Below, piece by piece: positions 1 through 64,000 of a DNA stretch of 64,000 nt. Position 1 is the stretch's first letter, and each line of letters opens with the position of its first letter. The translations under genes and the position numbers were made by a program. The notes beneath the pieces were generated by a model. It was not told where the DNA came from. It did no database searches and saw nothing but the letters and a program-made list of their open reading frames with translations. Source of the DNA: Bolinopsis microptera (taxonomy: Eukaryota; Ctenophora; Tentaculata; Lobata; Bolinopsidae); the NCBI RefSeq assembly GCF_026151205.1, contig NC_087076.1:2689902-2753901 (forward strand), read 5' to 3'.

Positions 1-262
1 CAATAATTAGTTTCTGATCCGCTATTTTCTCCGATTTCATGACATCAATTTTCCCAGCAGCACTTTTACAAAGTTCAATATTCTTCTCCGCCAATTTCAT
101 TAAGCTGCCGATGATTTTGACGAGTGGATTTTTGTTAAGTTTCATTAAAGCGGTCTCAGTAAAGTCAGATCTACATGAAACATTGGCAACCTTGAATATT
201 TTCTGAATTTCTGATGTCATCTCATGGTCCATCGCGTTGAGCCGGTCCACTGAAAAATCCAT
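1..262 (-). CDS. N-terminal 87 codons of an ORF cut by the window edge, probably a LINE ORF1
   Basis: An open frame runs on the minus strand from an ATG at 260-262 to the window edge without a stop. The peptide begins MDFSVDRLNAMDHEMTSEIQ and continues as a charged, Lys/Glu-rich, probably helical segment with no known domain. I do not recognise it with certainty. The composition resembles the leading coiled-coil part of LINE ORF1 proteins, and the tandem repeat just upstream of its start (354-485) would fit a repeated LINE promoter. Both points are inference; a host gene start is the alternative. The rest lies outside the window. Confidence 0.4.
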   Translation of the reverse strand, partial: MDFSVDRLNAMDHEMTSEIQKIFKVANVSCRSDFTETALMKLNKNPLVKIIGSLMKLAEKNIELCKSAAGKIDVMKSEKIADQKLII

Positions 263-353
263 GCTACACAGTCGGCGCTGTTGAAAGTCGACGTGGCGAG
301 TAACACTTTCACTGATAACGATCACTGATAAGCGAGCTAAAAAACAGTGCAAA

Positions 354-485
354 TACAAATTGGTTTACTGCGAACTGAATACAAATTGGTTTACTGCGAA
401 CTGAATACAAATTGGTTTACTGCGAACTGAATTGGTTTACTGCGAACTGAATTGGTTTACTGCGAACTGAATTGGTTTACTGCGA
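354..485. repeat. Short tandem repeat, 21- and 29-bp units
   Basis: Six copies of a unit built on ATTGGTTTACTGCGAACTGA. The first three carry an extra ATACAAA, and the last breaks off at GCGATG. The array lies about 90 bp upstream of the minus-strand ATG at 262. Confidence 0.85.
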
Positions 486-860
486 TGTAAATCATTCAAA
501 GGTCAGACACACTAACAACAACAGGACAAACTGGGTTTGGATGGGGTGATTTGGTTTGAAATTGTTAAGTGTGTAGGTAAAATTGTTTGAGCAGAATTTT
601 CAGAGTAAAAATAAATAAATTCAGGGCAAAAAATTTGTTGAGACAGGTATTCAGAGAATGCCTATCTTGGAATACTTCAACACTACTATATAATTTTTTG
701 GACTAGCAATGGTTTTTTATTAGGTGTAGTGACTAGTGGTATGTGAACACATGACGAACCGAACTGACAACTCAACTCATTTTCTAGGAGCAGTGATCCA
801 TCCTCCTTGAGCCCCCCATCGTCCAAACAAGGTCTCTAGTTCATTGTTAACATAGCCATT
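486..860. other. Non-coding stretch between repeats
   Basis: AT-rich sequence. I see no gene, RNA or clear repeat here. The RTE-like fragment begins near its right end. Confidence 0.5.
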
Positions 861-1650
861 GCTAGTCCTCAAATTATTTGTTATATAGTAGTGTTGATAC
901 CATTGAAGGGGCAAAACTACTCCTGGACAGGCTTGAGAAAGCAGCACTGAGTGTTGGGCTAGCCATGAACGGCTCTAAAACTAAGTTCATGACTCTGAAC
1001 ATGACAGAGGAGGCGAGTAATCTTAATAGCTGTTCTGGAAACCAGCTGGAAAAGGTGACAGACTTTGTTTACCTTGGAGCTTGGATAGCAACAACAGAGA
1101 GGGACCTGCGGGTCAGAAAAGCTAAGGCTTGGGCAGCCTGCCACAAGCTAAAGAAGATGTGGAAGTCTGACCTTAGAAGAGGACTAAAGATCCGTCTATT
1201 TGTTGCTACTGTGGAGTCAATACTTCTTTATGGTTCTGAAACGTGGACGTTGACAGAGCAATTGAAGAAACGCATTGATGGCTGCTACACTAGAATGCTA
1301 AGGATGGCACTTAATGTGGATTGGAAGCAGCGAAAAACCAACAAAGAAGTCTATGGCAACCTACCGAGAGCAACCATGAAGATCCAAGAGCGCAGGAAGC
1401 GACTAGCAGGCCATATCCACCGGCACCCAGAACTAGTCGCAAACCGCTTGCTACTCTGGGAACCAACTCATGGGGTGCGGAGTAGGGGGAGACCAGCCAT
1501 GACCTATGTTGATAGCCTACGATCTGACACGGGTCTCAACGACACTGGAGAAATGGGCGGACTTATGGCGGATAGAGTTTTATGGAGACAGCGCATCAAT
1601 ACTCGGACGCTGAAGCTGCCTTAAGTCAAGTAAGTCAAGTAATAAACTAT
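850..1650 (+). mobile_element. 5'-truncated RTE-like non-LTR retrotransposon, 3' end of the RT ORF
   Basis: A 248-codon open frame (878-1624) matches the C-terminal part of endonuclease/reverse-transcriptase proteins: thumb-like YLGAWIATTERDLRVRKAKA, then FVATVESILLYGSETWTLT, then a basic tail with RRKRLAGHIHRHPE. The RT palm with the catalytic Asp pair is absent, so the copy is 5'-truncated, as expected from incomplete reverse transcription. The frame is open to its natural-looking stop, and the 3' end runs into a short direct repeat of AAGTCAAGT, typical of RTE-type tails. The RTE assignment rests on the tail and general look; another LINE clade is possible. Not a host gene. Confidence 0.75.
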
Positions 1651-1654
1651 GATG

Positions 1655-2850
1655 ATTATATATGAATTTTACTTGATAGTGCTTATCATAAAGTTAAATG
1701 TTTTTACAGGCTCTAATGATGCATTTTTACGAAGATTTCAAGCCTTACGTTGTGTGTTTCCCTTCGTGTCCAGAAGCATTGTAAGTAAAGATTGTTATAA
1801 TTCGTTCTGGGAATTATATCCCCGAAAAGTAGTTAAAACTGTTAAGTGGTAACCAATAATTAACCGCAAAGGTTGCCAGCGTATTTATATCGTATTTATA
1901 TCGCGTATTTATATCGCCCATAGCACTCAACAGCCAAGGTATTATTGTATTGCTAGTGTAACCCGGCCTTCGGCCGGGATTTCACTGCTGCAGTTAAAAA
2001 TGGTAGGAGTGTTTACCCGCTAAGTCAAAACCCGCATTAGATGAGCAATTATATTCGGAGTGCCCTCCAGACCACAACCGCATATTTGAAAACATGCATT
2101 ACATTGTCGTATGAAAGTATGAACTCTTTCTACAGTCCAAACAGACCGCTATATGAGCGATCCCTCCCCTAATAAGTTTATAGTATCCATGACAATGTAA
2201 TTATGATATATGTACCAACGCTACCTACATAATATGTAGAGCCGCGAGCCCCGTAACTCTTACCGATTGCTGCTCAAGTCATTTTATGTAACATTTGTGG
2301 TACAAAACCATCAATTAAACCACTTACCACCGACCGATTTAAAAACCCTTTACCATTTAACTTCGTCAGAGTTTTGTCGGCACTTTACCGAAAAAATCAG
2401 CTCCGTAACTCTTACCGTTTTCTTGATTAAACCGCTCGGAAATTACAAACACAGACAGAAAACACACACACACATTCTGAGGTTATTAAGGTGATATTAT
2501 ATATGGATGCAAGATGTAAAACAACAATCTATCATCCTGATTATTTTACTATCATTCAGGTATATATCACTAATCACCTGCTTTTGTTCATTAATGTGTG
2601 CCTGCCTGTTTTGATTTCATTATTCTCATTTACCATGAAAATTACTGCAAATGCGATAGTCCTTTAATTGTTATGTGTTAGTAAAACCTTTTAAAAGTCA
2701 AATAGTTAAATAACTAGATTATTTGACTCGATCTCTGTCTCCAGATTCCTCAGTCTTTGAATGTGGTTTTTATTTTTGTTCAGCTCTGTCATATTTCCTT
2801 ATGATATGTTCAAAGTTTTGAATTGTCATGTTAAAGTAAAAAATTAATGT
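1655..2850. other. Non-coding stretch
   Basis: AT-rich, with no supported gene. Small structures seen are a threefold GTATTTATATCG repeat (1877-1915), a perfect hairpin CCCGGCCTTCGGCCGGG (about 1961-1977), and a short CA run near 2466. The right end probably contains the 5' untranslated part of the following LINE. Confidence 0.5.
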
Positions 2851-2898
2851 ATCACGTCGTGACCCCCACTGTCGGTATACATAAACTCCGTATACATC

Positions 2899-3624
2899 AT
2901 GACACGGTCCTCCCAGGCATGGTATCAGCATAGTATAGGATCAGGAGACTCAGTTCCACCATCCAGTCAGCTCCCTGTGCAAACAGGCCGGTATTCCATC
3001 ACACTCAGAACCATAAGCAAGCAGTTCAAACGTAGCACTGTGATACTTGGAGACTCAAACACAAAGAACATCAAGTTTGGGTCTGGAACAGGTACTATGG
3101 GTCAATCCTTCCCTGGTATGCGAGCCAAAGCTAGCAAGATCAGCAACATTGACCCGTCACTGTGCATAGGATACAGCAATGCTGTTATTGTGTGTGGGAC
3201 GAATGATCTCCGGACTGAGAACTTGAAATCTCCTAACGATGTTCATCAACTCGTGGATATTCTCCACTTGAAGCTACAACAGATCCAGACTATATGCCCT
3301 CGTATTAAGATATTTGTTACCGCTGTGTTGCCTTCGCGATTTCCCCGCATGAACATGAACATCATCATGTTCAACAGACTTGTCTATGATATGCTTGAGT
3401 CAAGCTTCGAGCAAAGCGTGTGGCAGATCGGTGTCTATCACTTCGTTGATAACAAAGGTCTGCTTGCCATGAACTTGACCAGAGATGGGGATGAGATACA
3501 TCTTGGCAACCGCGGTCTATCTAAGTTTGTGAGATGTGTTAAACATTGGGTGTATGTGCGTGAGAAACTTGAGAGAACTAGACAGAGGAAACCTGGTCAG
3601 ACAGTGGGATATGATCCCACTTGA
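2899..3624 (+). CDS. LINE ORF1: SGNH/GDSL esterase-like protein
   Basis: A 241-residue protein. Residues 48-54 (VILGDSN) carry block I of the SGNH hydrolase fold, with Ser53 as the likely nucleophile. GTND at 100-103 gives the block III Asn. A D-x-x-x-H stretch near the C-terminus (GDEIHLGNRG) supplies the likely catalytic His. The role of esterase domains in CR1-like ORF1 proteins is not settled; lipid or membrane interaction and RNP assembly are the usual suggestions. There is no coiled coil or zinc knuckle. The stop TGA is followed five bases later by the ORF2 ATG, so ORF2 is probably made by reinitiation or a similar coupled mechanism (inference). Confidence 0.85.
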   Translation: MTRSSQAWYQHSIGSGDSVPPSSQLPVQTGRYSITLRTISKQFKRSTVILGDSNTKNIKFGSGTGTMGQSFPGMRAKASKISNIDPSLCIGYSNAVIVCGTNDLRTENLKSPNDVHQLVDILHLKLQQIQTICPRIKIFVTAVLPSRFPRMNMNIIMFNRLVYDMLESSFEQSVWQIGVYHFVDNKGLLAMNLTRDGDEIHLGNRGLSKFVRCVKHWVYVREKLERTRQRKPGQTVGYDPT

Positions 3625-3629
3625 TCAAA

Positions 3630-6600
3630 ATGAACTTGAAAATCAATAAGGAGGTGTGCTATCCGTGCAGTAAGTCGATTAATATTGGGCAACCTATGCT
3701 TGAATGTGAAAACTGCACCAAAGTTATCCATACTAGATGTTTTAAATCTGCTAGTTTTAAGTGCAAGAATGGCCTATGGATGTGCCCAGAATGTGCACTT
3801 ATCACAGAGGATAGGTACTGCCCCTTTGACAATCAAAAAGATCTCGAAAAGTCGGACAGGCCCTACAATGAGGGTGCAGAAGACACCCTCATCCAAAAAT
3901 TTTGTCATACCCTCGAGAGCTGTAAACGTTATTCCAAACGTGAATTCACAGAAGTAGCTACAAAAATCAGCAGTGGTGATGGGTCCTTCCTCTCAGCACT
4001 GTTCCTCAACATTGATGGCAATGTCAGTAATTTCGATACATTCCAAGTTGAACTCAAACGGTTATCTCATCCATTTGATGTTCTTGGACTTGCTGAAACC
4101 AACGTTGGTAGTAGCTTACAAGAATTATACCAGATCCCATCTTACACCAGTTTTTATCAAAATACCCTCCCAGATAAGAAAAAGGGCACTGGGGTTGCGC
4201 TTTATGTCTCAGACAACCTTAACACTGTTGTCCTAGAAAAGTTATCCTACTGTACTGTAAACATTGAATGCTTATTCGCCGAAATCACTGATAGCACTGG
4301 TGTTGGGGTTGTCTACGGAGTTGTATACCGTCCCCCTAGTGGCTGCCTTGAGGCTTTTTGTGAAACTTTACAAACCATTGCTAAGCAGATATCCGGCAAG
4401 CCCTTTCGTTTGCTTGGCGACTTTAACTCAGACCTCTTCAAAGTTTCGTCACACAACCAGTTATTTGAAGACACTATAATTAGTAATGGTTTGTATCCAT
4501 CCATCTCAATTGCTACCCACTTCCGGCCTAACTGTAAAAACTCGTGTATAGATAACATCCTAGTTAGTGATATTGATAATGTTTTGCTCTCTGGTGTACT
4601 TCAGGATAGATTAAGTGAACACACGTTCATATTCTCCTTCACCTCAACCCCGGCCCCAAGAAATAAGAACAATGAAAAACATGTCCGCTACTACGACTAC
4701 TCCAGTGCCAAGCTTAAAAATTTTGTTTCTGACCTTGAGGTGAAGGTGAATCAGCTGTCCCAATCTTCAGATTTTTGCGAATTTGTCGATTGCTTCACAT
4801 CCACCCTTGACAAGCACTGTAAATTAGAAGTACCGAAAACGACCAAAAGAACACCAAAGCTTAATCCTTGGATTACAGATGGAATCATCCTCTCAATCGA
4901 CAGAAAACATGAGCTTTGTAAAGAATGGTCAGATACAGTAACAAATAAAGATCCATCTGGCAATGTCCTTCTTTATAAGATATTTAGTGACTATCGTAGG
5001 ATGCTTAAGGGTATCATAAAGGCAGCCAAACGCTCCTATTACTGTAACGAAATCTATAAAAACATTGAAAGCAGTAAGAAAACTTGGCAGATAATAAATG
5101 AGCTTAGGGGCAAAAGAAAGAAAACAACCAAACCACCTTTTATCATCAATAATGAAAGAATCTTGAACCGGAGAGCAATTGCCAATGGTTTTAATTCCTG
5201 GTTCGTATCAATTGCTCCCAAGCTCAATGAAACTATCACAACTGACTTGTCTTCTGGTATTCCAATTCTCCCCATGAAAACATTCCATGACTTCCTTAGC
5301 CCTAGTAACTCTCGATCTATTATGTTAGAGGACAGCACTCCTGAGGAGGTTCTAAGAATAATCAAAGAATTCGAGAATGGAAAGGCCAGTGATATTCCCA
5401 TAACCGTTATTAAAACTTCGTCCCACGTTATTGCACCAATTATCAGCAGATACTTAAACAAACTTATGTCAAATGGTATATTCCCTGATATACTTAAGAC
5501 TGGCAGAATCACACCCGTATTCAAAAAAGGTAATCCAGAAGAAATAGAAAACTACCGTCCTATATCCACCTTGTCCATATTTGGCAAAATATTTGAGAAA
5601 ATCATATATTCTAGGATTTATTCGTTTGTCAGCTCTCAGGGAATAATATCTAAGACTCAGTTTGGTTTCAGGCAATCGCACTCAACCTCCCATGCAGTAA
5701 ACTACTCTGTTGACCTCATATCTAAGCACATCAAATTGAAGCACCATGTGTTAGGCATATTCATCGACCTCAGCAAAGCTTTCGATACTATAGATCACTC
5801 AACATTACTTACCAAACTAGAAAGGTATGGCATCCGTGGCGTGGCAAACGATCTGATCAAGAGCTACCTAACTAATCGATTCCAGTACACTGATGTTGTA
5901 GGAGAAAAGTCCGACCTACTTCCAATAAAATTTGGGGTTCCCCAGGGGTCAATTCTCGGACCCCTTTTATTCCTACTTTACATAAATGATATCTCTAATA
6001 GCTCTAGCTTGGGATCGTTTGTCACCTTTGCGGATGACACCAACATATTTGTTGTTGGTAAAACTGCACAAGAAGCATATGAACGCAGCAACGCCCTACT
6101 TTCAAACCTTCAAACATACATGCGGGCTAACAAGCTTCACATAAACATGTCAAAATGCTGCTACATTCACTTTAGACCTAAGTCACGTACTGAAGCAAAC
6201 GTTGAAGAAGAATTCATAATGAATATAGACAACTACCCCATCAAAAGAGTAACGTCAGCTAGATTTTTAGGAGTCGTCATTGACGAAAATCTAACATGGG
6301 AAGAACATATAATAGCCCTAAAACGAAAGCTTAACCATGCCACCTCAACTCTGTGTCGTCTACGCTGCTCCCTCCCAGAATTTCTCCACAGACAGTTATA
6401 CTACACTCTTTTTGAATCCCATCTGTCGTACTGCATATCAGCATGGGGTGGGGCAGCTAAAAATCGTATAAGCTCAATATTCACTGCACAGAAGTACTGT
6501 CTGAGGGTCTTGTTTGGTGATAGAGCAGCCTACCTGGATAAATTCAAAACGTGTGTTCGAACCAGACCATTTACTGACCAGAAACTTGATAGTAAATTTT

Positions 6601-6980
6601 ATAAAAAGGAGCACACTAAACCTCTGTTTAAAAACAACGAGATACTCACTGTACAAAATCTTTATACTTACCATAGCTACATAGAATTATTCAAGATCAT
6701 GAAGTTTTCTACTCCTATGTCTATGTACGAAGAGTATTCTCGTTCTTCCAGGAAACCAATGCTTATTATCAATAAACCGGATCCCCCAGACAACCATAAC
6801 ACGAGGTCAACGAAAATATGGAATATAATAACCCCTAACCTTAAAATCTTTGATTGTTCTGTTAGTATTTCTTGCCTGAAATCCAAACTGAAATCTTCAC
6901 TACTTTCCAACCAGCATTGTCATGCCGTGTATGACTGGACAAATAAAGACTTTGATATATGTAACCTTAAATTTTCGTAG
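3630..6980 (+). CDS. LINE ORF2: PHD finger, AP-type endonuclease and reverse transcriptase
   Basis: About 1116 residues from ATG 3630. Domains in order: a PHD finger (Cys10, Cys13, Cys26, Cys29, His34, Cys37, Cys52, Cys55, with Trp50 just before the last pair); an apurinic-type endonuclease (about 120-340) with LAETN, YRPPSG, LLGDFNSD and SEHTF; and a reverse transcriptase (about 620-880) with [50 protein letters not shown] and the catalytic FADD. A C-terminal thumb and connector follow. The protein nicks the target DNA and copies the element RNA there. PHD fingers usually read histone H3 tails, so the finger may steer insertion or chromatin contact (inference). The frame is uninterrupted. 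Confidence 0.93.
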   Translation: MNLKINKEVCYPCSKSINIGQPMLECENCTKVIHTRCFKSASFKCKNGLWMCPECALITEDRYCPFDNQKDLEKSDRPYNEGAEDTLIQKFCHTLESCKRYSKREFTEVATKISSGDGSFLSALFLNIDGNVSNFDTFQVELKRLSHPFDVLGLAETNVGSSLQELYQIPSYTSFYQNTLPDKKKGTGVALYVSDNLNTVVLEKLSYCTVNIECLFAEITDSTGVGVVYGVVYRPPSGCLEAFCETLQTIAKQISGKPFRLLGDFNSDLFKVSSHNQLFEDTIISNGLYPSISIATHFRPNCKNSCIDNILVSDIDNVLLSGVLQDRLSEHTFIFSFTSTPAPRNKNNEKHVRYYDYSSAKLKNFVSDLEVKVNQLSQSSDFCEFVDCFTSTLDKHCKLEVPKTTKRTPKLNPWITDGIILSIDRKHELCKEWSDTVTNKDPSGNVLLYKIFSDYRRMLKGIIKAAKRSYYCNEIYKNIESSKKTWQIINELRGKRKKTTKPPFIINNERILNRRAIANGFNSWFVSIAPKLNETITTDLSSGIPILPMKTFHDFLSPSNSRSIMLEDSTPEEVLRIIKEFENGKASDIPITVIKTSSHVIAPIISRYLNKLMSNGIFPDILKTGRITPVFKKGNPEEIENYRPISTLSIFGKIFEKIIYSRIYSFVSSQGIISKTQFGFRQSHSTSHAVNYSVDLISKHIKLKHHVLGIFIDLSKAFDTIDHSTLLTKLERYGIRGVANDLIKSYLTNRFQYTDVVGEKSDLLPIKFGVPQGSILGPLLFLLYINDISNSSSLGSFVTFADDTNIFVVGKTAQEAYERSNALLSNLQTYMRANKLHINMSKCCYIHFRPKSRTEANVEEEFIMNIDNYPIKRVTSARFLGVVIDENLTWEEHIIALKRKLNHATSTLCRLRCSLPEFLHRQLYYTLFESHLSYCISAWGGAAKNRISSIFTAQKYCLRVLFGDRAAYLDKFKTCVRTRPFTDQKLDSKFYKKEHTKPLFKNNEILTVQNLYTYHSYIELFKIMKFSTPMSMYEEYSRSSRKPMLIINKPDPPDNHNTRSTKIWNIITPNLKIFDCSVSISCLKSKLKSSLLSNQHCHAVYDWTNKDFDICNLKFS

Positions 6981-7135
6981 GCTCCTGCAGGGATTCCACC
7001 TGACCTCCAAAATTTCATGACCAAATCGACTTACTCTGCCAGCGTATTCCTCTGTCAAGTTAAATGTGATGTGTGAGTGAGTAAGTGTAGTGTAAAGATA
7101 TCCTATTTTTGTATCCAATTTGAATTCTAATAAAG

Positions 7136-9600
7136 ACCCTAAGCATTATGATCAAATTTTTAGTACAATAGTTATATCAGGGTTGACATCTATGATTAAT
7201 ATTATAACCCAATATTCATTTCTTTTTCTCCCTTAAATTTAAACCCCTCTTAGACATTTAGCCATGATTTAGTATTGAACACCCAAAATACTTACCGTCC
7301 TTAATAATCGTAAAGACCATTTGTTACAAAATAGCTGCTAGAATAATGCATGCCAAATATTCCCTCTTACACCCACAAATTATAATGCCTTCCTATCAAC
7401 GCCTCTAATTTGGTCACTAATCAACCAGACTAGCGTTCTGGTGTGTACAAAAGCTACCAGCCAGTACATTCCTTGCCCCGCTAGTTGATTGTCAAAAAAT
7501 CATACAGCTCAGAACAAACGGCCATTTACCACTAAGAGCATTATATGTTTTCATTTGTTTAAATTTTATGCTGTAAAATGTGCTAAAACTTTGATTATTT
7601 GTTTAATTGATTATTTGTTTAATTGTTTCACAATATAATAGTGAGTTTCTTGCCCATCGAATACACGATTGAAACACTAATTATTTATTAGAATTCTACA
7701 GTTTCCAAAACGAAGTACGAAGATATATTAACTTTGAGCTTTGTTTTGGCGACTGCTTCATCGATGGGCGAGTAAGTATTTGTTGTTTAGCAGTGTTGAA
7801 TATTGGAGCAATTATATAATGTATATCTCCATCATAATATAGGCTAGTGTAAAGATATATAATCAAGAATACAAACAAACGCGAACGGTATTAGTAACTC
7901 GCTAGATTATAGATGTTATTTAAACACATATGTTTACGTCAATTATTACTAAAATTAATATTCTTTTTGCTTTAATATAATTACATTGTACATGTCACAT
8001 GGATTAATGGATTAGTTGAATGAAACGTGTGCTACAAATGTCTACGCCTCACGCAGAACTGCGTACCGCTCAGTACTAATTCATGCTTGAGCGGTACTGC
8101 TGTTCACAGTGGCGCGCACTCAATTTAATCACAATAAATAACGAGCGCGCGGTTTTTTGGAATCTCTCCATTATTATATTGATTAGATCGCAGTGCTCAC
8201 GGCCTGTACTGCGTGAACGACAGAAATATCTTTTAAATTATTTTGCTTCTGAAATTTTGGCTCTAGTAATTAAGAAATGTGACATGTAATTGTAAGTTAA
8301 CAATTAAATAGATCCTGTGCGCGGCGCCTACAGCTGACCTACGAATTTCTGAACAATTTTAAATTGTGGCTGTGTGCGCGGCGTACTGTATATGTGTTTG
8401 AAATTGAAATTTGAATTTATTTATGAATATAACATTATGTATTGATTATTTGTGGTAAATAAAAATTTTTCTTTCCTAAAAATTTTTCTTTCCTACGATA
8501 CAGGGGGAGCCGCGCACTCGTGCGCGGCTGCTCATACAACGTATGAGAAAAAGTAAAGTAAAGTTTAAGTATTAATACTTTCAACACTATTATCAACTAT
8601 GTGATAAATAATTTGAGAATATGAGAACGAGTATAAGTATGACGCAAAAATTTCTTTATATTGTGTTATTCAGCTATTTATTTTCATTAGAATCTGTTTA
8701 ATTCACTGAGTCTATTCAGAAACAATCTTGTTCCAAGACTGTCAACTAGTATAGTCCAACTCGGCACGTGTTTTCGTAAATTATAAACATACACATTTTT
8801 CATATATATAATAAAATATTTTTATGATGCCGCGCCCAGTGGTGCGCCCAGTGGTGCGTCTCCAGTTTCGCCGATTTAACGAATGAGGCATTATTATAAT
8901 TAGATAGATGGGCGGCGCGGCTCAATAGTGCATAGCGCTACAATAAAGATAATACTAATAAAACTTTAGCTTCAAGTAATGCCTAAAAACAAAAAACACA
9001 CCAAATAGAGGCTCGGCTCTTACGGGCAAAAAACGTGTTTTTTCCTATGAGTTTGACCTTCTAACCATTAATTGGGCATAATAGTATATGATGTGTACGG
9101 ATCAAGAATATGTTTAGAAATATAAATCATAAATAGGACCTTATTAGTCACGTGCTATACCATGTACCAATGCGCGTTTTAAACCATTGACAGTCTATAA
9201 CTCTTTGGGGCTAGCGCAGAAAGTGAAGCAAGTTAAATTGCATTGTAATTCTTGAGCATTTGTCTCTGGCATGGGTATCCACTATTATATCCCGGTATCA
9301 AAAATGGTTTACGATGTTGCATGGCCATTAACAAACAGGTAAAACACAGTCAGCTGACAACATTTTCTTGCAGTGCAGTTATTGTAAAATATAATATGTG
9401 CAGAGTAGTGGCAATAACTGAACTCCGCAGAAAAATTACTGAGCAGACAAAATAAGCTTTGCACAAATACAATATATAGTGAAAAGTGCAAAGTTTGAGA
9501 AATTTGCTTTCAGGATTGAAATTTTGCGTCAATAGTTAATAAATCTAGTCAAGTTTCGATTAGTAAATAAAATATTTTAGTGAAAATTAGTTTCTGTCAC
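7136..9600. other. 2.5-kb AT-rich non-coding stretch
   Basis: No frame here looks coding. Visible structure is limited to a small hairpin ACCGCTC...GAGCGGT (about 8067-8096), a doubled 17-bp unit AAAAATTTTTCTTTCCT (8463-8496), and scattered GCGCGC-rich patches in an AT-rich background. These may be old SINE or MITE debris, but I cannot name a family. Confidence 0.5.
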
Positions 9601-9647
9601 TAAATAGCGGGAAACTTCTTCACTGCCCACTAGACTTGGAAGCTTCT

Positions 9648-10481
9648 TGTTGGAACCCTGTTCTTGGGTTAATTAAATAACAAATAATACTCAATTATTA
9701 TAAATACAAATTAGATGAATAAAGAGGTTATACAAATCTTGTGTCAAAAGTAACCTTGTTACTCTACAATGTACTCTCTTAAATAGTGAATGATTGATAT
9801 GGTGTGACTCAGTAACTCACACTACTCTGCTCTGACTAATAGTTAAAAACACATTTCAATACTAAACTAAACAATGTCTTTTTTACTATTAGATTAAACT
9901 ACTATTAAATTAAAACTACTACTCCTGATGATGATGTTCTTCTTACTATGTGAGGGACTTCTGAATGATGAGGACTTCAAGTAAAACTGGAACTGATAAC
10001 TATAAAACAAAACCCTGGGGGAAAACTACCGTGAGTAAAGTGAAAGGTAATCCACGTGAAACTATAAATGAAAGTGAAAGAGGAAGCGGGAACTCCTAGA
10101 CTAAACTACTAAACTATAACTATAAACTACTTACCACTCTTTCCACGTCACAGAACACAGATAGTATCTGTCGACTGGAATCTGTGGGATCACTAAAACA
10201 ACGTCACTCCTCTCCCTTCTGCTACGCTAGAGTCTGGAGTCGACAACGTCACTCCTCTCCCTTCTGCTACGCTAGAGTCTGGAGTCAACTAAACACTGGA
10301 CACTCCTCTCTCTTCTGTTACTTCAACTAGAGTCTGGAGTCGAGCCTTGTCTGCCTTCTGGAGTCCCTTTACCCCAACACTGTATATACAATCACTGGAA
10401 CTAAACCTTTGCTAAAGTGAGATACAGGGTTAGTAATATGAAGTACAAAAACAAGCTACAAATAGAATTAAGATTCTAACA
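9648..10481 (-). repeat. 3' LTR of the LTR element
   Basis: 834 bp, bounded by TGTTGGAACC and TTCTAACA on the plus strand, and the same length as the right copy. It contains an internal duplication of about 50 bp around CTACGCTAGAGTCTGGAGTC, repeated three times with small differences. Confidence 0.9.
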
Positions 10482-12341
10482 TTCCCCCTACTTTAAAAAA
10501 GAAAAAGTACTTACTAATAATTTAACTCATGACTTTTACAATCTTAAAGTCATAACTCCCTATACTTTCTTTGTTAAAAAATACTATCCGACTATCCGAG
10601 TTAAAATTAGGAAATAAACTCTAGCAAAAACCGTAGAGTTAAGAATATTCTAATCCCCACACGCAACACAAAAACGTGTCGTGCGCGCTAAACGAAAAAG
10701 ATACTTTCTATGAGTTTGAGCTACAAATGCGCGGCTCAAACAAAGGCAAATCTAATACGTGTCATGTCCACTGTCATAAAAGCAGATAACTAAAAAAGCA
10801 GTTAACGATTATTCCATATTCGGCGAGTCACGTGGTACAGGTGGATTAAATCTCTGGTAACGCGGGAAAAACATCCGCTGTAAAACAGGCTAGTGGCTAA
10901 AAAGACTGCCTTCCACGCTGAGCGTGAGATCTGAGAGATATAATACTTGTACAAAACGTCCGATAGAATTAATACAGTCTAACTATTAGCTAATTAACTA
11001 TCAAAGTTCTTAATACGAAAATCTCTTTTCTATGAACGGAATTGAAGCATCGTTCTAGGACTGACAGGTGCACAAAAAATACCCGTCCAACACTGTAATC
11101 AAGTGTGATCTTTAGAGATTTCTGTATCGAGTTATCTTAATGACAGAAAAACTGCGTACTAAAACTAAATATTAGGAGCTATTCAAGCTTTAAACACAAC
11201 CTCTAGAGAGTCAATAATGAGTCACTAACAAATCATTGACACACACCACTGTACTAAACAGTTCTAAAACGTAAAATACATGAATTCTGTCGTTTAAAAA
11301 CAGGTTCAAACTGAGTCCCTAAAGGCTCGGGATCAGTGAAGAACATGTAATAGCATGTTGATCGAAACGACAGCATTCTTATAAAACCAAAAACTCACGC
11401 TGAGCAATCTGCTCCTAGCTCATCCCAACAGAAAATACCAAACATCCCCTGTTAACACTTCCTACAGAAGATGCAAGTTAATAAAGTAATATCAGGTAAA
11501 CACATTGATGTCTTTGAAAAGAAAGGATCGTCTTTCTGAAAAGTAAGTTTGAATCTGAAATGTTAGACTTTTAGAAGTAGGAATCTGAAATATTCTGTTA
11601 GCGGTAAGTTTATTACACATGTCACGTACAAAATGTACTTTAAATTGTATCTATTAATCCTTATTATCTCTACACCATGTAATAGAAAATTTAGCAAATC
11701 AACTGACAAATGTGACCGTGCGCTACAACACAAAGAAAAGGAGCGCTAAAGCTGGTACACACGTCTAAATTCGCTAACTAATCTATCTTTCTCCCAAAAT
11801 TGTTGAAAATTTAGCAAATACAACCAAAGTTCAGTTACCAGACTAAGAGAAAAGAAAAGAAAGGATAGACTGGTTCCTAAAAATGGGATTCACTAACTTT
11901 TCATCAAACATTCCCAACTTACTACATTCTCAGTAAAAAATATGAACTAACGACAAAAAATTGTCAAAATATCCTTCCCAAAACTTCTGTTCGAGAAACT
12001 TCTCTAGAACATAAAAACACAAAATTAATATACGTGTAAAGAGTTACAAATGTTTAAAAGATTAAAATCTGTTAAATACAAACACTTCGTGCATGGTTAA
12101 AAGTCTCTGAAAGGTGAAAAATGTAAAAATGACTCGTTACAAATTGGTAATTCTAACAATACTAATATATACACACACATTTAAAGTTAAAAGTTATTAC
12201 AAATGACGTTAAAAAGTTATTGTTTAACCAAATTGACATTTCAAACAACAAATAATCCGAGCAAAAATATTCAAATTTCTTTCTACAACATAAAGTCCAA
12301 AACAGTTATACTCTCTCTGACATATTCACAGTATCCTTGAT
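10482..12341 (-). other. Internal non-coding part of the LTR element next to its 3' LTR
   Basis: A purine tract (CCCCCTACTTTAAAAAAG on the plus strand) abuts the LTR. The rest is AT-rich with no recognisable frame. Confidence 0.5.
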
Positions 12342-13163
12342 CTATGACTTAAGCGAGCTTGCTGAAAACTGCACCTCTCTTCGTGAGACATCCTGAACAA
12401 TCTTTAACCTCTGCACTTGTACAGAGTTATCCAACTCAACTGATACGGGTTCACCGTTTGACTCGTCCAGTCGTACATTGTAAAGATTTTTGTTCTTCCT
12501 TGTAGGTTTCCCGGCTCTACCTATCACCAAGGCATTATTCCAATCATCACTCTCCGAGGATCTGAACCTGATAATGTCATTCTTCTTTACACCCACGCCT
12601 GTTCTGGTTTGACACACACTTTCCCAATCCGACTGATTCACTGACAGATCTGACAGATTCACACTCCCTGAAACTGAACTTACAGTTCCATGGTCATCTG
12701 GCTCAATTTCTGTCTCAATTTCTGGCTCACTTTCTGGCTCACTGTCTTGATCCACATTACCTGAAACTGAGCTCACAACTCCATGGTCCTCTAGCTCACT
12801 ATCTGGCTCAATTTCTGGCTCATTGTCTTGCACACTCTCATTGTCAGCTCCACTGAATGTTTCTAACTCCTCCTCTTGATCACTTTCATCGTCACTTAGT
12901 GACCATGGCGATGTAATCTTCTCCTCTAAAACAGGACGGACCTTAATTTCTGTTGCATGATTAGTTCTTCCAGAATCTGTTTGGCTGATAGAACTTTCAC
13001 ATCGTCCTATGGGTATCATCATGTGTCCTGACTTAGTGATCACTAGATCCCCTATCAAGATTCTAAAAAAAGTGCGATGAGATTGGATTTTGAGACTAAA
13101 AATGCGATTTCCCCCCCCCCCCCCCCCCCCCCCCCCCCCAGACTGCAAGATTTCTTGCCCCAC
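12342..13163 (-). CDS. LTR element: integrase C-terminal-like and acidic tail region
   Basis: A 273-codon frame with an acidic Glu/Asp/Ser repeat region, then NDIIRFRSSESDDWNNALVI and GRAGKPTRKNKNLYNVRLD. These resemble the chromatin-facing tail found after integrase in many metazoan gypsy-like Pol proteins. It is treated as a fossil part of the LTR element. Confidence 0.55.
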   Translation of the reverse strand: MGQEILQSGGGGGGGGGGNRIFSLKIQSHRTFFRILIGDLVITKSGHMMIPIGRCESSISQTDSGRTNHATEIKVRPVLEEKITSPWSLSDDESDQEEELETFSGADNESVQDNEPEIEPDSELEDHGVVSSVSGNVDQDSEPESEPEIETEIEPDDHGTVSSVSGSVNLSDLSVNQSDWESVCQTRTGVGVKKNDIIRFRSSESDDWNNALVIGRAGKPTRKNKNLYNVRLDESNGEPVSVELDNSVQVQRLKIVQDVSRREVQFSASSLKS

Positions 13164-13367
13164 AAATTACTTTGTATTTAAAAAGATGTCCCTTTGTAAG
13201 CGAAATTGTAAGTATGTCGCTTTATGTCGCTCGATGTTTATTTCTCAGAATTGTAAGTATGCCGCTGTAATTTGGATCAATACATAACGAAAAATTTACG
13301 TGTGTATTTTTTTGAAGTATATAATGTTACATATTGATAATCTGATATGCCTCACGTAGCGCCCCAG

Positions 13368-13426
13368 TTTAGGGAACGGCCGCTAAGCAGCTGATCCCGG
13401 GTTCGAGTCCCGTCGACGGTCATTCT
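13368..13426 (+). other. tRNA-like sequence with a B-box, probably SINE- or tRNA-derived
   Basis: GGGTTCGAGTCCC at about 13401-13413 is a good RNA polymerase III B-box in a T-arm-like stem. The matching acceptor stem is not found and the anticodon arm does not fold, so this is not a working tRNA gene. It lies inside the LTR element on the opposite strand. Confidence 0.35.
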
Positions 13427-14029
13427 TTTGGCAATTATTAATTATTTTACTAAAATTATCACCAGAGCATCTTGTAATATACTTTATCTGATAAATTATA
13501 CAGTTCGTACTTCATCTAGAGAAGACTGGCATTTAAGGATTTGTCCGGGGAAGGCCTCGTTCATACTGGAACATATCAAATTATGGTGAACGGAGTTATC
13601 TGGTAATATTTGTTTTGTTTATGGCTAGAATTTAGAATGGAATCAATGTGATGAGGATCCAGAGTTACTTACCTGCTAGGATTAATAAGTCAGGTCTACA
13701 GTTGAAGAGACCCTTTTTCAAACTTTTAATGAAGAAATATCCACTGTGCCTATGGTAGTGTCAAGTATATTCATTATTCTGAGAAAGTCGACTTATTCGA
13801 TGAGTCGACTGTAGCCAGGAATAGTACCTTGAGATTTCGACCATTACCGGACCTCCTTTAATGGTAACCATGGTAACTATAGTAACCACTGTGAATCTTG
13901 ATCTTATAAACCGATTAATATCGACAACAACTAGTATCCTTTAAGACTTAGTCTTAGACAGTACAGAAAAGTAAGCCGTCAGAGTAACACAACCAGTAAT
14001 AATTCAAAACAATCAATACCAAAAGTTCA

Positions 14030-14209
14030 ATGACCATGAAAAGTCGGCTTGATGATGAAGACGAAAAGGCCAGCAAGTTAAAGAATAGTATGATGGGGCC
14101 GTTGCGCGCGACCGAATATGTAGTGCTGAAAGAGGGTGCCGAAATCTCGCAGCTAGACTCGCGATATTGGGGTGAGATTTATACTAAACTCGTCAAAATC
14201 TCGCACTAA
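14030..14209 (+). CDS. Small ORF of unknown origin inside the LTR element
   Basis: Fifty-nine codons begin MTMKSRLDDEDEKASKLKNS and continue as a charged peptide with DSRYWGEIYTKLV before a TAA. It runs against the direction of the LTR element, and a more GC-rich tract surrounds it. I do not recognise the peptide. It could be chance, or a fragment of host sequence captured by the element. Confidence 0.25.
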   Translation: MTMKSRLDDEDEKASKLKNSMMGPLRATEYVVLKEGAEISQLDSRYWGEIYTKLVKISH

Positions 14210-14369
14210 TTGCGCGGCTCAAATTTGTTATACTTTAACCACGTGATCTCACACCGCACTAAGTTCCGAATTCACAAAATATAAAGTACATTTTTGTGTC
14301 GCTTAAAACTTTTAAATTACATTTTTTCTATTTTCTCACACATTTTGTTGTTAGTTTTTTTTTCTGTGT

Positions 14370-15785
14370 TTATTTTAAGATTTTGTGCGATGAGCCTGTC
14401 TCGCCATCTCGCATGAATCTTGACCTGGGCACTAGATTCTCTTCTCCTCCGAAAGCATAAACTTTGTCAGTTTCAGTATCGATCTTCATCTTCATCTTTT
14501 TCATGGACTCTCTAGACAGTAACAGAGGAATATCATTTTCCACAATAAACACGTTTAAAGTTACTTTCTGACCACATATTGTTACTGGGAGTGCTTTTTG
14601 TATCCTGGCTGTAACTGCATCTCCATCCCCGAAACAAAAATTCTTCTCACAAGGAGTCACTTTGACCTCTTCATGTTCAGCTGATGTGAGAGATTCCTCG
14701 AAGACTGTCAGCCATTTCTTTCCACACACTGTGGAGCTAGCACCTGTATCTAAAAGTGCTTTATTTGTCGCTTCTCCCATAAGGTACGTGATACACTTGT
14801 TTTCATCTTTTAGTTTAAAGTCAGACTCAAAGAATGTAAGCTTCTTCTCTCCAAATGTGTTGTACTTACAGTCTCTCATCATATGGTCTGTTTCCTTACA
14901 AATATGACAACGTAAGGGTCCTGATTGTTGGGCTTGTGCTCCTCGTCTGGATCTAAATGGAGCTTGTTGATACACGTTTCCTGAACTCTGTCCTTGAAAC
15001 GCAGGTCTTTGTCCGAAGGGTCTTTGTCCGAAAGGTCTCTTAGATGAATAAAAATCCCTGTGTTGGTGGTATCTTTGTTGATAAAAAACTTTCTGAGGGT
15101 CTTCCTCCTGGTTGCTCTGGTCCTCACCAAAATGTTCTGAATTGTTGATGTCGTACTGTTGAAAATAAGTATTTACAGGCTCTTCTTTAATCTTTGGTTT
15201 TCCGATGGAATATGTTTCATCGCTTGCGCCGCTTGCGCTTGATGAAGAAGAAGATGTATTAGTATAATCTTCTCCGTATGCTCTCTTAAGCTGGGATTCC
15301 ATATTCTCGTAGCTTAACTTAGAGACCGTTGCCCTGATTAACGTCTTTTGATGGTCCGAGAGATTAGCATGATGTAATAAGAAGTACGCTAGTACTCCAT
15401 CTTCAAATACCACAGTAGCACCACGCTTCTGCACAAGGCTCTTGTAACGATGGCTAAATTCTCTCACATACTCTTCCATGGGCACTTCCTTGGGTCTTCT
15501 GTAGTTCATGAAGCTGTCAATGGACGTAAAGACTGACTGAGTCTGGTCTTTTTCATATAACTTGTCCAGCTCAGCAATGAGAACATCTATTCCTCCTGCT
15601 TTGGACAATTCTTCCACGTCCAGCTGTATAGCAACAGCTTCTAGTTTTCCAGACATATTCATGATTAATGCAGCTGCTCCTGCCTCAGGCTTGATGGTGG
15701 TCACCTTCTTCCACCACTGAACTCTCCGTTTCCAATCTGTATAGTTGGCCTTCTCATCAAGAACAGGTACTTTATCACCTCCCAT
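14370..15785 (-). CDS. LTR element: Gag with zinc knuckle and aspartic protease
   Basis: A 471-codon frame starting just inside the 5' LTR primer site. It has a capsid-like N-terminal half (NYTDWKRRVQWW, then a region ending in YGEDY), a Gln/Arg-rich linker, a CCHC knuckle (CHICKETDHMMRDCK), and a retropepsin-like active site ALLDTGASSTV. Gag and protease share one frame. It is a fossil or near-fossil component of the element at 9648-16715. Confidence 0.85.
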   Translation of the reverse strand: MGGDKVPVLDEKANYTDWKRRVQWWKKVTTIKPEAGAAALIMNMSGKLEAVAIQLDVEELSKAGGIDVLIAELDKLYEKDQTQSVFTSIDSFMNYRRPKEVPMEEYVREFSHRYKSLVQKRGATVVFEDGVLAYFLLHHANLSDHQKTLIRATVSKLSYENMESQLKRAYGEDYTNTSSSSSSASGASDETYSIGKPKIKEEPVNTYFQQYDINNSEHFGEDQSNQEEDPQKVFYQQRYHQHRDFYSSKRPFGQRPFGQRPAFQGQSSGNVYQQAPFRSRRGAQAQQSGPLRCHICKETDHMMRDCKYNTFGEKKLTFFESDFKLKDENKCITYLMGEATNKALLDTGASSTVCGKKWLTVFEESLTSAEHEEVKVTPCEKNFCFGDGDAVTARIQKALPVTICGQKVTLNVFIVENDIPLLLSRESMKKMKMKIDTETDKVYAFGGEENLVPRSRFMRDGETGSSHKILK

Positions 15786-15881
15786 GATGAAAACTGAAAT
15801 CTAGTGTTAGGTGTTAAGTGTTAGTTAAAATATACAAAAAATAAATACGGTCCGGTGTAACGTCGTTCTTCCTGCTACCAC

Positions 15882-16715
15882 TGTTGGAACCCTGTTCTTG
15901 GGTTAATTAAATAACAAATAATACTCAATTATTATAAATACAAATTAGATGAATAAAGAGGTTATACAAATCTTGTGTCAAAAGTAACCTTGTTACTCTA
16001 CAATGTACTCTCTTAAATAGTGAATGATTGATATGGTGTGACTCAGTAACTCACACTACTCTGCTCTGACTAATAGTTAAAAACACATTTCAATACTAAA
16101 CTAAACAATGTCTTTTTTACTATTAGATTAAACTACTATTAAATTAAAACTACTACTCCTGATGATGATGTTCTTCTTACTATATGAGGGACTTCTGAAT
16201 GATGAGGACTTCAAGTAAAACTGGAACTGATAACTATAAAACAAAACCCTGGGGGAAAACTACCGTGAGTAAAGTGAAAGGTAATCCACGTGAAACTATA
16301 AATGAAAGTGAAAGAGGAAGCGGGAACTCCTAGACTAAACTACTAAACTATAACTATAAACTACTTACCACTCTTTCCACGTCACAGAACACAGATAGTA
16401 TCTGTCGACTGGAATCTGTGGGATCACTAAAACAACGTCACTCCTCTCCCTTCTGCTACGCTAGAGTCTGGAGTCGACAACGTCACTCCTCTCCCTTCTG
16501 CTACGCTAGAGTCTGGAGTCAACTAAACACTGGACACTCCTCTCTCTTCTGTTACTTCAACTAGAGTCTGGAGTCGAGCCTTGTCTGCCTTCTGGAGTCC
16601 CTTTACCCCAACACTGTATATACAATCACTGGAACTAAACCTTTGCTAAAGTGAGATACAGGGTTAGTAATATGAAGTACAAAAACAAGCTACAAATAGA
16701 ATTAAGATTCTAACA
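15882..16715 (-). repeat. 5' LTR of the LTR element
   Basis: Same 834-bp length as the other LTR and almost the same sequence. The primer-binding site lies immediately beside it at about 15871-15881. Confidence 0.9.
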
Positions 16716-16910
16716 CTTCTTACCGTCCCACCGGGAAGCTTTCTCTTCCTACCAGGAAGCTTCCTGCCATCCCACCGGGAAGCTTCCTTTCATCTCACCT
16801 GGAAGCTTTCTCTTATATTACAACCAGGAAGCTTCCTCCTTTCCCACAGGGAAGTTTCGTGCATTTCTACAGGAAAGCTTACTTTTTTCCCACTGTGAAG
16901 CAAGCCCTTC
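16716..16910. repeat. Minisatellite built on GGAAGCTTCC
   Basis: About seven diverged units of 25-30 bp, each with a CAC(C/A)GGGAAGCTTCCT-like core. Similar diverged units lie at 9605-9647, left of the LTR element, so the LTR element landed inside this array and split it. Confidence 0.75.
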
Positions 16911-18586
16911 TATCAACAAATTATCATCAAAATTTCTATAAACAACTTTTTTTTTTAATCAATTTTTTTCGAGCGTGCTAAATCACTCTATGATCGATCT
17001 TCGAGATTTTTCTAAAAGGGTCCCTGACAGCTACAGTTGAAACCAACTTGAATCGATGTATTTTTGAACGCTGAATGACATAGGGTTAAAATGCTCCCCT
17101 GGTGAGATATTGGCGAAAAACTATCTTGATCACGTGATATGACTACACAAGGAAGTTGGTATAATTTCTCGTTAGGGTTTGGGTTTCAGCATATGCTTTT
17201 GTTAGGTATATGGTTAGGGTTAAGGTTGGGATTAGATTAGATGGTTAGGGTTTCGAATAGTCATTCAAGGCCACCTAGAGAACGGGTTAAAAAAGTCACG
17301 TGATAGTCGAGTGTAGAGTGATTAATCATCATCCAACTTTCCCCTGAAGTGTACCCACTTTTGAAAGGTAAGAACTATTGTCAAAACTATTGTCCTCAGC
17401 AGGCTTGGAGAGAAAGTATGATGGCCTCAAAATTTGTTCGAATTAGCAATCTGTATTATAATTCGAAAGATTATGTTTGTAAGGAAAACAAAATTTAAGG
17501 AAAACAACATAATTTAAATTTTGTTTGCCATGCATGTTTGTTGCCATTTATGTATGTATATGATATGACCGCCCACGTTCAAATTAGGTTGCATAGCATC
17601 GAGGATGGAAAGTGCACGTGTAATGTTTGTTGTATTACATAATAATCGGTTGTATCTTTGGTTGGGATGGATATTTTTTGATGCAATTAAAACTCCTCCC
17701 TGTTAGGAAAACAAATTTTTTAAAAGGAAAACAAATTTAAATTTTGGTATTTATTAATAACAATCAAAACATATCATATCATTTTAAAAAAACTGCACGT
17801 TGGTTGACTGCCTCAGTAAGGTGAATAATTTAAGCTTGAAGGTGCCCTGCGCATTTACAGAACCTCATGCGGCGATCACATGATCATGAGGACCTGAGAG
17901 CACCAAATTTATTTTAAAGTTTCTAGAAATCATACGAGTTACTCATGCTTTTTTTTATAGGAGTGCAGATTGTCAGGTATTTCATTCATTTATACTTAGT
18001 CGGTTCAAAGCTGTATATTTAGAACTCACTATTGTTTAAACTATTAAAGCAGAACGTAGATAATGGACAATATACCGATGACAATACCAAGGACCCGAGT
18101 GCCGCATTGACTTTTCCGGATCCGTTTTTACCGAAGGCTTATCCACCAGTTACTCATGCTGCATGTATTGTCTGATAATATTTATTTGTTTTATTCTCTA
18201 GCAAGCATTCTGTAAATTGGAGTGTCGTATTTATTATAAAAGAGCCAGCCAACCTCCGCATTATAATCTTTTGTGTGCCAAGTGCGTTACCACAGGTTTT
18301 CTAGTAACATTATAATTTGGATCTTAAGCTTACTGCAGATCAAATGATAATTGCGAATTTGAATTAAAACCAATGAGCAGGGCCAGGGGTGTCCTAAAAA
18401 TTCACTATTTCATTAGAAGTCTAATAAGTTGTGACTGAAAAATATATGTACACAAGTCGATAGGTAAAATAGACAAACAATTCCTATGCTGATATATTAT
18501 GCATATAATGTAAATACTATATATAATACGGATTGAGTTAATTTTAAGTATCTGCTTATTTAGTGAGGTAGAAATAGAGATGAAAG
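16911..18586. other. Upstream region of the dynein gene
   Basis: AT-rich with no gene. It contains degenerate TTAGGG-like words (about 17169-17250) and a duplicated GGAAAACAAATTTAAATTTTG block (near 17490-17520 and 17707-17745). The dynein promoter should lie near its right end, but I see no diagnostic element. Confidence 0.5.
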
Positions 18587-21500
18587 ATGTCTCTCAAGGC
18601 GATGCCGATTTGGATGTACCATGGTATTCAAGACGATTACCAGTTCAACGATGTTGCCAAGCCTGAAAACCTCACCAGACTTCCACCTCTCAATGAACAA
18701 GAGGTCATTGCAAGAATTGTGATTCACTTTGTTGTGTATTGTATAAAGATAACTGTTGTATTACTCAATGTTTTTAAAATTATTTCAGCCTTATCAAATA
18801 TTTTGACAGTTTGACAAAATCATCCATTTCAGGACACCCCTTACATTCCATGCATCCTTCACACTAGTTCCTGGACTAAAGCTGCTCCTTTTAAAGAAGG
18901 AAAACATTCCAGGGGAACCAGGTGATTTGCAAGAAATCCACAAATTTGAGAGTTTAATAACATCTTATTATTTACCTAATATTTCTTCCCCTTTTAAAAT
19001 CAAACTATTCTTCAACCCTTTAACAATTTCAGTAACCGGATTGCTAACAACTACACCCCATCATCCAAAGGACTGCGTATACACAGTCTAAAACAACCCT
19101 ATGTCCCTGAAAGAGCACCACCGTCGCCTCGAAAGCGACAGAAGATCACTCGGAGTAAAACCGCTGGTCCCAGATTGGTGAAAACAAGATCCAGTACAGA
19201 GCCTGAGCTGTCAGTCAGGGAATTTTGTCCACAGACAAAAGCTGCCTTAGCTGTTGAGTTCCCACCATACACTACACCTACCTTTGGGCTACCCAGATCT
19301 GCTGATCCAATTGAGCCTTGTCTTGGCAGGTAAACAGAAACATCTTTTAAATTCGTAATTTTAATGATTATACAGAGTCAAAACTATTCGATAATCCTTT
19401 TCTAAACCGGTATTTCGTGAAAATAGAATTTGAAAGTAAATTAAATTGCCAGGTACTATGACCTGATTGAAGTAGGTCTACCTAACGACATGGTGGCTCC
19501 TCTCTCACAAGACTGGGTCCATGCTGCTTACACTATGATTCCACCCCACCTCATTACCAACTTCCCTGATGTTAGTTGTAATAATATAGTACTATAAAAA
19601 CTACAAATACTACAAATACTACTAAAACTGATGTGACTTATTTCTTGATTTGTTCGTCCTGCCAATTATAGAAATAGTTGCAAAGACACAACAATGTTAT
19701 TTTACCGACTCAATAGTATAGCGTTCTGATAAGTATTAAATTAGTGTTTCAGCGACAACTAACTAAAGTTACATATTGCAGACAGTGTCGAAGTTAAACA
19801 TAGAGATGAAGGAGGGGTATGTAGACAGTTTGAAACAAGCAATACTGGACTACATACTGCTGGATACAAACGAGCAGGCCAGGTTGGGGGTGACATTGCC
19901 AGAGCAGGTACATTTTCCTCTGTTCCTTGTGTAGTTTATCTAACAAGTTAATAAAATTGTATCATAGATCTTATCATATCGGATAGTTCGAAATTGTTAA
20001 TATAAAGTAATTCTAATTGTTATTATCGATTAAGATATTCACACTCGAATTGTCAGGTAAAGTAAGGTTTTTCCTGGTTTAATACAGATTTTAGTATAGC
20101 GACTAATAAATCATATTACTATTTAGTAAAATTACTTTTGACTATGACAGGAGATAAAAAGTGCTGGACGAGAGTATTTTCCTTGGCACGAGAGAGTGGT
20201 GAGTGCCCGGGGTTTTCTGGAGAAATCGCTCCACTCTACTCACCCCATCATGCTGGACCTCCTCGAGTATTGGAGTCAGAAAATGAGTGATTTTAATCTC
20301 ATAAAGGTGGAGGAAATCAGAGAAGCTTTGCCGCTTACTATAGGTTTGTCAATATTATAACACTATATTGAACACGTCTATGCTGTCATGATGATGTGGC
20401 AACTTCAAAGCAAATACTTGACTTGGTCACTATGAACCTCTCCTTCTGACAGCACCATATCTGCAACTCAATGTCATGTGTCAAAATAAATAATCTCCCC
20501 ACTAGTAACGACGTCAATATATTCGCTCAAATTATTGTTTTAGAAAACTCATAACAGCTGTTAATAATGAACTCAATATTCACGATTTATGACCGGCAGA
20601 GCAAATCCAAGCGATGGTAGCGGCGCAGAGCAAAGCTGGAGCAGAGTTATTGGAGAAGGAATGGGTGGTTGAGTGTGTGGAGATGATTAAGAATCAGCAG
20701 TCCAGTATTGAGTCTATAGTTCCCCAAGACGAGGTACGGCCTTCAGTTTTCGTTCAGATTTATTATAATTTAAACTATTCTCGTTTTAAAGTGATAAATT
20801 TACCTACGTAGTGTACGGAGCTCTGGATATAAGTCCCTATAAAATGAACTCTAGTCCCTACTAATTGAGAATATATGTACTTCAAATAATTATCTAACAA
20901 AACCATTGTTCAAATCTAAGCAAAACAAATTTCAGAACGGCCGAAGATTGGCGATGGAGCACTTCTTTAGTGCAATAGCCACAGTTATGTCTAACCAGCT
21001 GCGTGGTGCAGTACAGAAGGCTCTAAATGATTTCATCGGCTTGTTGGAAGTGTATCGGAATGGTAACACTTACACTGGCGAATACGAGAGAGGATTACCT
21101 ACTCTCAAAAACGCGATTGTAATTGGCTTGGTGAGTTGGGAGGTTGACTAAGCACAACAAATTTCTGAAGTTATTTTGCTCAAATCTGTCACTCAACTAA
21201 TCGGCAACCTCGATCATGACAGTATCATGCCTTAAATCCTCTGAAAGAAACGTTAACCTCAATTAAGGGGGCAGGGGGGGTCTTTATGAAATTTCTCTCG
21301 AAATTGATTTTATAGTTGTTTCTGATAGAGGGGAGTGATATCTACCAGATGTTTTTGGTCCCATGAAAAAATTTTGTTCCTAGCCGAAATTATTGCCTGT
21401 CAAAGGTCAGCGCTCATGTGTAATTGTATTGCGCGAGCGATTTTCAATCGCGCGCCCTGAAAATCGAGTCTAAAAATCTATCTTCTCCTACATTTTTTGA

Positions 21501-22961
21501 AAATCTTGGACCTCGTTTTTTGACGATTTTTTCAGGTCCAAGATTTTCAAAATCGAATAAAAACTTTTCTAAGGCCTATCTTAAAATTCTGATAGACCAG
21601 AAGTTTCTAAATGGTCCTTAGAACATATCCTGAAAGTTTCAAGGTGATTGCTCAAAAAATGTAGGAGAAGATAGATTTTTAGACTCGATTTTCAGGGCGC
21701 GTGATTGAAAATCGCTCGCGCAATACAATTACACATGAGCGCTGACCTTTGACCGGCAATAATTTCGGCTAGGAACAAAATTTTTCCATGGGACCAAAAA
21801 TATCTGGTAGATATCACTCCCCTCTATCAGAAACAACTATAAAATTAATTTCGAGAGAAATTTCATAAAGACCCCCCCCCCCCTGCCCCCTTAAGATGCA
21901 CAGTATTGGTCTATAATTTAAGAATAGATGGATAATCTTAGCACCATCTTCCAGGAACCGAACCAGAGCTCAGCATCTGTTCAGTTTGAACCAAGTTTTA
22001 CAGACGTGTCAGCTGCTCTAGTGAACTGTTTAGCTATAATTGTTCTAAGTGTGGAGAAAATACCACGTGTAGAGAGCAAGCTGTTTATGGACAAAGATTC
22101 TGAAGAGTATGTTTAATTTACACTTTACTCTATTAGAGTTTAATTTTAATAAGTAAATTATCAAAGAAAATAAACTATTACGGCTTGACTGTGTAAATGT
22201 CACGTTGTTCCATAATGTTATAAGAGTGGAATGCCACCAGGCGTCATCTTTATGTCCTCCATAATATGGGACCGTTCAGAAGCTGCATAGTGACCATATT
22301 AGATACAAGAGAAACGCCACTTTAGGTCGCGACGAGAATTAGGACACAAATCGTACACACGATGACTTGTACAAAACAGCATTTGTTCGAAAAACTGACC
22401 AACATCAAGAACCTTTTATTATATAATAGAAAACAACTTTAATTAATTGGAAAAGGGCTCTGGAAATATATAATTGCTAATCAAGTCCCAGGTTTATAAG
22501 CTCGACCGGAACTGGTGACGACTGTGTTCTTGAGATTGTAAAGCGAGTGGAGGCTATAGTGGAGGTGAACATGCCCGGACCTATGAGTTACCGGTCAGTT
22601 TACAAGACTTACCAGCACTTACTGACACAGGAGGCTGAGAATAATACTGACCAGTTTCTCAGAGGAGAACACGATCTGTTGGAGTATCAGCAGGTTTGAA
22701 CTATCCGTTAATTTGAATTATCCGTTAATTTTACTCGCTGTCAGTTTGTATCGTATATCATATGTTGTAAAATGATCTAAATGATCATAACATACAGTAC
22801 TATCCTCAAGTGCTATCTCATTATATTATACTTTGAAAACAATAACAGTCCCACTTCATCAGGCTATCGAGAAACACAAATCTCTGACAGACAAAGTAAT
22901 GAAACTTATTGTTATTGTTCCTATGCACGCCTTCGAACTGAACTGTTCCAAGATGAACAAG
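18587..22961 (+). CDS. DNAH7: Dynein heavy chain exons 1-11: N-terminal tail (residues 1-583)
   Basis: Exons: 18587-18703, 18833-18921, 19033-19329, 19453-19570, 19782-19907, 20151-20343, 20600-20733, 20936-21130, 21928-22106, 22492-22693, 22863-22961. The start ATG opens [17 protein letters not shown]; a second ATG nine bases upstream is in another frame. Residues 70-170 form a basic, Pro/Ser-rich leader (PPSPRKRQK) that is probably disordered. Family-like tail sequence begins at about [13 protein letters not shown]. The tail carries intermediate or light chain contacts and docks the motor on the A-tubule. The first donor (GAG|GTCATT) is the least typical junction, and exon 1 is the least certain exon. 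Intron 8 holds the TTAA foldback element. Confidence 0.85.
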
Positions 22962-25900
22962 GTGAGTTAAAGATAAGAGAAAAATTTACATCAAAATATC
23001 TACCATCACTGGGGGGGGGGGTGTCACGTCCGTCTATGTCCGCTTGTCTCATAGAATCCAAAAAGGACAGGACATAGGCGGACATAGACGGACATAGGCG
23101 GACATAGGCGGACATAGGCGGACATAGACGGACATAGGCGGACATAGGCGGACATTTATGGACACCTAAATTGCTAAATAAAATGTTCAATTTTTGCTGT
23201 TATAGGGGGATCATGTTTTTTGTCCGTTCGGTACCCTATATTTTCAAAACGGACAAAAAATAGAGCGGACAAAAACGGACAAAAATGGAAATAACATTTA
23301 GATGCTTCCTCCTCCTACTCTTCCTCCTCCTCCCCCTGGGTCTTCCTGATCTTCCTCAGTCCTCTTCCTCCTCCCCTCCTCAGTCCTCCTCCTACTCCTC
23401 CTCCTCGTCCTCAGTCCTCCTCATCAGTCCTCAACAGTCCTCCTCCTCCCCAGTCCTCCTCCTCCTCCTGAGTCCTCCTCCTGGGTCCTCCTCCTGGGTC
23501 CTCCTCCTCCTCTTCATCCTCCTCCTCTTCCTCCTCAGTCCTCAGTCCTCCTCCTCATCCTTCTCCTCAGTCCTCCATCCTCCTCCTCAGTCCTCCCCCA
23601 GTCCCCCTCCTCCTCCTCCTATTCAGTCCTCCTCCTCCTCCTTCTCAGTCCTCCTCAGTCCTCCTCCTCCTCCTTCTCAGTCCTCCTCAGTCCTCCTCCT
23701 CCTCCTCTTCCCTCTCAGTCATCCTCCTCAGCCATCCTCCTCAGTCCTCCTCCTCCTGGGTCCTCCTCCTCCTCTTCATCCTCCTCCTCTTCCTACTCGG
23801 TCCTCAGTCCTCCTCCCCCTGGGTCCTCCTCCTCATCCTTCTCATCAGTCCTCCTCCTCCCCAGTCCTCTCCCAGTCCCCCTCCTCCTCCTCCTCCTATT
23901 CAGTCCTCCTCCTCCTCCTCCTCAGTTCTCCTTAGTCCTCCTTCTCATTTCTCCTAAGTCCTCCTCCTGAGTCCTCCTCCTCTTCCTTCTGAGTCCTCCT
24001 CCTGAGTCCTCCTCCTCCTCCCTCTCAGTCATCCTCCTCAGTCATCCTCCTCAGCCATCCTCCTCAGCCATCCTCCTCAGTACTCCTCAGTCCTCCTCCT
24101 TCTCAGTCATCGTCAGTCCTCCTCCTCAGTCCTCCTCAGTCCTCCTCCTCCTGGGTCCTCCTCCTCCTCCTGGGTCCTCCAGCCTCCTGGGTCTTCCTGA
24201 TCCTCCCCAGTCCTCTTCCTCCTCCCCTCCTCAGTCCTCCTCCTACTCTTCCTCCTCGTCCTCAGTCCTCCTCATCAGTCCTCAACAGTTCTCCTCCTCC
24301 CCAGTCCTCCTCCTCCTCCTGGGGCCTTTTCCTGGGTCCTCCTCCTGGGGCCTTTTCCTGGGTCCTCCTCCTGGGTCCTCCTTCTCCTGCTCAGTCCTTC
24401 TCCTCCTCAGTCCTCTTCTTCCTCTTCCTCCTCCTCCTCCCTCTCAGCCATCCTCCTCAGCCATCCTCTTCAGCCATCCTCCTCAGCCATCCTCCTCAGT
24501 CCTCCTCCTTCTCAGTCCTCGTCAGTCGTCCTCCTGAGTCCTCCTCCTCCTCAGTCATCCTCCTGAGTTCTCCTCCTCCTCCTCCTCCTCCTCCTAGGTC
24601 CTCCTTCTGGGTCCTCCTCCTCCTCCTCCTCCTGGGTCTTCCTGATCCTTCTCCTCCCTCTCAGTCATCCTCCTCAGCCATCCTCCTCAGCCATCCTTCT
24701 CAGCCATCCTCCTCAGTCCTCCTCAGTCCTCCTCCTCCTCCTGGGTCCTCCTCCTCCTCCTCCTCCTGGGTCCTCCAGCCTCCTGGGTCTTCCTGATCCT
24801 CCCCAGTCCTCTTCCTCCTCCCCTCCTCAGTCCTCCTCCTACTCTTCCTCCTCGTCCTCAGTCCTCCTCATCAGTCCTCAACAGTTCTCCTCCTCCCCAG
24901 TCCTCCTCCTCCTCCTGGGGCCTTTTCCTGGGTCCTCCTTCTGGGTCCTCCTCCTCCTGGGTCCTCCTCCTCCTGGGTCCTCCTCCTCCTGGGTCCTCCT
25001 TCTCCTGCTCAGTCCTTCTCCTCCTCCTCCTCAGTCCTCTTCTTCCTCTTCCTCCTCCTCCTCCCTCTCAGCCATCCTCCTCAGCCATCCTCTTCAGCCA
25101 TCCCCCTCAGCCATCCTCCTCAGTCCTCCTCCTTCTCAGTCCTCGTCAGTCCTCCTCCTGAGTCCTTTTCCTCCTCAGTCATCCTCCTGAGTTCTCCTCC
25201 TCCTCCTCCTCCTCCTCCTCCTAGGTCCTCCTTCTGGGTCCTCCTCCTCCTCCTCCTCCTGGGTTTTCCTGATCCTTCTCCTCCCTCTCAGTCATCCTCC
25301 TCAGTCATCCTCCTCAGCCATCCTCCTCAGCCATCCTTCTCAGCCATCCTCCTCAGTCCTCCTCAGTCCTCCTCCTCCTCCTGGGTCCTCCTCCTCCTCC
25401 TCCTCCTGGGTCCTCCAGCCTCCTGGGTCTTCCTGATCCTCCCCAGTCCTCTTCCTCCTCCCCTCCTCAGTCCTCCTCCTACTCTTCCTCCTCGTCCTCA
25501 GTCCTCCTCATCAGTCCTCAACAGTTCTCCTCCTCCCCAGTCCTCCTCCTCCTCCTGGGGCCTTTTCCTGGGTCCTCCTCCTGGGTCCTCCTCCTCCTGG
25601 GTCCTCCTTCTCCTCCTCAGTCCTTCTCCTCCTCCTCCTCAGTCCTCTTCTTCCTCTTCCTCCTCCTCCTCCCTCTCAGCCATCCTCCTCAGCCATCCTC
25701 TTCAGCCATCCTCCTCAGCCATCCTCCTCAGTCCTCCTCCTTCTCAGTCCTCGTCAGTCCTCCTCCTGAGTCCTCCTCCTCCTCAGTCATCCTCCTGAAA
25801 TCTCCTCCTCCTCCTCCTCCTCTTCCTCCTAGGTCCTCCTTCTGGGTCCTCCTCCTCCTCCTGGGTCTTCCTGATCCTTCTCCTCCCTCTCAGTCATCCT

Positions 25901-28900
25901 CCTCAGTCATCCTCCTCAGCCATCCTCCTGAGCCATCCTTCTCAGCCATCCTCCTCAGTCCTCCTCAGTCCTCCTCCTCCTCCTGGGTCCTCCTCCTCCT
26001 CCTGGGTCCTCCAGCCTCCTGGGTCTTCCTGATCCTCCCCAGTCCTCTTCCTCCTCCCCTCCTCAGTCCTCCTCCTACTCTTCCTCCTCGTCCTCAGTCC
26101 TCCTCATCAGTCCTCAACAGTTCTCCTCCTCCCCAGTCCTCCTCCTCCTCCTGGGGCCTTTTCCTGGGTCCTCCTCCTGGGTCCTCCTCCTCCTGGGTCC
26201 TCCTTCTCCTCCTCAGTCCTTCTCCTCCTCCTCCTCAGTCCTCTTCTTCCTCTTCCTCCTCCTCCTCCCTCTCAGCCATCCTCCTCAGCCATCCTCCTCA
26301 GCCATCCTCCTCAGTCCTCCTCCTTCTCAGTCCTCCTCAGTCCTCCTCCTGAGTCATCCTCTTCCTGAGTCATCCTCCTCCTGAGTCATCCTCCTCAGTT
26401 CTCCTCCTCCTCCTCCTCCTCCTAGGTCCTCCTTCTGGGTCCTCCTCCTCCTCCTCCTCCTGGGTCTTCCTGATCCTTCTCCTCCCTCTCAGTCATCCTC
26501 CTCAGTCATCCTCCTCAGTCATCCTCCTCAGCCATCCTACTCAGCCATCCTTCTCAGCCATCCTCCTCAGTACTCTTCAGTACTCTTCAGTACTCTTCAG
26601 TCCTCAAAATGTTTGTCTGCTAATGTCCACCAATGTCCGCTAATGTCCATCCAAGTCCGCCAATGTCCGTCCGGGTCCGCCAATGTCCGTCCGAGTCCGC
26701 CAATGTCCGTCCGAGTCCGCCAATGTCCGTCCGAGTCCGCCAATGTCCGTCCGTGTCCGCCAATGTCCCAAAAAACACGTCCGTTGTCTCATAGAATCCA
26801 AAAAGGACAGGACATAGGCGGACATAGACGGACATGACACCCCCCCATCACTTTTTGAATTTGTTACGAGTTGTACGAAATATGTTTTGGTCGCTATCAA
26901 TTAATTATCTCCCCAATTATCTCCCTGGTACATCCCTCAGTTTCTGTGTGACAGGAGTAACATGCTGAGCAACATGATTCTCAGAGACATTGTGTTCCGA
27001 TCCCGGACAGTCAACAAGAACATCTGTGAGCAGTATGACAGTATCGTGACTAGGATCACTACCATCCCTGATAGTACTGAGGATCTGGTTGCCTTGATGA
27101 AGTTCCTGGAGAAGTTAGAGTTGAAGGAACTTCAGGATCTTAAGGTGAGATATACTCGATACAGAACAGGAATGCAGGGTGGTAGTTTTAGTGAACAATC
27201 AATTGTATATCTAACAGATTTGAGTGGGGTGGACTGAAAAATGTCCTTTGATTTCATTGAATGTCCAAATTTAGAGTTGATAAAGCTGCTAGAAAATGTT
27301 ATGTAATACATGTACATCATATTCATTGCGCGGCTAATACATGTTATCATTTAACTTGGCAAACCTTGTTCAGTTCAACCTGTTATTGAGATGACATGAG
27401 TATCAATATTGAGCACAGTTATACTTTTATTTTTATTTCACACTATTAATGAACTTATTGTTACACATGTACAAGTAAGCCTAAAGCACCCTCACTCTAA
27501 TTCAACTCTAACCTTAGAGTTTTGCTTTAGTGGTCTGGCTTCTTGGATACTGTTAACTTATTAAGGGATTTTACTGCAATGTGATAAATAAACGGAATTA
27601 CACAACATAAAACTTTATTAATTCCTCAGAATCAACTGATCCCAGCTGCAGAGAACCTCATGTTTCTGCTTGATTACGCGACACTACCAGAGGAGGATAT
27701 CAAACTAAATGATACGACCTTCTCGTGGCCGGACAGGATACTGCCAATCATTAGTTACAGTGAAATGAGACTCAGAAAGAAGAACGAACAGGTACGAACA
27801 AGTACCAGGTACCAGGTACCAGGCCAGACCCTCCTCAAGTGGGGCGGCATTGTCATCGACAAACATCAAAGTTGATATATTCGTGCCATTCTCCAACAGT
27901 TAATTCAAATACCGACCTCTGAAAATAATCCCAGGCAACAGATAACTTATCCGGCTGGAAGAAGGAGTTCCAGGAGAGAGTTAACAAAGCTGTGGAAGAT
28001 ACTGACGCCTTCAGAACCAAGGACAGGCTAACAGAGGCTCCTACTTATGTAGAGCAGCTGAAGGAGCTGGGAGAGAGGCTGGCTGCGTATGCTACTGAGC
28101 GAGATACTATCAACAGAGAGGAGGTACGAACTAATATCATCTTCATTACAAATACACGTCATGACTGGTTAAAGTGACTTATTTCATCATTATGTAGTAA
28201 ACTGTAAAGTAGACTGTTTTATCAATAAAACTATTTGTCCAGGAGCTGCTGGAGGTACCCGAACCCACGCAATACCCTCAAATAGCAGAGAGCATGTTGA
28301 TGAAGGAGCCATTTGATAAGCTGTGGAACACTGCTGTAAGGTTCCAAGAGCGGTATGATACTTGGACTAAGGGACCCATTCTGGGACTCAATGCTGAGGA
28401 GGTCGCCGAGGAGGTGAGGGTTTTGATTTAAGTAATATTTAAGTAATATTTCATTAAATTTCCTGATCTGAAGTACAGGATAGTGGAGACTCCGACTATC
28501 TGATAGTGATATATATGACACTAAGATATTTAACCCACTTTAATCTAAACCATGAATATAAAACATGATTTCTTGTGATATCTTTAACAGCTCTGGAAGC
28601 ACTTATCTCTTATCAATAAATATATCAATAAATATATCAATATATTGATAATATCAAATAAATAATATCTCTGATTATATAATTATGTACTTATTATTTG
28701 TATCTACTAAACACTACACAGGTGGGTAACCTATGGAGAGTCATGTACAAATTAGTGCGTTCTTTCACCGACCTCCCTGGACCAATGAGAGTTGCTACAA
28801 CAGTTAAAAACAGACTGGATAAGTTCAAACTTCACCTGCCACTCTTGGCAACTCTGTGTAATCCTGGTCTCAGAACCAGACATTGGACTACCATGTGCGA

Positions 28901-31900
28901 GGCGGTGAGTACAGAACCCCCCTCCCCCCCCCCCCCCCACGCCCGGCCCCCACAACCCTCTCCCTCCCTTAATGCTGACCTGCTACGGCCCCCAGGCCTT
29001 TATACTACATATGTATTATACCCCAGCCCCAGTGTTTATCTTGTAAGATTAGTTCTATTATTCATGTGCGTATTATCATGTTTTATATAGAATCTGGTAT
29101 ATCTATTAACGCACATAAACAATTGGCGTGCTTTATCCCAGATTCTAATCTTTAACTGAACCAGGTTGGTTACGATATAACACCCACTGAAGAAACACCA
29201 CTCTGTGAAACTCTGAGTTACGGTCTTGAGAAACACATCGAACAGCTGGAGGAGATATCTGGTGTGGCCAGTAAGGAGTACGCTCTGGAGAAAGCCATGC
29301 AGAAGATGAAGACTGAATGGGCCGATGTTTGCTTTGTGTTTATTCCTTATCGAGACACTGGTGTCTCTATTCTATCCTCAGTTGAAGACATCCAGATGTT
29401 GTTAGACGATCATATTGTAAAGGTTCAAACGATGCGATCATCTCCGTTCATTGGACCTTTTGAGGCTGAGTTCAAGGAGTGGGAAGCTAAGCTGCAGTCG
29501 ATGCAGGATATTATAGATGAGTGGCTGAAAGTGCAAGCCACGTGGTTATATCTGGAACCTATCTTCTCCAGTGAAGATATCATGCAGCAGATGCCCGAGG
29601 AAGGTAAAATAACTTAATTTGTTTCAGATCATTTGAACTACTTATACTGTTTATTGTGAACCATCCTGATTTCTGACTATTTATTAATAACATTTCTGTT
29701 CACGAATTATTAAGCACATTTTTCCAGGTAAGAAGTTTACAATAGTGGACGGATTCTGGAAGGACATAATGAGCGAGGCAGTGGTAGACACAAAAGCGCT
29801 TGTGGTGACAACGATAAACAACATGCTGACCAAATTGCAACAATCTAATGCATATCTGGAAGATATCCAGAAGGGTCTGAACAATTACCTCGAGAAGAAA
29901 CGACTCTTCTTCCCTCGGTTCTTCTTCTTATCTAACGATGAGCTGCTGGAAATCTTGTCAGAGACAAAAGATCCGCTCAGGGTTCAGCCCCATCTTAAGA
30001 AGTGCTTTGAGGGTATGTATTTAGGATAGGAACCTCTTTCATCTCACTTTTGCTCTTTTTCCACTTTGCTCCACAGTCCACCTCGGTTTAGGGCAGGACT
30101 ATTTAAATGTAGTTCTAGGCCTCCCCAATTGTAGCGAAGCCCCTGACTCTCCACTGTTTCAGGCATTGCTAAGTTGGAATTTACTGAAAAGAAGGAAATT
30201 GTTGGCATGATAAGTAGTGAAGGGGAGACTGTCCCATTCGATACAACTATTATTCCTGCTGACGCTAAAGGAATGGTTGAGAAATGGCTCATCCAGGTAC
30301 AATGTTTATTGAACTAACAACTTTCTTATCGTGCTGGATCATTATCTTAAATATAAGGAATTCGAATTTTTAATCATAACTATTTTTTTCGCTAGCAATA
30401 ACACTTGTAATCCTCTATTAACTGATACTTGAAATGAAGATCATCATATCATATCGTATACTATATAATATAGTATGATATATTAGCAAGTTACCGATTC
30501 TGGAATTAAAAGTGTGATCGGTACACTTGATTTGTTTGCTTGTTACACGCTCCACAAAATACAATAGCTACTTGCTATAAAGCCACTAGCTCCCGCAGCC
30601 ACACCAAGCAGATTCGCTCTCACTGCCCGAGCTCATTCCTTCACTAGCAACTCAACAGCGACAAATATTTTCTGTAGAGTTGTAAATATGCGATTTTACA
30701 GTGCATGAATATTCCAAATAACATGCAACTCACTCTCAATACATGTTGGGATAAGGCTATGATTTTATGTTTAAATAGTACACATGGTGAAGAGCTGGCC
30801 GATATCGGCTCTCAGCGTTGGATCTAGATGCTTGTGAAACTGACGAAACACCTAACAATTGCCGAGTTAAATCCCTTCTCTTGAAGGAATATGAGTAATA
30901 TGAGTATAATATGAGCATATTTATACTTCCCGCTAGTAACACTATCCCGTGGTAGTTGGTAACTTTACAAATTAAATATAATGACTGATCAGGTACGGGA
31001 CGTGATGAAGTCCTCTCTGGTGAATATCGTAAAGGAGAGTGTAGAAGCGTACAAGAACACTGACAGAAAGGAGTGGGTTATTGACTGGCCCGGGCAGGTA
31101 GTCCTGGCAGGGTCTCAGATCTATTGGACCACTGAAGTGGAGGAGGTGAGACGTTCAAAATACTGGACTACTTTTGTTGGTCACTCTAAAACTTGGCAAC
31201 ATCTAAATACAGTTATTCCTCAGTCTTACTCTGAAGATTTATTTATGCATATTATATTTCTCAGCCTGATAAACCACATCAAATGATGGAGTAGTTCGCT
31301 GTTTGTTAGTCTCATTATTGAAGTACTGATATTTCAGTATAACGTGATAAACCACAAGTCATTAACATTTTAAACCTCAGGCGATTGTTAAAGAAAACGG
31401 TCTGAAAGATTACCTCCTAATACTGAACGCTCAAATAAACGATATCGTAGAGCTGGTCCGAGGACCTCTTAACAAAGGAGCACGTGTGACGCTCAGTGCG
31501 CTGACCACTATTGACGTGCACGCGCGAGACGTGGTGGAGGAATTGACACACAACTTGGAGTTGTCAGATGTTAACGACTTCGATTGGATAGCTCAGCTGA
31601 GATACTACACTAATGGGGATGATGTTGATGTGAAAATGATAACAACTACAGTAAAGTATGGAAATGAATATCTAGGTAAGTTGTATTTCGTGATAGAGCT
31701 TTTACTTCTGCTATATGGACACGTTCATTTGAGTTTGAGGATATTGGTAAATATAAGTGACCCTATTAAAAGGCACAGTGTAGTTGACTTTGTCACACTA
31801 TGAAATTACTTAAACCCTTGATGGTTAGGATAATCGTCTCATCCTCTAGGCTAACTTTGTCACATAACGATATCTTAATCAGGTGATAAGATATCGCTTA

Positions 31901-34900
31901 AATACGGCCGGCACGGAAATGGTTACATTGTCACACTATAAACATGTGACGGAGTAAATATGGACCCCTTGCTGCCGTTTTTGACCAAATTTTTGAGTGT
32001 CCAGTTGATTGGATGGGTACATATGACCATTACCTACATATTTGACGACTTTTTTCGTTAGATGGTGCATTCAGGTTTACTCTGTCACACATTAAAGAAA
32101 ATATGTGATGAATGTTTAGGGCACCCTGATAAGCAATGCTGAGTAGTGTAAGTTTATTTGATGGCCTGGAAGTGCTGGGAATTGTTATTATATCATATAG
32201 TCGTAAGGAATTAAAACACAGAAGGCACAACCAAGCTTACTTTGTCACATAATCTTGATAATATCTGAACATGTGTGAAATTGAACAAATAATGATATAC
32301 CAGCTTAATCCCCTTATATTATACGTACTATGGATCAAACAACACTGCTAGTACCATGCACCAGTCACATAAATCATTATCAGGTGGTAATATGTTAACA
32401 GTGTCACAATTAAACTACCGCTACATGGTCAAAAATAGGGTAATTTCGTCACAAAAAATTATTATAACTCTGTTAGCTCCTTGCTGGCAAAATAACTAGT
32501 TTATCGAAATTTTTTTGATGATAAAGTTACATAGTATTCTAATAGAGGTATAGTTCTTCAAAATAGGGGCAAGACATGTTTACTTTGTCACATCAGTTAT
32601 TATAAGAGTTAGGTAATCGTCATCAGATCAAAAGATATTTTTCGTAGTTTGGATCGATTAATACTTTAATATACCCGTAATAAATCCTATGCCAATTTTA
32701 ACACACTATCTTGATACTGTTGGGGCAGGGAAAGTTAATTTTGTCACATTTTCAATGTCTTTGACAAATAGATCTAAATTTTAAAAATTGAGTTCTTATG
32801 TTCTGGACAATATTCTTCCAATCGTTTCTGAAAGAATGTTGAATTCTAATAGAGTTATAGATCTTCAAAATAGGGGCAAGACATGTTTACTTTGTCACAT
32901 CAGTTATTATAAGAGTTAGGTAATCGTCATCACATTAACATATAATTTTTGTAGTTTGGATCTTGATTTATATAGGTAATAAAGCAGCCTATGAGTATTG
33001 CTGAAAGCACAGTGTAAGGCCTACACGGACCGCCTCTAACTAGCCAATCCCTGTTTACATGCCGTGTAGCAGGGGACTAGAAAGAGCTAAACTAGTAAGC
33101 GGGGCATAGCCAATACACTGTACTCCCATCATTGAGTATATTACCAACCAAAAGGAAAATTTCCTAATTTTTACACACTATCTTGAAATTGTTGGGGCAT
33201 GAAAAGTTAATTTTGTCACATTTTTAGTGACTTTGACAAATTTAACCTAAAATTGTTAAACTTAAGCTCTGATGTTCTGGACAATATTCTAATAGAGGTA
33301 TAGAATATAGATCTTCAAAATAGGGGCAAGACATGTTTACTTTGTCACATCAGTTATTATAAGAGTTATTATAAGAGACTATTTCATTCTATAATGATTG
33401 TTTTTAATCTATTTACGATTTCGTATAATTTTTTGTGACAATGTAAACATCAACTGATCTTAACTTGCATCAACTACATTGTCATCATATAAGATTTTCC
33501 CGCCTTTCAAACCAAAATCAGATATAAATTATTCGCCCAAAATTTTAAATTTCATATATTGTGACAGATTTAACCTCATTTCCCAATAACCAAGTGCCTG
33601 TATTAGCTAACTATTCAAAACAACATATTTTAGGGCTATGCTTGGTAGAGCAACCATAAAATAATGAGTTGAAAGGGTTTTTAGGACACCTCACAGTAGA
33701 ATAGAGGTATGGTATCATGAGTGTGACAAAGTTACCCAAATATTGCCTTGTAACCGTTCGATCCGTGCCCATTAACCAATGTTGTATCATAATTGTTAGA
33801 TTGACCTAATTTACTATATTTCAGACCAAGGAATGATAATTAGACAACTGCAGTTAACTAAGTCACACAAAATGTGACATTTGAAACATTATAGTGCCTA
33901 ACAACAATAGATTTTCTTTCTGAGCGGTGCATATGGGAGTATGGGTTACGTGGCTAATGTTCAGAACTTCTGAACGTGCTAGGTTAATAGATGTCAAAAT
34001 TAAGCCACTATCGTCAAAAACGCTATTATTTTTGTTTACCAATATCCTCAAACTCAAATGAACGTGTCCATATAGCATATATATGATATTTCGTTTCTCT
34101 AACTTCTACACATTTTCTTCAAACCTTTGCAATCAGTGTAATCACATAGATCTCTTAAGAAACGGCCCAATAAAAATACTTCCTCCCCAATAAGGTAACA
34201 GTGGCCGGCTGGTTATTACTCCTCTGTCTGACAGATGTTACAGAACCTTAATGGGAGCCCTGCTTCTCAACCTTGGAGGAGCACCTGAGGGTCCTGCTGG
34301 AACCGGCAAAACAGAAACGTGCAAAGATTTGGCTAAAGCTGTAGCGAAGCAATGTGTCGTGTTTAACTGTTCCGATGGTCTTGATTTCAAGGCCATGAGT
34401 AAATTCTTCAAAGGACTCGCTCAGGTTTGTACCCCGATTTTTTATTATCTAAATTTTCTATATTCTAGCTTTATGTATGACGCATTTACGGCAGCTCACA
34501 ACTTTTGAGTTAACGATTGTTTTATGTAAAAGCTAGGTTTTCTAATTTTTACTGATATATTGACCTTAGGCTGGAGCGTGGGCATGTTTTGACGAGTTCA
34601 ACCGGATTGAACTGGAGGTGTTGTCTGTGGTTGCTCAACAGATTCTCAGTATTCAGAGAGCTATACAGTGTAAACAGAAACGTTTCCTCTTTGAAGGTTA
34701 GGGAACTTTTGATCTTATTGCGGACGTGTTTATTATCTATGATTTGTGTTTTTCTACTGGGAGCTGGTGAGCCTCTACCAGTATCCATATTAATTATTAA
34801 TGCCATTATTAGCCTTCTAAAGTTTAGATAACAACAGATATGTGACAGTGACTTTAGTACCAGCTGTTAGATATTGATCTAAAACCTCTCGCCAGGAACT

Positions 34901-37900
34901 GATTTGACGCTGGATCCCTCCTGCGCTATCTTCATCACCATGAATCCTGGTTACGCCGGACGTTCTGAACTGCCTGACAATCTCAAGGTCCTGTTTAGAA
35001 CTGTGGCTATGATGGTTCCTGACTACGCCCTTATCGGCGAGATCGTGTTGTACTCGATGGGATTTGTGGATGCTCGTGCGCTGGCTCACAAGATTGTGGC
35101 TGTGTACAAACTGTGTTCTGAGCAGTTGTCTTCTCAGCACCATTACGATTACGGCATGAGGGCTGTTAAGAGTGTGCTTACTGCTGCTGGAAATCTTAAA
35201 CTCAAATTCCCTGATGTAAGATTTTGAAAGCACTTTTCATAGAATTTGGCATACGGGTATATGGCCCCCAGAATATAGGTGGCCCCCAAAATATAGGTCA
35301 TGTTAGTGGATACAGTTCTAACCAAGATAAGCGATACTAATGGGATCTGTTACTGCTAGGTTGGAGTAAAACATGTAACTTATGTTTCTGGATAAAAATT
35401 TTGGACCTACATGAGGTATTTTGGTATACTTGGTCATGACAGCGAAAGATTTAAACGATGTTGTCATTTTCTAGAGGGGTAAATATGGCGAAAAATTGTC
35501 ATGACAAAAATCTGTCCAACACATGCCATTAAGACTACTGGTATGAGTATAAGTATTATTTTAAGCTATCTTTTCATCGAGACATCTGCAAACTGACAAT
35601 TTGGAAAAAAGTTATGGCCACCACAATTTTACGGGCCCCCAGAATATAGGTCTATACGACCCCCAGAATATAGGTTGGTCAAAAACCCTGAACATGCCCA
35701 AAACCATGCTTTGGGATGCTCTACTTGTAGCTACTAGTCTCCTGAACCCACATATCAAGTTTTATCAAAATTGGATAAAAATTGGCCGAGTTATGGGATA
35801 AAAACAAAAACCATATGCCCATATTTGGGCATACGCACCGAATTTGATCGATTTTGGTCCATAAATTGGTCAAATATCAATATTTTTGAATGAAACCAAC
35901 TTTATATGGAAGGTAAGCATATATTACACATTCTCTATGATTATCAGCTCAATATCTACCTAACTGTGGATTCTGTGTTCAAATAATCGCAAAAAATGAA
36001 CAAAATCGCCCATATCTCAAACTGACTTCGCTCAAAACAATAGAACTCAATAGGGTTTCAATATTTTCACATGAAATTTTCAGAATCAACGTAGAATTGT
36101 CTCATGACCTTAAGTTTTGGGACAGAATTTTGAGTTAGGCCTTTAAAAAAATTTGGCGGCCAAAAATGTCTGATTTACAGTCATTGAGGTGCACATTGTA
36201 TTGATACAGATAAAAACAGCCCCCCTCAATCATATCTAGGGACACTCCTTCAATCTTATTTAAGTATTTAGTTAAGATCCCTACTAAATGAGTGCATGAA
36301 AGCTTTTTAACAAGTAAAATTAAAGATTTTACTCATTACGGGTATATGGCCCCCAGAATATAGGTTTAAAAAAAAAAATAGCGACCAAGATTCTGCATTT
36401 TCTCTGTCACCCTGAGCATTAAGGAATGTGGGGTAGTGATGAGAAACAGTTAAAGAACATATGCTGAAGAGATGGCATCATCAAAATGTATGAAGGTGGA
36501 GTATTTGAGGACGATTTTTGCATACCTATATTCTGGGGGCCGTAGTTTTTGATTTTTTGCTATTTAGTATACTCTAAACCATTTCAATTTAGTATCTGGA
36601 GCCATTGGCATCATCAATACAGTCTCAGCAACATATTCTGACTGCATATAACTTTTTTTTTTATTTTTTTTTTTTTATTAAATACTTTTCAAATTTTACA
36701 GAGTACAGCAATAGATGAATATAAAATAGAATCGTTCAAAATATCGCCCCCATCTGTAAAATATGATGGGCACCCAAACACGGTAAACACATAGTGAACT
36801 ATGTCCGCAGTAACTTGGACCCATTACATCGAATTAATCTAAATCCAAAAATTTATGAAAAACTATTTAAGAACAAACAAATCCATGGTGAATAACTGTG
36901 GATATAGAGTCAAAATTGGTATTTCAATACGTCAAATTCCAGATACATTAGATACAGGTCTGAAATGGTCATTAATGTGTGAGAAGGTGTGCGGGTGAAG
37001 TGTGATATGATGTTGAAAGTATAGGAAGGTAGATAAAAAAAATTAATAAAACAAAAATAATAATAATATGGGGAGCAAAGAGACTAGGCTAGACTGTTGT
37101 TTCACTATCCAATAAACATTTCCATAGATGCTTAGTGACCTCAGCTTTGAAAAGACTAGTAGACACAATCTGTCTTACCTGTAAAGGGAGTCCATTCCAC
37201 AGTATATGGGTTCTGTAGAAAAATGATTTTGCCAGTGGGCTATTTGAGGTACATGTGGTGTGTGAATTCTGACTTAACTTAGGTAAAATTGATGACACAA
37301 TAGACAGACTGTCGAGGTGGCAACGTCTTAGTCGAGAAGTGCCCTGATATAGAGAGAGATAGTGAGGCAGCGATACAGGAATTAAATTGTTAAGAACTTT
37401 GTGGAAAAAAATAAGATCATTCAAGTCAAACTTTTGAGACAAAGGGAGAATGTCGACAAGCTTGCACTTTTTGACATATTGCTCAGGTGGATAACTGCGG
37501 CCCTCTTCAGACAGAATCCATTTAATAGCTCTCTTTTGGAGACTTTCTAATTTATCACTAAGTGATTTATTACAAGGGCGCCAGATTATGGAACAATTCT
37601 CGAATTGGCTACGAACCAGGGAGAGGTAAAGCGCCCGGCGACGTTTCTGATCAATGACAATATGGCCATCTCTTCTGACCATACCAAGTTGTTGGCAGGC
37701 CTTAGTATAAATTCTGTCGCACTGACTATTCCAACTTAACTTAGGAGTAACATCGACTCCAAGATCTTTTTCTAACTCTACATACACAAGAGGAGAGCCA
37801 TCAAGATTATATGCGAATGGAGGAGATAAAGATGGTTTTCCTGAAACAATAAGCACTTTACATTTTGCTGGATGGAATCGCATTTTGTTTCTTAGTGCCC

Positions 37901-40900
37901 AGTCAGAGAGATAGTCTATATCCATTTGTAAATTAGTATTATCAGAAGATGAATGTATTTTACGCCAGATTTTTGTATCATCGGCATACAAAACAATATC
38001 AGTATTATCCGAAAGGCCAAGAGGAATATCATTGATAAACAATACAAAAAGTAAGGGACCAAGAATAGAGCCCTGGGGGACACCAGAATTAACTGAGAGG
38101 GTAGATGACATCTCATTACCAATAACCACTCTTTGGTAACGGCCTTGAAGGTAATTGGTAAGAAATTTGAGAAGTGTACCATCAATGTTATATAAGGTCT
38201 TTAGCTTATGAAGAAGGATATCATGATTTACAGAATCAAATGCCTTAGCAAAATCAAAATACACAACATGATTGATAATGTTTTCGTTAAGAGACAATGC
38301 CAGGCTATCACAAAAGTCAACCATATTGGTTGTGCATGACTTGTGCTCTAGAAAACCATGCTGCCTGGGATCAAGAAGGGTACTTGTCAAAGAAAGCAGT
38401 TTACGTTTAACAATGCGCTCAAAAACTTTCATGACTAAACAAGTAAGGGATATTGGTCTATAGTTTTCAACCTCACTTTTCTTACCTTTCTTAAATATTG
38501 GGACAACATTTGCAAGTTTCCATTCTTGTGGAATGTAGCCGCTGTTGTAAGATCCACGAAAAATACATGTTAGAGGGTAAGCTAAACCTACGGAACAATT
38601 TTTGAGAATTTTACCGTGTATGCCATCTGGTCCCTGGGCTTTATTTGAATTAATATTTGAAAGAAGCTTACGAACATCCCGATGATCGAAGTCAATATCA
38701 AAATCAACATCATTGACATAGGATATGTCAGTGTCATAAAGTGAAGGATCCGAAAACTGGTTATAAAAGAAAGAATTGATAAGTTCAGCTTGAGCTTTGG
38801 GTTTGAACCGAAGCTGTCCAGAATAACTAACACAATTAGGAATACGGCAAGAGTTAGATTTATACTTAACATGTGACCAAAACTTCTTAGTTATAAGCGC
38901 TGGATCATCACTATTGAAAAGATTGTCTCTTATTTTGGCTGATGAAAGCCTCTTAAAATCTTTACGGCTAGTAACAAACTTTAACTCATCAGAAATAGAA
39001 CCAGAAATTTTAAATTTAGCTCTGAGTCTATCTTTTTTACGGCATGAAGAAAAAAGTTCACTATCGAACCACGGGGGTTGAAACTCTGATTTAATAGTTA
39101 CTTTAGGAATATGTTTATCAACTAAATTCATAATGCAGTCTTTAACTAACTTCCAAGACGAATCAGGATCTAGGCATTCTAGGACTTGCCAATTAATCGA
39201 GCATAATTCACGATTAATCATGTCCCAGTTTGCTTTCTTATAATTATAGATTTTACGTTTAGGAGTTTTCTTGCGGGAAAAGGAGCTTTTAATTGAAAAA
39301 GTGACAGGAAAATGATCAGATTTGCACACGGAATGAGGATCACAGACATTCAAGTTATCGATTGTGTTATCATAATTACTGAGAAGAATGTCTAATGTAT
39401 TACCACTTTTATGGGTGGGTGATGTGATCAACTGGGAGAGAGAAAGATCACTGAAAGAATCTATGAAGGATTGCTCAATAGGTACGGTACTGGATGAAGA
39501 TAGCCAGTCTGTATGGGGGAGATTAAAATCACCAATAACATAGATTTTAGGGGGATTCTTTTTGGAAACTAGCTTGCGAATATAACTAACTATGACATCA
39601 TGATTAGGTAACCCAAGAGTTCCTACTCTATAACAAGTACAGATTACAATACTCTCTTTGTTAGGAAAAGCAATTTTAACGGCCAGCATTTCTGCACCTA
39701 GGCTAACTGGTAGTCGGGTTGTAGTGGCATCGAGATCAGACCGAACAGCCAAAAGAACACCACCTCCATTTTCCCTAAACTTTTTAGGGTTATTAGGATC
39801 TTGAGGATGAGTCTTTCTCGTGCGGTCATTGCGGAAGATTTCATATTGAGAAGAAGGAAAGATTTCGTTGCTAGAAATAGATTTTTTGAGCCAAGTCTCA
39901 TTTAGGGCAATTATGTCAGGCTGCTCTATGTTAGCAAAGGATTGAAGTTCGGAAATCTTATTACCATCAAGAAGGGGATGGGAGGAGCTTAGGTTACTGA
40001 AAGGAATAAGACCTTGGACATTTTGGTAGAGTACAGATAGGGAGTTGGGACCTGGATTAAGCATAGAAGGATTAACAAGAGTTATCAAAAGAAAGTTAAG
40101 AGAGAAAACCCAAAGAATGAATAAAGATACTAGACGCCTGAGGCGGCTGGAATACTTGACTCTATTCATCTTACCAGGGAGAAGAACATTTCTTATAAAC
40201 CATGAGGAGATAATTACAAAGAAAAGTTTGATGTGGGAGCAAGCAAGAAATGGTATAAGATAACGTGGGCTGTCAAGGAGTAGAGAGGAATGAATATTAG
40301 AATCTAGGGGGAATACGGTGTTCATGGACCTAGTCGTGGAGAGAAGAATTGGGAGAAGGTAAGTCATGATGAGAGAATAGAAGAGAAACATATGATTATG
40401 ATAATTGTAGTTGATGTGTGGGGTGCATGGAGAATTAAATGTGTAAATTTTGTTAGGTATAAACGTGTTGATATGTATATGTGCATTTCTTGACTGTGTA
40501 CGAGGCCTTTTGCATGCAAAAAGACCTATTCTAAGTCTAAACGATTCATTGTCTAACATATGGGAAAATGGGCAGTGACCGAATGTACCTGAAATAGGAG
40601 GCATAAAATTGAGAAAAAGATTAAATCAGAGATTTGTTTGAGTTTTAATTTTAGGCGCAACGTCTTAATCAAAATATTAAATGAAAGAAAAGATCAAAGA
40701 TTTAAATTCCCAGAAGATTATTTACAACCCTGTCAAAACTGTGTTCGTTTACAACAAACTTAAGCCAAGTGGACAATAAACCTACTCCTCTCATGTTGAG
40801 ATGAAGCCAATCATGGTATAGAAGTTCATTACAGGATCTAAAGTCTCGAGTTAAAAATTCTGAGAAACAGTCTAAGAACACACAATTATTATTTAGGCAT

Positions 40901-43900
40901 AAGTCTTTAAGTATATTATTAAAATCTAGAACATTCTTTGCTATGTAGGAATATAAACACTTAATAGGAAGACAACATTGGATAATTATAATTGCAGCGG
41001 GAAATAACTGCTTAGTGGTGTCAATCAAGTCATTAAGATACTTCCTAAGGAACTGAACCCCATACTTAGAATGTTTTATGTCATTTGTACCAACACTCAA
41101 TATAATCTTTTCAATATCGTCAGCTTCTGCAGCTGCATGAGTTTTATGAAAATGCTGAATATTTTCAGTGATATCTCTAATTTTTGCACCACTTTGGGAC
41201 ACATTGATTACTTTCCTTCCCCGGAATCCCAACTTATTTGTCCGTACGAATTTTGTCATTGACGTACCAAACAGGACAGTGGTTTTTCTGCTCTTCGGTT
41301 TTCTTGGGGCATTTCGGTAGTAAAGGGTTGGTGTTGAGGTGGTGGTGGGCGGCATAGGAATTGTAGTGAGGACATTCTGCTCCCTGACTACATTTGTATC
41401 TGTCTTCGGTATCTGGCAGCGAAAAGATAAGCTGTACCGAGTCTCCTTAGCTGATCTCTCTGCACGAACCTTGTGAAGACAATATTCCTGACACCCCGGT
41501 TTCATAATATACAAGCTACAGTCCTTTGGGGTGATATGGCATTTACTGTTACATCGCTTATCCCCATTTTCTGGAATTATGTCGAGGGTCCTCTCAGCTC
41601 CAAATGAAACTACATAAATACCTTGCGACTGGTCAAGAGACACCTCGTCGTCGTTGTGGTACCTAGTTGCACAAGAACCAGACTTGTACATGCTTGCTAG
41701 GCATGAGTTTAGCTTGCAGCCAAACTTGGAGTTGATATCATGCATAAGCTCTGATATCCCAGGATAATTTAAAATATCGATTGGCTCCTTAGTCGTGGTG
41801 TGTCCATTTGAGGAAGACCACACATATTCTTCTCCAGTGGAAGTGAGCCACTTTGTGGCAGTTTTCACAGCAGTTTGCTTGGCCATAAGTGTTTCAAGTT
41901 CAGACATCAACGTGCCATGTTGAACACTCTTGTTTTGAACAAAATCTGAATGCAACTCCAAGAAGTCCTCGCATTTAACAGAATCCCTCTTAAGTTTCAT
42001 GACATTCTCAACACTGGCCTTAAGAGCTTTCAGCTCTTTTAATGAAAACGAGTTTAAAACATTGGTAACAGAATTCAGATCCATAGTGAAGGAAAGAGGG
42101 AGGAGAAGATGGCGGTGAGGGAGGAGAAAATGGCGAAGTCAATACTGTAGCCCAGGAAGTAGATGCGTTGCTTAGGATACAAACGGTCACGTCATAGTCT
42201 CTTCTATCGCTTTGACATTGGGACCTAAAATTATTTGTTATATAAAATTGTCTGTGACAATTTTAGAACAACTTAGGAACAGATGTTTGGACCTATATTC
42301 TGGGGGCCCTGTTAAAAAATGGTATTTTTACAGGTGAAAAAAAAGTACACTTAAAAACCTAATAATTATTTTCAACTACCCAAGAAACATTTAAATGGTT
42401 ATCATGTACATATTTACAGCCCTAAACATGCTTAGAAGTAGTTTTAACACCTGTTTCTAAGTGCTCAAAAAACGACCTATATTCTGGGGGCCATATACCC
42501 GTATCGCTATAGCATTATAAACTATTGATCAATTAGACAATTACCAAGGTGCTCCCTATTGGAAATTTCTCTAACCAGGTTACTAAAATCTAACACTCTA
42601 GAATCAGGTATCTGAGGATATTATCATGTTGAGGTCCATCCGGGATGTTAACCTCCCCAAGTTCTTAGCTCATGATCTGCCTCTGTTTGATGGTATTTTG
42701 TCAGGTAAGAACATATTTTAAAGAGAATATATCGTAATTCGGAACTCTAATAACACAAAATAATTTGTGAATTTTTGGGAATTTTAGTAAGAATTTATTT
42801 TATGTAAGAACTGTGACTACTTTCTGTTAACCACAGATTTGTTCCCTGGAGTGACCCTACCAAAGCCGGACTACACAATCTTGTTGGAGAGTTTGCATAT
42901 CAGTCTTGCCAACCTAAAGCTTCAGCCTACTCCGTGGTTTATCGATAAGATTATCCAGGTATCATAAATTAGCCTTCCCACAAGAGACATCACCTCACTC
43001 GGTAAAACTACAAATTACAGAACTACTCTCATTTCACCTGCTCACTCATCTCAAACCAACTCATGGTAAGACATCCCCACATTCTAGATAATTTAAACAG
43101 TTAGTGACCACTATGAAACGAAATACCTTTAAAAAACCATTGTTAATTAATTGGCATTAAATTATCCACCACATAACACATGATAAGCAGTGAAGCAGTG
43201 ATCGAGCTGTATAATTTAAATTTAATAACTTACAATTACCTCCTACACCTAGATCTACGAGATGATGTTAGTGAGGCACGGTTTTATGATAGTCGGAGCT
43301 ACCATGGCTGGAAAAACATCTGCTTATGAAGCTCTGGCTGGAGCTCTCAATGATTTAAATAAGAAAGGACTACTAGAAGAAGAGAAGTGTATACACAAAG
43401 TGATCAACCCCAAATCTGTAACCCTCGGTTAGTTCAATTTATGAGTAGATATATCAACTTATCAAACATCACATTTGCGAAATATGAATTTTGGCCGTTA
43501 CTTTGTATTTAATGTGTTGGTATGACGACCAGATATTATTTCTACTTCCCATTATTAGGACAACTGTACGGAAGCTTTGACCCGGTATCCCACGAGTGGA
43601 CAGACGGTGTCTTGGCGGTCTCCTTCAGAAAGCAAGCCAGTGCCCAGGTGAAAGACCGACAGTGGCTCATATTTGACGGTCCTGTGGATGCTATCTGGAT
43701 TGAGAACATGAACACTGTACTAGGTACGATATAAGCACAAGAATTATAACATTTTATGTACATTTCTGGTGATAGTCGAAATGAAATACAAACAATTGAA
43801 GGAAACATCTTAAAAGCAGAAAAATCAAATGAAAGTTGTATTTATTTAATTTGTTATTTTTCATTTATTCGTAGTAATAACGTTTGGATCTCACTTCAGA

Positions 43901-46900
43901 CGATAACAGGAAACTATGTCTTATGTCGGGAGAGATTATCCAGATGCACCCTAATCAGAGCTTGATCTTCGAGCCTGCTGATTTAGAGGCCGCATCTCCA
44001 GCCACAGTAAGCAGATGTGGTATGATCTACATGGAGCCCTCCCAGCTAGGAGTGGAGCCTATCATCACCAGCTGGATGGAGAATATGGTTCCCAATGGAT
44101 GCTCAGATCAGCAGAGGACGATGTTGGGACTTCTGCTCAATTGGCTCATACCTCCCATTCTTGAATACGTTCGGTAAGTCTGGTTTGAAGTTTAACTGTT
44201 TTACAGCTTCACAGTTTTTCTCAGTTCTTAATATTATTGTGGCTGATTTTTGGTATAAAACAATTACATTTCAGACGAAACGGTAAATTCTTCATGCCGA
44301 TGTCGGACTCGCACATCACAAGTGCAATTCTAAAACTATTCGAGTGTTTCCTACTTGACTTCTGGGTGGATGAGAGCGACTCGAAGATTCGGTTAAGGTC
44401 AGACGATGACGAAGAAGTCCCCAACGAACTTCATTCTGACAAATTCACAAACCATCTTCAGATGTTGTTCCAGTTCTCTCTCGTCTGGGCCGCAGGTTTG
44501 TTTGAAGTTCGCAACTTACTCCTGGTTAACAACTGTTTCCGAAATTATTGGGGCTTGTTAATCGCAATTGAATGTTAAGCTTTCTAATATTAAGCTTTCT
44601 AATATTAAGCTTTTTAATATTAACCTTTTTTTCCTTCAGGTTCCATATTAAAGTACGAGAGTCGGCCTGCATTTGACGAGTTCTTCCGTACTCTGTGCTC
44701 TGGCACCAAGGTAGAAAACCCACGGCCAGCTGATCTCAAGATGGCAAAGAACGTCCAAATCCCACAGAAGGGTCTTGTATTTGATCATGTTTTCAACAAG
44801 GAGAATAATGGATTTGTGTCATGGGAATCCACGATGCTGAGACACACTATTCCAGATGATATTCAGGTTACATACCACGTGGTTAAAAATTTTCTCGGTT
44901 GTCATGGAAACGGGCGTAATATTAGTCATATTAGCAGCGTTGTTAGCGTTTAATTGCTGCGCGTTCCGCGGCGCGCTCCACATGGTTAATTTGCATGATT
45001 CCTTACCCTCACAATTTGTTATCCGATCATTGTACTTGAAACTTGAACTAGAGAACTAGCTAACAAACACATAAAATAATCCGAAAACTACCCCAGGTTA
45101 ACCAAATCATCATCCCAACGGTTGATACCACGAGACAGAAGTACCTTGTCAGGAAGTTCATAGAAAACAACTGTCCCTCCCTGATTGTTGGTCCGACGGG
45201 GACTGGAAAATCTGCCATTACAAATAACTTCATTCTTAGTCTCCCTGCCGACAAGTTAGTAACCTTCTACATTGCCCCCCCCCCCCCCCCCCTGCCCCCA
45301 CATTGCACTGGACAATTGAACAAAAACTGATAAAGAGGCCAGGGGTGACTGTCAGAGATTCGTCCCATCATCAAAAATAGAATAATAACCTTTACTTTGC
45401 TATTTCTCCAGGTACATGCCGAACTTCATCAGTTTCTCCGCCCAGACTTCAGCAAACCAGACGCAGGACATAATATTGTCTAAGTTAGACAAAAGAAGGA
45501 AAGGTCTGCTTGGACCCCCAGTTGGCAAGAAATGTATCCTGTTTGTGGACGATCTCAACATGCCCCAGAAGGAACAATATGGGGCACAGCCTCCTGTAGA
45601 GTTGCTCAGGCAATGGATTGATAACGGCAACTGGTATGACAGGTAAGCGTAAGATAGTCAAGGGTTCTCAACTATTCAAACCATTTTTCATCAACTGATA
45701 TCTTCCACTTTTTTCCGTCTTGCTAAAATACAAGAAAATGTTTTATTCCAGGAAAGACACAAGTCGAATAGAGATGATCGACCAAGTGCTGATCACAGCC
45801 ATGGGCCCGCCAGGTGGTGGACGCAATGATATCACAGCACGTTTCACCCGACATCTTGTCGTTATTGGTATTGACAGTTTCACAGAGTCAGCTTTGAAAG
45901 GAATATTTTCAACCATCATGGACTGGCACATGTCCACAGGATTTGAGGGTTCTTACAAAGCCATGACTAAAATTTTCATCGACTCAACTTACGATATCTA
46001 CAAGTTTGCGATAGAGAATTTCTTGCCAACTCCCACAAAATCGCACTATGTATTCAACTTGCGAGATTTCTCAAGAGTTATTCAAGGCATGTTGTTGCTG
46101 AAAGGCCAGAGTGCAGACTCCTCAGCTAAAATGTATCGGCTGTGGGTACACGAGGTGTACAGAGTGTTCTATGATCGTCTTGTAGACCCAGCTGACAGGC
46201 AGATGTTCTTCACTTTCATCAAGGTAAACTATTGATGAATTAATTTGTTTATTTCTATCTCTTACTCTTCAATATCTTGATTTATCTTTACAAAACTGTT
46301 GTATTAATCTTCTGATATTTAACCCTCCATCAGAGTATAGTGTCGGATAAGTTCAAGCAGAACTTTGGTAAGACCTTCTCTCATTTGGGACAAATCGGAA
46401 AAGAGGTCTCTGATAACGATCTTAGGTCACTGTTCTTCGGAGATTATATTAATCCTGCCGACGTCAATAAACTATACGACGAGATTACAGACTTTGATGC
46501 CCTTAAAGATGTAAGGCGATGCATTTTGTATGACCTTTCTTGTAATTTAAAACAATTAGGAGGATTTTTCAAACTGCTTATGTTCGTGTCAAATCATAAT
46601 TATAGTTTACACATAATATTATGATCTTACGTATTCCAGGTTATGGACAACTCGTTGGAGGATCACGATGCTATCAGTAAAGCCCCGATGAAACTAGTCA
46701 TGTTTAGATATGCTATTGAGCATGTTTCCAGGATATCCCGTATCTTGAAACAGCCTAACAGCCATTGTCTCCTGGTGGGAGTTGGTGGAAGTGGTAGACA
46801 GTCTTGTGCTAGGTTGGCTACCCACATGGCTGATTACGAGCTGTTTCAGATAGAGATAACCAAGCAGTATGGTATGGTAGAGTGGCGGGATGATTTACGA

Positions 46901-49900
46901 AGGCTACTCAAGATGGCTGGTTTTGATGGTAAACCAACTGTCTTCATGATGAACGATAACCAGATAAAGTCGGAGAGCTTTGTTGAGGATATCAACATGA
47001 TCCTGAACTCTGGAGATATTCCTAATTTGTACGAGCCTGACGAGCGTGGTGAGATATTGGAGAGGATGCAACAAGTTGCCACTGAAAACAAGGCCAAGAT
47101 CGAGTTTACTCCTTTTGCTTTGTACAACTACTTCATAGACCAGGTCAAGAACAATCTTCACGTTATACTTGCATTTTCACCTATTGGAGATGCGTTTAGA
47201 ACAAGATTGAGGAAGTTCCCATCGCTGATTAACTGTTGTACAATTGATTGGTTCCAACCGTGGCCTAGTGATGCTCTGGAGATGGTGGCTAACAAGTTCC
47301 TTGAGGATATTAACGTTGACTTCGACGTTAAAACCTCCATAGTGAAAATGTGCAAAACATTCCACACATCAGTAGTAGAACTCTCAGAAAGGTTCCAGGA
47401 TATTATGCAACGAATCAACTACGTTACTCCAACAAGTTATCTCGAACTGATCAAGACCTTCAAGAGACTTTTGGGACAGAAGCAGAAGACTTTGTTGGAT
47501 ATGAAGACCAGATACGTTGTAGGGTTGGAAAAGTTGGAATCAGCAGCGAGCGAGGTTGCTATTATGCAGGTTGAACTGGAGGCTCTGAAACCTCAACTGG
47601 AGGTGACATCACGAGAAACAGCTGATCTTATGGTCCGGATCGAGGCAGAAACCGTCGAGGTTGGTTAACAGATTTTACTCATTGTACTCAGCTTAATAAC
47701 TGCTAATAAGTAATTGCAAACTTGTTTCATTCTGATGAAGAAGCTAGTTGCCCTCTTTTGAAGACAAGTGGCCGTTGTATTTTACTTTCATTGATTACAG
47801 AAACCAAAACCATTCCTTAGGTTGAAGCCAAGAAAGAAGTTGTTGAAGCTGACGAGAAAGTTGCAAACGAAGCAGCTGCTGGGTCAAAGGCAATAAAGGA
47901 CGAGTGTGAGGCGGATCTAGCTGAGGCGCTTCCTGCCCTCAAATCTGCCATCAAGGCTCTTAATACTCTCAAACCTTCCGTAAGATGTGTTCAACTTTGT
48001 AGTTAAGTAGACGAATCACTATTTTCAAATAAAGCAAAGATTTTACGTAATTTTACGATCATTTTCACATTTTGAAACTTTATTTCTGGTTTTAAGATTT
48101 AGCGTTTTAGGATATCAGTTTAATGAAGTCGATGAAGAATCCGCCTCACATGATACGATTCGTGATGGAGGCAATTTGTGTGATGAGACAAGTCAAGCCT
48201 GACCGTAAACCTGATCCCAGTGGAACAGGGAAGATGGTTGAGGACTTCTGGGGACCATCACAGAAGGTTTGTGTTAGCTAGTTCTTTCTTTCTTCACTTC
48301 GTAACTACAGCTGCTATAGTGCATAATGCATATCACTGTAATGGTATTCTTAATAGTTGACAACTCCGTGCATAGTTAAAAAGTTACGACTGTCAAAACT
48401 CGGTTGTTTCAGCTTCTGAGTGACATGAACTTCCTTGACCACTTGAAGTCCTACGATAAGGATCACATTCCTCCGAAAGTTATTAAAGTTATTCGGGACA
48501 AATATACCAGTAATCCTGATTTCGTCCCGAAACTGGTTGCGAGTGTGTCCGGTGCCGCTGAGGGACTTTGTAGCTGGGTAACAGCAATGGACATCTACGA
48601 TAGAGTCGCTAAGGTAAGTTCCGATTGAGCTGCCGAGTTTGTTCTGGGTGGGCGATAATTGACCCCCCGACAATTGACCCCCCGACAATTGACCCCCCGA
48701 CAATATAATTTAATACAATTGACCCTGACCCTGACCCTGACCCTGACCCTGACCCTGACCCTGACCCTGACCCTGACCCTGACCCTGACGCTGACCCTGA
48801 CCCTGACCCTGACCCTGACCCTGACCCTAACCCTGACCCTAACCCTAACCCTAACCCTAACCCTAACCCTAACCCTAACCCTAACCCTAACCCTAACCCT
48901 GAACCTAACCCTAACCCTAACCTTAACCCTAACCCTAACCCTAACCCTAACCCTGACCCTGACCCTAACCCTGACCCTGACCCAGGACTCTGATCACCCT
49001 AACCCTAACCATAACCCTAACCCTAACCCTAACCCTAACCCTAACCCTAACCCTAACCCTAACCCTAACCCTAACCCTAACCCTAACCCTAACACTAACC
49101 CTTACCCTGACCCTGACCCTAACCCTGACCCTGACCCAGGATCCTGACCCTAACCCGATCAATTGACCCCAGTGTAATTACATGGGGGGTCAATTGTCGT
49201 ACTAAACCCTAGATTTCGCGACAATTGACCCCAGTGTAATTACATAGGGGTCAATTGTCGGGGGTCAATTGTCGGGGGGTCAATTGTCGCGGTACCGTTT
49301 GTTCTATGCCTGTATTATTATAAACGTAGTTGTTATGGGCTTCTGATTTTGAATCAAGAGAATGATACTGCAAACAAAATTCGATGTTGTGTTGTTCTGA
49401 GTTACGTTCGCCTCGTAATCTTTGATCTTTTGCTTTCAGGTTGTTGCTCCAAAGAAAGAAAAACTAAAAGAAGCAGAGGGACTTCTCAAAATCCAAATGG
49501 ATGCTCTCGCTGAAAAGCAAGGCGAGTTAAAGGCGGTGCTCGACAGACTTCAGCTCCTTAATGATGATCTTGACCTGAAGAAAACAAAGTTAGCTGAGCT
49601 TGAAGATGCAAAGGAGATGTGTGAAAAGAAGCTTGTGAGAGCAGAAAAACTCCTGGGTGGTCTCGGAGGAGAGAAAATCAGATGGACCCAGACTGCAAAG
49701 GACTTGGCGAGCTTGTTCGGCAATGTGGCAGGCGATGTGTTGGTCTCAGCAGGGGTCGTGGCTTATCTCGGACCGTTCACAGCAGATTTCAGGATGGAAC
49801 AAATAGCCGAGTGGGTTAAAGGATGCCACGACTTGGAGATACCTTGCAGTGAAACCATAACTTTGGCGGGAACTCTTGGGGATCCAGTAAAAATTAGAAT

Positions 49901-52900
49901 GTGGAATATCGCTGGTGAGATCCTCATAATCATTCGAATTTTTGATTACCATTTCGTCTAATCTTCTGAGATGCATTTTAATCAGTACTACTGTCATTTG
50001 AGAAGTTTTAGAAATGTTACCTATTTTTTTACACCATCAGGTTTACCTGTGGATACCTTCTCTACGGATAACGGAATTATCGTGGATAACACCTCGAGAT
50101 GGCCCCTGTGTATTGACCCCCAGGGTCAAGCAAATAAATGGATCAAGAACCTCGAGAAAGCGAACCAGCTCAAAGTTATCAAACTTTCGGATCCGAATTA
50201 TGTGAGAACATTAGAGAACAGTATCCAGTTTGGTCACCCTGTGCTACTGGAAAATGTCTTCGAAGAGTTAGATCCTATTCTGGAGCCAGTTCTACTGAAA
50301 ACTATCTTCAGGTATGCAGCGTCACAAATAAAACCATTTAAGACAAATAAATATAGAATATTTTAAATTCTTGTGTCCATTGTCAAAATAGTTTACGATA
50401 AACGGAACATTCCTCCAAAAGTTTGCATTTATATTTAGAGTTCTTATTGAAAATAATTTCAGACAAGCAGGTGTTGACTTAATAAGGCTGGGAGAAAACT
50501 CTATTGAATACTCTCATGACTTCAAGTTCTACATCACCACCAAACTAAGAAATCCTCATTATCTGCCCGAAGTTTCCGTCAAGGTAGGTTGTCTATTTTA
50601 TAAGATTTATAGAGAAGCGAGACAGTCTCATACAACAACGAATTTTAAAATTTCTTCTAAATCTCAAACCGTTTAAAAGTTTAGGTTGATGATGTTTAAT
50701 TCATGATTACCATCCGTAAATTCATAACTCAGACGTTTTGATAGACATAAAACTAACTTCAGGTAACATTACTAAACTTCATGATCACGCCCATTGGTCT
50801 ACAAGACCAGCTCTTGTCAATAGTGGCAGCAAAAGAGAAGCCTGAGCTGGAGGAGAAAAAGAACCAGCTGATTATTGAGGGAGCTGCTAGCAAGAAACAG
50901 CTGAAAGAGATTGAGGATAAGATTCTGGAGGTGTTATCCAGTTCTCAGGGTAATATTTTGGAGGACGAGACTGCTATTCAGGTCAGAGAAATATTCGCTA
51001 TCTTTAATTAATCATATTATTTGCCTAAAGCTCACTTTCCTATTACGGTGCCACTATTCCATTGACCTGGGTTTAAAGGAAGAGAGATTACAAAATGTTT
51101 TTCATTCAGAAGAAAAGGTAGGTTTACTCGCAGTCGTATCAGTTACCCACGATAACCTAACACACTCGACTCTCAGGTATTATCGTCCAGTAAGATACTG
51201 TCCAAGGAAATCTCTGAGAAACAGGAAGTGGCAAACAAGACCGAGGAGGAAATTGACGCCACTCGAAATGGTGAGGATACTTTTATTTATATATATATTG
51301 ATCTGTGGTCGACTGTGAACTTTCACTTCTATTCGCTGATGGATGACTCTTAACGTTAATACTTAATAAGTCCTAACTACGGATTGCAATTTGCAAACTA
51401 TAAGCAATTTCCAGAACTTCTAATAAATTGCTCATTAATTTCAGGTTACAAACCAGTAGCGGCCCACTCTTCCATCCTCTTCTTCACAATCAGTGACCTC
51501 GCCAGTATAGACCCCATGTACCAATACAGTTTGGTCTGGTTCATCAACCTCTACATAGTCAGTATAGAGGACTCAGACAAGAGCAACGACCTGGACGAGA
51601 GAATAGAGAACCTGAACAATCACTTCACTTACTCAATCTACAGGAATGTTTGCAGATCACTCTTCGAGAAGGACAAGCTTCTCTTCTCCCTGATTCTCTG
51701 CATTGGTATCCTGAAGGGTAAAGACAAGGTCGATGATACGGAGTGGAGATTCCTGTTGACGGGGGGTGTAGCTCTAGATAACCCCATCCCTAATCCAGCT
51801 GAAGAGTGGTTGCAGGACAAGGCGTGGGGTGAGATTGTGAGAACACAGGAGTTCCCTGCGCTCAAAGATTTGTATAAGCATGTGATTGAGAATCCTGATA
51901 AGTGGAAGGAGGTATATGATAACCCTCAACCACACGAAATGGCATTGCCGGATCCGTGGCACTTGTCATTGAGCCCAATGCAGAAGCTGATCCTGCTGAG
52001 ATGTCTGCGACCTGACAAGATAGTTCCAGGTGTACAAGACTTCATCGTGGAGCACATCGGGCGATCCTACATTGAGCCACCTACCTTTGACTTGGCTGGC
52101 AGTTTTAATGACTCCAACTCTTGCAGTCCGCTTATTTTTGTTCTGTCTCCAGGAGCTGATCCTATGTCTGCTCTGATGAAGTTCGCTGATGATGAAAGTA
52201 TGGGTGGTGATAAACTTGAGACTATTTCACTGGGTCAGGGACAAGGACCAATCGCTGCAAAAATGATCAACAAAGCGATCCAGCGTGGAACCTGGGTCGT
52301 CTTACAAAACTGCCATTTAGCTGAATCCTGGCTCCCTTCTTTGGAAAAGATCACCGAGGAGACTATCGTCCCTGAGAGGACTCACAAATCATTCAGGCTG
52401 TGGTTAACCAGTTACCCCAGTCCTAAATTCCCTGTTACTATTCTGCAAAACGGTGTTAAAATGACTAACGAGCCTCCTAAGGGATTAAGAGCTAATCTTC
52501 TCAGATCTTACCTAAATGATCCTATGTCTGATCCGGCCTTCTTTAATGGCTGCACTAATGGACATGCATTCCACAAGCTTCTCTTCTCGCTCTGCTTCTT
52601 CCATGCTATAGTCCAGGAGAGAAGGAAGTTTGGACCTCTCGGATGGAACATCCCTTATGAGTTCAACGAGTCCGATCTGAGAATCAGTGTGAAGCAACTC
52701 CAGATGTTCCTGAATGAATATAATGAAGTTCCCTATAAAGCACTGGCGTATCTGACAGGTGAGTGTAACTACGGTGGCAGAGTGACGGATGATAAAGACA
52801 GGCGGCTCCTTATATCTGTCATGGACCGGTTTTACACGCCCGATGTGGTTAACGATGATTCCTTTACTTTCTCACCCAGTGGTGATTACTATGCTCCTGT

Positions 52901-55900
52901 TGACGGTCAGTATGAGAGCTATCTGGAATACATCAGATCTCTGCCTCTCATACCCAACCCTGAGGTATTCGGACTTCATGCGAATGCTGATATCACCAAG
53001 GACCAACAAGAAACAAACAATCTGTTTGATTCTATCCTGATCACTCTCCCAAGACAAGCGTCTGGAGTAGGGAAGTCTCCACAAGACGTTATCACCGCCC
53101 TTGCTAACGATATATTGAGTAAAATGCCGAAAGAGTTTGACGAGGAGAAGGCGATGAAGAAGTATCCTGTGGTGTATGCAGAGAGTATGAATACAGTGCT
53201 GTTACAGGAGTTAAAAAGATTTAACACTCTCATCGTTGTCGTGAGAAAGTCTCTTGTTGACATTGGTAAAGCTATAAAGGTCAGTAAATTATTTATTGGG
53301 ACGTTTCTCTTGCTTAGTTACATCTTGTTCAATTGTCATCAAACAGTGTATGTAGTATTAACAGTTTTGTAAATTCCCAGGGGCTAGTGGTGATGAGTCA
53401 GGAACTGGAGGCTATGTTCGCGTCAATGTTGGTCGGCAAAGTGCCAGATTTATGGGATGCTAAATCCTATCCGTCTCTCAAACCATTGGGAAGCTACATT
53501 CTTGATCTAGTGGCTAGACTCAAGTTCTTCCAGGTTTGCTCCATTTCCTTTAATTTATGTTAGATAATGTATTGTATTTCCTTCTCAAAGAACAATAATA
53601 ATTGAATGTACATTGATAGATGCATCTATCGATCAATCAAAATAAATGTTGTTATCGAGCCACGCTGGTGCAATAACGTAGTATGATAAAATCCTGTAGA
53701 AAAGCAGGCAAATACTGTATGGTCACACTATACATTACATTCAAATTGCCCCACCCTGTTTTTATTTCTGAAAACTTAAAACTGCTGTCCTTGAAAAACT
53801 GAACAATGAACCATGAATCGTTTCCCTACAGCTCGTTGAGAAAAGTTCAGCCATATGAATTCAACTATCTGACATGTCTTTATTATATTTGGGAAAAAAA
53901 ATCGTCGGATATCATCTTCAAGGTTTCTTTTTTTTGTCGTTGATGCCCCGTCGTTTTGTCCTCATGTGTTTCCGTTTTTCCATACTTCCGGCTGAACCGG
54001 GGCTCCCGACTCCGTCACTATTCCTGAGAGATTCCACTGGGACTCCCATTCTTGCGGCCTTCTTTACCTCCCACTCTCTGTGTTTTTGTAGAGCTGCTTG
54101 TTTCTTTGCCCCTGCTAGTTCTGCTAGTGAGTTGTATTGGGGCGGCGGTGCGTTCCTCACCGTTCCCGCTCCATTTACCGCCTGTTCACCTCTGGGTACA
54201 CTGTTCCCCTGAATGACTAGATATTACCATCAACTCAAACACAGCCAGTTGCAAACACGTGGAGTAAAAGTGCTGATTTCGAGAACAATTAAGAAAGCTG
54301 AACATCGCTGACATATTGATATCCTGATCGAAACAGAAAATGTGCTCAGAAAGTGAGAATATCTGAAGACCTTTGCAGTTCCACCAGACTCACGTTATAT
54401 ATGAGGTCGACTACCAAGGACTCAAGGGAGCTCGTAGATAACAAAGTGCTCAAAAGTGAGGATATCTAAAGTGCTCAGAAAGTGAGGATATCTAAAGTGC
54501 TCAGAAAGTGAGGATATGTTAATTGCTCTGAAAGTGAGGATATCTAAAGTGCTCAGAAAGTGAGTATATGTTAATTGCTCTGAAAGTGAGGATATCTAAA
54601 GTGCTCAGAAAGTGAGGATATGTTAATTGCTCTGAAAGTGAGGATATCTAAAGTGCCCAGAAAGTGAGGATATCTAAAGTGCTCCGAAAGTGAGGATATC
54701 TAAAGTGCTCAGAAAGTGAGGATATCTAAATTGCTCTGAAAGTGAGAATATCTAAAGTGCTCTGAAAGTGAGAATATTTAAGCTATCTTACGAAATTTCC
54801 CAGCTCATTCTCTGCTGTCACTACCTCAGGTCCTTGGTAGTCGACCTCGTAGATAACGTGAGTTTGGTCGAACTGTAGAGGTCTCGTCTTTATCAGATAT
54901 TCTACCTCTGACTTTCTTTTTTGATCTTCCGGATTTATGCAACCTTTCTTCTCTGCCTGAGAATGGTCGGCATATGGCATATGCACTGGAAAGCCCTGAA
55001 CTTGGTACTGTTGAGTAACCTGGCCTGGTTTAGGTAAATTGATTTAAAATAGAATGAGATTCAAATTGTTAACTTGGGAAATTTGTTACCTCCGATTTTC
55101 TATGTTCCTCTTTCTTGAATAGCGCTAACAGTGTATCATCAGCAATCTTCTTCCTTTGAGGTATGTAAGGTTCCTCCTCTAATGCGGACTCCGCTCCAGA
55201 GTTTCCACTGTTGTTAATTTAATCAGAATAATCAACTAACGAGGACTAAAAAGGAAATAAAACCTTCTGAACTTTCTAGCAAGATTTAATCTACCTTAGT
55301 TCCCAAAAATATGTGTGCCAAAACTTTGGGCTCAATAAATTTGAATACCAAAAATTTTTGCAGGAGATTTGAACTTGTTTATTTGCCATTAATTTGAATG
55401 CGATGAATTTGGGAGAGAGACCCGCCCAAATTTTTTGTCGCTCAAATTTTTGGGAACTAAGGTACTACTTAGTGTATAATACACTAATATTTTAAGACTT
55501 TTCACTATTTACCTGTCTGCTGAATTTTCTTCAGCTTTTTCGATAAGGAATTTGGCAGCGTTTCCAAAAACTTCAGAGTCTTTGTTTTCTTCCAAAAACT
55601 GCATAAACCTATCAGTAAAATTGTCCAATATTCCTACTGAATCTGCACTGCTTTTCCTCTGTGAACAGAAAGTTAGATAATGCCTGTTTTAAGTACAATA
55701 ACGACTATTTCGTATTCCTTCATGTGCCATTGAGCGTGCGCTCTTTAAAGTTTTGATATTGATTGTATACTAGTCGAAGTCAAATTCAGTTTAGATAGAA
55801 AAAGATTTATCAAACTCTCATAGTCATATAATTGGCCAGTGCACAGTGCACACCAAACAAATCACACACTCCACACGAAAAATCTTTCAAACTCGCTCAA

Positions 55901-58900
55901 CTCCAAATAAGGAGACTCGTGATTGTCCTATTTGGTCCGCCTCGTATACGAACGTAACAAAATCTAATGGTCCCCATACCCTCGAAATTAGTCCGACATC
56001 CTCGTCAGAAAAGAAGCTCTCCTCATCACTACCGCTGCTGCTCAGTTCCCAGTCGGGGTCCAGGATTTGAGAGTTGGGAGACGCCGGCACCGGGGCTGGC
56101 AGGGCTGGTAACAGAGACTCTGTGTCCTCGGCTCTCGGTCCAATCTCCTTCAATAGTTTGGCGTGAGGTGTCACAAGGCACGGCATGCAGCCGACTTCGC
56201 AGCCTGGGCTTCTGGGAAACTGACAGAAATTCACCGTCAGTCGAGCCTACTGGCGGACTGGCCGGTCTAACAAATATTGGTAGCTTCAAATGCTAGGTAG
56301 CTAGGTAAGGGGCCGGTAAATGTGGAGCTAAGAAAGGGACAGCAAGATTAGGTGCTTTTACTTACACTTCTGTCGTCTCCGTACAAGAACGGCTCCTCCT
56401 GGAACGCTGGGTGGGAGGGGCTCATCACTGGATGAGGGCGGACCAGAGGGCTGGGATGCCGGGGACTCAAGTGACCCAGTTGTTGGGAACAATTCCCAAG
56501 TTTGGGGCTAAGATTTGCGTTGATGGTTGCATTGACTGTCAAGGATACTTTGGTAACGGCCATCTTTTTATTAGCCTCAACCAAGCTTTGGTTGAGGCTG
56601 TGCCCGGGACCCTGGTACGTAATATCATTCCCATCTGTTTCTAACTTAGACACTTCTGTCCCTTTTACGACTTCTTTTCCTGATCGTTCCAGGCACTCGT
56701 AATTAGCCTTCTCTCTCTTGTACCTGTGCAGGGCAGTTTCAGGACAAGTCAGCTGATGAGTTTCTACTTCTAGGTTTTCGTCTGGAAATTTGGGCATTTC
56801 ATACTGTGGGGACTCAATGCGGTATCCGGAGACTGAGGAATCATCCGCTGAGTGGTCCTCTGGAGGGTAACCAATGTGAGGGGGCTTCTTGCCGGGGGCC
56901 AGGTGTAAGCCGGAGCCACTGCCAGAGTTGCTGGTGCCTGGAAATCTGTTTTGTATCGGCTGTATCATCGGACTGCACTCTGCGTCTGAAGGGGTATATC
57001 TTAGTCAACGAATATCGAAACAAACTTAAAGATAGTAAGCAATAATTAGACTTCTTAAATTATTAAGGCCACAGGGGGGGGGGTCCGAGGTCGATTTTGA
57101 GATTTTGAGATATGTTGTAGAGCTCGATCTAAATTTTCAAATGCTTTTGTCCTTACCGAAAACAAAGTTTCCTATTTGAAGATATCGCGCGTTGAATTTT
57201 GAGGTTTACCTGTAATTCTATTGTAAATGAAAACTTTAGATGAAATCGTGTTCAAAATCTATCTTCTTTTTCAGTTTAGTGTTCTTCAAGGTATTTTGAG
57301 TTTTTGTTATGTAACGATTTATGATATCTTGCTCCAAAGCTGAGATATGAGGTTAACCATGAGTGCGGGTAACAAAATTTAAAATGGTTAACCTCATAAA
57401 AAGAGTTAGGAGCAAAATTACAACAATCTTTACATAACAAACTTTTAAATTTATGTCAGGAACATAAGTTCCAAATTTGAGGTGAAATGGATAAAAACTC
57501 TAGGAGAAGATAGATTTTGAAGTCAAAAATTCGAGGTTTTCAGGAGAGGCAAAAAACTGTTTTTTATGTTATGTGATTTTTGAGTATTTTGCCTTTATTT
57601 GTATATTTTTCAAAGTTTAACTGCTGAAATAACACAAAAACAATAAAAACAAAGCTTATCGTAGTTTTCAGTTGTAATGGCATCAATATTTCTGCCCTCC
57701 ATTATCGATTTATCAAAAAAATGAGGTTAAATGAGAATTGGTTAACCTCATTTATTAAAAAAAGTAAAATAGCTACAGACAAATGAGTGGTGGCAAAGTA
57801 TCCACCACAAAAATATATATTGATTCAAAGCATAATGTTTTTTTGCATTTTTTGAAGCCTCGACCCCCCCCCCCCTGTGGCCTTAAGGAAAGTTAATAAG
57901 AATTTACGTTGTGATGGATGATATTCCAAACCATCGTCTGTACACAACACCCCACAAGGTACACAGCCTACTTTGTACAGATTCTTTCGTAACCATATAA
58001 CAATTGATTTCTGGTTCATTATTATTTAAACTGCTTCATTCGGCCTTCCAACGAGGACAAAAAAGCTTCAAATCAAAAACAAGCCCAATCGTTAAGTACT
58101 ATAGTAACCACCGTACATTCTTAAATGGATAACTCTGTCCACAAGCATAACTCATAAGGACCAATCGTAAGCTGAATCCTTAGTTAACTTTTCCAGCTTA
58201 TCAGTGAAACAGTTCCTAATGTACATTTGTTGCTACTACCAACCTAATATAACCACCTACCACAACTGTTTAATATTAACGATACACGGATATTGCTGAT
58301 AAGTGATATGTAATGAGCCTGTGTGGTGTATTGTTTCTAGACACTGTCTAGAAACAGTGCACGTGCAGGCTGCAGGCATGTTACCTATTGCTGCCCCCGC
58401 TCACCTGTCAGAGCATGCGCTTTGGGGTCCAATATTGGAACGAAGGGTGTTTCAGCCCCACCGACCACGTAGTTGGGGTTAGCTATCATTTGCTTGCTCT
58501 TTTTTACATCCTCGTTTGATTTCTTTCTGACAGGCTGTTCTTCTTTACTTTTCTGCACTTGCAATACCTTTTTGTTCAACTCTTGTATGAATAGCTGAGG
58601 TAATATAATTCAAATATTTCACTGTCGGCTTCAAACTACAGAAGACAGTAAATAAAGCTAAAGATAACACTAGAAATTGGTCATTAAACAGTTCAAACAA
58701 AACACAAATAACCTGAGCATTTACAGCACTCTTCATTTCCAGTTTCCAAGTTTTCGTCTTTCTGTCGAATTTGAGAGTTGCGGTGTCCTCCTCGTCCTCC
58801 AGCTTCGCATCATACTTCCGAGTTTTGTGTCCTATCTTCTTCATTGCATCCATCTTCCTTACTGCTTCCAGTTGGGGGGAGTTCTTTTTATGGCTCAGTG

Positions 58901-61900
58901 CCTTTGCTCCCAAGTTTGTGCCCTTTCTGGGCAAAGTATTGGGTTTTGAAGTGTCCGACGAGTCACTTGGTGGATTGCCAGAGTCTTGGGAAGTTTTCTT
59001 GGTTGCAGATTTAGGGTTCTGTGATGATGATCCTGTCGGTGGTTTTCTTCTTTCAGTCCCTTCCATTTCAGAGAAGATTTCCTTAACTAAATCTGGTAAA
59101 TACTTTTCATCTTCATTCTCCTCCTGTACATCCAGTTCAGTGGATCGTTTCAGGGTTTTATTGCTCCCAAACTTCTGAAATTTTGATAAGTCACAACGTT
59201 AACTAATAGTGATTTGCTCATTTGAATATTGGCGAGAAATCTTTTCTGTGGGACGGGAAAAAACAGAATTGACAGTAGATTAATTAATTGTCACTAACAT
59301 GAGTTCCAGTGACATCTAGACTTTCTCCGGACATACTACTCTCATGCTCCTTTATATACGAGAGTTTTTTAGCATTGTCCACGTATCTGTTGATTCCTGA
59401 GGGCATTGATAATATCAGTCATTCAAAGTGGGTAAAGTACAAGTGCATGGTGGCCTTATGATTAGATTGGGTTATTTCCACTTTTCTTAATTTGACAAAC
59501 ATAATACGTCAAAAAAGAGATGTACAAAGCAAAAAACTTACTGTTATTCCTTACGACCACTTGACCATGTTCGTTCTCAAAAAGTTGTTCATTAGAACTG
59601 GTGGGTGACATTCCTCGTTGTCTAGCTATGATTTTAGGACCATTTCTCCTATTCCTTGTGTCTCCTTGTGGAAGTCCTTGAGGAACTTTCCTGTTCGATA
59701 GAGTCGGAGAGTTCTTAATGGAACTGGCAGGAGATGAGGACAGAGGAGACGGCTGCAATTTAGCGTACGGTACCATTTCCGAGATGTGGGGGTACTTATC
59801 TTGGACCTTAGTTATGGAAAACGCTTCTTTTGAGTTTCCCTCACGAGTTTGTTTGGCTAGTTCATGGTACTCTTCTTTCCAGCCACCCTGGTTTGAGACG
59901 GCTAAAGGTGGTAAATTTACAAGATTGACTTTATTTTTAGAGAATCCCATTAAATCTGTTGGACCGGTCGTGTCAGGAATGCATCTGATGAAGTTCGGGT
60001 CGGTTTGTAATATTCGTCTCGTCTCGTTGGCTTTGGTTCCAGGCTCAAAGTAACCACTATTTTGCTTGTTGCCCACAATGTAACGACCAACCGGCATTTC
60101 ACTATAATGAACATGTTTTTGTTTCTGTTTGGCCGTTTCACTCGCATGATTCAACTGACCTACAGTTTGTCGAGCAGAACTTTGTTTCGTCACCTGACCT
60201 GAACCCAGAATAGCATGATTTATTCCCGGAGGCACGTGATCAAACTCCTGATTCACAACAGCAGCCGGATCCGGGAAGTGAAAGTATTGCCGAGAGTCGG
60301 TAGATTGAGTGGTATTTGTGGCGTGATTCATAACGGGAACAGGCGAAACCGCCGGCTGTCCTGTTGTAATATGAGGAATGGAGGAGTTGAGGACTGGAGG
60401 AGATAAGGTGACCATATTAGGAGTGAATACAGCAACAGGAGAAGGAGCTAGAAGTGGAGATATCTGCCTAGGTGAGAGTTGCCCCGCTCTGCTGAACTCA
60501 TCTTGGATACGCAACTGAACGAATTACCGGTGTCACTACGCTAATAGTTACAGCTGTACGCAGCATGCATGATAACCAAACCGTAAATCTTAATATTTTA
60601 CACTTGGCAGACCGATTATAATAATTGGAAATGGTTAACATGATCGCGGGAAGTGTAATTCTTAGTTTAACTGACCTGATTATGAAAGAGGTGATCGATG
60701 AGTCTCGGATTAATGTTCGGCTTCTTCAGATTTTTGTTGTTCTGTGGACTGTCATGTTGTTCACCATGGGGGTGGAAGAGGCGTAGGACATGTTGCTGTT
60801 AAGTAGTCCTGAATGTAAGATCTAGATAATTTATGTCATATTTTACACAAGTAATTGTCGACGTAATTATGCTGAGGATTATTATATGTTAAAAGATGGA
60901 TATAAAATCGTTTTGGACAAATCTACCTAAAAATAGAACATACAAAACGAGCTCATTACCTGACTGCTGAAAAGCTTGCATGTCATTAAATATCTTGATC
61001 ATGTGTTGGTTAATGGGGTGTCCGGGAGATGGAGTAATCTCACTTCCTCCAGACAGAGAGGAACTGTCTGGTTCCCGTCTTCTCCCTCTCCTGATCTTCC
61101 TTTTCTGTACTGTGCTCAGGGTCCGGGCCCTACTACTTATCAGGTACTCTGCTTCTGACATTTCAATAGCGAGACTCGAGGGTGAATCACTCCTCTCATT
61201 TCCGCTGCATTCCTGGTTCGGAACCTAAAGAGCAATTTGGAAAAGTTAAAGTTTTATATAATAAATATTATTTAATAAATATCAGATATACAGTCTGGCA
61301 AAAAGCAAGCACGTGTTAGATGAAAACTAATCATGTAAAGACATTTTATATTTGTAATTTCGGTTCATATTTTTCGTTTGGCCATTGATTTGCTGATTTA
61401 AATTTCTTAAATTTTCAGAACTGGATCACTAAAGGAATACCAAAAGTGTTTTGGATATCTGGATTCTATTTCACACAGTCCTTCTTAACAGGTAAATCGC
61501 ACTAAAAAAGTTGTTTCTGCTTGAAAAAATCATTCTTCACGAACTGTGTTGATCTGATCGTTTAGCTCAGAGTTTAACCAAGATTCAATTATATACCCAG
61601 AAGCAAAATCTAACCCTGAGCCAATTACAGGAGCAACACAGAACTTCGCAAGAAAGTACAAGATACCGATTGATCATCTCACATTCGACTTCGAGGTCAT
61701 GGAATCAGAGGAGACGATGGATGGCAAACCGGTAAATCTTTGTTCTGTTATCAGTCTTTAAAGCTGGACTGATAGAAGCAAGTTGATTGAGAAGAGGAAT
61801 AAATGCACGGAGTATGTTCGTGTTATAATCATGCATGAGATCGTGCAGGAGAAATTATTAATAAACCGTTTCTAAGTGTCCTAAACCGCTTGCCGCGTTC

Positions 61901-62892
61901 GTAATTAACCGTAATCACTTGTCGATTAGTTGTGTTTTACTGTCGTGTTAACTAGCTGTCTTAACTTTTTAATGTTAATTGTCCGCCGACTTCACAGCTC
62001 TGATTGCGAAATCGTGGGATTGATTGCACGTGATCCTTTGATGGACAGGGCTGAGTTTTTCAAATAATTCTGTGGCTGTATTGACGTACGTCAGAAATAT
62101 TAAAAATATTGATTCTTTGATCAGCTATAATCATCACGGTTGATGTATTAGTGCATGCCTCAAATCGCTTTAAAGCCAAAGATTTTCTGAATATATTCAC
62201 AGGTTTTACCTAAATGTTTTACTCCATCTTGTGATCTTTTTGTGTTCATTTTCCGATTTCTCTGTGTTGATTTGTGCCCGTACAATTATACTATGATTAT
62301 ACTTTAACTTGCATGTGCTTTCTGTAAAAACGTCGCCCAACTTGGGCTCATTCAGCTGATTACCTTGAACTATTTCTCCGAACTGAATGATGTAAAGTGA
62401 AAGAAAAACTGAAACTGGAGCTACCAATTCAGGAAGACGGCGTCTATGTGCACGGTCTATTTATTGAAGGTGCAATCTGGGACAGGACTGAAAAGATGAT
62501 GGGTGAAGCGGCCCCCAAGATATTGTACGATACGATACCTGTAGTATGGCTTAAACCTGCGGAGAAAAAGAATATATCCAAAGAAGGGATTTACGAGGTA
62601 AGAACTGAAACATTTGAGTGAAATTAGATAACTAAACTTTTTTACCTTTACCTTATCAAGAAAAAAAAAGATTGGATTCCGTTCAATTCTGTTTATGTTA
62701 AAGTTGGAACACATTTTAACTCATTTCATCCTTATACAGGCGCCTGTCTACAAGACATCTGAAAGAAGAGGAACTTTGTCTACCACAGGACACTCTACAA
62801 ACTTTGTAATGTTCATGATGATGAAATCAGACAAGCCACAGGAGCATTGGGTGAATAGAGGTGTAGCACTATTAACTCAGCTGGATGATTAG
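18587..62892 (+). CDS. DNAH7: Axonemal dynein heavy chain, DNAH7-type (whole gene, 50 exons)
   Basis: The single-headed inner-arm dynein motor heavy chain of cilia and flagella, a AAA+ ATPase that walks on doublet microtubules. I placed 50 exons with GT-AG junctions; every exon-exon phase agrees, no stop interrupts, and the joined frame is 12,156 nt (4051 residues), close to the roughly 4000 residues of DNAH3/7/12. Order: tail and linker (1-1321), AAA1 (1322-1547), AAA2 (to 1974), AAA3 (to 2320), AAA4, stalk and microtubule-binding domain (to about 2900), AAA5-6 and C-terminal domain ending [15 protein letters not shown]7 fits best from motifs such as [14 protein letters not shown] and [17 protein letters not shown]3 or DNAH12 are close alternatives. 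Exons are given in the next seven entries. The gene is intact despite large insertions in introns 8, 11, 21, 24, 39 and 46. Confidence 0.93.
21267..21890. mobile_element. 624-bp foldback MITE with TTAA flanks (intron 8)
   Basis: Two arms of about 235 bp (21267-21500 and 21655-21890) are near-perfect inverted copies. The ends read GGGGGCAGGGGGGG and CCCCCCCTGCCCCC, and TTAA stands on both sides (21263-21266, 21891-21894). A smaller inverted pair around AAAATCTTGGACC sits in the spacer. TTAA targets are the hallmark of piggyBac-type transposases, so this is probably a non-autonomous piggyBac-related element. No coding capacity. Confidence 0.85.
23011..26845. mobile_element. 3.8-kb TIR element containing a TCC array (intron 11)
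   Basis: The left end (a G-run, then GTGTCACGTCCGTCTATGTC) and the right end are inverted copies; the right end read in reverse is a G-run, then TGTCATGTCCGTCTATGTCC. The direct repeat CATCACT flanks the whole (23004-23010 and 26846-26852), giving a 7- to 8-bp target duplication suggestive of hAT-type transposition. Inside are GTCCG-based tandem arrays at both ends (about 23040-23160 and 26620-26830), sharing the block GTCTCATAGAATCCAAAAAG, and a long TCC tract between them. No transposase is seen. Confidence 0.65.
23300..26600 (+). repeat. 3.3-kb pyrimidine-rich TCC satellite with higher-order units
   Basis: Almost pure TCC/CAG/TGGG triplet and hexamer variants (TCCTCC, CAGTCC, CTGGGTCC, CAGCCA). 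A recognisable block starting GGGTCTTCCTGATCCTCCCC recurs at about 24190, 24785, 25430 and 26030, with a related start at 23338. This gives a higher-order period of roughly 600-645 bp, so the array grew by duplication of long blocks. The long open frame in its first part is low-complexity and not a gene. Confidence 0.9.
26941..31675 (+). CDS. DNAH7: Dynein heavy chain exons 12-21: tail and linker (residues 584-1321)
   Basis: Exons: 26941-27144, 27630-27791, 27935-28123, 28243-28413, 28722-28904, 29165-29603, 29728-30012, 30163-30296, 30993-31145, 31381-31675. Exon 12 starts after CCTCAG with [12 protein letters not shown], the only start that keeps phase with exon 11. Exons 17-21 encode the linker (DHC_N2 region), including [18 protein letters not shown] and [15 protein letters not shown], which swings across the AAA ring during the power stroke. 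Exon 21 ends VKYGNEYLG, directly before AAA1, as in other dyneins. Confidence 0.92.
31710..34076. mobile_element. 2.4-kb TIR element rich in TTTGTCACA (intron 21)
   Basis: A 42-bp perfect inverted repeat forms the ends (31710-31751 and 34035-34076, starting GCTATATGGACACGTTCATT). An 8-bp direct repeat TATTTCGT lies just outside at 31684-31691 and 34087-34094 and may be a target duplication. Internally a block of about 60-100 bp around GGGGCAAGACATGTTTACTT recurs at about 32565, 32875 and 33315. No transposase frame is seen, so the element is non-autonomous. The class is not determined. Confidence 0.75.
34195..35215 (+). CDS. DNAH7: Dynein heavy chain exons 22-24: AAA1, main ATPase site (residues 1322-1547)
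   Basis: Exons: 34195-34424, 34570-34696, 34896-35215. Walker A GPAGTGKT lies at residues 1354-1361 and Walker B CFDEFNR at about 1404-1410. The usual AAA1 markers GDSDGLD-like (NCSDGLDF), [18 protein letters not shown] and [13 protein letters not shown] are present. All residues expected for ATP hydrolysis are there. This is the site that powers movement. Introns 21 and 24 on either side are the two largest transposon traps of the gene apart from introns 11 and 46. Confidence 0.95.
37089..40604 (-). CDS. LINE ORF2: hydrophobic leader, NPGP, endonuclease and reverse transcriptase
   Basis: 1171 residues. Residues 1-180 form a leader with three hydrophobic stretches (about 71-90, 115-140, 158-177), ending in LNPGP (NPGP at 183-186). 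The AP-type endonuclease follows, with [25 protein letters not shown] and [10 protein letters not shown]. The RT contains [46 protein letters not shown] and catalytic YADD. The thumb and a C-terminal region close with [13 protein letters not shown] and a short tail. It performs target-primed reverse transcription. NPGP at this point recalls 2A-like sequences known in some LINEs, but the preceding D-x-E signature is absent. The frame is uninterrupted. Confidence 0.93.
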   Translation of the reverse strand: MPPISGTFGHCPFSHMLDNESFRLRIGLFACKRPRTQSRNAHIHINTFIPNKIYTFNSPCTPHINYNYHNHMFLFYSLIMTYLLPILLSTTRSMNTVFPLDSNIHSSLLLDSPRYLIPFLACSHIKLFFVIISSWFIRNVLLPGKMNRVKYSSRLRRLVSLFILWVFSLNFLLITLVNPSMLNPGPNSLSVLYQNVQGLIPFSNLSSSHPLLDGNKISELQSFANIEQPDIIALNETWLKKSISSNEIFPSSQYEIFRNDRTRKTHPQDPNNPKKFRENGGGVLLAVRSDLDATTTRLPVSLGAEMLAVKIAFPNKESIVICTCYRVGTLGLPNHDVIVSYIRKLVSKKNPPKIYVIGDFNLPHTDWLSSSSTVPIEQSFIDSFSDLSLSQLITSPTHKSGNTLDILLSNYDNTIDNLNVCDPHSVCKSDHFPVTFSIKSSFSRKKTPKRKIYNYKKANWDMINRELCSINWQVLECLDPDSSWKLVKDCIMNLVDKHIPKVTIKSEFQPPWFDSELFSSCRKKDRLRAKFKISGSISDELKFVTSRKDFKRLSSAKIRDNLFNSDDPALITKKFWSHVKYKSNSCRIPNCVSYSGQLRFKPKAQAELINSFFYNQFSDPSLYDTDISYVNDVDFDIDFDHRDVRKLLSNINSNKAQGPDGIHGKILKNCSVGLAYPLTCIFRGSYNSGYIPQEWKLANVVPIFKKGKKSEVENYRPISLTCLVMKVFERIVKRKLLSLTSTLLDPRQHGFLEHKSCTTNMVDFCDSLALSLNENIINHVVYFDFAKAFDSVNHDILLHKLKTLYNIDGTLLKFLTNYLQGRYQRVVIGNEMSSTLSVNSGVPQGSILGPLLFVLFINDIPLGLSDNTDIVLYADDTKIWRKIHSSSDNTNLQMDIDYLSDWALRNKMRFHPAKCKVLIVSGKPSLSPPFAYNLDGSPLVYVELEKDLGVDVTPKLSWNSQCDRIYTKACQQLGMVRRDGHIVIDQKRRRALYLSLVRSQFENCSIIWRPCNKSLSDKLESLQKRAIKWILSEEGRSYPPEQYVKKCKLVDILPLSQKFDLNDLIFFHKVLNNLIPVSLPHYLSLYQGTSRLRRCHLDSLSIVSSILPKLSQNSHTTCTSNSPLAKSFFYRTHILWNGLPLQVRQIVSTSLFKAEVTKHLWKCLLDSETTV
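40702..42084 (-). CDS. LINE ORF1: AlkB-like 2OG-Fe(II) dioxygenase fused to SGNH esterase
   Basis: 460 residues. Residues 1-70 are a Leu/Lys-rich helical lead. Residues about 75-225 match AlkB: RYHNDDE supplies His143 and Asp145, YCLHKV supplies His204 (the iron triad), and RYSLSFR supplies Arg216 and Arg222 (the R-x5-R that holds 2-oxoglutarate). The strand [15 protein letters not shown] lines up with the AlkB segment before the nucleotide lid. A Pro/Thr linker (230-262) leads to an SGNH domain (268-445) with FGTSM (Ser275), VGTND (331-335) and DWLH (Asp425, His428). AlkB enzymes remove N-methyl damage from RNA or DNA; here it may repair element RNA or cDNA, or undo host RNA marks (inference). 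No key residue is missing. Confidence 0.9.
   Translation of the reverse strand: MDLNSVTNVLNSFSLKELKALKASVENVMKLKRDSVKCEDFLELHSDFVQNKSVQHGTLMSELETLMAKQTAVKTATKWLTSTGEEYVWSSSNGHTTTKEPIDILNYPGISELMHDINSKFGCKLNSCLASMYKSGSCATRYHNDDEVSLDQSQGIYVVSFGAERTLDIIPENGDKRCNSKCHITPKDCSLYIMKPGCQEYCLHKVRAERSAKETRYSLSFRCQIPKTDTNVVREQNVLTTIPMPPTTTSTPTLYYRNAPRKPKSRKTTVLFGTSMTKFVRTNKLGFRGRKVINVSQSGAKIRDITENIQHFHKTHAAAEADDIEKIILSVGTNDIKHSKYGVQFLRKYLNDLIDTTKQLFPAAIIIIQCCLPIKCLYSYIAKNVLDFNNILKDLCLNNNCVFLDCFSEFLTRDFRSCNELLYHDWLHLNMRGVGLLSTWLKFVVNEHSFDRVVNNLLGI
42085..42200 (-). promoter_or_regulatory. 5' UTR/internal promoter of the minus-strand LINE with YY1-like sites
   Basis: On the LINE sense strand two CGCCATNTT words occur 21 bp apart (CGCCATCTT at 42114-42106, CGCCATTTT at 42135-42127). 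A CTTCCTGG ETS-like core and a TGACGTGACC CRE-like word lie further upstream. CGCCATNTT is the YY1 consensus. The sites sit within about 55 bp of the ORF1 ATG. Function is inferred from motif only. Confidence 0.45.
42608..44866 (+). CDS. DNAH7: Dynein heavy chain exons 25-31: AAA2 (residues 1548-1974)
   Basis: Exons: 42608-42704, 42837-42958, 43253-43427, 43559-43723, 43900-44173, 44275-44495, 44640-44866. The P-loop reads GATMAGKTS (about 1635-1643), slightly unlike the GEPFGGKT-type loops common in this position, though Lys and Thr are kept. [39 protein letters not shown] and [15 protein letters not shown] are textbook dynein segments. AAA2 binds but does not cycle ATP in known dyneins. Confidence 0.94.
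45097..46510 (+). CDS. DNAH7: Dynein heavy chain exons 32-35: AAA3 (residues 1975-2320)
   Basis: Exons: 45097-45254, 45412-45642, 45752-46223, 46334-46510. Walker A GPTGTGKS sits at 2006-2013 and Walker [10 protein letters not shown] at about 2070-2078, followed by [13 protein letters not shown] and the sensor-like [33 protein letters not shown] closes the small subdomain. AAA3 regulates release from the microtubule in known dyneins. Intron 32 contains a C-run flanked by a 7-bp direct repeat. Confidence 0.95.
45269..45306. other. C-run flanked by 7-bp direct repeats
   Basis: ACATTGC stands on both sides (45269-45275 and 45300-45306) of a C-run ending CTGCCCCC. The C-run end matches the terminus of the TTAA foldback element at 21267-21890. 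It may be an excision or deletion remnant of a transposon. Confidence 0.4.
46640..49914 (+). CDS. DNAH7: Dynein heavy chain exons 36-40: AAA4, stalk, microtubule-binding domain, start of AAA5
   Basis: Exons: 46640-47659, 47821-47979, 48111-48266, 48413-48613, 49440-49914 (residues 2321-2990). AAA4 Walker A is GVGGSGRQ (2367-2374), with VFMMNDNQI as Walker B. The stalk's outgoing coiled coil runs from the end of exon 36 through exon 37. Exons 38-39 (2714-2832) encode the microtubule-binding domain ([41 protein letters not shown]), and exon 40 the returning coiled coil ([14 protein letters not shown]) and [10 protein letters not shown] of AAA5. Intron 39 holds the telomere-repeat element, placed between the two arms of the stalk coding sequence. 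Confidence 0.95.
48646..49296. mobile_element. Telomere-repeat element with inverted CAATTGACCCC ends (intron 39)
   Basis: The left end carries three GACCCCCCGACAATT units and the right end carries the same words inverted, so the ends are TIR-like. The 9-bp word GTTTGTTCT flanks the whole (48637-48645 and 49297-49305), a probable target duplication of the size seen with Mutator-like elements. Between the ends lie about 430 bp of (CCCTGA)n and (CCCTAA)n. No coding sequence. Confidence 0.6.
48720..49157 (+). repeat. Interstitial telomere-type array (CCCTAA)n with (CCCTGA)n
   Basis: The array starts as CCCTGA (48722-48830), changes to CCCTAA (about 48831-48955 and 49000-49105), and ends in mixed units. 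CCCTAA is the complement of TTAGGG, the usual animal telomere repeat. The open frames across it are low-complexity artefacts. Confidence 0.9.
50041..62892 (+). CDS. DNAH7: Dynein heavy chain exons 41-50: AAA5-AAA6 and C-terminal domain (residues 2991-4051)
   Basis: Exons: 50041-50311, 50463-50583, 50763-50981, 51177-51270, 51445-53279, 53381-53533, 61419-61491, 61631-61731, 62433-62597, 62740-62892. Exon 45 is unusually long (1835 bp, 611 residues), covering AAA6 with [29 protein letters not shown] and [20 protein letters not shown]-like sequence (here AYLTGEC). The C-terminal domain includes [29 protein letters not shown] and [19 protein letters not shown], ending QLDD with TAG at 62890-62892. 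Intron 46 (7.9 kb) contains an entire antisense gene. Confidence 0.95.
53879..53884 (-). terminator. Poly(A) signal AATAAA of the antisense gene
   Basis: AATAAA on the minus strand, 34 bases after the stop codon at 53918-53920. Confidence 0.6.
53879..61224 (-). CDS. Antisense gene nested in dynein intron 46: unknown Ser/Pro/Lys-rich protein
   Basis: Exons in transcript order: 61224-60960 (ATG at 61161), 60795-60676, 60514-59542, 59396-59299, 59174-58713, 58594-58405, 56985-56366, 56219-55980, 55658-55513, 55207-55090, 55019-54792, 54208-53918 (TGA). All junctions but one are GT-AG and in phase; the exon 1-2 join (phase 1 to phase 0) does not fit, so a small exon or other donor is missed there. 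About 1230 residues, mostly low-complexity. There is a basic [10 protein letters not shown] near the start, a Lys-rich middle ([14 protein letters not shown]), an acidic patch [13 protein letters not shown], and a basic end [12 protein letters not shown] helical [20 protein letters not shown] lies near the C-terminus. I recognise no family. A poly(A) signal is at 53879-53884. Confidence 0.75.
54365..54425 (+). repeat. Inverted partial copy of the penultimate exon of the antisense gene
   Basis: Plus-strand CAGACTCACGTTATATATGA and its neighbours match, in opposite orientation, the exon sequence at 54829-54890 (coding [15 protein letters not shown]). About 60 bp are shared at roughly 85-90 percent by eye. 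The copy continues into CTCGTAGATAAC, itself the reverse of a word within the copy, giving a small hairpin. Confidence 0.75.
54440..54785. repeat. 26-bp satellite array, GTGCTCAGAAAGTGAGGATA type
   Basis: About 13 tandem units, alternating between a form ending TATCTAAA and one ending TATGTTAA. The array fills the space between the inverted exon copy and the exon itself, inside the last intron of the antisense gene. Confidence 0.9.
55294..55462. mobile_element. 169-bp palindromic MITE with TA flanks
   Basis: Inverted ends CCTTAGTTCCCAAAAAT (17 bp), with TA on each side (55292-55293, 55463-55464). It is AT-rich inside. TA targets and short TIRs suggest a Tc1/mariner-type non-autonomous element. 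It sits in an intron of the antisense gene. Confidence 0.7.
57067..57882. mobile_element. 816-bp MITE with TTAA flanks, related to the one at 21267
   Basis: The ends GGCCACAGGGGGGG and CCCCCCCTGTGGCC are flanked by TTAA (57063-57066, 57883-57886). It contains the core GGAGAAGATAGATTTT, also present twice (once per arm) in the 21267-21890 element, and GGTTAACCTCAT words repeated inside. No transposase. It lies in the intron between exons 6 and 7 of the antisense gene. Confidence 0.75.
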
Positions 62893-64000
62893 AAACCACA
62901 TAATGGGCTATTTAGAGACCAACTGGCATGATTCAGTTCTGAGGCAATTTCATGTTCTAATCAGATGAGATCATGATGGTCACGCCAGACTGCGAGTATT
63001 GCAGATAGTTGCAGAACCTAGCAACCGTCCTTACTCATGCATTTACCAGACTTAAGACTAGTCTTTGAAGAGACCTCGTGACTGATGAAGATTTTTGCAA
63101 TTGAGGTTTGGTGACCCTCATATTATAGTTTTAGTCGGATCATGCGACGTTAAACGTTTACTGCTCCTCTGTTGCCAGCAAGTGCGTCATCTCACAGTAG
63201 AGAACAAAGGATTAAAGAGCGCACTAACAGTGAAATGGAGTAGACAATTGGGCTTTTGTAAACGCTGGGAAATAGGGCTGCCTTGTTTTGAAATTTAGTG
63301 TTCAGATACTACTGCATAGTGCATAACATATGAAGTTGCGCTCCAGTTTCTTTCTTTCAGCAGGGAGCTGCTAATTCAGCACATTTTTTCATTGTTGATA
63401 AAGTTTTGTTGTACTTTCGAGCTTGAAGTTCACAATCTACTGGATTTAAGAATGGTAAAGGGAACCTCTCATTCAACAAAAAGAAAGATGAGGTCAAAAT
63501 CTCTTTCATTTGGGGCTGTTGGACGGTAAGCAGTGATTTACTTGCATCTATAATTATTGATGAATATGATACTATAATTAATAGATGTTTTATTTTATAC
63601 GGTCTTTTGATATAAGAGTTTTTCACAAATATTAGTACAGTTGTGGCTAACGGGGATGAATATCTCTTCTCTGATCGAGTTTTATCTACAGATTACTGTG
63701 TTTGTGGTAACACGGTCCAGTGTTACATTTACAATACTGTTATGTTATATTATTAATAGCAACTTAGTTTTGTAAAAAGTGTACAGATATATACTTATAT
63801 AGTAATCACATTTTCTATGAAAAATTGCCTTTTGCCTTCTACACAATATAATAACATGATGCATAAGATCTGCCTGAGATTTGTCGGAATATTCCACATT
63901 TATGCAGTTATGAGAGAGAAGGATAATTTTGCAGTGATGGTCATGTTTATGGTGTTGTTTTACAGACTTCACAATTCCGGTACACAGTACACTCAAATAT
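62893..64000. other. Downstream of the dynein stop codon
   Basis: Presumed 3' UTR followed by AT-rich intergenic DNA. I found no convincing poly(A) signal in the first 300 bases, and no further gene. Confidence 0.4.

Follow-up and report, generated by a model that had tools for sequence, protein, structure and literature searches.

A LINE insertion of Bolinopsis microptera encoding an ORF1 protein with an ALKBH2/3-like AlkB domain and an SGNH hydrolase domain

The window (the whole 64,000-nt stretch of DNA analysed) contained a LINE insertion, delimited by blastn of 20 fetched copies and by the flanks of 17. The features of the element were as follows.

36653..42244 (-), LINE insertion
36653-36676 (-), A-rich 3' tail, read from the sequence
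37089..40625 (-), ORF2, 1178 aa stop to stop, with a hydrophobic N-terminal region, NPGP motif, endonuclease (EN) and reverse transcriptase (RT)
37851..38483 (-), RT domain (Pfam and PDB sequence matches)
39303..39983 (-), APE-type endonuclease domain (Pfam)
40047..40058 (-), NPGP motif, a 2A-like core without D-x-E
40702..42084 (-), ORF1, 460 aa, AlkB + SGNH protein
40741..41289 (-), SGNH hydrolase domain, residues 266-448 (S275, G299, N334, D425-x-x-H428)
41290..41406 (-), linker, residues 227-265, modelled at low confidence by AlphaFold2
41407..41979 (-), AlkB Fe(II)/2OG dioxygenase domain, residues 36-226 (sequence/profile search, AlphaFold2, fold match)
41419..41439 (-), R216-YSLSF-R222, the 2-oxoglutarate-binding R-x5-R
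41473..41475 (-), H204, distal iron ligand
41644..41658 (-), H143-N-D145-D-E147, with iron ligands H143 and D145 and a putative base-recognition residue, E147
41980..42084 (-), ORF1 residues 1-35, predicted helices and possible coiled coil (AlphaFold2 model)
42085..42244 (-), short 5' UTR

The end of the element body was placed at 42244, where the blastn match started exactly in 13 of the 20 fetched copies. About 24 nt extra were found at the 5' end in 10 of the 17 copies with inspected flanks, and no target-site duplications were evident by eye in these 17. ORF1 and ORF2 were both intact in 14 of the 20 fetched copies, which were the next-best ORF1 matches, so that this fraction is not an estimate for the whole family. 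In the intact copies the ORF2 frame started 75-76 nt past ORF1. The original prediction had placed an ORF1 with AlkB and SGNH in one frame at 40702..42084, directly upstream of an EN-RT ORF2; location, strand and arrangement were confirmed, in the window copy as well, with EN and RT both matched by Pfam. The element is a young, active-looking, repeatedly copied esterase-type (SGNH) LINE of an animal. Within ORF2, the NPGP motif was preceded by a hydrophobic stretch and lay just ahead of EN, and the PDB matches of the RT comprised bacterial, retron-type or group II RTs besides those of R2-type elements and L1, and one entry named simply "RNA-directed DNA polymerase".

GDSL/SGNH was matched by Pfam in all 72 rows of the ORF1 alignment. 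The SGNH catalytic residues were kept in the database relatives (S275 93/95, G299 95/95, N334 94/94, H428 91/91), and G299 was Ser in one of 25 own-genome copies. Window ORF1 matched the ORF1p of zebrafish ZfL2-1 (PDB 4c1b; type IV, esterase-type) at 1.1e-4 alone and 6.8e-13 by profile; common to both were SGNH with kept catalytic residues, N-terminal helices and an EN-RT ORF2. The AlphaFold2 monomer of ORF1 had its N-terminal helices at 2-10 and 14-33 (model numbering, one lower than that of ORF1 as Met1 was omitted). No RRM was matched by Pfam in the window element, a further likeness to ZfL2-1-type ORF1. The latter is described as coiled coil plus esterase in the available parts of PMC3905857 and PMC4120745, while window ORF1 adds AlkB; the word AlkB is absent from the available texts of both. 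SGNH ORF1s without AlkB are described (PMC3905857, in part), and AlkB is therefore not needed by LINEs in general. Such an ORF1 is probably also present within the window.

The AlkB domain was closest to ALKBH3 and ALKBH2 in both sequence and fold. Against PDB sequences, ORF1 alone matched ALKBH3 (phmmer, E 2.5e-9) and ALKBH2 (0.006-0.29), and the profile of the 72-row alignment matched ALKBH3 (2.1e-18) and ALKBH2 (5.6e-16); with the same profile ALKBH1 reached only E 0.69-0.98, and ALKBH5 and FTO gave no match at E <= 1. In Pfam, window ORF1 alone did not match PF13532 at E <= 1, and 2OG-FeII_Oxy was matched below threshold (17.8 bits against a cut-off of 23; E 0.0044); in the 72-row alignment, of which the window is one row, PF13532 was found at E <= 1e-3 in 54 rows. 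The AlphaFold2 model contained the AlkB double-stranded beta-helix, and E. coli AlkB, ALKBH5 and ALKBH6 ranked lower in the fold lists. The AlkB fold and signature of the original prediction held up, with H143-x-D145, H204 and R216-x5-R222 (RYSLSFR) at the positions claimed. Its boundaries (residues 75-225) were too narrow, the fold match starting at residue 37, and the likeness it drew to bacterial AlkB gave way to ALKBH3/ALKBH2 as the closest solved relatives. A chance motif or misread ORF was ruled out by the sequence and profile matches to ALKBH3/ALKBH2, the AlphaFold2 model and the fold match. The ORF1 protein of this LINE has thereby acquired an entire AlkB dioxygenase domain of ALKBH2/3-like type. 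Animal ALKBH3/ALKBH2 share with it the fold, HxD...H, R-x5-R and the Glu after the iron Asp; the window domain differs in its fusion to SGNH.

Among 96 database relatives of ORF1 (6 gapped at H143/D145 and 2 at H204), the iron triad was kept throughout (H143 90/90, D145 90/90, H204 94/94), as was R222 (95/95), and R216 was kept in 94/95. Apart from this one Leu (R216L) the Fe/2OG residues were invariant, although pairwise identity of the AlkB domain dropped to 24% (median 40%); the free variation that would have spoken against the original prediction was not seen. The Glu two residues past the iron Asp, a putative base-recognition residue, was kept in 89/90 relatives and is common to ALKBH3 and the host ALKBH2-like exon (E147 in window ORF1). 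In the N-x-Y motif of 90 relatives, the Tyr position was Y in 69 and F in 11, and the Asn position was Ser in 55, Thr in 16 (Ser/Thr 71/90) and Asn in 4; this Asn helps to hold 2OG in other AlkBs. A search with ORF1 residues 76-230 alone returned 27 proteins, all among the relatives already found, and an AlkB-weighted alignment search returned 121 proteins, with 24 new ids among the 120 listed, many of them fragments or SGNH-only.

Copies in the window's own genome served to measure selection, because DNA of the database relatives was not found in viral-contig or genome-contig searches. Of 94 matches the 30 best were taken; five loci that lacked a complete 460-codon frame were left out, which gave 25 copies with that of the window, and N and S were obtained by plain counting against the majority codon. 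N/S per site was 0.24 in AlkB (19 N, 21 S; binomial p 1.1e-5), 0.22 in SGNH and 1.10 in the linker, the most variable part of ORF1. For singletons and shared changes, the ratios were 0.20 and 0.40 in AlkB, 2.01 and 0.67 in the linker, and 0.25 and 0.18 in SGNH; AlkB changes common to at least two copies were few (6 N, 4 S). In an 11-copy subset, the whole ORF gave 0.26 (singletons) and 0.30 (shared), and AlkB, where counts were small, 0.40 and 0.67. The AlkB domain is under purifying selection, a point that the original prediction had proposed to check, and the interpretation offered in that prediction was supported. A neutral passenger domain was ruled out by the near-invariant catalytic residues and the low N/S in AlkB.

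AlkB with SGNH recurred in other ORFs of the same genome and in Helitron frames; SGNH was weak in some, scoring below the Pfam cut-off in L052, L055 and the one Helitron frame read directly (L054). The giant AlkB frames carried the HUH Rep domain: PF14214 (Helitron Rep) lay in the same open frame as AlkB at 6 loci, as judged from agreement in contig, strand and position and from frames of identical length; in the frame read directly, L054, it matched at E 2.8e-23. An unrooted tree with several long branches placed 27 rows taken as TE on one side and three cellular-type rows on the other (host ALKBH2-like, human ALKBH3 and P0120, the last counted as cellular by its name; support 100/97), L058 being counted as TE with neither repeat nor SGNH seen. 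L052, L055 and L058 were closer to the cellular rows than window-type rows were (95/83), so AlkB may have been captured more than once. Constraining the LINE-type rows to one clade was not rejected (p-AU 0.113). It is conceivable, at somewhat less than even likelihood, that AlkB+SGNH is a shared accessory module: a TE-specialised AlkB demethylase lineage that was perhaps acquired once and later moved among LINE lineages and rolling-circle Helitrons. The dioxygenase of such a module would guard single-stranded transposition intermediates, and its SGNH hydrolase would give membrane or acyl chemistry. If so, an enzymatic repair or counter-defence kit would be carried by elements of both classes, I and II, within a single animal.

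For the LINE itself, we consider it evenly balanced that ORF1p demethylates lesions in element nucleic acid and so avoids copying blocks. ORF1p would stay on the element RNP, perhaps at membranes via SGNH, and the AlkB domain would oxidatively demethylate Watson-Crick-face lesions (m1A, m3C type) of single-stranded element nucleic acid, predicted to be the RNA template for the LINE and ssDNA for the Helitrons; copying would then no longer be blocked. Repair is favoured because ALKBH3/ALKBH2 were best by sequence and fold, with ALKBH1 weak and ALKBH5/FTO absent; because the Glu and the Fe/2OG residues were kept, AlkB N/S was low and intact copies were many; because the domain pair also occurred in Helitron frames, Helitrons and LINEs both having a single-stranded intermediate; and because the AlkB of plant RNA viruses demethylates RNA in vitro (PMC9289625, in part). 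The mostly Ser/Thr N-x-Y Asn, the SGNH ORF1s that lack AlkB, the sub-cut-off SGNH scores of L052, L055 and the Helitron frame, the few shared AlkB changes and the missing PF13532 match of the window protein were counted against it.

AlkB enzymes include m6A and tRNA demethylases, and with such diverse substrates kinship does not fix the substrate. AlkB might instead strip a host regulatory mark that restrains the element (m6A on its RNA or m6dA on its DNA), a less probable alternative. It is in line with the in vitro m6A demethylation by an orchid Ty3/gypsy AlkB (PMC9289625, in part) and with the higher N6-mA at 5' ends of young L1s after mouse Alkbh1 loss (PMC4982230, in part). However, the domain resembles ALKBH2/3 by sequence, not ALKBH5/FTO/ALKBH1, and the available part of PMC7873242 reports that the m6A eraser ALKBH5 suppresses L1 mobility, the opposite of a gain for the element. 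The diversity of 2OG dioxygenase and ALKBH substrates in general would also allow a hydroxylase or demethylase acting on a host protein, tRNA or host defence RNA; this is improbable, as the nearest solved relatives work on DNA/RNA bases and the Glu that follows the iron Asp has been conserved. Equally improbable is an AlkB fold serving mainly as a nucleic-acid-binding module of an RRM-less ORF1, with catalysis secondary: AlkB domains do bind nucleic acid, and esterase-type ORF1s lack structural RNA-binding domains (PMC3905857, in part), but binding alone would not require the iron and 2OG residues kept down to 24% identity. Host exons do get picked up by retroelements, yet the 96 relatives, near-invariance, purifying selection and many intact copies make it highly implausible that a piece of a host gene was captured by chance and has no function.

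The usual view is that retroelements depend on their host to repair nucleic acids. If LINEs and Helitrons encode an ALKBH2/3-like demethylase that is under purifying selection, base methylation, as damage or mark, would have to be a real barrier to animal transposition. The AlkB family also gains a TE branch, and ORF1 proteins of this class, whose function is poorly understood, gain a natural two-enzyme member. To our knowledge, the AlkB of plant RNA viruses has no SGNH partner. These viruses (Alphaflexi-, Betaflexi- and Closteroviridae) carry AlkB with in vitro RNA demethylation (cited in PMC9289625, in part), parasite-encoded as in the LINE, but they are not retroelements. The Phalaenopsis Ty3/gypsy element is, like the window LINE, a retroelement with its own AlkB; its AlkB is an ALKBH5-like separate ORF of an LTR element (PMC9289625, in part), whereas that of the window is ALKBH2/3-like and fused in ORF1. 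In fish, an SGNH hydrolase gene (texim) is linked to Helitrons (PMC4021074, in part; the word AlkB is absent from the available text), whereas here the Helitron Rep domain has both SGNH and AlkB in its own frame. The 5' UTR of the window LINE contained a 21-bp direct repeat at 42096-42135 bearing two CGCCATyTT motifs.

The minus-strand LINE of the window was delimited by comparison with 20 further host-genome copies, and its parts were as follows.

36653-42244, minus strand: LINE
40702-42084, minus strand: ORF1, 460 aa
37089-40625, minus strand: ORF2, a 1178-aa open frame with an APE-type endonuclease (EN) and a reverse transcriptase (RT)

The longest match of each of the 20 copies to the window LINE had an identity of 97.3-99.8%; therefore, the family was considered young. 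The match started exactly at window 42244 in 13 of the 20, and the body ended in an A-rich tail. Since 10 of the 17 copies with flanks read extended roughly 24 nt further in the 5' direction, the window copy was considered slightly 5'-short. Three loci (L037, L044, and L048) shared a 5' leader unlike that of the ten copies with the usual one, and the family may have two types of 5' end. In the 5' UTR, a 21-bp repeat (window 42096-42135) bore two CGCCATyTT motifs, presumably comparable to the YY1 sites of L1 promoters. The insertion site is apparently an intron of a plus-strand gene, which we take from reading the sequence to be dynein-like, with exon-like open frames on both sides. The LINE seems to sit within another repeat; the short repeat ACCTATATTCTGGGGGCC or its complement recurred on either side (window 35262-36545 and 42291-42495).

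A database search (E ≤ 1e-3) gave 96 relatives, and the AlkB signature that the original prediction had read in ORF1 was near-invariant in their alignment, where shortfalls from 96 were gaps, mainly in fragments. Kept in all or nearly all filled rows were the iron ligands H143 (90/90), D145 (90/90), and H204 (94/94), the 2-oxoglutarate (2OG) arginines R216 (94/95, one Leu) and R222 (95/95), and also R165 (92/92) and E147 (89/90). The SGNH residues were S275 (93/95), G299 (95/95), N334 (94/94), and H428 (91/91). Fifteen of the 454 well-filled columns were invariant, the Fe triad and R222 included; the median pairwise identity of the AlkB domain was 40% (minimum 24%) in the 89 best-filled relatives, and the linker was the most variable part of ORF1.

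At least 94 ORF1 matches lay in the 232 contigs (264.65 Mb) of the host assembly, 92 of 876 first-look candidates having been scored. Selection was measured on 25 complete 460-codon copies out of the 30 best loci, window copy included. A change was any departure from the majority codon at a site, with a binomial test against equal rates; the linker was the internal neutral-like control. In AlkB (36-226), 19 changes were nonsynonymous and 21 were synonymous (N/S per site 0.24, p 1.1e-5); the corresponding counts were 27 and 33 in SGNH (266-448; 0.22, p 7.7e-9), and 20 and 6 in the linker (1.10, p 0.65). AlkB differed from the linker at Fisher p 0.022. AlkB changes common to two or more copies were few (6 N, 4 S, ratio 0.40). 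The Fe/2OG residues were present in 25/25 copies; G299 of SGNH was Ser in one. Purifying selection between copies, proposed as a check for the catalytic residues, was observed for the AlkB domain. In the 20 loci with the next-best ORF1 matches, an intact ORF1 was followed by 75-76 nt and a 1178-aa open ORF2 in 14; in the other six, ORF2 was shorter or broken, and a complete ORF1 was not found in one of these. The predicted placing of an AlkB and SGNH ORF1 directly upstream of a complete EN-RT ORF2 therefore holds for the window copy and these 14 loci.

The host genome had at least 151 PF13532 (AlkB) matches, host ALKBH exons among them (150 of 587 candidates scored). All but one of those listed were without stops, mostly in frames of roughly 370-850 aa. 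At locus L051, an ORF1 with AlkB (4.8e-16) and SGNH (5.3e-10), 32% identical to that of the window family, lay upstream of a 1178-aa ORF2 with 47% identity to the window ORF2, the plan of the window LINE. The L052 frame carried AlkB (1.1e-18) and a weak SGNH (3.5e-4, below cut-off), and the open frame after it had endonuclease matches just below cut-off (4.9e-5); 18 frames of this size (551-552 aa) were among the PF13532 matches listed. Another such frame, L055, had AlkB (1.4e-19) and a weak SGNH (5.1e-4).

AlkB was also found in Helitrons. Six of the 41 Helitron_like_N matches shared an open frame with an AlkB match, a call based on their contig, strand, and position and on frames of the same length; these frames were 3388, 3366, 3321, 3226, 2459, and 2225 aa.

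C3:14.437-14.444 Mb, C9:15.866-15.873 Mb, C12:2.468-2.474 Mb, and others (host contigs): giant Helitron frames with AlkB, in several also SGNH, before the Rep domain

At C12:816-822 kb, a seventh AlkB lay upstream of a Helitron frame, at a distance of about 4 kb. Of 424 SGNH candidates, 150 were scored as matches; these placed SGNH within the same frame at three of the six loci, just upstream of it at a fourth, and inside the AlkB frame at the seventh. The pieces read at C12:2.47 Mb gave the order SGNH (1.4e-7; 32.6 bits, just below the cut-off of 32.9), Pro/Ala-rich linker, AlkB (1.9e-19), CxxC...FFR stretch, and an HLH-bearing Helitron_like_N (2.8e-23); the SGNH-AlkB order is the reverse of that in the LINE ORF1.

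The iron residues and both arginines were present in 29/29 comparison rows, including LINE-type and Helitron AlkBs of the host genome. The Glu after the iron Asp was Cys in one row, the second AlkB domain of the database protein P0079 (706 aa), which combines two tandem AlkB domains and SGNH. Thirty AlkB domains were placed in an unrooted maximum-likelihood tree, in which 27 rows were taken as transposable elements (TE): the window and 19 database relatives, two P0079 domains, L051, L052, L055, L058, and one Helitron; most database rows, L055, and L058 were so placed without an RT seen alongside. One branch (support 100/97) split these from human ALKBH3, the database protein P0120, and a host exon, which we take from its sequence to be ALKBH2-like. 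L052, L055, and L058 branched closer to the cellular side than did the window-type rows (95/83), and a single clade of LINE-type rows was not rejected (p-AU 0.113). With long branches and few cellular references, the tree is compatible both with one TE lineage of AlkB, later exchanged between elements, and with separate captures.

In line with the original remark on AlkB as a standard ORF1 domain, no description of it in a LINE or Helitron was found among the titles and abstract openings of the literature searched. According to PMC4120745, esterase ORF1s are restricted to two vertebrate groups of CR1 and L2, and the words AlkB and dioxygenase occurred 0 times in that text. Thus, the esterase-type ORF1 is of a known kind, and its AlkB-bearing variant is new relative to the literature searched.

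The AlkB domain, its fold, its catalytic residues, the selection on it, and its linkage are shown for the window LINE. As an active Fe(II)/2OG enzyme inside the ORF1 protein RNP, the domain would demethylate the nucleic acid of the element itself. Single strands are exposed to m1A/m3C-type lesions, and such lesions block copying. Kinship with ALKBH2/3 points to a role in which AlkB would clear them, as does its presence in LINEs, in Helitrons, and in plant RNA viruses (the last according to the text of PMC9289625). Erasure of a host mark (m6A/m6dA) is a live alternative, since an orchid Ty3/gypsy AlkB demethylates m6A in vitro (same text). For the SGNH domain of ZfL2-1, PMC3905857 describes hydrolytic activity and binding to acidic phospholipids, and ORF2 starts with a hydrophobic region in both the window LINE and L051; a membrane-linked cycle would fit this.

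An NPGP motif (window 40047-40058, minus strand) followed a hydrophobic stretch directly ahead of EN, and was kept in the L051 ORF2; though lacking D-x-E, it is similar to the core motif of 2A-like recoding peptides. A second LINE (window 2863-6980, plus strand) had an SGNH-like ORF1 (Pfam GDSL only E 0.03-0.047), in which the AlkB signature was not seen, and an ORF2 with a PHD/C1-like zinc finger, EN, and RT. By eye, an open frame at window 14370-15800 (minus strand) had a CCHC knuckle and a protease-like DTG motif, which suggest an LTR-retrotransposon ORF of gag type. At window 23264-26837 (plus strand), a simple-sequence expansion formed a long low-complexity stretch rich in Ser, Pro, and Leu, with several frames open.
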